NCBI GenBank assembly: GCA_030523555.1
Contig: JAUNIH010000010.1
Span: forward strand, 1 to 40,847
Source of the DNA: Erysipelotrichaceae bacterium
GTDB taxonomy: Bacteria; Bacillota_I; Bacilli_A; Erysipelotrichales; Erysipelotrichaceae
DNA: 40,847 nucleotides
Direction: 5' to 3'
This document shows positions 1 through 40,847 of the stretch, piece after piece (within the stretch, counting starts at the first letter, position 1; the number at the start of each line of letters is the position of its first letter). Both the position numbers and the translations under genes were made by a program. The notes beneath the pieces are model-generated. The model did no database searches and was not told where the DNA came from. It was given only the letters and a program-made list of their open reading frames with translations.

Positions 1-4
1 AGAC

Positions 5-32
5 AGTATCATCATAGTATGTAGATGATACT
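5..32 (+). repeat. Left-end subterminal hairpin of the IS
   Basis: AGTATCATC (5-13) and GATGATACT (24-32) are perfect inverted repeats around a 10-base loop. In IS200/IS605 elements, TnpA recognises such an imperfect-palindrome hairpin near each end as single-stranded DNA. Its position just upstream of tnpA fits the left end. Confidence 0.7.
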
Positions 33-55
33 ATGGCAAATATCTACAGAAGTGG

Positions 56-61
56 TATAAT
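56..61 (+). promoter_or_regulatory. Possible -10 element for tnpA
   Basis: A perfect TATAAT lies six bases before the tnpA ATG. No good -35 hexamer is visible 16-18 bases upstream. If it is used, the transcript would be almost leaderless, which fits the low expression usual for these transposases. Confidence 0.3.
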
Positions 62-67
62 AGATGT

Positions 68-469
68 ATGAAGAATATATATAGACATACAAAGACAACT
101 GTATCACTGATCAATTATCATTTTGTGTTCTGCCCACGATACCGTAGAAAGATATTCAATATTGAAGGACTGGAAAGAAGATTCAGAGAACTGACAGTAA
201 ATGAATGTAACAGATGCGGTATCGAAATACTTGATCTGGAATGTCATGCAGACCATGTACATATTTATGTAAGCACTTTACCCGATATATCTATCCCTCA
301 GATAATGAGAATCATCAAGGATGCCTCATCTTTTGTATTAAGAGAAGAATTTGTAGAGCTTGGTGCTATGCCGAGTCTATGGACCAGGAACTATCTTGTA
401 AGTACAGAAAATACTCTTAATCCAGAAACCATTGAATGGTATGTGAATACCCAGAAGACAAGACCGTAG
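68..469 (+). CDS. tnpA: IS200/IS605 family transposase TnpA (Y1 HUH)
   Basis: This 133-residue protein is the single-strand DNA transposase that cuts and rejoins the element ends. The HUH metal-binding motif is H63-V64-H65 within CHADHVHIYVS. The expected catalytic tyrosine is Y125 in TIEWYVNTQ, close to the position in IS608 TnpA. Length and motif order are normal for the family, whose members act as dimers. The stop codon lies 8 bases before the tnpB start, so the two genes are probably co-transcribed. No frameshift or missing active-site residue is seen. Confidence 0.93.
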   Translation: MKNIYRHTKTTVSLINYHFVFCPRYRRKIFNIEGLERRFRELTVNECNRCGIEILDLECHADHVHIYVSTLPDISIPQIMRIIKDASSFVLREEFVELGAMPSLWTRNYLVSTENTLNPETIEWYVNTQKTRP

Positions 470-477
470 GAGCATAT

Positions 478-1644
478 ATGCGAAAAGGTGTTAAATTCAG
501 GGCATATCCGAATAAGGAACAGATAAATCTGATAAATCAGACTTTCGGCTGCTGCAGACTGATCTACAATAAAGGTCTTGCGATGCGCAATGATGGATAT
601 ACTAAAGGTCAAAAGGTAAACTATAACGATACTTCTGCCATGCTTACAGAGCTAAAGAAAACTGAGGAATTTGCTTTCTTAAAGTTAGTAGACTCCATGG
701 CGTTACAGCAGTCTCTTCGTGATCTTGACAGAGGCTTTGTCAACTTCTTTGAGAAAAGAGCGTCACACCCTCAGTTCAAAAGTAAACACAGCAGTCATCA
801 GTCATACAGGACTCTTAATCAGGACAATAATATCCGTATTACAGGAAATCGTATTAAGCTGCCAAAACTCGGATATGTAAAAATCAAACAATCAATGAGA
901 GTTGGCAAAATCAATAATGTAACAATTGAAAGAACACCTACAGGCAAGTATTTTGTAGTCCTCAATGTTGATTTTGAACCTGAGTTAAGACCCAATAATG
1001 GCGGCTCTATCGGTATTGATGTAGGTATAAAAGAATTCTATACCGAGTCCAGAGGTAACGTAGTAGATAATCCTAAATATCTGGAAAAGTCTATGCGTAA
1101 ACTAAAGCGTGAACAGAGAAAGCTCTCCCGCATGATAGAATCACATATCATAGGCTATAAAAAGGGTAAAAAAGGTGGTCGTATTCCTGTATATGATAAA
1201 CCGCTTAATGAATGTACGAATGTACAGAAACAGCGAATGGTGGTTGCAAAGCTCCATGAGAAGATTTCTAATCAAAGGAATGACTTTTTACAGAAACAGT
1301 CAACTATGTTAGTGCGTGAAAACCAAACAATCTGCATAGAAGACTTAAATGTAAAGGGTATGGTTAAAAATCATAAGTTGGCACAACATATATCAAGTGT
1401 GTCCTGGTCAAAGTTTTTTGATATGCTGGAATATAAAGCACAATGGTATGGTAATGACATAATCAGAATACCTGCTATGTATCCAAGCTCTCAGATCTGC
1501 AGCTGTTGCGGTTATAAATATCCGCTGGTTAAGAATCTGTATATCAGGAAATGGACCTGTCCCAACTGCGGAATCCTTCATGACAGAAATATAAACGCAG
1601 GTATCAACATATTAAACAAGGGATTAGAACTGTTAACAGCCTGA
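478..1644 (+). CDS. tnpB: TnpB, RNA-guided nuclease of IS605 element
   Basis: I chose the ATG at 478 because a TAGGAG ribosome site (467-472) precedes it and the protein then begins MRKGVKFRAYPN, as TnpB proteins do. It has 388 residues. The RuvC-like active site is complete: D171 (SIGIDVGIKEF), E278 (ICIEDLNVKG) and D359 (LHDRNINAGI). A four-cysteine zinc finger (CSCC and CPNC) sits between the last two. Characterised TnpB proteins, such as that of ISDra2, cut DNA next to a short target-adjacent motif using a guide RNA transcribed from the element's right end, which helps keep the element in place. All key residues are present, so activity is plausible. It is an ancestor-type relative of Cas12. 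Confidence 0.93.
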   Translation: MRKGVKFRAYPNKEQINLINQTFGCCRLIYNKGLAMRNDGYTKGQKVNYNDTSAMLTELKKTEEFAFLKLVDSMALQQSLRDLDRGFVNFFEKRASHPQFKSKHSSHQSYRTLNQDNNIRITGNRIKLPKLGYVKIKQSMRVGKINNVTIERTPTGKYFVVLNVDFEPELRPNNGGSIGIDVGIKEFYTESRGNVVDNPKYLEKSMRKLKREQRKLSRMIESHIIGYKKGKKGGRIPVYDKPLNECTNVQKQRMVVAKLHEKISNQRNDFLQKQSTMLVRENQTICIEDLNVKGMVKNHKLAQHISSVSWSKFFDMLEYKAQWYGNDIIRIPAMYPSSQICSCCGYKYPLVKNLYIRKWTCPNCGILHDRNINAGINILNKGLELLTA

Positions 1645-1796
1645 TTCCCATAAAAGGTAAGGTAGGGCATACCTTAACCGAGTTGAAAGACTCTACGCTT
1701 GTGGACATCGTGTAAGACAAGCCGACAAGGTAACTTGTTAGGAATGCAGTGGTGGTAGAAGCAAGAATCCCGCTCTTTTAGGTGTGGGAGTGTCAA
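1645..1796 (+). ncRNA. Predicted TnpB guide RNA scaffold (omegaRNA/reRNA)
   Basis: The 152 bases after the tnpB stop form a run of perfect short hairpins: TAAGGTA/TACCTTA (1658-1676), GAGT/ACTC (1680-1693), GCTTGT/ACAAGC (1697-1722), ACAAG/CTTGT (1725-1738) and TCCC/GGGA (1768-1789). It ends at TCAA, the likely element tip. In known IS605 systems the RNA starts inside the tnpB 3' end and its last ~16-20 bases are copied from flanking DNA, here from 1797 onward. The 5' boundary is uncertain and could be upstream of 1645. This is inference from position and structure, not from a covariance model. Confidence 0.7.
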
Positions 1797-2557
1797 AGTC
1801 TATTGTCTATCTGATGAAGAAGAATTGTTGAAACGCATTCAACGATCATCATCAAGACTACCGCAATGAGCGCATACGCAAATACCGGTACCATATTTGT
1901 GGGATCTATGGCTCTGCTCGATGATATAAGATTACCTAAACCCTTATTGGTTGAACCGGTCAGGACTTCCGCCATAATCTCGGTCTTAAACGCCAGAGAA
2001 AATGTTGAAAATAAAGGTTTAACAAAATACCTGAATGATAAAGGAAGTCTGACTGATATATTCTCTTTAATGATATCTGCCCCATCAAGTCTGGAAGCTT
2101 CTATCAGTTTTTCATCGACATTTTTTATAGCTACAGCTATCGCATCATAGATAATCGGAAAACTGATAAGTACTACAAGACATAAAGGTGCCATTTTAAA
2201 ACCCGCCAGCACTATAAAAAGATAGACAAGACTCGCTGTCGGTACACTTCTTAAAAAGGTCATTAAAGGTTTTAATAGATCATAGACAAATTCACTGTTC
2301 CCGGATATTATTCCAAGGACAAAACCGATAATTAAGGCTATACCATAGCCCATCAGAAGTTTAATAAATGATGCCCCGATACACTCTAATGTATACGGTT
2401 TACCTAACTGATAGATGGCGTTTATTAAAGTATCAAAAGGACCAGGCAGCAGCATAACCCTTTCATCAATAATTAGCGATATGAGCTGCCATAGTCCTAT
2501 GAATAATATGATTCCTAAAAGATAGTTAATTTTTTTACTGGTTGTACATTGTTTCAT
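1793..2557 (-). CDS. ABC transporter permease, NitT/TauT (SsuC/TauC) type
   Basis: This hydrophobic protein of about 254 residues has around six membrane segments and the binding-protein-dependent permease loop (EASRLDGAD...IRLPLS-like region). It forms the membrane channel for the substrate delivered by the lipoprotein encoded just upstream. I prefer the ATG at 2557 (MKQCTTSKK), which overlaps the upstream gene by 23 bases; a longer form to 2602 would overlap by 68 bases. The stop codon at 1793-1795 lies inside the TCAA that ends the IS, so the last residues may be altered or cut short. Substrate could be a sulfonate, nitrate, thiamine precursor or similar. The ATPase subunit is not in the window. 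Confidence 0.8.
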   Translation of the reverse strand: MKQCTTSKKINYLLGIILFIGLWQLISLIIDERVMLLPGPFDTLINAIYQLGKPYTLECIGASFIKLLMGYGIALIIGFVLGIISGNSEFVYDLLKPLMTFLRSVPTASLVYLFIVLAGFKMAPLCLVVLISFPIIYDAIAVAIKNVDEKLIEASRLDGADIIKENISVRLPLSFRYFVKPLFSTFSLAFKTEIMAEVLTGSTNKGLGNLISSSRAIDPTNMVPVFAYALIAVVLMMIVECVSTILLHQIDNRL

Positions 2558-3518
2558 CAGTCTTTTCAATATTGAAGAGTTGTAACATCGCATCAATTTC
2601 ATCCTTGATGGTGATAGCCTTCTTAAAACCTAAACCTGCGGCATTATTGCCTAAACCGTTTTCCATCTTTAAGACATTGATCATCACATCAGGATTGAAA
2701 CCATACTGGGTAACTGCTTCATCCCCTTTATATACACCTAAAGATTCAGAAATGATCGTTGGATCTTCAATACCCGCGTTGATAATAATTTCTCTTTCAA
2801 GTAAGAAGATTTTGATCTCATCTTCTGTAACGGTATTCTTGACAAAGAGTGCTGCCTGAACAAATTCATAACCAGAACGCTCATAATATTCCTTCTGCAC
2901 ATCCAGATAGATATCCGCTTCCATACCGTTTTCTTTAGCTTTGTTTAAAGATGCGAACATCGCAGGCTGAGCTAAAAAGACATAATCAACCTCATCTCCG
3001 GCAGAGTTTTTACCACTGGCTAAAGCGGCAGCAGCTTCACTGGCAGAATTTTCATAGAATAGTTCTTCATCAAATTCATCATTATACAAGTAGTGCCACA
3101 CTTTACTTGGAATGGCATTTTCATTGCCAAACAGTACGATCTTATCACCCTTGGAGATAACACCGTCATCATCCTTACCGGTAGATGCGATATAAAGATT
3201 ACCGAATGTCACAATCGCTCCAATCTTATAATCAGCACCGTTTCTTATAGCCTGTACGCCGCTTGTAAGATCACATACGAGAATGTCAGGTGATTCTTCC
3301 CCTGTCCAAAGTGCAGGTATCGCGTTGGCTGCCACACGGCTGTAGTTTTCATTTTCTATCTGATCATAGAACGCCAGAACAGGTGCACCTAAAGGTGTAA
3401 CGATCGTAAGATGGCTGATGTCAGGTTCAGAGTCTATAGCTGCAGGTGTAGAATCAGCACTGTTGCTGCATCCACTCAGCATCATCAGAACCATTAATAA
3501 AACCAGTAATTTTTTCAT
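2535..3518 (-). CDS. ABC transporter substrate-binding lipoprotein, NitT/TauT-like
   Basis: The 327-residue protein begins with a signal peptide ending in the lipobox LSGC, so it should be anchored outside the membrane by a lipidated cysteine at position 17. The mature part resembles NMT1/SsuA-like periplasmic binding proteins (HLTIVTPLGAPVLAFYDQ near the start, then a LYIASTGK strand). It should capture a small organic ligand and pass it to the permease gene downstream, which overlaps it. A GAGG ribosome site lies about 10 bases before the ATG. It is transcribed divergently from the Crp/Fnr gene with 69 bases between, so the two may share control. The exact ligand cannot be read from sequence. 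Confidence 0.8.
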   Translation of the reverse strand: MKKLLVLLMVLMMLSGCSNSADSTPAAIDSEPDISHLTIVTPLGAPVLAFYDQIENENYSRVAANAIPALWTGEESPDILVCDLTSGVQAIRNGADYKIGAIVTFGNLYIASTGKDDDGVISKGDKIVLFGNENAIPSKVWHYLYNDEFDEELFYENSASEAAAALASGKNSAGDEVDYVFLAQPAMFASLNKAKENGMEADIYLDVQKEYYERSGYEFVQAALFVKNTVTEDEIKIFLLEREIIINAGIEDPTIISESLGVYKGDEAVTQYGFNPDVMINVLKMENGLGNNAAGLGFKKAITIKDEIDAMLQLFNIEKTDETMYNQ

Positions 3519-3548
3519 ATTTAAAATACCTCGATATTCAAAATTATA

Positions 3549-3554
3549 TATAAT
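3549..3554 (+). promoter_or_regulatory. Possible -10 box for the Crp/Fnr gene
   Basis: TATAAT on the plus strand in an AT-rich stretch (3541-3560). The -35 region (about 3526-3531) matches consensus poorly, as is common at activator-dependent promoters. Because the stretch is nearly symmetric it could also serve the divergent lipoprotein gene. Confidence 0.35.
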
Positions 3555-3569
3555 TAATTAAGAAAGGAA

Positions 3570-3585
3570 TGTGATTACAGTCACA
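3570..3585. promoter_or_regulatory. Crp/Fnr-type operator TGTGA-N6-TCACA
   Basis: TGTGA-TTACAG-TCACA is a perfect inverted repeat matching the classical Crp-family recognition pattern. It lies between a GAAAGGA motif (3562-3568) and the ATG at 3588, downstream of the putative -10. That position favours autorepression of the regulator, or blocking of ribosome access. The same TGTGA-N6-TCACA pattern occurs before adhE (26777-26792). Confidence 0.65.
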
Positions 3586-3587
3586 CT

Positions 3588-4169
3588 ATGATTACTGATT
3601 TATTAAACAGAAAACAGAAAGAAAAACTCATCCTGAGACATTTCAAAGAAAAAGATGTCCTTTTTCATGAAGATGAAGAATGTCATTATCTTTCGATAAT
3701 CATCAAAGGAAAGATTATCATATCTTCATATCTTCCAGATGGAAAAGAGCTTATCTACAACAATCTGAGTGATGGAGAAATGTTTGGAAACAATCTTCTT
3801 TTTTCTGATGATACCCGTTATAAGGGAGATATCATTGCGGAAAGTGATGGAGAAATATATCTTATTGAAAAGGATAATCTTCTGAGTATCCTTACTGAGA
3901 ATAAAGAGTTCCTTAAAGAATATCTCAGGTTTCAGTCGGAGTTTGCGAAATCGCTTAATTCAAGAATAAAACTTCTCTCATTTGATAATGCGAAAGAAAG
4001 GTTTCTTTTCTATATGTATTCCAAAGATGGAAAGATAGAATATGACAGCGTCAGTTCTCTTGCGAAGACTCTTTTTATGGAAAGAGAAACTCTTTCAAGA
4101 CTCTTAGGAAGACTTGAAAAAGAAAAGATAATTTATAGAGATACTCATACCATCACAATGTATAATTAA
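3588..4169 (+). CDS. Crp/Fnr family transcription regulator
   Basis: The 193-residue protein has an N-terminal cyclic-nucleotide-binding-like beta-barrel (about 15-115), a dimer helix and a C-terminal winged helix (about 140-193). The recognition helix MERETLSRLLGRLEKEK closely resembles that of Fnr (RETxSRLLGR). There is no N-terminal cysteine cluster, so it is not an oxygen-sensing iron-sulfur Fnr, and the cNMP pocket residues are not clearly conserved. The effector is therefore unknown. The spacing from the nearest purine-rich site (AAGGA, 3564-3568) to ATG is long (about 19 bases) because the palindrome lies between, and no better in-frame start exists. It leads a probable three-gene operon with the aldolase and oxidoreductase. 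Confidence 0.85.
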   Translation: MITDLLNRKQKEKLILRHFKEKDVLFHEDEECHYLSIIIKGKIIISSYLPDGKELIYNNLSDGEMFGNNLLFSDDTRYKGDIIAESDGEIYLIEKDNLLSILTENKEFLKEYLRFQSEFAKSLNSRIKLLSFDNAKERFLFYMYSKDGKIEYDSVSSLAKTLFMERETLSRLLGRLEKEKIIYRDTHTITMYN

Positions 4170-4197
4170 AAGATAAGGTAAGAAGGAGAAAAAGGTC

Positions 4198-5226
4198 ATG
4201 TTTTCATTTGAAAATGATTACTCTGAAGGCGCATGTGAAAGTGTCTTAAAGGCGCTTGTTGCGGTAAATAATGAACAGAATACAGGCTACGGTCTGGATA
4301 AATATTCTATTAAGGCTGGCGAAATGATTAAGAATCTTGTCGGTAATGAAAATGCCGCTGTTCACTTTATCACCGGTGGCACACCATGTAATGTAACAGT
4401 TATAAGTCTTCTTAAATCATATGAAGCAGTAATATGTGTAAAAAGCGGGCATATCAATGTCCATGAAACTGGAGGTCCAGAAGCTACAGGACATAAGATT
4501 ATTGCGGTAGAAGGTAAGGATGGAAAGATTCTTCCTGAAGAAATAGAAGAAATCGTCCTGACTCATCCTGATGAACATACAGTCAAACCAAAGATGGTCT
4601 TCATCTCTGATTCAACAGAAGTAGGTACTATCTATACCAAAGCCGAACTTGAGGCTATCTCTGAAGTATGTAAGAAATACAATCTGTATCTTTATCTTGA
4701 TGGTGCAAGACTTGGTGCAGCCTTAATGGCAAGCGGTAATGATCTGACCTTAAAAGATATAGCCGCTTTAACTGATATCTTCTATATCGGTGGAACAAAG
4801 AACGGTTTACTTTTATCTGAAGCCGTAGTCATCCTGAATGATGATCTTAAGGAAAACTTCCGCTATTCCATCAAACAGCACTGTTCAATGCTGGCAAAGG
4901 GATGGATTTCCGGTGTACAGTTCCTTGCCGTATTTAAAGACAATATATATTTCAAAAATGCCAAGAATGCCGATGTCATGGCTCAGGCACTTGCCAATGT
5001 CTTTAGACATTTTGATATTCCACTCTATATTGATTCCCCTACAAACCAGATTTTCCCTATTCTTGAAAACAGTGTTTTAGAAAAGATTCAGGAAAAATAT
5101 GTCGTATCTGTATGGGGCAAATATGATGAAACCCATACTATTACCAGATTCTGCTGCTCATGGGCAACAAAGAAAGAAAATATCGAAGATTTCTATCGTG
5201 ATTTAAGAACGATAACGAGAGGATAA
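4198..5226 (+). CDS. Threonine aldolase / beta-eliminating lyase family PLP enzyme
   Basis: This 342-residue fold-type I PLP enzyme carries the low-specificity L-threonine aldolase pattern: ETGGPEATGHKII early, DGARLGAAL (the Asp pairs with the PLP pyridine nitrogen) and DIFYIGGTKNG with the Schiff-base lysine. Family members split threonine or allo-threonine into glycine and acetaldehyde; some cleave other beta-hydroxy amino acids. A GAAGGAGAAAAAGG ribosome site precedes the ATG. It follows the regulator gene by 28 bases and precedes the oxidoreductase by 4 bases, so the three are likely one operon. Acetaldehyde made here could feed AdhE, but that is speculation. Confidence 0.82.
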   Translation: MFSFENDYSEGACESVLKALVAVNNEQNTGYGLDKYSIKAGEMIKNLVGNENAAVHFITGGTPCNVTVISLLKSYEAVICVKSGHINVHETGGPEATGHKIIAVEGKDGKILPEEIEEIVLTHPDEHTVKPKMVFISDSTEVGTIYTKAELEAISEVCKKYNLYLYLDGARLGAALMASGNDLTLKDIAALTDIFYIGGTKNGLLLSEAVVILNDDLKENFRYSIKQHCSMLAKGWISGVQFLAVFKDNIYFKNAKNADVMAQALANVFRHFDIPLYIDSPTNQIFPILENSVLEKIQEKYVVSVWGKYDETHTITRFCCSWATKKENIEDFYRDLRTITRG

Positions 5227-5230
5227 GAAG

Positions 5231-6220
5231 ATGAAATTAGGTATTGTCGGTGCGGGACTTATCGTAAGCACCCTCTTACAGTTTATTCATGAAACCGATG
5301 TGGAACTGATTGCGATATGTGCTACACCAAATGAAAAAGAAAAACTGGAAGAGATGCAGAAGGAACACGGATTTAAGTATATCTATACCGATTATGATGA
5401 ATTTCTGAAAAATGATGAAACAGAAATCGTCTATATGGGTGTAAATAACTTCTTACACTACACTTTCGGTAAAAAAGCTCTTGAAGCAGGCAAGCACATC
5501 ATCATGGAAAAACCTTATACCTCCAATTATGAACAGGCCAAAAAGCTTGTTGATATGGCTAAAGAAAAACATCTGATGATCTTTGAAGCTATCTCTACAA
5601 TCTATAATCCGAACTTTGTAAAAATACAGGAACTGCTTCCGACAATCGGAGATGTAAAGATAGTCTCTTTAAACTATACCCAGTATTCTACAAGATACGA
5701 TGCGTTTAAAAGAGGTGAAATACTTCCTGCTTTCGACTATAAGAAATCCGGTGGCGCCTTAATGGATCTCAACGTCTATAATGTTCACTTTATTACCGAA
5801 CTCTATGGCGCCCCAAACAAAGTCGAATACATTGCCAATATGGAACACAATATCGATACTTCCGGTATCCTTACTCTTTCATATGATAATTTTCAGGTGA
5901 CATCTATTGCCGCCAAAGACTGCGGTTCTCCGCTTCTTAACTGCATACAGGGTAATGAAGGATGTATCTATACATCTTCCCCATTATTCACCCTGACGCA
6001 CTTTGAACATCAGCTGAATAAGAAAGAACCTGTACACTATGATTTCACCGGTACAAGTCATCGTATGAAACATGAATTCCTGAAATTCATTGAAGTATTC
6101 AATAATAAAGACTATAAGGCAAATGATCATATGATGGAACATTCACTCATCGTTATGGATGTCTTAACCAAGGCGAGAGAATGTATCGGACTTGTCTTCC
6201 CGGATGATGAAAATATCTAA
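5231..6220 (+). CDS. Gfo/Idh/MocA family NAD(P)-dependent oxidoreductase
   Basis: The 329-residue protein starts with the dinucleotide-binding motif GIVGAGLI (residues 4-11) and has the family's EKPYTSN motif, in which the lysine is catalytic. The C-terminal half is the GFO_IDH_MocA substrate domain, a beta-sheet platform that also drives oligomerisation. The family oxidises or reduces sugars, inositols and related polyols; the substrate is not predictable here. Start chosen at the ATG after GAGGATAAGAAG, 4 bases after the aldolase stop. It ends at a strong bidirectional hairpin (6223-6245). Confidence 0.85.
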   Translation: MKLGIVGAGLIVSTLLQFIHETDVELIAICATPNEKEKLEEMQKEHGFKYIYTDYDEFLKNDETEIVYMGVNNFLHYTFGKKALEAGKHIIMEKPYTSNYEQAKKLVDMAKEKHLMIFEAISTIYNPNFVKIQELLPTIGDVKIVSLNYTQYSTRYDAFKRGEILPAFDYKKSGGALMDLNVYNVHFITELYGAPNKVEYIANMEHNIDTSGILTLSYDNFQVTSIAAKDCGSPLLNCIQGNEGCIYTSSPLFTLTHFEHQLNKKEPVHYDFTGTSHRMKHEFLKFIEVFNNKDYKANDHMMEHSLIVMDVLTKARECIGLVFPDDENI

Positions 6221-6222
6221 AA

Positions 6223-6245
6223 AAAAGAGTTCTTAGAACTCTTTT
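6223..6245. terminator. Bidirectional rho-independent terminator
   Basis: AAAAGAGTTC (6223-6232), loop TTA, and GAACTCTTTT (6236-6245) form a 10-bp perfect stem. Read on the minus strand the hairpin runs into a continuous T tract (eight Ts), a strong terminator for the S66 peptidase gene. On the plus strand it directly follows the oxidoreductase stop. Confidence 0.85.
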
Positions 6246-7224
6246 ACTTTAACTCAAATCTGATACTTCCCTTACCATCCTTACAGGTGACATCGATAAT
6301 GGCACCGTTGATCATTGTCATACCGGGAATGGTATGACCGATATCCATTTCCATGATATAAGGTATTTTACCCAGAACCTTATTTACTGCCTGTTCATAA
6401 TTCATCGATTCATCTTCGACATGCGGGAAAGCCATTCTGCCGAATAGTACCCCTTTGCAGTATTTAAAGTATCCCGCCATCTTCATCTGCAGCAGTGTCA
6501 GATAAAACTGATATGAATTATAGGAGAAGACATCAAAGTACCAGATGATACCATCATCCTTATATCTTTCAACATATTCTTTTACCTTATCCATATCCGT
6601 TGACATCAGTTTATCAATTGATTCCAGGCATCCTCCGATACATCTTCCCTTAAGGTGAAGATCTTTTTTTGAAATCCATTTTACATCATGGGTTTTCTCT
6701 GTCTGTCCGGAGAAATGTTCTTCACATGTAATATATTTTTTATATGATTTCTGTTTTATAAGATTACCTTTTATATATTCAAGACATACTTTCTGATCAT
6801 CAGGTGTATTCTTAATAAAACTTCCGGCATTGAAACCGTACATTGTCGCCATATCACAGTTGATGGTTGTCGTAAAAAGAAGATTTGTCGGATCAGACAT
6901 CCCGCACATCAGTTTGGGATTTTCTCTGATCTTTTCAAAGTCGACATAAGGCATCATCTCCAGCATATAATCGCCACCTACCGCAAAAAAGATCATTTTA
7001 ACTTTTTCATCAGTCAGCAGTTCTTCAAACTCTTTAGCCCTTTTCTTACCTGTCGTACTTCTTGAAGAATCGACTCTTACTGAAGCTGTCTCTAAAATGC
7101 GATAGCCATTATCTTTAATTACTTCTATCGCTTCTTTATAATCATCAAGTTTTCTTCCTACACCGGCACTAGGTGCACAGATACCTATAATATCATTCTC
7201 TTTTAAAAATTCAGGATATATCAT
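6244..7224 (-). CDS. S66 family LD-carboxypeptidase (LdcA/MccF-like)
   Basis: The 326-residue protein has the S66 serine peptidase signatures: nucleophile S110 in CGMSDPTNLL, a glutamate in GGCLES and a histidine in DIGHTIPG. S66 enzymes either remove the terminal D-Ala from murein tetrapeptides (LdcA) or cleave peptide-nucleotide antibiotics such as microcin C (MccF). There is no signal peptide, so it acts in the cytosol. The ATG at 7224 follows AGGTGG by 8 bases and starts 2 bases after the upstream stop; a GTG at 7236 is possible but has no ribosome site. The neighbouring amino-acid transporter fits murein-peptide recycling, though the substrate is unproven. Confidence 0.85.
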   Translation of the reverse strand: MIYPEFLKENDIIGICAPSAGVGRKLDDYKEAIEVIKDNGYRILETASVRVDSSRSTTGKKRAKEFEELLTDEKVKMIFFAVGGDYMLEMMPYVDFEKIRENPKLMCGMSDPTNLLFTTTINCDMATMYGFNAGSFIKNTPDDQKVCLEYIKGNLIKQKSYKKYITCEEHFSGQTEKTHDVKWISKKDLHLKGRCIGGCLESIDKLMSTDMDKVKEYVERYKDDGIIWYFDVFSYNSYQFYLTLLQMKMAGYFKYCKGVLFGRMAFPHVEDESMNYEQAVNKVLGKIPYIMEMDIGHTIPGMTMINGAIIDVTCKDGKGSIRFELK

Positions 7225-7226
7225 AT

Positions 7227-8420
7227 TTAAAACCACCTGTAGAATTCATTAATCAAATCAACATAATCACCTTTTATGATTATATGGTGATTGCCGATTG
7301 ATTCCTTAAGAAAATATTCAACACTTTCTTCCATTTTCAGTTTTATCTGCGTGCGGCAAAGATTGTACTGATTAAGGTTTTCTTCAAGAATTCCTCCTGA
7401 AACAAAGTCTCTCTGGGCAAGGCCGTCAGTCTTGAAGACAGTAACTTCTCCTTCCCTGATATGTCCTCTGAAAGAAACACCAAGTCCTGATTCATAATGA
7501 GTCATCAGTTCAACAGAATCATACATATTCACCGGTAAGGTGCAGTGGGCAAAGATAATTTCATTTGTGTCTGTCAGAATCTTTGAAGGATTTGCCTGGA
7601 AACAAGGCTCACCCGTCAGTTCGCCAAGTACAGCCATTGATATCAGAGCCGGAACATCACCCTCACACGCTGCATAGATACCTTCCGCATTAAGTATGGC
7701 AAGTGCCACACATCCTGTACTTTTTACTGGTTTAAGAAGATCAAAACATCTTACTGTAACCCCATCAAGCTGGTATTTATCAACTATTCTTTTTAAAGCT
7801 CCATAGATTTCTAAAGCCAGTTCTTTTTCTTTTTCATCAAAAGGATTCTTTTTGAACTCAAGAGTAAAACTGTTATCTTCATATTCTTTTCTTTTTATCT
7901 CATTGAAGAATTCTTCCATCTTTATATCAATTATTTCAATGCCGTTAATTTCCTTTGAAAGATCCGCATCGACATCGGAAGAAATAAGCCAGTCTGAAGG
8001 AACACCGACTCTTCCAAGACGGAAACTGTTCAGACGTTTTTTTGCCTTGAATACTTTATATAGACTTTTTATTCTTTCAGCCATATAGGTTTCAGAACCA
8101 TGTATGATTTCTCCTGGGATATCATTCTGGCGCATATAGGAAAGAATTTCCATAGAAGCCGCCAGAGAATTATTGGCACCGGAAGTAAGAAGAAATACCG
8201 GTTGAGGAAGTTTATCGGCAATCTTCAGAAATCTTCCTTCAACACCGCCTCCTCCGACAAAAATCATCGTCAGATCATATTCGTGCAGTTTATCCACTTC
8301 CACAATTTCCAGTTTCGCACCGGAAAGATCTGCGAGTTTTTCTATCAGCTGATAATTTTCCCTGTTGATACTTTCCCCTTGTGCATTTGTTGATTCAAGA
8401 TACCAGATACCGATTTTCAT
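7227..8420 (-). CDS. Fucose isomerase-like family protein
   Basis: A cytosolic protein of about 397 residues resembling the L-fucose/L-arabinose isomerase family (COG2407-type): an N-terminal Rossmann-like half (KIGIWYLES, then IFVGGGGVEG) and a C-terminal half with conserved acidic residues and glycine turns (CEGDVPALISMAVL, ANPSKI, FAHCTLP). True members interconvert aldoses and ketoses with a divalent metal. I cannot assign a substrate. The start at 8420 (ATGAAAATCGG) lies 11 bases after AAAGAGG; an in-frame ATG at 8429 is too close to that site. The gene is separated from the TrpR-like gene by a terminator and is almost contiguous with the S66 peptidase gene. Confidence 0.6.
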   Translation of the reverse strand: MKIGIWYLESTNAQGESINRENYQLIEKLADLSGAKLEIVEVDKLHEYDLTMIFVGGGGVEGRFLKIADKLPQPVFLLTSGANNSLAASMEILSYMRQNDIPGEIIHGSETYMAERIKSLYKVFKAKKRLNSFRLGRVGVPSDWLISSDVDADLSKEINGIEIIDIKMEEFFNEIKRKEYEDNSFTLEFKKNPFDEKEKELALEIYGALKRIVDKYQLDGVTVRCFDLLKPVKSTGCVALAILNAEGIYAACEGDVPALISMAVLGELTGEPCFQANPSKILTDTNEIIFAHCTLPVNMYDSVELMTHYESGLGVSFRGHIREGEVTVFKTDGLAQRDFVSGGILEENLNQYNLCRTQIKLKMEESVEYFLKESIGNHHIIIKGDYVDLINEFYRWF

Positions 8421-8451
8421 ATTATTCATTACCTCTTTATCGCTACAACCT

Positions 8452-8477
8452 AAAAAGTATGCCATCTTATGGCATAC
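8452..8477 (-). terminator. Rho-independent terminator after the TrpR-like gene
   Basis: GTATGCCAT (8457-8465), loop CTT and ATGGCATAC (8469-8477) form a perfect 9-bp stem. On the minus strand it is followed by TTTTT. It starts 3 bases after the TrpR-like stop and ends before the ribosome site of the next gene, so it either ends the transporter operon or limits read-through into the fucose-isomerase-like gene. Confidence 0.75.
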
Positions 8478-8480
8478 CAT

Positions 8481-8753
8481 TTATTTCAGCATTTTATTAT
8501 AGCCTTTACCGTATTTGACGCAACGGGAAACTCTCGATAAGGTAGCTGAAGAAATTTCCGTTTCTTCAATTACCTGATTATAGGTCTTTCCTTCCATCAG
8601 TAAACGGGCAGCTCTTATTCTCTGAGCCATCTGTTCAACTTCTTTATTTGTGCAGAGATCATCCAGAAGATTTTTCGCATCCTTTTCATTCTCAAGAGAT
8701 ACCAGAATCTGATAGAGATCTTTGATCATTTCCCTGTTGTCTTTTGCGTTCAT
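8481..8753 (-). CDS. TrpR-like YerC/YecD family transcriptional regulator
   Basis: A 90-residue all-helical DNA-binding protein of the TrpR superfamily. The helix-turn-helix is about residues 55-80, with the family pattern GKTYNQVIEETEISSATLSR. YerC/YecD proteins lack the clear tryptophan pocket of E. coli TrpR and their ligands are largely unknown. The gene sits 7 bases after the amino-acid transporter ATPase and no ribosome site is visible, so it is probably translationally coupled. Its position suggests it controls the transporter operon; candidate repeats lie in that promoter (11025-11056). A perfect palindrome follows its stop but is better explained as a terminator. Confidence 0.85.
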   Translation of the reverse strand: MNAKDNREMIKDLYQILVSLENEKDAKNLLDDLCTNKEVEQMAQRIRAARLLMEGKTYNQVIEETEISSATLSRVSRCVKYGKGYNKMLK

Positions 8754-8760
8754 AAACTAA

Positions 8761-9507
8761 TTATAATTCAAGTTCTTTAAGAAATTCCTTTGTTTTTTCA
8801 TTTTGTGGATTATTGAAGAACTCTTCAGCCGTATTTATTTCTACAAGTTCACCTTCACTCATATAAAGAATACGGTCTGCCGTTCTTTTTGCGAATGACA
8901 TATCGTGAGTAACGATGAGAATGGTTCTTCCACTTTCCTTAAGGTTTTTAATCAGTTTTACAACACTTCCAACCAGTGCAGGGTCCAAGGCGGAAGTGGG
9001 TTCATCAAAGCACAGGATATCAGGATCAAGAGCCAATGCCCTTGCGATGGCGAGTCTTTGCTGCTGGCCACCGGATAACTCAAAGGGATAACTGTCCTTC
9101 TTGTCCGATAAGCCCACTTCACTTAGAAGATATAAAGTTTTTTCTCTGTTTTCTTTCTTTTTATCAGGATTTTTGAGATCCATGGAAAGACTTATATTTT
9201 CAACAGCGTTATACTGCGGAAAAAGATTGAAAGACTGAAATACCAGTCCAAAATGAAGTCTGTTTTTTCTTATTTCATTTTCACTTAATGTTTTTCCATC
9301 ATATATCGTTTCATTATTTATAGTAATTGAACCTTCATCAGCAGTTTCCAGGAAATTAAGACATCTTAACATTGTAGTCTTGCCTGAACCCGAAGGTCCG
9401 ATTACCGCCATAATCTCATTTTTATCAACATCAAATGATATACCCTTCAATGCTTCCAGATCATTACTGAACTTTTTCTTCAGATTTCTTACTTCAAGAT
9501 ATGCCAT
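8761..9507 (-). CDS. Polar amino acid ABC transporter ATP-binding protein (GlnQ type)
   Basis: The 248-residue ATPase has every nucleotide-binding motif: Walker A GPSGSGKTT, Q-loop LVFQSFNLFPQ, signature LSGGQQQR, Walker B ILCFDEPTSALD and switch histidine in VTHD. The motif spacing is that of the GlnQ/HisP class, which pairs with HisM-type permeases. It powers import of an amino acid or cystine-like compound. The ATG follows AGGGG by 7 bases and starts 3 bases after the permease stop, so they are one operon. Confidence 0.93.
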   Translation of the reverse strand: MAYLEVRNLKKKFSNDLEALKGISFDVDKNEIMAVIGPSGSGKTTMLRCLNFLETADEGSITINNETIYDGKTLSENEIRKNRLHFGLVFQSFNLFPQYNAVENISLSMDLKNPDKKKENREKTLYLLSEVGLSDKKDSYPFELSGGQQQRLAIARALALDPDILCFDEPTSALDPALVGSVVKLIKNLKESGRTILIVTHDMSFAKRTADRILYMSEGELVEINTAEEFFNNPQNEKTKEFLKELEL

Positions 9508-9510
9508 GTA

Positions 9511-10164
9511 TCAACCCCTGTAATAATTAAGTTTCTTTTCTACGTATAAGAAGAAGATGGTCAACAGACCACAGAAAGCCAGATAATAGACACCTGTATA
9601 GAACAAAGGCCATATAAGACCTTTGGCTGTATATCTTTCAGCTACCTTGATAATTTCTACTACCGTAATAACTCTGACCAAAGAAGTATCTTTAACCAGG
9701 GTGATGATTTCATTAGCCATGGACGGAACGATTCGTTTAATAACCTGAAGGAGAATAATCTTGAAAAAGATCTGGTTATTAGTCAAACCGAGAACCTGTC
9801 CGGCTTCATACTGTCCCTGAGGGATGGATTCAATGCCGCCACGGTAGATCTCCGCAAAATAACACGCATAATTAATCACAAAGGTGATTAAAGCTGCCAG
9901 AAAGCGGTTATTCGCAAAGATGGGTCTGTCAAATAATATACCGGGCACATAGAAAACCACCAGTATCTGTAACATCAAAGGAGTACCCCTGATGATCCAG
10001 ATAAAGACTCTGATAAGATCAGCCAACGGCTTAAACTTCGATCTTTCGCCAAAACATATAAGTAAACCAAGAGGAATCGCAAACAGCAGTGTCAGGACAA
10101 AAAGACTTAAGGAAGTTTTGAAGCCATCAAACAGGGCCAAAGATACTTCAAGAAAACTAGTCAA
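9511..10164 (-). CDS. Polar amino acid ABC transporter permease (HisM/GlnP type)
   Basis: The 217-residue membrane protein has about five helices and the EAA-type coupling loop (YEAGQVLGLTNNQIFFKIILLQ), typical of the HEQRo permease family. The start codon is TTG at 10164, supported by AGAAGG eight bases upstream and an 8-base overlap with the end of the lipoprotein gene, the usual coupling geometry. No ATG is available near the N terminus. It should work with the ATPase encoded next, as a homodimer or with a missing second permease. Confidence 0.9.
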   Translation of the reverse strand: MTSFLEVSLALFDGFKTSLSLFVLTLLFAIPLGLLICFGERSKFKPLADLIRVFIWIIRGTPLMLQILVVFYVPGILFDRPIFANNRFLAALITFVINYACYFAEIYRGGIESIPQGQYEAGQVLGLTNNQIFFKIILLQVIKRIVPSMANEIITLVKDTSLVRVITVVEIIKVAERYTAKGLIWPLFYTGVYYLAFCGLLTIFFLYVEKKLNYYRG

Positions 10165-10966
10165 CGATAGAACCTTCTAAACCGTATTTTGAGGCAATCT
10201 CCTTAACTGTTCCATCAGCCTTCAACTGTTTGAGACAGTCATTGATCGCAGTCGCAAGATCAGAACCCTGACGGCAGGCAATAGCGTAGTATTCTTCATC
10301 TGCACTGATCAGATTTTCCGCTACCATTAATGATCCAAAATCAGAACCCTCAGCATTCACCAGATAATAACCCATCGTATAGTCAAGTATTGTCACATCG
10401 ACATTTCCGGATAAGAGTTCCATCAGTGCATATTTCTGTGATTCAGATTCAATATATGTAGAGTCTGTAAGATTTGCCTGAATGAATTCTTCACCAGCCG
10501 AACCGGCTTCTGCAGCTACAGTAGCGCCAGCCAGATCATCGATAGAAACAAATTTATCCGCATCATCTTTTCTGATTACCGCTACCTGTTTATTGAGCAT
10601 ATAATAATCAGTCATAGCCATATTGGCTGCCCTATCCTCAGTCCAGGTTAAGCCATTCCATATAACATCAATTGTCTTACCTGAAAGTTCAGTTTCTTTC
10701 ATATCCCACGAAATTTCCTGGAACACAACATCTACACCAAGAACTTCACCAACTTTTAATGCGAGTTCCGCATCAAAACCGGTCCACTCACCATTAACGA
10801 TATAGTCCATCGGTTCAAAGTCTGTTACACCGACAACGATATTACCCTTACCCTGTACATATGCCAGATCTGAATCAGCAGCAGGTACATCAGCTGATGA
10901 ATCAGAAGAAGTATCAGCAGAAGAAGATGAGCATGCTCCTAAACTTAGAGCCAATAAAGTTATCAA
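10157..10966 (-). CDS. Amino acid ABC transporter substrate-binding lipoprotein, natural start blocked by a TAA
   Basis: The mature part is a family 3 extracellular solute-binding protein for polar amino acids: VGVTDFEPMDY early, ELALKVGEVLG, then VAAEAGSAGEEF and LKADGTVKEIASKYG at the C terminus. The lipobox is LGAC. The expected start is the ATG at 10988-10990, eight bases after a perfect AGGAGG, but its reading frame is ATG-AAA-TAA, a stop at codon 3 where a lysine is usual. The frame then continues LFTLVLITLLALSLGAC, a normal signal peptide. The only in-frame rescue I see is TTG at 10966, which would give a short hydrophobic leader without the usual positive charges. The gene may be a recent pseudogene, poorly expressed, or carry a sequence error. 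Confidence 0.8.
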   Translation of the reverse strand: MITLLALSLGACSSSSADTSSDSSADVPAADSDLAYVQGKGNIVVGVTDFEPMDYIVNGEWTGFDAELALKVGEVLGVDVVFQEISWDMKETELSGKTIDVIWNGLTWTEDRAANMAMTDYYMLNKQVAVIRKDDADKFVSIDDLAGATVAAEAGSAGEEFIQANLTDSTYIESESQKYALMELLSGNVDVTILDYTMGYYLVNAEGSDFGSLMVAENLISADEEYYAIACRQGSDLATAINDCLKQLKADGTVKEIASKYGLEGSIVD

Positions 10967-10981
10967 TACTAAAGTAAATAA

Positions 10982-10984
10982 TTA
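10982..10984 (-). other. Premature TAA at codon 3 of the amino-acid-binding lipoprotein
   Basis: On the minus strand, AGGAGG-atttaatc-ATG-AAA-TAA is followed in frame by an intact signal peptide and the whole protein. One substitution (TAA to AAA) would restore the usual MKK start of lipoproteins. Confidence 0.85.
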
Positions 10985-11020
10985 TTTCATGATTAAATCC
11001 TCCTAATCAAGTATGTTTAT

Positions 11021-11056
11021 ATTCTACTTTAGTACGCTAAAGAAGTAAAGTACTTT
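11021..11056 (-). promoter_or_regulatory. Promoter with nested inverted repeats before the amino-acid transporter
   Basis: On the minus strand TTTACT (11044-11049) and TAGAAT (11021-11026) are 17 bases apart, a plausible -35/-10 pair. Overlapping them are the inverted repeats CTTTAG-TACG-CTAAAG (11027-11042), TACTTTA/TAAAGTA (11025-11052) and the palindrome AAAGTACTTT (11047-11056). Their position would allow a repressor to block RNA polymerase. The TrpR-like protein of the same operon is the obvious candidate. Confidence 0.5.
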
Positions 11057-11070
11057 TTTATCTTTTTTTC

Positions 11071-11099
11071 ATAAAAATGGACATCTTTACGATGTCCAT
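11071..11099 (-). terminator. Rho-independent terminator after clpB
   Basis: ATGGACATC (11077-11085), loop TTTAC and GATGTCCAT (11091-11099) form a 9-bp perfect stem. On the minus strand it runs into TTTTTAT. It starts 7 bases after the clpB stop. Confidence 0.85.
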
Positions 11100-11105
11100 A
11101 AATTA

Positions 11106-13655
11106 TTACATTCTTTTAACGGTATAATTTCCGTTTTCATCAAGATCGACAAGAATATTCTTGCAGTCATAGTTTTCGAGAATAAATCTGGCGACTAATG
11201 ACTCTATCGCCCTTTGAATATGTCTTTTCATCGGACGGGCTCCATAGTTAGGATCAAAGCCCAGTTCACATATTCTGTCCATGGCCTTATCCGATACCGT
11301 TAGTTCAATATCGGATTCCCTTAATCTCTTCTTTAAGATATTGAGGAACTTATCCGCAACCTTTTTGATCATTTCTTTATCCAGTGGATTAAAGACAATA
11401 ATTTCATCAATACGGTTGATAAATTCCGGTTTGAAGGATGCCTTGACGATACTTTCGTATGCCTTTTCTTTCTTTTCTTCATCTTCTTCAAACGCAAACT
11501 CGCTGCCAAGATTTGAAGTCATGATGATAATAGTGTTTTTAAAATCAACCGTTACACCTTTGGAATCAGTAATTCTTCCATCATCAAGAATCTGTAAAAG
11601 AATATTGAAGACATCAGAATGAGCCTTTTCAATTTCATCCAGCAGTACGATTGAATAAGGTTTTCTTCTTACTGCTTCTGTAAGCTGTCCACCCTCTTCA
11701 TATCCTACATATCCTGGAGGAGCACCGATGAGTCTTGAAACAGAGAACTTCTCCATATATTCAGACATATCAATTCTGACAATCTTTGATTCATCATCAA
11801 ATAACTGTTCAGCCAAAGCCTTGGCAACTTCTGTCTTACCGACACCGGTTGGACCCAAGAACAGGAAGGAACCTATTGGTCTATTTAAGTCAGATACCTG
11901 AGCTTTTGATCTTAATATCGCATCTGATACAAGATCAAGTGCCTTATCCTGACCTACTACTCTTAAAGATAAAGTATCCTTAAGTTTCAGAAGTTTTTCT
12001 CTTTCCGAAGACATCAGTTTGGATATATCAATATGTGTCCACTTTGATACAACCTTGGCAATAGACTGTTCATTTACTACCTCCGACAGCATCTTCCCTT
12101 CTTCTTCGCGATTAAATTCCTTCAGTTCCTTTTCCAGATTTGGGATTGTCTCATACTGCAGTTTGGAAGCTGTATTATAGTCGAGTCGATTCTGTGCATC
12201 GGACAGCTCGAGTTTCGCCTTTTCAAGTTCTTCCTTTACTTCCTTACTTCTTTCGAGACTCTTTTTCTCGGCGTTCCATCTGTTATCTAAAACAACTTTC
12301 TTTTCTTTTAGTTCGCTAAGTTCTTTTTCGAGTTCTTCGAGTCTCTTTAAGGCTTTTTCATCATCCTTTTCTTTCTTTAAAGAGATCTTTTCGATTTCGA
12401 GCGTATCAATCTTTCTAGATATCTCATCGAGTTCTACCGGTTTGGAGTCCATTTCCACACGGGTAGAAGCACAGGCTTCATCAATAAGATCTATCGCCTT
12501 ATCAGGAAGGAATCTGTCACTGATATAGCGGCTCGATAAGGTCGCTGCGGCAATGATGGCTTCATCCTTGATGATGACACCGTGATGTGCTTCAAAGCGA
12601 TCCTTAAGTCCTCTTAAAATAGAGATTGTATCTTCCAGGGTAGGTTCATCAACAGTAACCTTCTGGAATCTTCTTTCAAGGGCCGCATCCTTTTCAATAT
12701 ACTGACGGTATTCATCAAAAGTCGTAGCACCGATACATTTAAGTTCGCCCCTTGCCAGCATCGGCTTTAACATATTTGCGGCATCCATCGCTCCATCGCT
12801 CTTACCCGCACCTACAAGATTATGGATTTCATCGATAAAAAGAATAATTCTTCCATCTGCCTTTTCAACTTCCTTTAAAACAGCTTTGAGTCTTTCTTCA
12901 AACTCACCACGATATTTGGCACCGGCAATCAGAGAACCCATATCAAGTTCAATAAGATCCTTTTCTTTTAAACCCAGAGGTACATCATTATTGAAAATAC
13001 GCCAGGCGAGACCTTCAACTATTGCGGTCTTACCAACACCCGGTTCACCTATAAGGACAGGATTGTTCTTGGTTTTTCGGGACAAAATTTCGATGACTCT
13101 ACGTATTTCATCATCTCTGCCGATTACAGGATCAATCTTTCCGTTTCTTACATCTTCTACGAGATTTCTTCCGTAATTCTTTAAAGGATTAAGGTTGTTT
13201 TCATCTTCTTTATTCTGAATCATACTATCACCTCTTTCTTTCGCATATTTTTCAATAAGTTCCTTCTTTTCAAAAGGACAGTGTTTTCTAAGTTCTTCCG
13301 ATACCAGTGATTTATTGAACAGTGTCGCAATAAACATATCAAACATTGACACATATGAATCACCACGCTCTTTTGATGTCTTCAGGGCTTCGTTATAAGC
13401 CTCATAAAGATATCTGTTGACACTTGGTTCTGAGCCACTTGATACACTCAATTTATTGAGATATCTTTCAACGATATCTTTTAACTGATTAAGATTACAT
13501 TTATATTCACTTAACAGTTCTTCTATATCTTCATTATCGAGAAAGACTTTCAGGATATGTTCACTGGCAAGTTCACTGTTGGAATTGTCCTTGCATATCT
13601 GTAAAGCCTTCATCAGTATTTCCTGCAGTTTTTCCGTCATTAATTCAGGATTCAT
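11106..13655 (-). CDS. clpB: ClpB disaggregase (Hsp100 AAA+ ATPase)
   Basis: The 849-residue protein has the full ClpB layout: N-terminal Clp repeat domain (about 1-140), first AAA+ module with Walker A GEPGVGKTA, a long coiled-coil middle domain (about 400-515, highly charged) and second AAA+ module with GPTGVGKTE. The middle domain is ClpB-sized, so this is the disaggregase that works with DnaK, not ClpC or ClpA. It extracts polypeptides from aggregates as a hexamer. AAAGGAGG precedes the ATG. The gene follows dnaJ but has its own CIRCE operator touching the ribosome site, so HrcA should control it directly. Confidence 0.95.
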   Translation of the reverse strand: MNPELMTEKLQEILMKALQICKDNSNSELASEHILKVFLDNEDIEELLSEYKCNLNQLKDIVERYLNKLSVSSGSEPSVNRYLYEAYNEALKTSKERGDSYVSMFDMFIATLFNKSLVSEELRKHCPFEKKELIEKYAKERGDSMIQNKEDENNLNPLKNYGRNLVEDVRNGKIDPVIGRDDEIRRVIEILSRKTKNNPVLIGEPGVGKTAIVEGLAWRIFNNDVPLGLKEKDLIELDMGSLIAGAKYRGEFEERLKAVLKEVEKADGRIILFIDEIHNLVGAGKSDGAMDAANMLKPMLARGELKCIGATTFDEYRQYIEKDAALERRFQKVTVDEPTLEDTISILRGLKDRFEAHHGVIIKDEAIIAAATLSSRYISDRFLPDKAIDLIDEACASTRVEMDSKPVELDEISRKIDTLEIEKISLKKEKDDEKALKRLEELEKELSELKEKKVVLDNRWNAEKKSLERSKEVKEELEKAKLELSDAQNRLDYNTASKLQYETIPNLEKELKEFNREEEGKMLSEVVNEQSIAKVVSKWTHIDISKLMSSEREKLLKLKDTLSLRVVGQDKALDLVSDAILRSKAQVSDLNRPIGSFLFLGPTGVGKTEVAKALAEQLFDDESKIVRIDMSEYMEKFSVSRLIGAPPGYVGYEEGGQLTEAVRRKPYSIVLLDEIEKAHSDVFNILLQILDDGRITDSKGVTVDFKNTIIIMTSNLGSEFAFEEDEEKKEKAYESIVKASFKPEFINRIDEIIVFNPLDKEMIKKVADKFLNILKKRLRESDIELTVSDKAMDRICELGFDPNYGARPMKRHIQRAIESLVARFILENYDCKNILVDLDENGNYTVKRM

Positions 13656-13667
13656 GATATACCTCCT

Positions 13668-13694
13668 TTAGCACTTTTATATTATGAGTGCTAA
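13668..13694. promoter_or_regulatory. CIRCE operator of clpB
   Basis: TTAGCACTT-N9-GAGTGCTAA matches the CIRCE consensus (TTAGCACTC-N9-GAGTGCTAA) at 17 of 18 positions. It sits immediately upstream of the clpB ribosome site and 12 bases from the ATG. HrcA, encoded in the same block, is the repressor that binds CIRCE. A weak promoter may overlap it (TTTACA at 13698-13703 and TAATAT 16 bases downstream on the minus strand). Confidence 0.92.
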
Positions 13695-13705
13695 ATCATC
13701 TGTAA

Positions 13706-13735
13706 AATTTTAAGTAGACTACGCTACTTAAAATT
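13706..13735 (-). terminator. Hairpin at the end of dnaJ
   Basis: A 12-bp perfect stem (13706-13717 with 13724-13735, loop of 6) contains the dnaJ stop codon. On the minus strand the stem ends in TTTT. The stem is AT-rich, so it may be only a partial terminator between dnaJ and clpB. Confidence 0.6.
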
Positions 13736-14860
13736 CTTTTTAAATTTTTCAAAGACTGATTCTTTCTTGTCCCTTGAAGCGAGTTTTTCATACATTTCTC
13801 TTTCTTCACGGCTTAGTTTTTTCGGAATTTCAATCTTTACTTCAACATACTGATCACCAACGGCTCCGCTTCTTAAATCCTTTACACCGTAGCCTTTGAT
13901 TCTAAGCTGCTGATTAGGTTGGGTTCCTGCAGGAATAGTCAGTTCAATATCACCGTTGACAGTTGGAACATCAATCTTTGTACCTAAAGTCGCATCAACT
14001 GATGAGATAGGTACACTGATATAGATGTTGTTGCCGTCTCTTACAAAGTGCTTATGGGATCTTACTCTTATTTCGATGTAGAGATCACCGTTTGGACCGC
14101 CATTGCTTCCTCTTTCACCGTAACCCTGTACTCTTACCTGCTGACCTGAAGCTATACCGGCAGGGATTGATACTTCAATCTGTTCCTTGACCGTGTTATA
14201 GCCTTCACCATTACAGTGAGAACACTTTCTTCTGATATGTTTACCTGTTCCTCGACAGTCAGGACATACAGTCTGCTGCTGCATCATCCCAAATGCGGTA
14301 CGGGTCTGTCTGATGACACGGCCATTACCGTTACAGGTTGGACAGGTTTCGATATCGGACTGCGATTCGGCACCGCTGCCGTCACAGTGTTCACATTTCT
14401 TGTCATAAGATATATTGACGATCTTATCAACCCCATGGACCGCATCCAGGAAATCAATTTCCATAGACATGTAGCGGTTATCACCTTTCATCGGACCGCT
14501 TCGTCTTGAACTTCGAGTACCTCCCCCAAAGTCAAAGCCTCCGAAACCGCCACCCATGAAGCTTGAGAAGATATCACCAAGATCATCCATATTCATACCG
14601 CCGAAGTTGGAGTATCCACCGCCGAATCCTGCCCCATCCATGCCCGCATGACCGAACTGGTCATATGTCGCACGTTTCTGTTTATCGGATAATACTTCGT
14701 AGGCTTCGTTTACTTCCTTGAATTTGGCTTCGGCATCTGCTTCTTTGTTTACGTCAGGATGATATTTTTTAGCCAACTTACGATAAGCTTTTTTTATTTC
14801 ATCATCACTGGCGCTTTTTGAGACCCCAAGGACCTCATAGTAATCACGCTTGTCAGCCAT
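13724..14860 (-). CDS. dnaJ: Chaperone DnaJ (Hsp40)
   Basis: The 378-residue class A DnaJ shows the J domain with HPD ([11 protein letters not shown], about residues 33-43), a Gly/Phe-rich stretch (about 75-115), four zinc-binding repeats ([32 protein letters not shown]) and the C-terminal client-binding domains. It delivers unfolded proteins to DnaK and stimulates its ATPase. It lies 19 bases after dnaK, with an AAAGAAAGGG-type ribosome site, as the last gene of the hrcA operon. Confidence 0.96.
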
Positions 14861-14879
14861 TCTACCACCCTTTCTTTAA

Positions 14880-16721
<1,842 letters not shown>

Positions 16722-17312
16722 TTATTCACTGACCTTTACCATAGCCGGTCTTAATATTCTGTCCTTTAACATATATCCCTTCTGCAGTACCTCAATAACG
16801 ATTCCCGCATCAGTTCCTTCAACTTTCTCCATCATAATCGCCTGATGGAAATTCGCATCAAACGGTTTATTCAGGCAGTCAATCTCTTCGACACCTTCCT
16901 GTTTCAAAGCGTTGATCAGCTGGTTGTAAACCATTTCTACGCCCTTGAGTAATGACTGATTACTCTCATTTGCCTCAACCTTTAAGGCTCTTTCAAGATT
17001 ATCCAGTACTGGAACAATCTCTTTGGCAAATGACTGAATACGATACTTTTTAGTCTGTTCCGCTTCATTCATAAGCCTTTTCTTCATGTTTTCCGTATCA
17101 GCATAGGCTCTTGCGTAATCATTCTTAAGCTTTTCTATTTCTTTTTTAAGAAGATCTGTCTCTGATTCTTCATTTATATCTTCAACGATTTCTTCCTCTG
17201 TCTCCATATCCTCCTGAATTACTTCTTCAGCAGTATCTTCAACAGCTTTTTCTTCGTTTTCACTTACTTCAGAAACTTCTTCTTCAGTTACTGTTTCTTT
17301 TTCTTTTTCCAT
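16722..17312 (-). CDS. grpE: Nucleotide exchange factor GrpE
   Basis: This 196-residue protein has a very acidic, probably disordered N-terminal 50 residues, a long coiled coil (about 50-110, KKEIEKLKNDYARAYADTEN) and the C-terminal beta domain with PFDANFHQAIMM, the GrpE signature region. It works as a dimer, opening DnaK to release ADP. It starts 10 bases after hrcA's stop behind AAGGAAGAT. Confidence 0.95.
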   Translation of the reverse strand: MEKEKETVTEEEVSEVSENEEKAVEDTAEEVIQEDMETEEEIVEDINEESETDLLKKEIEKLKNDYARAYADTENMKKRLMNEAEQTKKYRIQSFAKEIVPVLDNLERALKVEANESNQSLLKGVEMVYNQLINALKQEGVEEIDCLNKPFDANFHQAIMMEKVEGTDAGIVIEVLQKGYMLKDRILRPAMVKVSE

Positions 17313-17322
17313 ATCTTCCTTT

Positions 17323-18348
17323 CTAATTGAACATATCTTCTATTTCTTTAGAGATAAAGTCCAAAAGATTTACTACTCTGTTGTATTCCATTCTTCTAGG
17401 TCCTACAACCATCAGTCTGGCATTTTCATCCGGATTATCCGAAATCCTTATTTCACTGGTGACAATTGCCAGGTCATCCTTCCAGACAAGTTCGGTACCT
17501 CTAGGAGTAATAGCTACAACATCATTTTCATTGTTTGTCTTATAATCAACGAGACTTCTGAAGAGTTTTGAATCATCGAAGAATCTTGTGAGTTCCTTCA
17601 GTTTTTCAATATCCGCATATTCAGGCTGATACATCATATTACTCGTTCCATCAAAGTACAGTGTCTCTGTCGCAAACTTGATGAAAGCTCCGGCAAAGGC
17701 GTTATACAGCATTTCAAATCTCTGTACTGACTGATTTAACAACGGTTTAATCGATTCCAGCTTATCAGGCAGTTCATATATCGGTGTGCCTCTTAATCTT
17801 TCATTCAGTATATCCGTACAGGTTTCAATATCTTCCATGGATACCTGTTCCTGGAAATTGAAGGTTCTGTTTTCGGTATATCCTGTATCTGAGATAAAGA
17901 CACATACGGCTGTCTTGGGATCAATCTGGAACATCTTGATATGTTCAAGCTTCTGCATCTTCGCATCCGGTCCCAGCATTCCTGAAGCCAGCTTTGTCAT
18001 TTCCGATACAACTCTGCATGATTCTTTTATCGCATCTTCAAGATTTGAAGACTTTCGATCAAAGATACTTGATAAGGCATATTTGACTTCTTCATCCATA
18101 TCTTTTCTTAAAAGATGTTCACAATAGTACTGATATCCCTTATTGGATGGTATCCTTCCGGCAGATGTGTGCGGCTTTTCAAGATATCCCATAGACTCAA
18201 GTGTCGCCATATCATTTCTGATAGTCGCACTCGAATAAGGAAGATCATATTTATCAACAAGCGTCTTGGAACCTACCGGTTCAGCTGTAGCCACAAATTC
18301 ATCGACAATCGCTTTAAGAATTTCAACCATTCTCTGTGTCAATGCCAT
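17323..18348 (-). CDS. hrcA: Heat-inducible repressor HrcA
   Basis: The 341-residue protein has an N-terminal winged helix (about 1-75, with SSATIRNDMATLESMGYLEKPHTSAGRIPS-like family pattern) and a GAF-like central domain. HrcA binds CIRCE as a dimer and needs GroEL to stay active in other species; heat titrates GroEL away and derepresses the operon. It is the first gene, behind GGAGGTGAAGGC. Two CIRCE-like operators and a good promoter lie upstream, so it controls itself, grpE, dnaK, dnaJ and, through a separate CIRCE, clpB. Confidence 0.96.
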   Translation of the reverse strand: MALTQRMVEILKAIVDEFVATAEPVGSKTLVDKYDLPYSSATIRNDMATLESMGYLEKPHTSAGRIPSNKGYQYYCEHLLRKDMDEEVKYALSSIFDRKSSNLEDAIKESCRVVSEMTKLASGMLGPDAKMQKLEHIKMFQIDPKTAVCVFISDTGYTENRTFNFQEQVSMEDIETCTDILNERLRGTPIYELPDKLESIKPLLNQSVQRFEMLYNAFAGAFIKFATETLYFDGTSNMMYQPEYADIEKLKELTRFFDDSKLFRSLVDYKTNNENDVVAITPRGTELVWKDDLAIVTSEIRISDNPDENARLMVVGPRRMEYNRVVNLLDFISKEIEDMFN

Positions 18349-18361
18349 GCCTTCACCTCCT

Positions 18362-18388
18362 TTAGCACTCTTTCTTTACCATTGCTAA
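18362..18388. promoter_or_regulatory. CIRCE operator 1 of the hrcA operon
   Basis: TTAGCACTC-N9-CATTGCTAA: the left arm is perfect, the right arm has two mismatches. It covers the predicted transcription start and touches the -10 box. Confidence 0.8.
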
Positions 18389-18416
18389 TGATACATCAGG
18401 TCTTTAGCACTGTCAA
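18388..18416 (-). promoter_or_regulatory. Promoter of the hrcA-grpE-dnaK-dnaJ operon
   Basis: On the minus strand, a perfect -35 TTGACA (18411-18416) and a -10 TATCAT (18388-18393) are separated by exactly 17 bases. This is a strong housekeeping-sigma promoter. The -35 box lies within CIRCE operator 2 and the -10 touches CIRCE operator 1. Confidence 0.85.
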
Positions 18417-18430
18417 TATTTTAGTGCTAA
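18404..18430. promoter_or_regulatory. CIRCE operator 2 of the hrcA operon
   Basis: TTAGCACTG-N9-TAGTGCTAA has one mismatch in each arm, and they are symmetric, so the palindrome is perfect. It contains the -35 box, so HrcA bound here should block RNA polymerase. Confidence 0.8.
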
Positions 18431-18444
18431 TAAAATAACAATTA

Positions 18445-18464
18445 GAGTGCTAAACAGGTGCTAA
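18445..18464. promoter_or_regulatory. Two additional CIRCE half-sites
   Basis: GAGTGCTAA (18445-18453) is a perfect CIRCE half and AGGTGCTAA (18456-18464) has one mismatch. They point the same way, 11 bases apart, just upstream of the promoter. They could aid cooperative HrcA binding or be decayed operators. Confidence 0.5.
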
Positions 18465-18465
18465 A

Positions 18466-18487
18466 TAAAAAGACAGTTTCCTGTCTT
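18466..18487 (-). terminator. Rho-independent terminator after the HAD hydrolase gene
   Basis: AAGACAG (18470-18476), loop TTTC and CTGTCTT (18481-18487) form a 7-bp stem with a GAAA tetraloop on the minus strand, followed by TTTTTA. It overlaps the stop codon of the HAD gene and isolates it from the hrcA promoter. Confidence 0.8.
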
Positions 18488-19181
18488 ATAACTCAACTAT
18501 CAGTACATCAAGTACTTCATTGAGATTGTTTATCTCATAATCGATTCTTAAATCCGTTTCATATTTCTTACCGGACGGATTATAGAAACATGTTTTCACA
18601 CCCGCATTGTTTCCACCCTGCATATCACTGGTTAAAGAATCACCTATCATCAGAATCTCGCTTTTATCAATACCTTTTAAAGTATCCAGTATGACATCAT
18701 AATATTCAATCCTCGGTTTTTCATATCCCACTTCTTCTGAAATAAAGATATATTCAAAATACTGATCAAGCGTAGATAATGAGAGTTTTCTTCTGGCAGC
18801 CATCTTTGTACCATTGGTTGCAGCACACTGTATAAGCTTACCCTTAAGATTTCTTACGACCTCCAGCCCATTAGGCATAAATCTGATGGTTTCTCCAAGC
18901 TTAGTCTGATATAAACTGTTGAACTTTTCTGCCAGAGATGTATCAATACCGTATTTTCCAAAGAATTCTACAAAACGGTTAACCAGTACTTCCTTCTTGG
19001 TAAGTTCACCTCTTTCCATTCTTGGCCAGTAGGTTGAATTGATGTATGAATAGTCTTTCAGCATTTCATCATCACATTCACCAAGATTCATCTGCTTAAA
19101 ACAGTTTCTGATTGCTGCTTCTTCCTGAGCCAGGAAATCAAGAAGTGTTCCGTCAACATCCCATAATATTGCCTTAATCAT
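18486..19181 (-). CDS. HAD-family hydrolase, YjjG-like nucleotidase type
   Basis: The 231-residue phosphatase has HAD motif I DVDGTLLDF (nucleophile D9, acid D11), motif II with AATNGTKM and motif IV GDSLTSD. The cap insertion between motifs I and II and the EEVGYEKPRIEYYD stretch resemble YjjG-type noncanonical pyrimidine nucleotidases. Family members remove phosphate from small metabolites in the cytosol; the exact substrate is not certain. It starts one base after the coaD stop and is the last gene of the ftsW-rsmD-coaD operon. Confidence 0.85.
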   Translation of the reverse strand: MIKAILWDVDGTLLDFLAQEEAAIRNCFKQMNLGECDDEMLKDYSYINSTYWPRMERGELTKKEVLVNRFVEFFGKYGIDTSLAEKFNSLYQTKLGETIRFMPNGLEVVRNLKGKLIQCAATNGTKMAARRKLSLSTLDQYFEYIFISEEVGYEKPRIEYYDVILDTLKGIDKSEILMIGDSLTSDMQGGNNAGVKTCFYNPSGKKYETDLRIDYEINNLNEVLDVLIVEL

Positions 19182-19182
19182 C

Positions 19183-19662
19183 TTATTTATAAAGTTTTGC
19201 GGATACTTCTTCCATTATGGCATCAGGAATATAGGGGCTGATATCTCCATCAAAGGAAGCTACTTCTTTCGCCATTGATGAAGAAAGGAATGAAAGTTCA
19301 GGTTTGGCAACCATCAGTACTGTTTCCACTTCATCATTTAGAATCATATTGTTGGTAGCTAAAGCCAGTTCTGATTCATAATCGGAAATAGCTCTGATTC
19401 CACGGATTATGATTTTACAGTCAAGTTTTCTTGCGAGTTCTACGGTCAGTCCTTCATCAAAGATAACTTCCACATTATCAAGGCCACTGACACATTTTTC
19501 AATCATCGCTTTTCTTTCGGCATTCGTAAAGGTACAGTTTTTGGTCTTATTGTTCATAATCGCAATAACCAGATGATCATAAATCTTTGAAGCTCTTAAA
19601 ATGATATCCAGATGTCCTTTTGTTATAGGATCAAATGTACCGGGATAAATCGCTTTAATCAT
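19183..19662 (-). CDS. coaD: Phosphopantetheine adenylyltransferase
   Basis: The 159-residue protein has the nucleotidyltransferase motif TFDPITKGHLDII (TxGH class) near the N terminus, RGIRAISDYESELA in the middle and FLSSSMAKEVA near the end, all diagnostic of CoaD. It makes dephospho-CoA from ATP and 4'-phosphopantetheine, the penultimate step of CoA synthesis, as a hexamer. It overlaps the end of rsmD by 8 bases behind an AAAGGAG ribosome site. The rsmD-coaD pair is a conserved neighbourhood in Bacillota. Confidence 0.96.
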   Translation of the reverse strand: MIKAIYPGTFDPITKGHLDIILRASKIYDHLVIAIMNNKTKNCTFTNAERKAMIEKCVSGLDNVEVIFDEGLTVELARKLDCKIIIRGIRAISDYESELALATNNMILNDEVETVLMVAKPELSFLSSSMAKEVASFDGDISPYIPDAIMEEVSAKLYK

Positions 19663-20206
19663 GTAAGTCTCCTTTTTTATAGTAATAAAGTTTATTGATT
19701 CCGTATTTTTTCTCTTTATATAATTTTACTTTATTATATTCTTCATTAAGAACGGTGCTTTTGTTTACTTCAGCTATCGCTATACCATCATCATTCAAAA
19801 GATCATATTCTTCAATTAAAGAAAACAGTTTTTCATGTTCATTAAAGATATATGGAGGATCGATATAGATATAGTCAAATCTGTATCCTTTTAATCTTTT
19901 TATGCATTCTTCATATGGAAGATTAAGAACCATTCTGTTTTCATTAAGCTTTGAAAGATTACCTTCTATTATTTTTACGGCATCCTTATTTATATCATTG
20001 AATACGGCATCCTCTGCGCCTCTAGATAAAGCTTCTATTCCGATAGCTCCGCTCCCCGCAAAAAGATCAAGAAACTTCGTATCACTGTATACCGTTATGG
20101 TAGAAAAAAGAGCTTCCTTTACCATATCCCTTGTAGGTCTTGTGACATCTTCCCCCTCAAGAGTATTCAAAGGTGTTCTTTTGTATTTACCAGCTATTAC
20201 TCTCAT
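19655..20206 (-). CDS. rsmD: 16S rRNA (guanine(966)-N(2))-methyltransferase RsmD
   Basis: The 183-residue protein shows the SAM-binding motif FLDLFAGSGAIGIEALSRGA and the catalytic DPPY motif of amino-methylating enzymes (YIYIDPPYI). The N-terminal MRVIAGKYKRTPL is typical of RsmD, which methylates G966 of 16S rRNA in the assembled 30S subunit. It overlaps the end of the ftsW-like gene by 20 bases and the start of coaD by 8, so translation is probably coupled. Confidence 0.94.
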   Translation of the reverse strand: MRVIAGKYKRTPLNTLEGEDVTRPTRDMVKEALFSTITVYSDTKFLDLFAGSGAIGIEALSRGAEDAVFNDINKDAVKIIEGNLSKLNENRMVLNLPYEECIKRLKGYRFDYIYIDPPYIFNEHEKLFSLIEEYDLLNDDGIAIAEVNKSTVLNEEYNKVKLYKEKKYGINKLYYYKKGDLHD

Positions 20207-21356
20207 CTTCTTCTATAGCCATATCGGCTGCCATTTCGTTCTGAACCATACCCACGGATGCCAGACAGGCAATCAGCGAAGAACCACCCGAACTTACAAT
20301 CAGTAAAGGTACACCGGTCAAAGGAATAAAGCCTGATACCCCACCAACATTAAAGATAAAGTGACACAGGAAGTAACATACCGAACCGATAGCGACGATC
20401 TTACCGGAAATCTTTTCCGTCTTCAAAGAGAAAGATATCATCGGATAAAGAATCAGGGCGTAACCGATTATAATAACTAAAAATCCGACAATGCCCAGTT
20501 CTTCCACGATAACCGGAAGAATGAAGTCATTAGAAGGGTTAGGGAAGTTCATATACTTATGAATGGACTTGGTATAACCCAAACCGAACAGACCGCCATT
20601 GGCAAAAGATACCAGAGACATCACAAGATGATAACCGTTGTCATATCTGTATAAGAACGGATCGGCTGCTGCCAGGAATCGTCCTACCATGTAGTTGGAA
20701 GAAAAATTCTTCAGAAAATCCGTAAAGAACGGAGAAAGAATCAGTGGAATAATCACCAGTACTCCAAGTATGATTACCAGCATATATGACTGGTATTTCT
20801 TAATCTCTTTATATGAAGGTATCAGCATCATACAGTAACACATGACAAACAGTACCATCGCTGAACCAAGGTCTTTCTGCCATACCAGAATTACGCCTAC
20901 ATAAATAAGCGTACATACGCCGAATCTTATGAAATTAGAAAGATTCTTTTCTTTCTGATCTCTGGATAAGAGTCTAGCGGCATAGACCATCATAAAGGCT
21001 TTCGCGAATTCGGAAGGCTGAATGGACATGAGTGAACCGATAGGAATCCAGGCATAGGCACCATTGGTCGCTCCAAATAATCGGCACGCCAGCAACGTAA
21101 TCAGCAGAATTGTATAGGCCATATTATAAAGAGAAAGGCGCATCCTGTTTAAAGGTATGCGACACGCCAGAAAATAACCGACAAGACCCAGAACCGCAAA
21201 TATTGCCTGTTTGATGATAACGGAAGTAAGATAACCTGTATCACCTACGGCATTACCCATTTCCGCTGAAGCTATCATAAATGACCCAAAGACTACCAGC
21301 AGCACAACACCGGCTGTTATTCTTCTGTCATAATGATTTACTTTTCTAGTAGACAT
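20187..21356 (-). CDS. FtsW/RodA/SpoVE-family peptidoglycan polymerase
   Basis: The 389-residue membrane protein has about ten helices and the SEDS-family patterns QPSEFAKAFMMVYAARLL, WQKDLGSAMVLF and, near the C terminus, NVGGVSGFIPLTGVPLLIVSSGGSS. SEDS proteins polymerise lipid II into glycan strands with a partner class B PBP. The position before rsmD-coaD is common for the FtsW-type paralogue in Bacillota, but FtsW and RodA cannot be separated securely here. TTGGAG lies about 13 bases before the ATG. It is divergent from def with only 36 bases between. Confidence 0.9.
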   Translation of the reverse strand: MSTRKVNHYDRRITAGVVLLVVFGSFMIASAEMGNAVGDTGYLTSVIIKQAIFAVLGLVGYFLACRIPLNRMRLSLYNMAYTILLITLLACRLFGATNGAYAWIPIGSLMSIQPSEFAKAFMMVYAARLLSRDQKEKNLSNFIRFGVCTLIYVGVILVWQKDLGSAMVLFVMCYCMMLIPSYKEIKKYQSYMLVIILGVLVIIPLILSPFFTDFLKNFSSNYMVGRFLAAADPFLYRYDNGYHLVMSLVSFANGGLFGLGYTKSIHKYMNFPNPSNDFILPVIVEELGIVGFLVIIIGYALILYPMISFSLKTEKISGKIVAIGSVCYFLCHFIFNVGGVSGFIPLTGVPLLIVSSGGSSLIACLASVGMVQNEMAADMAIEEDESNSW

Positions 21357-21392
21357 ATCCTAATTATAACTCCAAAGTGATATTATTAAATT

Positions 21393-21953
21393 ATGGTAAT
21401 CAATAACGATACAATAATCAAAGATGACAATCCTCTGATCAGAACAAAATCAGAAGATGTTTCTTTACCCCTTAGTGAAGAAGATGAAAAAACCTTAAGG
21501 GCAATGCTGAAATATGTCGATGATTCAACCAATGAAGAGATAGCTGAAAAAGAAAACCTGAGACCTGCCGTAGGTATCAGTGCCATTCAGATCGGTATCC
21601 CTAAAAAGATGACTGCCGTTATCCTCAAGGATGAAGAAGGCAATAAAACATATGAATATGCCCTGGTAAACCCTAAGATCGTTTCCAATTCAATAGAAAA
21701 ATCAGCTTTAGGTACCGGTGAAGGATGCCTTTCTGTCGCTGATGAACATGAAGGCTATATCTACCGCAGTGCCAGAATCAAAATAAAGGCCTATGATCTC
21801 TTACAGGAAAAAAATATTGAGATACAGGCTAAAGGCTATCTTGCGATAGTCCTTCAGCACGAACTTGATCATTTCAAAGGTATTCTCTTCTACGATTATA
21901 TAAATACAGAAGATCCTTTCTATAAGCCTGACAATTCAACAGTCATTGAATAA
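21393..21953 (+). CDS. def: Peptide deformylase
   Basis: The 186-residue metalloenzyme removes the formyl group from nascent proteins. All three motifs are present: motif 1 VGISAIQIG (usually GLAAPQIG; the Ala-Pro is Ala-Ile here, the catalytic Gln is kept), motif 2 EGCLSV with the metal-binding Cys, and motif 3 QHELDHFKG with the two metal-binding His and the catalytic Glu. The insert between motifs and the start DTIIKDDNPLIR are typical of Gram-positive type 2 deformylases. It shares a 36-base divergent promoter region with the ftsW-like gene. Confidence 0.95.
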   Translation: MVINNDTIIKDDNPLIRTKSEDVSLPLSEEDEKTLRAMLKYVDDSTNEEIAEKENLRPAVGISAIQIGIPKKMTAVILKDEEGNKTYEYALVNPKIVSNSIEKSALGTGEGCLSVADEHEGYIYRSARIKIKAYDLLQEKNIEIQAKGYLAIVLQHELDHFKGILFYDYINTEDPFYKPDNSTVIE

Positions 21954-22016
21954 TTTTTCTTTTTGTTTTAGAATAACTTAAACGAATTAATTACACATAA
22001 TTCATATGGAGGTTTA

Positions 22017-23777
22017 ATGAGCGATTCGGTTTATTCAAACAATCGTAACAGTAACAGTGCGCATTCTTATAACGGCATGAACTATGACCCTAAGAAGGAT
22101 ACTCTGGTATACGCTTTAGGAGGTCTAGGTGAAGTCGGCAAGAATATGTACTGTTTTGAACACGACGATGAAATCATTATCATCGATGCCGGTGTTAAAT
22201 TTCCTGATGATGAACTATTGGGAGTAGACTATGTCATCCCTGACTATACACATCTCATCAAAAACAGAGACAAGATAAAGGCTTTAATTATCACTCATGG
22301 TCATGAAGATCATATCGGTGGTATTCCTTTCCTTCTTTTGTCATGTCCTATCAAAAAGATCTATGCCCCAAGATTTGCCAAGGCTCTGATCGAAAAGAAA
22401 CTTCAGGAAAGAAGAAGACTCGCTTCTACAAGCGTCATTGAAATAAATGAAGATTCATCAATAACTACCGAACATTTCCGTATCGGTTTCTTTAATACTG
22501 TTCATTCAATCCCTGATTCCTTAGGTGTACTGATCAATACTCCTAACGGCAGAATTGTTGAAACAGGAGACTTCAAATTTGATTTAACCCCTGTCGGACA
22601 GAACTCTGACTATCAGAAGATGGCCTATATCGGGGCTGCCGGCGTAACCCTTCTGATGTCTGATTCCACCAACGCTGAAGTTGACGGTTTCTCCATCTCC
22701 GAAAAACAGGTAGCCTACGCCATCAACGATATCATGAAGAAAACAAGTGGACGTATCATTATTTCGACCTTCGCAAGTAATGTCAACCGTCTTGCCCAGA
22801 TCATAAAGACCGCTAAGGAATGCGGAAGAAAAGTCGTCGTCTTTGGCCGTTCCATGGAAAATGTCGTTGAAATAGGCTTACAGATGAAGACTATCGATGT
22901 GCCAGAAGATACATTCATCGCACCAGAAACGGTAAACTCGTATCCGCCTGAAAAACTCTGTATTGTATGTACCGGTTCGCAAGGTGAAGCCTTGGCCGCT
23001 TTATCAAGAATTGCCGGTGGATCACACCGCTATGTCAAAATCATACCTGGAGATACCGTAGTATTTTCATCAAGTGCCATTCCTGGTAATGCCCTGAATA
23101 TCGGCGGCATCGTCAATCAGCTGATGCGTAATGGCGCAAGGGTGCTCGCAAACACTACTCTTTCTTCTTTGCATACAACCGGACACGCATCCAAGGAAGA
23201 ACAGAAACTGATGCTGCAGCTGATCAAACCTAAATATTTCATGCCTATGCATGGTGAATACAAGATGCTGAAACTGCACGCTGATTCCGCTATTGAAACA
23301 GGTATTCCAAAAGACAACTGTTTCATCTGCGCCAATGGTGATGCCTTAGTCCTGCACGAAGGCGAAGTATACAGATCCAACACCAGAATCCAGACTGATG
23401 CCATCTATGTCGATGGAAATGATATAGCCGGATTATCTACCTCCGTCTTAAAAGACAGACAGATATTAGCCGATAATGGTTTAGTTGCCGCTATAGTATG
23501 TATCGACTCACGTTCAAATAAGATACTCTGTAAACCAGGTATTGTATCAAGAGGTTTTGTATACATAAAAGATTCTCAGGCTTTAATCAAAGAAGCTGAA
23601 CAGCTGGTATATGAAGCGCTCAAGAATGAAATGAAACAGAAAGTAACATTCGGTGATCTTAAAAACTGCATAAGAAAAACGCTGGAACCATTCCTGTACC
23701 AGCGCACAAACCGAAATCCTATTGTCATTCCAGTCATCCTCAATCATGTGGATGCTATGAGAAAAAATACAGATTAA
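22017..23777 (+). CDS. rnj: Ribonuclease J
   Basis: The 586-residue protein is a metallo-beta-lactamase/beta-CASP ribonuclease. HGHEDHIGG (about residues 95-103) carries the zinc ligands, DSTNAEVDGFS and the beta-CASP residues follow, and PMHGEYKML is the RNase J signature, followed by the C-terminal domain. It is a 5'-to-3' exonuclease and endonuclease for mRNA decay and rRNA maturation. I cannot distinguish J1 from J2; the neighbour def also lies near rnjA in other Bacillota. ATGGAGG precedes the ATG. Confidence 0.94.
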   Translation: MSDSVYSNNRNSNSAHSYNGMNYDPKKDTLVYALGGLGEVGKNMYCFEHDDEIIIIDAGVKFPDDELLGVDYVIPDYTHLIKNRDKIKALIITHGHEDHIGGIPFLLLSCPIKKIYAPRFAKALIEKKLQERRRLASTSVIEINEDSSITTEHFRIGFFNTVHSIPDSLGVLINTPNGRIVETGDFKFDLTPVGQNSDYQKMAYIGAAGVTLLMSDSTNAEVDGFSISEKQVAYAINDIMKKTSGRIIISTFASNVNRLAQIIKTAKECGRKVVVFGRSMENVVEIGLQMKTIDVPEDTFIAPETVNSYPPEKLCIVCTGSQGEALAALSRIAGGSHRYVKIIPGDTVVFSSSAIPGNALNIGGIVNQLMRNGARVLANTTLSSLHTTGHASKEEQKLMLQLIKPKYFMPMHGEYKMLKLHADSAIETGIPKDNCFICANGDALVLHEGEVYRSNTRIQTDAIYVDGNDIAGLSTSVLKDRQILADNGLVAAIVCIDSRSNKILCKPGIVSRGFVYIKDSQALIKEAEQLVYEALKNEMKQKVTFGDLKNCIRKTLEPFLYQRTNRNPIVIPVILNHVDAMRKNTD

Positions 23778-23778
23778 T

Positions 23779-23800
23779 AATAGAGGCGCAAGCCTCTATT
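23779..23800. terminator. Hairpin between convergent genes
   Basis: AATAGAGGC (23779-23787), loop GCAA and GCCTCTATT (23792-23800) form a 9-bp perfect stem. The T tract is poor on both sides (ATTTATT on the plus strand), but its place between convergent stop codons supports a bidirectional terminator. Confidence 0.65.
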
Positions 23801-24296
23801 ATTTATTCCTTCTGATATATCTCAGTTTACAGACACCATCGCCTCTTCCGATAGTAGCCGGCAGATCGAGTTCACATCCAAAACATTCCCCAATTCCCCT
23901 GTCACCACACATCGCATGATCACACATCAGGGCTATTTCTTCATCAGAACATCCCTGTTTCTGCCAAGCCTTGACTAATGGGCAGTAATGGAAATCTATA
24001 TCAAGATGATCATCATCACATCTCTTTATATCCATTTCAAAAACCTTCTGCGCAAAGAAACCGAATAATCCTTTCTTTAAACCTTTTAAGGAATTACCCA
24101 TTCCACCTTTTTCTTTAATAAGATTTCCCTGATAGATACCGCATCTTTTAATCGCATCCGGTACATAATCGTTTCTATTCAGACCATGTTTTTCAGCTTC
24201 ATCAGTCAATAGATACATCCATAAGGCTCTGTGTTCAAGCTGTTCTCTGATACCAACTATTAAAGGATTTTTTATTTTAGCTTCATTTTTAATCAT
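23799..24296 (-). CDS. L-2-amino-thiazoline-4-carboxylic acid hydrolase family protein
   Basis: The protein has about 165 residues, taking the ATG at 24296 behind AAAGGGGA; a TTG start at 24317 lacks such a site. It resembles the ATC-hydrolase family (L-2-amino-thiazoline-4-carboxylate hydrolase), with the cysteine-rich C-terminal pattern CDHAMCGDRG-x-GECFGCE and HYCPLVKAWQ in the middle. The named enzyme of Pseudomonas helps convert ATC to cysteine. In anaerobic Firmicutes these proteins are widespread and mostly uncharacterised, so the true substrate is uncertain. The cysteines and histidines suggest a metal site. Confidence 0.7.
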   Translation of the reverse strand: MIKNEAKIKNPLIVGIREQLEHRALWMYLLTDEAEKHGLNRNDYVPDAIKRCGIYQGNLIKEKGGMGNSLKGLKKGLFGFFAQKVFEMDIKRCDDDHLDIDFHYCPLVKAWQKQGCSDEEIALMCDHAMCGDRGIGECFGCELDLPATIGRGDGVCKLRYIRRNK

Positions 24297-24333
24297 ATCA
24301 ATTCCCCTTTTTCTCAATTATATTTCAAAAGGC

Positions 24334-24360
24334 AAAATAAAAGAGGGCATTACGTCCTCT
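24334..24360 (-). terminator. Rho-independent terminator after gpmI
   Basis: AGAGG (24342-24346) pairs with CCTCT (24356-24360), and on the minus strand the stem runs into TTTTATTTT. It begins about 8 bases after the gpmI stop. Confidence 0.65.
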
Positions 24361-24368
24361 AATATTTG

Positions 24369-25940
24369 TTAGATCATTGATTCATTCCATGATTCAGGAA
24401 TATCCAGACCGAGAAGTTTGAAGACAGTTGCGGCAATGTTGCTTAAACCGAACTGCTTACCTTCCTTGATCTTTACATCAGCGTTATAGATATAGAATGG
24501 AACAGGTGCCAGTGTATGAGAAGTCTTTGGTTTGATAGGATCTGTTTCCTTCTTTCTCTTGTCATACATTTCATCAGCGTTACCATGGTCTGCTGTAACT
24601 ACCAGAATCGCATTGGCCTTTTCACAGGCTGCCATAACTCTGGCCATAGCGATATCAACTGATTCAACACCGATAATAGTAGATTCATAGCTTCCGGTAT
24701 GACCAACCATATCGCCATTTGGATAGTTGCATCTCAAGAACGCATATTCACCTGATTCAATGGCTTTAACCAGTTCATCAGTAACTTCAGCCGATTTCAT
24801 CCAAGGACGCTGATCAAATGGTACAACATCTGATGGGATTTCAAGCCATGTTTCAAGTTCATCAGAGAACTTTTCAGAACGGTTACCGTTCCAGAAATAA
24901 GTCACATGACCAAACTTCTGAGTTTCAGAGATAGCGTAAGTCTTAACACCGTACTTAACCAGATATTCAGACATTGTATCCTTGATTTTAGGTGGATTTG
25001 CCAGATAGTTTACAGGAATCTTGAGGTCTGCATCATACTGCAGCATACCTGCATACATGACATCAGGTTTAACACCTCTATCGAATTTATTAAAGTCAGC
25101 ACCTTCATCAAAGGCTCTTGAAATTTCTAAGGCTCTATCGCCTCTGAAGTTGAAGTATACAACTGAGTCATGATCTTCAATCTTACCAACAGGTTCACCG
25201 TTATCACAGATGATGAATTCATGCATCAGCTGATCTGTAGCGTTTTCTTCCTTCTGATATGTTTCAATAGCTTCCAAAGCACTGCTGAACTTTCTTCCGA
25301 TACCATGTACATGAGCGTTCCAGCCTCTTTCAACCATTGACCAGTCAGCTTCATATCGATCCATTGTGATATACATTCTGCCACCGCCTGAAGCGATTCT
25401 TGCATCATATCCATCACCGTTCAATGAAGCCATATGGCTTTCAAGTTCTTCAACGAATTTAACACTTGATCCTTCCGGTACGTCTCTTCCATCAAGTAAG
25501 ACATGAACTCTTACCTTGCCAGCACCTTCAGCCTTCAGTTCACTTAACATGGCTTTAAGATGCGAAATATTTGAATGGACATTACCGTTAGATAATAAAC
25601 CGATGAAATGGAAAGTATGTCCCTTCGCATTTTCTACCAGTTTCTTCCATGTATCAGATGTATAGATATCACCTGATTCAATAGATTCGTTTACGAGCTT
25701 TGCACCCTGGGAATAAACCTGACCGCAGCCGATCGCATTATGACCTACTTCCGAGTTACCCATATCATCATCACTAGGTAAGCCTACAGCTGTACCATGT
25801 GCCTTGATAGTTGTGAAAGCACTGTGTTCTCTTAAATAATCAAGCGTAGGTGTATAGGCGTTCTTTACAGCGTTACCAAAGTCGCTTTCTCTTTCACCCA
25901 CACCATCCATTACCACTAAAACAACGGGTCTACTATTCAT
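24369..25940 (-). CDS. gpmI: 2,3-bisphosphoglycerate-independent phosphoglycerate mutase
   Basis: The 523-residue alkaline-phosphatase-superfamily enzyme has MDGVGERESDFGNA (metal Asp), the phosphorylated serine in DDDMGNSEVGHNAIG, HVLLDGRDVP and the C-terminal metal motif VTADHGNADEM. It interconverts 3- and 2-phosphoglycerate in glycolysis and needs manganese. The length is standard. A TATAAT lies at 25967-25972 on the minus strand and AAAGAGG precedes the start. It is transcribed apart from upp, whose terminator lies between. Confidence 0.97.
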   Translation of the reverse strand: MNSRPVVLVVMDGVGERESDFGNAVKNAYTPTLDYLREHSAFTTIKAHGTAVGLPSDDDMGNSEVGHNAIGCGQVYSQGAKLVNESIESGDIYTSDTWKKLVENAKGHTFHFIGLLSNGNVHSNISHLKAMLSELKAEGAGKVRVHVLLDGRDVPEGSSVKFVEELESHMASLNGDGYDARIASGGGRMYITMDRYEADWSMVERGWNAHVHGIGRKFSSALEAIETYQKEENATDQLMHEFIICDNGEPVGKIEDHDSVVYFNFRGDRALEISRAFDEGADFNKFDRGVKPDVMYAGMLQYDADLKIPVNYLANPPKIKDTMSEYLVKYGVKTYAISETQKFGHVTYFWNGNRSEKFSDELETWLEIPSDVVPFDQRPWMKSAEVTDELVKAIESGEYAFLRCNYPNGDMVGHTGSYESTIIGVESVDIAMARVMAACEKANAILVVTADHGNADEMYDKRKKETDPIKPKTSHTLAPVPFYIYNADVKIKEGKQFGLSNIAATVFKLLGLDIPESWNESMI

Positions 25941-25986
25941 GTGTTTTTACCTCTTTTTCCTTAATTATTATATCTTAAATGTCATT

Positions 25987-26010
25987 ATAAAAGTCCACTT
26001 TCGTGGACTT
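25987..26010 (-). terminator. Rho-independent terminator after upp
   Basis: AAGTCCAC (25991-25998), loop TTTC and GTGGACTT (26003-26010) form an 8-bp perfect stem with a GAAA loop on the minus strand, then TTTTAT. It lies 7 bases after the upp stop. Confidence 0.82.
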
Positions 26011-26016
26011 AAAATA

Positions 26017-26637
26017 TTATTTGGTACCGTAGATTCTATCGCCCGCATCACCAAGACCAGGAACGATATAACCTATTTCATTCAGTTTTTCATCAAGTGC
26101 TGCAAGATAGAGATCTACATCTGGATGTTTTTCAGTAAAGGCTTTTACACCTTCAGGAGCACCAACCAGACATACCATCTTGATATTCTTCGCACCTTTT
26201 TTCTTGACCATATCAACAGCCGCAATGGCACTTCCGCCTGTCGCCAGCATCGGATCAAGAACCAGTACTACTGATTCAGCCAGTTCTTTAGGATATTTCG
26301 CAAAGTATTCAACAGGTTCCAGAGTCTCTTCATCTCTGTACAGACCGATAAAACCTACTTTAGCTGTCGGAATCAGATCAAGAATGCCATTGATAAGACC
26401 CATACCGGCTCTTAGGATTGGTACAAGTATAACTTCACTTCCTATCATCTTCGTATGACATTCACCCATTGGTGTTTCCACTGTAACATCTACCTGCGGC
26501 AGGTCTCTGCATACTTCATAAGCCATTAAAGAAGCTATTTCATCAAGGTTTTCACGGAAATCCTTATGACCTGTATCCTTATCTCTCATTATCGCCAGTT
26601 TATGGGTAATCAGCGGATGATTTAAAACTGTAACCAT
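26017..26637 (-). CDS. upp: Uracil phosphoribosyltransferase
   Basis: This 206-residue protein has the PRPP-binding motif [12 protein letters not shown] and the C-terminal uracil-binding stretch [17 protein letters not shown]. It converts uracil and PRPP to UMP for pyrimidine salvage. AATGGAGG precedes the start, and a TATAAT (26662-26667 on the minus strand) lies about 25 bases upstream of the ATG. It appears monocistronic. Confidence 0.97.
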
Positions 26638-26661
26638 TTTATATTTCCTCCATTTTTTTCT

Positions 26662-26698
26662 ATTATAACCAATATTATTTATTATGAAAGCGCTTATC
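26662..26698 (-). promoter_or_regulatory. upp promoter with a near-cre sequence at its -35
   Basis: TATAAT (26662-26667, minus) is a good -10. Its -35 region overlaps ATGAAAGCGCTTATC (26684-26698, plus), which matches the CcpA cre pattern WTGNAANCGNWNNCW at all but one fixed position. The match is imperfect and the site lies about 105 bases before adhE, so it could serve either gene, or neither. Confidence 0.4.
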
Positions 26699-26775
26699 CG
26701 TATTTTTGTAAAATAATGTATCCGTTTTCATGAAAAAACCTATTGTAATAGTCTTTAAAATAACATAATCTTATT

Positions 26776-26793
26776 TTGTGAATATAATCACAA
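26776..26793. promoter_or_regulatory. Rex- or Crp-type operator before adhE
   Basis: TTGTGAATATAATCACAA is an inverted repeat matching the Rex consensus TTGTGAANNNNTTCACAA at all but one fixed position. It also fits TGTGA-N6-TCACA exactly, the same pattern as before the Crp/Fnr gene. It abuts AAGGAG and lies 10 bases before the adhE ATG. Rex, which senses NADH/NAD+, represses adhE in several Bacillota. Confidence 0.7.
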
Positions 26794-26803
26794 GGAGATT
26801 AAT

Positions 26804-29473
26804 ATGGCTGTAAAAAAAGTAAAAACAGAAGAACCTGTACTGTCAGATGCTCAGAAAGAAGTAAACCAGCTGGTTGAAAATGCCAAGAAGGCTTTAGAAG
26901 CTTTCTATGAGCTCGATCAGGAAAAAATTGATTATATCGTTGCCAAGTGTTCAGTAGCTGCCCTTGATAAACATGGAAGCCTGGCTAAAGAGGCAATTGA
27001 TGAAACAAAGCGTGGTGTCATGGAAGACAAAGCGACAAAGAACCTCTTTGCGTGTGAATATGTCGTTAACCATATGAGACATTTAAAGACTGTCGGTATC
27101 GTTCATGAAGATACTGTTGAAGGATTATCATATGTGGCTGATCCTGTAGGTATTGTTGCCGGTGTTACACCTGTCACAAACCCTACCTCAACCGCAATAT
27201 TCAAATCACTTATCTGTCTTAAAACCAGAAACCCTATCATCTTCGGTTTCCATCCTGGTGCCCAGAAATGTTCGGCAGCTGCCGCAAAGGTTGTATATGA
27301 TGCCGCTATCAAGGCTGGTGCTCCTGAAAACTGTATCCAGTGGATTGAACATCCGTCAATGGAAGCTACCTCTGCTTTAATGAACCATCCTGATGTAGCG
27401 ACAATATTAGCTACCGGTGGTAATGCCATGGTTAAGGCCGCCTACAGCTGCGGTAAACCGGCATTAGGTGTTGGTGCAGGTAATGTTCCAGCCTATGTTG
27501 AAACAACTGCCAACCTAAGACAGGCCGTTAATGATCTTGTATTATCCAAGACTTTCGATAACGGTATGATCTGTGCTTCCGAACAGGCAGCCATCATCGA
27601 TAAGGAAATCTATGATGATGCCAAAGAAATCTTCAAGGAATATAAGGTACACTTCTGTACAGCCAAAGAAAAGGCAATGATCGAAGAATACTGCTTCGGT
27701 GTCAAAGCCTATACAAAAGATGTCGATAATGCCCGTCTTAATCCTGATATCGTCGGTAAACCTGCATGGTGGATTGCGAAAAATGCGGGCTTTGAAGTGC
27801 CTGAAGAAACATCAATCCTCGCCTGCGAATGTAAGGAAGTAGGACCAAAAGAACCTCTCACAAGAGAAAAACTTTCACCGGTTCTTGCCTTCCTTAAAGC
27901 TGATTCCATCGACGATGGTTTCAATAAGGCTGAAGCGATGGTTGAATTTAACGGCCGCGGTCATACAGCTGTCATTCATACATCAAATGAAGAACTTGTA
28001 AAGAAATACGGCAAACGCCTTGAAGCCTGCCGTATCGTTGCCAACTCCCCTTCTTCTTTAGGTGGTATCGGTAATATCTATAACTCACTGATTCCATCAT
28101 TAACCTTAGGCTGCGGCTCATATGGACATAACTCTGTATCAGACAATGTCAGTGCCATCAACCTTTTAAACATCAAGAAGATCGCAAGGAGAAGAAACAA
28201 TATGCAGTGGTTTAAGATACCTTCAAAAATCTATTTCGAAAGAAACTCTATCGAATATCTGCAGCAGATGCCTAATATTGACCGCGTCATGATTGTCACT
28301 GACCGTTCAATGGTTGACCTTGGCTATGTAAAGATGATCGATGAACAGCTCGATAAAAGAAGAAACAGAGTTCAGACACAGCTCTTCTGTGATGTTGAAC
28401 CAGATCCATCAATCCAGACTGTAAGAAAAGGTTATTCCTTAATGGAAGCCTTCAAACCTGATACCATCATCGCTTTAGGTGGCGGATCATCTATGGATGC
28501 CGCTAAAGGCATGTGGTTATTCTATGAAAACCCTGAAGTAGACTTCAACGATCTCAAACAGAAATTCATGGATATCCGTAAAAGAGCCTTCCGTTATCCG
28601 ATACTCGGTAAAAAGACAAAACTCGTATGTATCCCTACAACCTCAGGTACCGGTTCCGAAGTTACCCCATTTGCGGTAATTACCGATAAGGAAGAAAACA
28701 AGAAGTATCCATTAACCGATTACTCTTTAACTCCTACCGTAGCGATTATCGATCCTAACCTGACCACAAGTCTTCCTGCCTCTATCACCGCTGATACCGG
28801 TATGGATGTTTTGACTCATGCCGTTGAAGCCTATGTTTCGGTAATGGCATCTGACTTTACAGACGGTATTGCCACTCAGGCTGTAAAGATGGTCTTTGAA
28901 TATCTTCCTAGAGCCTACGCCAACGGCAAAAATGACCTTGAAGCCAGAGAAAAGATGCATAACGCTTCATGCCTTGCGGGTATGGCTTTCGCCAATGCCT
29001 TCTTAGGCCTGAACCACTCTATCGCCCATAAGGTCGGTGGTGAATTCCATGTCCCTCACGGTAGAGCCAACGCCATCTTACTTCCTTGGGTTATTCAGTA
29101 TAATGGTACAAAACCTACCAAACCTGGTATCTGGCCTAAGTACAATTACTACAAAGCTGATCTCAAATACTGTGAACTCGCCAAAGCTATCGGCTTAAAG
29201 TTCAACACAACCGAAGAAGGTGTCAAAGCCTTCGCTGATGCCTGCTACAAGCTCGGTAAGGAAGTAGGTATCGATATGAGATTCTCAGCTCAGAAAAACT
29301 GCGATGAAAAAGAATGGATGGCAGCCAAAGAAAAACTTGCCTTCCTGGCTTATGAAGATCAGTGTTCTCCAGCAAACCCACGTGTACCAATGTTGAAGGA
29401 TATTGAAAGAATCCTTGAAGATTCATACTATGGTGACTGGAAGCTCACTGAAAATAAAAAATCCAGAAAATAG
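26804..29473 (+). CDS. adhE: Bifunctional acetaldehyde-CoA/alcohol dehydrogenase
   Basis: The 889-residue protein fuses an acetylating aldehyde dehydrogenase (about 1-450; catalytic Cys in FDNGMICASEQ) to an iron-dependent alcohol dehydrogenase (about 460-889; NAD motif GGGSSMDAAKG and iron-binding histidines in GLNHSIAHKVGGEFHVPHG). It reduces acetyl-CoA to ethanol in two steps and regenerates two NAD+ per turn, and probably forms spirosomes like other AdhE. AAGGAG lies 6 bases before the ATG. The operator overlapping the ribosome site points to redox control. Confidence 0.97.
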   Translation: MAVKKVKTEEPVLSDAQKEVNQLVENAKKALEAFYELDQEKIDYIVAKCSVAALDKHGSLAKEAIDETKRGVMEDKATKNLFACEYVVNHMRHLKTVGIVHEDTVEGLSYVADPVGIVAGVTPVTNPTSTAIFKSLICLKTRNPIIFGFHPGAQKCSAAAAKVVYDAAIKAGAPENCIQWIEHPSMEATSALMNHPDVATILATGGNAMVKAAYSCGKPALGVGAGNVPAYVETTANLRQAVNDLVLSKTFDNGMICASEQAAIIDKEIYDDAKEIFKEYKVHFCTAKEKAMIEEYCFGVKAYTKDVDNARLNPDIVGKPAWWIAKNAGFEVPEETSILACECKEVGPKEPLTREKLSPVLAFLKADSIDDGFNKAEAMVEFNGRGHTAVIHTSNEELVKKYGKRLEACRIVANSPSSLGGIGNIYNSLIPSLTLGCGSYGHNSVSDNVSAINLLNIKKIARRRNNMQWFKIPSKIYFERNSIEYLQQMPNIDRVMIVTDRSMVDLGYVKMIDEQLDKRRNRVQTQLFCDVEPDPSIQTVRKGYSLMEAFKPDTIIALGGGSSMDAAKGMWLFYENPEVDFNDLKQKFMDIRKRAFRYPILGKKTKLVCIPTTSGTGSEVTPFAVITDKEENKKYPLTDYSLTPTVAIIDPNLTTSLPASITADTGMDVLTHAVEAYVSVMASDFTDGIATQAVKMVFEYLPRAYANGKNDLEAREKMHNASCLAGMAFANAFLGLNHSIAHKVGGEFHVPHGRANAILLPWVIQYNGTKPTKPGIWPKYNYYKADLKYCELAKAIGLKFNTTEEGVKAFADACYKLGKEVGIDMRFSAQKNCDEKEWMAAKEKLAFLAYEDQCSPANPRVPMLKDIERILEDSYYGDWKLTENKKSRK

Positions 29474-29510
29474 TATATAATAATCTCTAAACGAAAGGAG
29501 TTATATTGAA

Positions 29511-29747
29511 ATGTTAATTAGTATACTTATTATCGTAGGCATTGGATGTCTCGTTGGATATCTTGCAGGAATTATTATGGGAACCAGTGGTTCACTTCTT
29601 ACCAATCTGATTGTTGGTATCGTCGGATCATTCATCGGTAATTTCCTTGGCGGTATCTTAGGCGCAAGCGGTGGTATCTTAGGATTTGCCTGCAACGTTC
29701 TTGGTGCCTGCGTACTGATCTTTATCATCAGACAGCTCAAGCTCTAA
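29511..29747 (+). CDS. GlsB/YeaQ/YmgE family small membrane protein
   Basis: The 78-residue hydrophobic protein has three predicted helices and the glycine-rich pattern of the transglycosylase-associated family (GCLVGYLAGIIMG, GIVGSFIGNFLGG). Relatives are stress-induced membrane proteins of unclear function. AAAGGAG precedes the ATG by 10 bases and a TATAAT (29476-29481) lies upstream. It could be transcribed alone or by read-through from adhE, and ends at a strong hairpin. Confidence 0.85.
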   Translation: MLISILIIVGIGCLVGYLAGIIMGTSGSLLTNLIVGIVGSFIGNFLGGILGASGGILGFACNVLGACVLIFIIRQLKL

Positions 29748-29771
29748 TCTGAATATCAGAAAGACAAAAAT

Positions 29772-29795
29772 AAGATCTGGATTATTCCAGATCTT
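29772..29795. terminator. Bidirectional rho-independent terminator
   Basis: AAGATCTGGA (29772-29781), loop TTAT and TCCAGATCTT (29786-29795) form a 10-bp perfect stem. T-rich tails follow on both strands (TTTTCATT on plus, ATTTTTG on minus). It lies between the convergent glsB-like and lgt genes. Confidence 0.85.
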
Positions 29796-29799
29796 TTCA

Positions 29800-31263
29800 T
29801 TATTTAAGGTTATATGTAAAACTTATATCCTTTTCAAGTATCGGTATGAGTTCATTCATATCCGTTATAGAATCGTTGGCTGCCGCTTTGATTTCTTCTT
29901 CAATATCAGGGTTGGATAAGAAAGCTACGAAATATGCTCCATAATTTACTGCACATCCCTGATCCAGCATTGAATCACCGATTATCACACAGTCCTTATT
30001 CCAGCCGTTACGGTTAATAAGTTTTATGACACCTTCAGGATCAGGTTTTACCTTTTCAACATCAAATACCCCACAGATATCATTTACACATTCACTCATA
30101 TCAAAATCTTCAAGAAGTTCTTTTACTCCTTCGTTTGATCTTGTAGAGACAATGCCAATATCATAGCCCTGTTCATGAAGGGTCTTCATTGTTTCCACTA
30201 CACCAGGTAAAGGATGATTGGTGATCTTTGATATTTCTATCTGTTTTTCACGATAGACCTTGTACAAGGTATCGTAATCATAATCAGGGAAATATACAGG
30301 AAAGAGTTTTTTAAGTGATGGTCCTATAACCTCTTTTCTTCTTTCTTCCGTAAAGTTTTCAATTTTATCGAATACTCTGAAAACTTCTTCATAAGCCCCA
30401 ACTATTGATTCATTGGTTGAAATCATCGTTCCATCCATATCAAAGATCAGAGTCGGTTTTTTCTTAGGGAAGAACTTTTCATATACACCAAGATATCCCA
30501 GCAGACCGATAACACCCATGACAATAGCTGTAAGCTGAGCCATCTTCAAAGGTCCTAAATAAAGTGAATCAGTACGGTGACCTTCAATAAAGAAACGGAT
30601 GACACTGTACCACATAAGATAGGCATAAGTGAGATCGCCACGTTTGTTCTGATATTTTTTGAGAATCTCATGGATAATAAACCATCCCAGTATACATAAT
30701 ACCGATTCATAGAAGAACAATGGTTCATAGTAATGACCGTTGATATACATACCTTCTTTTAAGAAAGACAGGATACCGTTAAAATAGCTTTCAGCTACTT
30801 CTGCACCATGACATTCCTGATTGACAAAATTGCCCCATCTACCAACTCCCTGACCTATCAGTACATTGGGAAGAAAGATATCCATTATCTTTAAGAACGG
30901 ATAGTGATGTTTACTGCAGTAGTAATACGCATACAGTAAACCTGCCACAAGGCCTCCCTGTATGGCAAGACCTCCATCCCATATCTTTATTATTTCTAAA
31001 GGATTGGAGATATAGTAATTAAAATCATAGAAGGCACAGAACCATAGTCTTGCACCGATAATACCTACCCATAAGGTATAGATAAAGACGGAATCGAAAA
31101 AATCATCATCGATATATTTCGCTTCTTTCGCATCTTTCTTAGCTACAAAATAAGCGATAAAAGCACCCGTCATGATAAGAATGGCATACCATCTTATATC
31201 AAGTGAAAACGATCCTATCTGTATATATAGAAATGTCTGAGGATCATGAAAAAAACTAATCAT
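29800..31263 (-). CDS. lgt: Prolipoprotein diacylglyceryl transferase fused to a HAD phosphatase
   Basis: Residues 1-265 form an Lgt with about seven membrane helices, the motif GRWGNFVNQE (141-150) with its essential Arg and Asn, and WDGGLAIQGG (95-104; the usual position-103 His is Gln here). It moves diacylglycerol to the lipobox cysteine of lipoproteins. After PKKKP (266-270) comes a complete HAD hydrolase (271-487) with DMDGT (275-279), VSTRSNEG and IIGDSMLDQG, resembling the pyrophosphatase PpaX or phosphoglycolate phosphatase. In many Bacillota hprK, lgt and ppaX are separate adjacent genes; here the last two form one 487-residue frame. It overlaps hprK by 8 bases. Confidence 0.93.
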   Translation of the reverse strand: MISFFHDPQTFLYIQIGSFSLDIRWYAILIMTGAFIAYFVAKKDAKEAKYIDDDFFDSVFIYTLWVGIIGARLWFCAFYDFNYYISNPLEIIKIWDGGLAIQGGLVAGLLYAYYYCSKHHYPFLKIMDIFLPNVLIGQGVGRWGNFVNQECHGAEVAESYFNGILSFLKEGMYINGHYYEPLFFYESVLCILGWFIIHEILKKYQNKRGDLTYAYLMWYSVIRFFIEGHRTDSLYLGPLKMAQLTAIVMGVIGLLGYLGVYEKFFPKKKPTLIFDMDGTMISTNESIVGAYEEVFRVFDKIENFTEERRKEVIGPSLKKLFPVYFPDYDYDTLYKVYREKQIEISKITNHPLPGVVETMKTLHEQGYDIGIVSTRSNEGVKELLEDFDMSECVNDICGVFDVEKVKPDPEGVIKLINRNGWNKDCVIIGDSMLDQGCAVNYGAYFVAFLSNPDIEEEIKAAANDSITDMNELIPILEKDISFTYNLK

Positions 31264-32212
31264 TATCTGCTCCGTTCTTCTTTATTTCCTGCATAATCCT
31301 TTCACGGAATTCTTCGTTAGGATCTATGCCCTGCTGTCTCATTAATATATATTCAGTAACCGCTGTTTCAATGATTACTGATAAAGCCTTACCTTCAGTA
31401 ATAGGAATAGTCAGTACAGGTATATGCAGTCCTAAAAAATCAATATTGTCATTTGCCTGATTTATACGGTTGTATTCTTCTTTTTCATCATATTTGACAA
31501 GTCTTATGACAAAGTCGAGATCACATTTATTAAGAAAAGCCTTAGCTCCATACAGTCTTGTGATATTAACTACCCCAAGACCTCTTATTTCCAGCATCAT
31601 CTTTAAAGATGCGGGTGCTTCGCAGACTATTCTTTCATTGATACGTTTATAGTCAATACGGTCATCCGCTACCAGCATATGTCCACGCTGTATAAGGTCT
31701 AAGGCAAGTTCGGATTTACCGATACCTGATTTACCCAGCAGCATTACTCCCTTACCATAGATATTCATCATAACCCCATGCATGATATCACCTAAGGCCA
31801 GTCTTTCTGATAAAAAGGCTACCGCATCAACAATCAGCTGATAGGTTTCTCCTGTATATTTGAAGATCGGAAAATTACGGTCCCTCGCCAATGAATACAG
31901 TACATCATTACCGGTAAAACCTCTTGAAAGGATAATACATGGTGTATAGGAATCGGTAATAATCTCAAAACGCTGTTTCTGTATAACAGGATCAAGTTTA
32001 GCCATATATTCCTGTTCCTTCTTACCAAGTACTACTACTCTTTTAAGATCATTTGATTCAAGATATCCTGATAACTCAAGACCAGGTCTGTTGATATCTG
32101 GTGCAATAATCCATCTGTTCAGAGATTCTTCATTACCTGTAACCTGTTCAAGATTAAGACCTTTTTTAAGTTCATGAACATATACTCTCTTGTTTAATTC
32201 TTCATTAGCCAT
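31256..32212 (-). CDS. hprK: HPr kinase/phosphorylase
   Basis: The 318-residue protein has an N-terminal regulatory domain (1-130) and a C-terminal kinase domain with P-loop LLGKSGIGKSELALDL, ADDRIDY and the HprK signature LEIRGLGVVNITRLYG. It phosphorylates HPr on serine in response to sugar status, and removes that phosphate using inorganic phosphate, making pyrophosphate. It overlaps uvrA and lgt by 8 bases each. It implies CcpA-type catabolite control in the host. Confidence 0.96.
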   Translation of the reverse strand: MANEELNKRVYVHELKKGLNLEQVTGNEESLNRWIIAPDINRPGLELSGYLESNDLKRVVVLGKKEQEYMAKLDPVIQKQRFEIITDSYTPCIILSRGFTGNDVLYSLARDRNFPIFKYTGETYQLIVDAVAFLSERLALGDIMHGVMMNIYGKGVMLLGKSGIGKSELALDLIQRGHMLVADDRIDYKRINERIVCEAPASLKMMLEIRGLGVVNITRLYGAKAFLNKCDLDFVIRLVKYDEKEEYNRINQANDNIDFLGLHIPVLTIPITEGKALSVIIETAVTEYILMRQQGIDPNEEFRERIMQEIKKNGADND

Positions 32213-35033
32213 TGTATCCTCCTAAGGCCTTTTTAAGATATTGGCCCGTATAAGAATTCTTCACCTCTGCGACCTCTTCCGGTGTACCGGCAGCTACGAT
32301 TTCGCCACCCTTGTCTCCACCGTCTGGTCCTAAATCAATAATATAATCAGCACACTTGATGACATCAAGATTATGCTCGATAACAACTACTGTATCTCCA
32401 TTATCTACTATTCTGTTTAAGATGCGTATCAGTTTACTTACATCTTCCATATGTAAACCGGTTGTCGGTTCATCTAAGACATATAATGTTTTGCCTGTTG
32501 CCTTCTTCTGCAGTTCACTGGCAAGTTTTACACGCTGGGCTTCTCCACCTGATAAAGTGGTAGCCGCCTGGCCAAGTTCAATATAGCCAAGTCCCACATC
32601 ATATAAAACCTGAAGCTTGTCTTTAATCTTTTTATGATTTCTGAAGAATTCCAAAGCTTCCTTGACGGACATCCTTAAGACATCATAGATATTCTTGCCT
32701 TTATATCTTACTTCCAGAGTCTCAGCGTTATAGCGTTTTCCATGACATTCTTCACATTCTACGTAGACATCCGGAATAAACAGCATACTTATCCTTTTAA
32801 CCCCATCACCCTGACAGGCTTCACATCTTCCTCCTGCCACATTGAAGGAATATCTTCCCTTGGAGTAACCCCTCAATTTTGAATCAGGAGTCTGCGCAAA
32901 GAGATCTCTGATATCATCAAAGACCCCTGTATAGGTTGCCGGATTAGAGCGCGGTGTACGACCGATTGGATCCTGAGTAATATAGACAATCTTATCGATA
33001 TTCTTTAAACCTGTTACCTTATCTACTTCGCCAGGTTTTATACGTACACGATTAAGTGCCTTCATCACCGATTTAGACATCGTCTCTATAACAAGTGATG
33101 ATTTACCTGAACCAGATACACCTGTTACACATATCAGTTTTCCCAAAGGGAATTCCACATCAATATTCTTAAGATTATTTTCTTTACAGCCAGTCAGTTT
33201 TAATGATTTCCCGTTACCTTTTCTTCTTGATTCCGGTACATTTATCTTTTTCTTACCAGAAAGATATAAACCGGTAATAGAGTTTTCATCTTTCAATAAT
33301 TCTTCAGGTGTGCCCGCAAAGACGACTTCGCCACCTTCCTTACCAGCGCCTGGTCCGATATCGACAATATAATCACTCTCCAGCATTGTCTCGGCATCAT
33401 GTTCAACAACGATTACCGTATTATCAAGATCTCTCATCTTTTTTAAAGTATCTATAAGTTTGGCATTGTCCTTCTGGTGCAAACCAATTGATGGCTCATC
33501 CAGTACATACAGAACACCAGTCAGTGCGGAACCAATCTGGGTGGCCAGACGTATACGCTGCGCTTCGCCACCTGATAAAGTGCCCGCTGTTCTGTCTAAT
33601 GAAAGATAATCAAGACCCACATCATTTAAAAATCTGAATCTACCTTCAAGTTCATTTACAAGAACCTTTGATATCTCTTTTCGCATCGGATCAAATTCGA
33701 GACTGTTTAAAAATTCATATGCCTGAACAATAGACATCCTGGTAAACTCATAAATGTTTTTTCCACCGACCTTAACCGATAATACCTTATCGTTTAATCT
33801 TGCCCCATGGCATTTCTGACATTCAGCTTCCACCATGAAAGATCCGTAATATTCCTTACCGAACTTTGACTGTGTTTCCTGAAATCTTCTTTCAATCAGA
33901 GTTTTAACCCCTTCAATATATCCGACCTTATTATAGGTTGTACCACCTGTTGATCTGATGGTATATTTTATCTCTTCCGTAGAACCGTAAAGAATGATAT
34001 CCATCTCTTTTTTGGTCATCTTATTTAATGGTTTAGTCTCGGAAATATTATAGTGTTTCAAAAGAACCGCAAAATTCTGCCATTCCATATTAGGAGTACC
34101 ATATATATTCTTGTAGTAACGGATACCGCCCTCCGCAATTGAAAGACTCTTATCCGGCATAAGATAATCAAGATCTACCGACATCGTAACCCCTAAACCT
34201 TTACATTCTTCGCAGGCCCCTAAAGGTGAGTTGAATGAGAAGAGTCTTGGCTCCAGTGTCGGAATTGAAAATCCGCAGTCCGGACATGACTGATGAGATG
34301 AGAAAAGTTCTCTATATGAGCCGTGTTTTACAATACACGTACCATCACTTAAGGATAGGGCTGTCTCTAAAGAATCATTGAGTCTAGTCTCAATGCCTTC
34401 TTTTTTGATTATTCTATCTACCACTACTTCTATCGTGTGACGGTTATTCTTCTCTAAAACCGGTATTTCATCAAGAGAACAGAGTTCATTATCGACATAT
34501 AATCTCAGATATCCGTCCTTCTTGAGCTTTTCAAAGAGATCCTTGAATGTACCCTTTTTATTTGTTACAACGTTTGCGAGTATTTCAAGTCTTTCTCCAT
34601 CTTCAAACGACATGACACTGTTTACCATTGAATTAATGGTCATGGCTTCTATCGGTTTATTATGGTTTGGACAGTAGGCTATACCGCATCTGGCATAAAG
34701 AAGCCTTAAATAATCATATATTTCCGTAGTTGTCGCAACAGTTGATCTGGGATTGTTGGAAGTCGTCTTCTGATCTATCGCAATTGATGGTGATAATCCT
34801 TCAATGAGATCAACATCAGGCTTTTCTACGCCCCCTAAAAACTGTCTGGCATAACTCGATAAAGATTCGACATATCTTCTTTGTCCTTCGGCATATATCG
34901 TATCAAACGCCAAAGATGTCTTTCCTGAACCGGAAAGACCCGTCATGACTATCAGCTTATTACGCGGAAGATCAAGAGAAATATTCTTAAGATTATTGAC
35001 TCTTGCCCCTCTTATTACTATCTTATCGTTCAT
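32205..35033 (-). CDS. uvrA: Excinuclease ABC subunit A
   Basis: The protein has about 942 residues and the paired ABC layout of UvrA: Walker [13 protein letters not shown] and [11 protein letters not shown], signatures [12 protein letters not shown] and [12 protein letters not shown], and two zinc fingers built on CPDCGF/CEECKG and CEACQG/CEECHG. It finds DNA lesions and loads UvrB for nucleotide excision repair. I prefer the ATG at 35033 ([15 protein letters not shown]), the usual UvrA start. A GTG at 35054 with a distant AGGA would add seven residues and is a fair alternative. No LexA box is evident. It heads an operon with hprK and lgt-HAD. Confidence 0.95.
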
Positions 35034-35083
35034 ATTTATATAATTCGCAGCCACTATTAAAAAGATATCCTGCGACTATTTAA

Positions 35084-35112
35084 TTATAACATTGCCCCTA
35101 TAGAGTTATAAT
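35084..35112. promoter_or_regulatory. Divergent uvrA/traB-like promoter region
   Basis: TTATAAC (35084-35090) and GTTATAA (35105-35111) form a 7-bp inverted repeat. TATAAT on the plus strand (35107-35112) is six bases before the traB-like ATG, and TATAAT on the minus strand overlaps the other arm. Each arm can be a -10 for one gene and sit near the -35 of the other. Confidence 0.4.
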
Positions 35113-35118
35113 TGTTTT

Positions 35119-36282
35119 ATGAATGACAATATAGTACGTCTTGAATATAAAGACAAAGAAATATATCTTGTTAAAACTGCTCATGTATCCAAGAACTCTG
35201 TCGAAGATGTAAGACAGTGTATTGAAGAGATAGATCCTGATTCCATATGTATAGAACTTGACGGCCAGCGCTATGAAAAGATGAATAATCCTGATCAGTG
35301 GCGTGATACCGATATTATTAAAATCATCAGGGATAAACAGGTCGGTTTCTTCATGGTAAATCTTATTCTGGCATCATTCCAGAGAAGAATGGCCAAAACC
35401 ATGGACTCTAGCAGTGGTGGCGAAATGATGGAAGCCATCAGACTTTCCAAAGAAAAGAATAAGGAACTCGTTCTGGCAGACAGATCAATCAAAACGACAT
35501 TTGCGCGAATCTGGGCAAACCTTTCATTCAAGGAAAAGATATCCCTTCTTGCGGGTATCATCACTTCCATCTTTGACGATGAAGAAATAAGTGAAGAAGA
35601 ACTTCAGGCTTTAAAACAGGCTGATGCGATTGAGGCAGCATTAAACGAAGTAGCCAAGGAATTTCCAACCGTCAAAAGAATACTTGTCGATGAAAGAGAC
35701 CAGTACCTTTCGATGAAAATCAAAAACGCTCCTGGAAATAAGGTAGTAGCCGTTATCGGCGCAGCTCATGCGGGTGGTATTGAAAGAAATCTCAATAATG
35801 ATTTCTCTATTGAAGATCTTGAAAATGTAGAGTCTAAAAAAGGTATCGGAACATATCTTAAATGGGCCATACCGCTTATTATTATCGGCTTACTGGGATA
35901 TACCTTATATGCCAATCGAAATGCCGGTATGGAATCAATAAAATCTTGGATTATATTTAACGGCTGTTTTTCAGCTTTAGGTACCTTACTGGCGGGCGGA
36001 CATATCCTGTCGATTATTACGGCATTTATCATGTCCCCTATCACATCTTTGAATCCTTTGCTGGCTGCAGGTTTCTTTGCGGGTTTTGTGGAGGCATATG
36101 TCAGAAAGCCAAAGGTAAAAGATTTTGAAGATCTGAATGAAGATGCACAGACCCTTAAGGGTTTCTATAAGAACAAGGTCACCAGAACCCTGATGGTCGT
36201 TCTTTTTGCGAATATCTTTTCTTCAATAGGAACTTTTGTATCTTCAATCGATATTGTAAGAAGACTGTTTCAGATCCTTTAA
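35119..36282 (+). CDS. TraB/PrgY family membrane protein
   Basis: The 387-residue protein has the TraB/GumN-like N-terminal domain (KTAHVSKNSVEDV, CIELDGQRYEKM, AVIGAAHAGGIERNL) with conserved His and Glu residues that suggest a metal-dependent hydrolase, then three or four hydrophobic helices (about 255-385). PrgY of enterococcal plasmids limits pheromone inhibitor activity, but chromosomal relatives have no settled role. There is no ribosome site, and TATAAT lies six bases before the ATG, so the message may be leaderless. I would call it a predicted membrane peptidase-like protein. Confidence 0.8.
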   Translation: MNDNIVRLEYKDKEIYLVKTAHVSKNSVEDVRQCIEEIDPDSICIELDGQRYEKMNNPDQWRDTDIIKIIRDKQVGFFMVNLILASFQRRMAKTMDSSSGGEMMEAIRLSKEKNKELVLADRSIKTTFARIWANLSFKEKISLLAGIITSIFDDEEISEEELQALKQADAIEAALNEVAKEFPTVKRILVDERDQYLSMKIKNAPGNKVVAVIGAAHAGGIERNLNNDFSIEDLENVESKKGIGTYLKWAIPLIIIGLLGYTLYANRNAGMESIKSWIIFNGCFSALGTLLAGGHILSIITAFIMSPITSLNPLLAAGFFAGFVEAYVRKPKVKDFEDLNEDAQTLKGFYKNKVTRTLMVVLFANIFSSIGTFVSSIDIVRRLFQIL

Positions 36283-36408
36283 AATGGATAATTCTGACAC
36301 ATAAATCGCTCTACAGTAATTTTTACGTAAATTGTATTTAAATTAAGTACTATAGTTTATAATATTTTTAAATATAAATTTAAAATAATAAATGGGGAGG
36401 AAACAATA

Positions 36409-37485
36409 ATGTTACGTGTTGGTATGCTGACAAGCGGCGGTGACTGTCAGGCACTTAATGCCACAATGAGAGGTGTGGTCAAAACAATCCTTAACAATAG
36501 TAAGGAACCTGTAGAAATCTATGGTTTTGAAGATGGCTACAAAGGACTGATCTATGGTCAGTTTCGTCTTCTGACCGGGGATGATTTTTCCGGTATTCTC
36601 TCTCACGGTGGAACAATTCTGGGTACCAGCAGAGTTCCTTTCAAGACAATAGATGAACCTGATGAGAACGGCGTCAATAAAGTAGAAGCCATGAAACAGA
36701 CCTATCACAAGTTAAGACTCAATTGTCTGGTGATTCTGGGTGGCAACGGTTCTTTAAAGACTGCCAACCGTTTAAGTGAAGAAGGACTCAATGTTGTAGC
36801 TCTTCCTAAAACAATAGATAACGACATCTACGGTACCGATATGACTTTCGGTTTCCACAGTGCCGTAAATGTGGCATCAAACGCCATTGAATGTATTCAT
36901 ACGACAGCCAACTCCCATGGCCGTGTATTTATCGTGGAAATCATGGGACATAAAGTTGGATGGTTACCTTTATATGCCGGTATCGCCTCTGGAGCGGATG
37001 TCATCCTGATTCCGGAAATCCCTTATGATATCGACAAGGTTATTGATGTCATTGAAGAAAGAGACAGAAACGGCAGCCGTTTCACCATCATTGCGGTAGC
37101 TGAAGGCGCTATCTCCAAGAAAGATGCGGAACTGTCCAAAAAAGACTATAAAAAGAAACTCACCAATTACGAATTCCCTTCTGTTTCCTATGAAATTGCC
37201 GCTGCAATTGAGGAAAAGACCGGAAGAGAAGTACGTGTAACTGTACCAGGTCACACCCAGAGAGGTGGAAGTCCGGTACCATACGACAGAATCTTTGCCA
37301 CCCGTATCGGTGCAGTCGGCGGCAAGATGGTTATCGACAAAGAATACGGATATATGGTTACCTATTTATCCCGTGTAGTTACCAAGGTACCGCTTAGTGA
37401 AGTAGCCGGTAAACTCAAATATGTCGATCCTGAGTCTGATATCGTTCAGGAGGCAAGACTTATTGGCATCAGCTTTGGTGACTGA
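36409..37485 (+). CDS. 6-phosphofructokinase, atypical active site
   Basis: The 358-residue phosphofructokinase has MLTSGGDCQALNA, PKTIDNDI and GHTQRGGSPVPYDR. At the nucleotide site it reads GGNGSLKTA (111-119), where E. coli PfkA has GGDGS; the Mg-binding Asp is Asn. K134 in LPKTIDND replaces the Gly of ATP enzymes, and the F6P-binding MGR motif is MGH (IMGHKVGWL). Gly at the second key position plus Lys at this one is the mixed group III pattern, often ATP-dependent but without allosteric control. The phosphoryl donor (ATP or pyrophosphate) is therefore open. GGGGAGG precedes the ATG. It is followed by ppk. Confidence 0.88.
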   Translation: MLRVGMLTSGGDCQALNATMRGVVKTILNNSKEPVEIYGFEDGYKGLIYGQFRLLTGDDFSGILSHGGTILGTSRVPFKTIDEPDENGVNKVEAMKQTYHKLRLNCLVILGGNGSLKTANRLSEEGLNVVALPKTIDNDIYGTDMTFGFHSAVNVASNAIECIHTTANSHGRVFIVEIMGHKVGWLPLYAGIASGADVILIPEIPYDIDKVIDVIEERDRNGSRFTIIAVAEGAISKKDAELSKKDYKKKLTNYEFPSVSYEIAAAIEEKTGREVRVTVPGHTQRGGSPVPYDRIFATRIGAVGGKMVIDKEYGYMVTYLSRVVTKVPLSEVAGKLKYVDPESDIVQEARLIGISFGD

Positions 37486-37572
37486 TAATATATGCATATA
37501 TTTGACAGGATCATGAATGCCTTTAACAGTTTATTGTCAAGGCATAAAACTGATATGAAAGGAAGCCCTTAT

Positions 37573-39870
37573 ATGGCAAAAAAGAAAAAGAAGAAAATCG
37601 AAGAAGTGCCTGTATTCAAAAACAGTATTTCCACAGAGGAGGATTTAGGCGAAACTATTACCGGCTTAAAATCCGAACTTTATGAAGATATTGAATCTGT
37701 ACCTTCGAAAAAAGAACTTAAACGTCTTTTAAGAATCGCTGATGAAGCAGAAGATGACGATGATAAAGACGAAGAAATCAGAAGCTGTTTCACCAACCGT
37801 GAACTCTCTTGGCTCTTATTCAATGAAAGAGTGCTGAATGAAGCCGGAAATCCTAGAGTTCCGCTGGCTGAACGTCTGACCTTCGCATCTATTTTCCAGA
37901 CCAACCTTGATGAATTCTTCATGGTCAGAGTCGGAACCCTGATGGTACAGATGTCATCTGAAGAAAACATCAGAGATAATAAGACAGGTATGTCCTGCAA
38001 GAAACAGGTCAAAGCCATTCTCAAGGAAGTAAAAAGACTCGAAAAGAAAAGAGCTGTCATTTACGATCAGCTGATGGGTGAACTCGAACCTAAAGGCATA
38101 CGTCTTATCAACTTCCGTAAACTCTCTTATGAAGAAACAGGTTTCCTGGAGACTTACTTTGATGCCCATATCGCACCTTTCTTAACACCAATGGTCTTAA
38201 GCAAGCAGCAGCCGTTCCCGTTCCTTGAAAACAAACAGCTTTACGCTGTAGTATCACTGGGTTCAAGAAGTTCCAAGAATTCTTTAGGTATTGTGCCATG
38301 TTCTAACAGCGTCTTTAAACGTCTGATTGAAATTCCTACAAGACCTGGTAACTATATGCTGAGTGAAGAACTTATCTTACACTTTGTGGGCAAGATCTTC
38401 CCTCACTTTGAAATCAAAGAAAAATCCATCATGCGTGTAACCAGAAATGCCGATATTGAAGGCATTGAAGTCTACGATGAAGATATGAACTACCGTGATG
38501 TCATGGAACAGCTCATCAAGAAACGTACACGTCTTAATCCTGTAAGAGTTGAAATTACCAGAAAACTCAGCAAAGGTCTTCTCAAAGAGATTGCGAAGAA
38601 TATGTTTATTGATACTTCGCACATTATCGATGTTGATACACCGCTTGATCTGTCGTATGTCTCAACCTTAAGAAAGTATCTTGTAGACAAACAGGAACTC
38701 TTCTATAATCCGAGAAAACCTCAGGATTCTGCCATGGTTGATACTTCAAAACCGATTATTCCTCAGGCTCTTGAAAAAGATATCCTGTTGTCATATCCGT
38801 TTGAAAGTATGAAACCATTCCTGCAGCTTCTTGATGAAGCCGCTACCGATAAGGATGTCGTTTCAATAAAGATGACTTTATACCGTGTAGCTTCCCAGAG
38901 TAAGATTGTCGATACTCTGATAAAAGCCGCTGAAAACGGCAAGGAAGTTGTCGTACTTCTGGAACTTCGTGCAAGATTCGATGAAGAAAACAACATCGAT
39001 ATGTCTAGATTACTCGAAGAAGCCGGATGTCGAATCCTGTATGGTCTTGAAGACTATAAGGTTCATTCAAAACTGTGTCTGATCTCAAGACGCATTCATA
39101 ACGCTGAAAGCAGCGTTCAGTATATTACCCAGATCGGTACCGGTAACTACAACGAAAAGACCGCTACCTTATATACTGACCTGGCGCTTGTTACAGCCAA
39201 CCAGAAGATTGGTGCTGAAGTCGCAAGTGTCTTCGCCCACCTTTTACAGTCTGAAGTTCTGGATAAAACGGAAGAACTTCTGGTATCACCATTATGTCTT
39301 CAGAACAAGGTTCTTGGTATGATGGATGAACAGATAAAAAGAGCGCAGAAAGGAAAGGAAGCCTATATCGGTGTCAAAGTAAATTCCTTTACGGATAAAG
39401 CTATCCTGACCAAGATGATTGAATGTTCCAGAGCCGGTGTAAAGGTTGATCTTGTGGTACGTGGTATCTGCTGTCTTATTCCAGGCATTCCTGGTTTGAC
39501 TGAAAATATCCGCGTTGTAAGTATCGTCGGAAGATATCTCGAACACTCAAGAATCTACATCTTCGGTAAAGGCAAGGGACGCAAGATCTATATCGCTTCA
39601 GCCGACTTCATGACCAGAAACACTACAAGACGTGTGGAAGTTGCGGCACCAATCCATGACCGCAAACTTCAGAACCGTATTCTTCATATGTTCGACACAA
39701 TGATGAACGATGATGAAAAAGGTAAGGAACTCACAAGTGAAGGTGTCTATGTTGACCGTCACATCAATGAGACTCCACTCAATTCACAGGAAGTTCTCTT
39801 CGATGAAGCATACGCTGCCGCAAAAAGAGCTGCAGCTCACAAAGCAAAAACAAACGGGGTTAATAAATAA
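37573..39870 (+). CDS. ppk1: Polyphosphate kinase 1
   Basis: The 765-residue protein has the PPK1 domain order: N-terminal NRELSWLLFNERVLNEA, central domain, then two PLD-like halves with the autophosphorylated histidine in YKVHSKLCLI and a second in EHSRIYIFGKG. It reversibly polymerises ATP phosphate into polyphosphate. I chose the ATG at 37573 because AAAGGA (37558-37563) precedes it; an ATG at 37492 would add 27 residues without a ribosome site. The first 70 residues are lysine- and acid-rich and not part of the core. It is probably co-transcribed with the phosphofructokinase gene. Confidence 0.93.
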   Translation: MAKKKKKKIEEVPVFKNSISTEEDLGETITGLKSELYEDIESVPSKKELKRLLRIADEAEDDDDKDEEIRSCFTNRELSWLLFNERVLNEAGNPRVPLAERLTFASIFQTNLDEFFMVRVGTLMVQMSSEENIRDNKTGMSCKKQVKAILKEVKRLEKKRAVIYDQLMGELEPKGIRLINFRKLSYEETGFLETYFDAHIAPFLTPMVLSKQQPFPFLENKQLYAVVSLGSRSSKNSLGIVPCSNSVFKRLIEIPTRPGNYMLSEELILHFVGKIFPHFEIKEKSIMRVTRNADIEGIEVYDEDMNYRDVMEQLIKKRTRLNPVRVEITRKLSKGLLKEIAKNMFIDTSHIIDVDTPLDLSYVSTLRKYLVDKQELFYNPRKPQDSAMVDTSKPIIPQALEKDILLSYPFESMKPFLQLLDEAATDKDVVSIKMTLYRVASQSKIVDTLIKAAENGKEVVVLLELRARFDEENNIDMSRLLEEAGCRILYGLEDYKVHSKLCLISRRIHNAESSVQYITQIGTGNYNEKTATLYTDLALVTANQKIGAEVASVFAHLLQSEVLDKTEELLVSPLCLQNKVLGMMDEQIKRAQKGKEAYIGVKVNSFTDKAILTKMIECSRAGVKVDLVVRGICCLIPGIPGLTENIRVVSIVGRYLEHSRIYIFGKGKGRKIYIASADFMTRNTTRRVEVAAPIHDRKLQNRILHMFDTMMNDDEKGKELTSEGVYVDRHINETPLNSQEVLFDEAYAAAKRAAAHKAKTNGVNK

Positions 39871-39882
39871 TCCCGTTTTTTT
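39853..39882 (+). terminator. Rho-independent terminator after ppk1
   Basis: AACGGG (39853-39858) pairs with CCCGTT (39872-39877) and is followed by seven Ts. The ppk1 stop codon lies in the loop region. It is clearly oriented to the plus strand. Confidence 0.85.
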
Positions 39883-39891
39883 ATAATCAAT

Positions 39892-39918
39892 AAAAAAGAT
39901 TCCTTCAGAGGAATCTTT
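39892..39918 (-). terminator. Rho-independent terminator, probably of the disrupted tRNA gene
   Basis: AAAGATTCCT (39895-39904), loop TCAG and AGGAATCTTT (39909-39918) form a 10-bp perfect stem. On the minus strand it ends in six Ts. It starts about 10 bases after the CCA of the tRNA 3'-end fragment, exactly where a tRNA terminator is expected. Confidence 0.75.
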
Positions 39919-39928
39919 ATTTCTATCA

Positions 39929-39950
39929 TGGTGCCGACAACAGGAATTGA
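39929..39950 (-). other. tRNA 3'-end fragment, likely prophage attachment core
   Basis: Read on the minus strand, 39950-39929 is TCAATTCC-TGT-TGTCGGC-A-CCA: T-loop end, 3' side of the T stem, 3' side of a 7-base acceptor stem, discriminator A and an encoded CCA. Upstream of it there is no D arm or anticodon arm. The matching 5' acceptor strand would be GCCGACA, as in some Bacillota tRNA-Thr genes, though identity is a guess. This is the signature of an element that integrated at a tRNA 3' end. Confidence 0.65.
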
Positions 39951-40046
39951 CAAAATACAAATAGCAACATATTCAAAATAACGCTAAAACGCTTTATTTA
40001 TCGGTTATTTTCACATTTTTACAAATCGGAAGAGATTTAAAAAAAG

Positions 40047-40096
40047 GTAGCCATTTGGTAGCCATTTTGGAAAAACATAGCCAAAAAGTAGCCATT
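40047..40096 (+). repeat. Direct repeats GTAGCCATT, candidate integrase arm-type sites
   Basis: GTAGCCATT occurs at 40047, 40058 and 40088, and a degenerate copy (TAGCCAAAA) at about 40078. The repeats form two pairs, each with an 11-base step, and the pairs are about 30 bases apart. Arm-type sites of tyrosine integrases are short repeats beside the attachment core; here they start about 100 bases from the tRNA fragment. Confidence 0.5.
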
Positions 40097-40114
40097 GATG
40101 TTGACAAAATCAAC

Positions 40115-40140
40115 AAAAAAAGACCAGGGAACCCCCTGGC
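40115..40140 (-). terminator. Rho-independent terminator after phage-type genes
   Basis: CCAGGG (40124-40129), loop AACC and CCCTGG (40134-40139) form a GC-rich stem. On the minus strand it is followed by seven Ts. It lies a few bases after the stop of the 134-residue gene. Confidence 0.88.
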
Positions 40141-40145
40141 CTTAA

Positions 40146-40550
40146 TCATAAAAAGTCATCTTGCTGATAATGCTCGCGGATTTTCTTTATGCTCATCCCC
40201 GCTATGCTGTTTTTGAAGTGTTTATGCTTTTCCTGGGAACAGAAGTCCTCATAGGAATCGCAGTCAAGCAGTACGTTTTCGTACATGTCTTTTGAATGTT
40301 TAGTCCCTGCTCGGATTTCATCTGCAAATCGCAGGATTCTGGTACGACAATCTTTTGCCTTATCTTCTGCATATTTGTCGTGGAACGCGTCCGTATCACC
40401 CTTAAGGTTTGCGATGTTCTTATCCATCGTGTCTATCTTAAGCAAGATATCCTGGGTCTTGTCTTTTTTGCTCTGGAGATAACTCCAAAAGCCAGACGAT
40501 CCGAATATGGCCACTACAATTGACACGATGAGCGTCGCTATATCACTCAT
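40146..40550 (-). CDS. Small phage-type membrane protein, function unknown
   Basis: The 134-residue protein begins with one hydrophobic helix (SDIATLIVSIVVAIFGSSGFW) and continues with a charged, largely helical cytosolic or external part (about 25-134) that includes a coiled-coil-like KIDTMDKNIANLKGDTD. Similar one-helix proteins occur near holin and lysin genes of Firmicute phages, but I do not recognise a named family. Its ATG overlaps the upstream stop (AATGAGTGA), so translation is coupled, and a GGAGGTGCTGA ribosome site lies in the upstream gene. A strong terminator follows. Confidence 0.7.
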   Translation of the reverse strand: MSDIATLIVSIVVAIFGSSGFWSYLQSKKDKTQDILLKIDTMDKNIANLKGDTDAFHDKYAEDKAKDCRTRILRFADEIRAGTKHSKDMYENVLLDCDSYEDFCSQEKHKHFKNSIAGMSIKKIREHYQQDDFL

Positions 40551-40847
40551 TCAGCACCTCCTCTATCTTCTTGAGTTTTGCTTTCAGCCTTGCGTTTTCG
40601 TCTTTTAGGACATCAACCTGGGCTGTGAGCTGTCTGAATAGTTCTTCTATTTCTCTGATAGGATCATCAATGCTTTCGGCCGGATAATAGCTTACTCCGT
40701 CAACACCTGCCATGTAGTAGTTTTCTACTTTGTACCAGGTGGTTCCTTCATTGCCACGATCCTCCCATTTTCCGCCTTCGGTCTTTTCAGCGTTGTAATA
40801 ACCAACATTAGCAATGCCCTTAATTGTTGACTGAATATTTGCTTCGG
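40543..40847 (-). CDS. Phage-type protein, C-terminal part (runs off the window)
   Basis: The frame is open from the window edge (5' end missing) to a TGA at 40543-40545, about 100 residues. It holds a Tyr/Trp-rich stretch (ANVGYYNAEKTEGGKWEDRG, then TWYKVENYYMAGVDGV) and a C-terminal coiled coil (EIEELFRQLTAQVDVLKDEN to KIEEVLNE). The order fits a tail-tip, baseplate or lysis-module protein of a phage, but the family cannot be named from this part. It overlaps the next gene by four codons' worth of shared bases at most (stop inside the next start region). Confidence 0.6.
   Translation of the reverse strand, partial: EANIQSTIKGIANVGYYNAEKTEGGKWEDRGNEGTTWYKVENYYMAGVDGVSYYPAESIDDPIREIEELFRQLTAQVDVLKDENARLKAKLKKIEEVLNE

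Follow-up and report, generated by a model that had tools for sequence, protein, structure and literature searches.

The window, the whole stretch of 40,847 nucleotides analysed here, is one contig of a draft genome (G000; 95 contigs, 95.46% complete) of an Erysipelotrichaceae bacterium. Near its left end (68-1644, plus strand), it carries an IS200/IS605-type pair of genes, one for a Y1 transposase (Pfam E 7.8e-28), the other for a TnpB/OrfB-like protein whose TNB domain is Cas12f1-like. At its right end, a chromosomal flank containing a polyphosphate kinase gene (ppk) gives way to phage-like DNA at a short piece of a tRNA gene, and the features of this boundary are collected in Table 1.

Table 1. 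Features at and around the tRNA gene fragment (window coordinates).
Feature	Coordinates	Strand	Evidence
Host TraB/PrgY/GumN-family gene	35119..36282	+	Pfam; relatives near the tRNA-Val-Thr pair in the genus (by eye)
Polyphosphate kinase PPK1 of the host, in the chromosomal flank and running towards the displaced tRNA end	37492..39870	+	Four PP_kinase Pfam domains
Intrinsic-terminator-like hairpin	39895..39918	-	10 pairs, 4-nt loop, T-tail; fold; relatives' hairpin-like ends
Displaced 3' fragment of tRNA-Thr(UGU), T55 to A76	39929..39950	-	Exact match to genes of two relatives (G008, G023); 0/100 shuffles
Four TAGCCA repeats, putatively arm-type sites for integrase binding in one arm of attP	40046..40098		Hexamer-cluster test; SMO_1P analogue
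Terminator-like hairpin following the phage late gene	40120..40143	-	10 pairs, 6 G-C, T-tail
134-aa protein with relatives among phage late-module proteins; final gene ahead of the attachment site	40146..40550	-	phrog_37604; phage records
ORF truncated at the contig end, possibly phage tail-fibre-like	40543..40845	-	phrog_21546; weak evidence

The tRNA piece consists of the 22 bases TCAATTCCTGTTGTCGGCACCA, which end in an encoded CCA and are identical to T55-A76 of the intact tRNA-Thr(UGU) genes called by ARAGORN in two genomes of the same genus (G008 and G023). In an alignment with four intact same-genus genes, tRNA identity is lost immediately 5' of T55, the match stopping at position 54. 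The 22-mer occurs only once in the window, even allowing up to 3 mismatches, and none of 100 shuffled sequences contained a match to it, even at 3 mismatches. ARAGORN found no tRNA in the window and no Rfam family reached its gathering score there; six sub-threshold Rfam matches fell within 37000-40847, three of them over the stretch of the fragment. The original prediction that this minus-strand segment is the 3' end of a tRNA, and that the rest of the tRNA is missing, is thus confirmed on both counts. The fragment lies between the ppk stop (39870) and the end of the nearest phage-side ORF, outside every ORF of 80 aa or more. As in the tDNA islands defined by Islander, a terminal tRNA piece is found without the rest of its gene and outside any conserved coding domain. 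Two other origins for the fragment were considered and rejected: tRNA-Leu, a first guess from the acceptor sequence, was ruled out by the matches in relatives, which are to tRNA-Thr, and the genome's own Thr(CGU) gene differs from the 22-mer at 3 places in its last 22 bases and has a hairpin-like end of its own (by eye). The 22-base identity block would constitute the core of an attachment site, with the crossover presumably falling somewhere within these 22 bp. A 10-mer, TTGACAAAAT, is found both at the core edge (39947-39956) and just past the repeats (40101-40110), probably by chance.

Matches to the 22-mer with at most 2 mismatches are present in 51 of 147 genomes (the genome under study, itself counted, and 146 relatives) and, by manual count, in 16 of 35 same-genus relatives. 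Exact matches outside the genus include tRNA-Thr(CGU) genes (G095 and G068), and the viral contig collection contains no exact match. The locus was examined in 12 of the 16 same-genus genomes with this tRNA-Thr end, and in 11 of those 12 Thr(UGU) is immediately preceded by Val(UAC). In some other genera the Val-Thr pair directly precedes Tyr; within the genus, the pair lies 2.1 kb upstream of a Tyr-Gln-Lys-Gly cluster on one contig in G008, and on a separate contig from this cluster in G001 and G015. In G035 the pattern occurs twice, and the additional copy, considered as another scar, turned out to be a second genuine Val-Thr pair.

The terminator that had been predicted directly after the tRNA end is present as a 10-pair hairpin with a T-tail, starting 10 nt after the CCA on the minus strand, and a fold of 39890-39960 has a free energy of -16.5 kcal/mol (z -2.69). 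The stem is not exclusive to the tRNA strand, since it scores on the plus strand too, where another tail follows it. The intact tRNA-Thr genes of same-genus relatives are followed by hairpin-like sequence with T-runs (by eye), so that the fragment seems to keep the end of the original tRNA operon, and the hairpin is presumably the original terminator of that operon, left behind with the displaced 3' piece.

On the chromosomal side, ppk has its own terminator-like hairpin at 39852-39878. At E ≤ 1e-50, PPK1 was detected in this genome and in 1 of the 35 other genomes of the genus (49% identity), its distribution in the genus being patchy. The TraB-family gene lies 3.6 kb from the scar, and a gene of this family was seen (by eye) upstream of the tRNA pair in 5 of 10 loci listed, a sample in which nine loci are from the same genus and three of those lacking TraB had only 1.5 kb of flank. 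The relative orientation of the TraB-family gene and the tRNA is opposite here to that found in relatives, which indicates that the region has been rearranged, and the arrangement of the scar with a TraB-family gene nearby appears partly consistent with that of the genus. Another frequent neighbour of the tRNA pair in relatives, alr, is located here on a different contig, without a tRNA. No empty site with ppk beside tRNA-Thr was found, as no tRNA was present in the fetched flank of the PPK1 locus of that one other genome of the genus or of 11 ppk-like loci taken from relatives by DNA comparison.

Past the broken edge of the tRNA, the contig continues for 897 bp and ends at 40847, inside the element. 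The phage-type sequence placed at this edge by the original prediction is indeed phage-like; the closest ORF in it stops 196 bp short of the fragment, and two ORFs of at least 80 aa are visible in these 897 bp. The 134-aa ORF matches phrog_37604, a family of unknown function, with E 4.9e-12. At a cut-off of E ≤ 0.01, it finds relatives in 6 of 50,697 phage records, with identities of 30-36% and a best E of 1e-12, and two of these align over at least 80% of its length. It has no match in Pfam or NCBIfam, and a search of 293 related genomes returned one weak relative only (E 6.8e-4, in G179); its surroundings are a tail and lysis region of phage-like character, and the 4.5-kb contig on which it lies has no tRNA. 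The ORF cut by the contig end (100 aa) matches the tail fiber family phrog_21546 weakly (E 1.1e-4) and has no match among the phage records at E ≤ 0.01 with tblastn. Neither ORF has a relative among the viral contigs, in a search that finds close relatives only.

Between the tRNA fragment and the first ORF, the hexamer TAGCCA occurs four times (40048, 40059, 40078 and 40089), as two pairs each spaced 11 bp. This is the sole hexamer cluster in the window (4 same-strand copies within 60 bp, for hexamers with at least 3 different letters), and in 40 first-order Markov sequences put through the same test the average was 0.025 clusters and the maximum 1. The repeats are known on one side of the core only, and the other arm would lie beyond the assembled DNA. 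A 17-base stretch of the repeats has 7 matches in viral contigs and 28 in genome contigs. No integrase was recognised beside these 35 stretches with a custom pattern that was possibly too strict, tRNAs were found in 5 of the 20 that were scanned, and the open frames listed for 10 of the 35 gave no clear answer. Our impression is that several of them seem to lie within coding DNA, and as a group they neither support nor refute the reading of the repeats as arm sites. Separately, TAGCCATTTGGTAGCCA occurs within about 400 bases of the contig end in five contigs (L108, L110, L114, L116 and L129) assigned to Oscillospiraceae, Clostridium and uncultured-bacterium bins; several of these carry similar GC-rich stretches alongside, and they are possibly related recombination sites.

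A comparable arrangement is found in the circular genome of the Solobacterium phage SMO_1P (MZ503613.1). There, the endolysin is followed by a final late gene that encodes the relative of the 134-aa protein (hypothetical protein_17, 33% identity over 104 aligned positions), and roughly 300 bp further on a tyrosine integrase gene, convergent with it, has its 3' end. The intervening gap contains a hairpin (by eye) and paired copies of AGTTCTCC at 7340/7352 and 7561/7572 of L095. SMO_1P and the window thus have in common a homologous last late gene followed by a hairpin and then by paired direct repeats with a spacing of 11-12 bp. The repeat sequence of SMO_1P, on the other hand, differs from TAGCCA, and a scan of the SMO_1P stretch for TAGCCAWWW returned 1 match against 1.36 expected. 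Unlike in the window, no tRNA-Thr end was noticed in the gap. By analogy with this phage, the fragment would be located at the late-gene end of a prophage, away from its integrase.

These features are in line with what has been described for integration into tRNA genes. Tyrosine integrases that target tRNA genes are reported to rely on an attP that holds a fragment of the gene, so that integration restores a functional tRNA and the ends of the island are marked by the regenerated tDNA and the displaced fragment, with crossover sites lying in the anticodon loop, in the T loop or at the junction of the T and acceptor stems (PMC4383910). The identity block in the window begins in the T loop, and Islander tDNA islands of class J (T loop or T/acceptor-stem junction) share with the window a fragment that extends from the T loop through CCA and borders element DNA where it is broken. 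In contrast to the full Islander signature, no intact tRNA-Thr(UGU) and no partner integrase were recognised in the assembly here. Prophages of Oenococcus oeni are likewise described as combining a tRNA attB with direct repeats of about 10 bp proposed as arm sites, and they differ from the present case in the tRNAs used, in the repeat sequences and in the host (PMC8074189). Partial tRNA genes originating from integration are widespread according to PMC9897764.

On this basis, we consider it highly probable that a temperate phage or phage-like element integrated into tRNA-Thr(UGU) and that the fragment represents one end of the prophage. The target gene would have been on the minus strand, facing ppk, and an attP with a copy of the 3' end of tRNA-Thr(UGU) would have recombined with it, probably through a tyrosine recombinase. 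The copy provided by the phage would have restored a complete tRNA beside the integrase, at the far end, while the original last 22 bases and their terminator would have been displaced to the near end, the stretch contained in the window. The TAGCCA repeats would form one arm of attP, bound by the N-terminal domain of the integrase. The contig itself carries the exact tRNA-Thr end with its sharp edge, the repeats, the relative of a phage late gene and the host flank; from these we infer an integrase and its type, a rebuilt tRNA past the contig end, a crossover within the 22 bp and the function of the repeats, in a prophage that may be complete or active. The original prediction of integration into a tRNA gene with the 3' piece left behind is supported by the sharp edge, by the repeats and by the late-gene relative that adjoins an integrase in SMO_1P. 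Its reading of the fragment as a displaced tRNA end, here of tRNA-Thr, is very likely correct, and the half that concerns the intact tRNA and the integrase is one that we infer.

The search for a tRNA with the same 22 bases elsewhere in the genome, put forward with the original prediction as its test, found no other copy in the assembly at up to 2 mismatches, which, read literally, is the outcome named there as refuting the prediction. The assembly contains 35 tRNA matches above the Rfam cut-off, all 35 of which were given anticodons; one further match, which fell below the cut-off, yielded no tRNA. The 35 include Thr(CGU) and Thr(GGU) but neither Thr(UGU) nor any tRNA-Val. Because Thr(UGU) and all tRNA-Val, which the cell needs and which are neighbours in relatives, are missing together, the absence of a second 22-mer is best taken as an assembly gap and not as a refutation, and we judge the test to be uninformative. 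The missing Thr(UGU) and Val would be exactly the pair expected beyond the prophage. Counting against this explanation, the pair might instead lie upstream of a tRNA-Tyr at the broken end of contig C77, which breaks 4 nt before the start of that tRNA, given that Thr precedes Tyr in some genera and that Val-Thr is found upstream of the Tyr cluster in G008. The assembly has three Phage_integrase matches, on C59 and C15, in open frames of 285-309 aa; no tRNA is present in their fetched flanks, and no partner integrase was recognised in the assembly. No HK97-type capsid gene was found in the assembly either, a weak point, as the family is missing in 10 of the 14 genomes used as controls. The opposite relative orientation of TraB and tRNA, the lack of an exact 22-mer match among viral contigs and the shortness of the phage side (897 bp, with one of its two ORFs weakly phage-like) also count against the explanation.

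The lack of a recognised capsid gene and partner integrase, together with the presence of just two visible phage-side ORFs of at least 80 aa, would also fit a fragment left by integration of an element that has since been largely deleted or replaced, with only a phage stub persisting. We regard this as unlikely: the fragment is unmutated over 22 bases relative to the tRNA of two relatives, the repeats and hairpins are in place, and the contig simply ends, prophage contigs being often lost in binning. This reading shares the integration step with the prophage interpretation, and the confidences assigned to the two overlap and do not sum to one. It is considerably less probable that a phage satellite or an integrative conjugative element, and not a phage, occupies the same tRNA-Thr site. 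Two ORFs are all that is seen, and tRNA sites are used by many kinds of integrative islands (PMC4383910), but proteins related to the 134-aa ORF occur among phage records and within the late region of a phage, and the cut ORF points, weakly, to a phage too. Less credible still is a chimeric assembly, with sequence from two unrelated molecules fused somewhere within the 22 bases. The genome is a draft of 95 contigs, and these bases would be repeated in it if the intact tRNA exists; 22 bp, however, is short for a false join, and a random join would leave unexplained a phage side with the repeats and late gene typical of the vicinity of an attachment site. Finally, the six sub-threshold Rfam matches, three of them over the stretch, might suggest a coincidental match or some other type of small RNA, a reading that can be set aside given the identity of all 22 bases to a same-genus tRNA-Thr, the shuffled-sequence control and the absence of any Rfam family at gathering score.

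On the prophage interpretation, the locus is a tDNA-integrated element of the ordinary sort. Such arrangements are common and well understood, and this one is visible from one side only because the assembly stops inside the virus. Since the 134-aa protein has one weak relative in 293 related genomes and at most 36% identity to proteins of 6 of 50,697 phage records, with no close relative among viral contigs, the TAGCCA pairs and the tRNA-Thr core could denote an undescribed temperate phage lineage of this genus, sharing a late gene with SMO_1P and having its own integrase specificity, a proposal that we regard as evenly balanced. No new principle is involved. With one boundary of a probable prophage fixed and its target gene named, the chromosomal and phage parts of the contig can be separated, and the tRNAs that a cell needs but this draft genome lacks may lie past a prophage left out of the assembly or bin.
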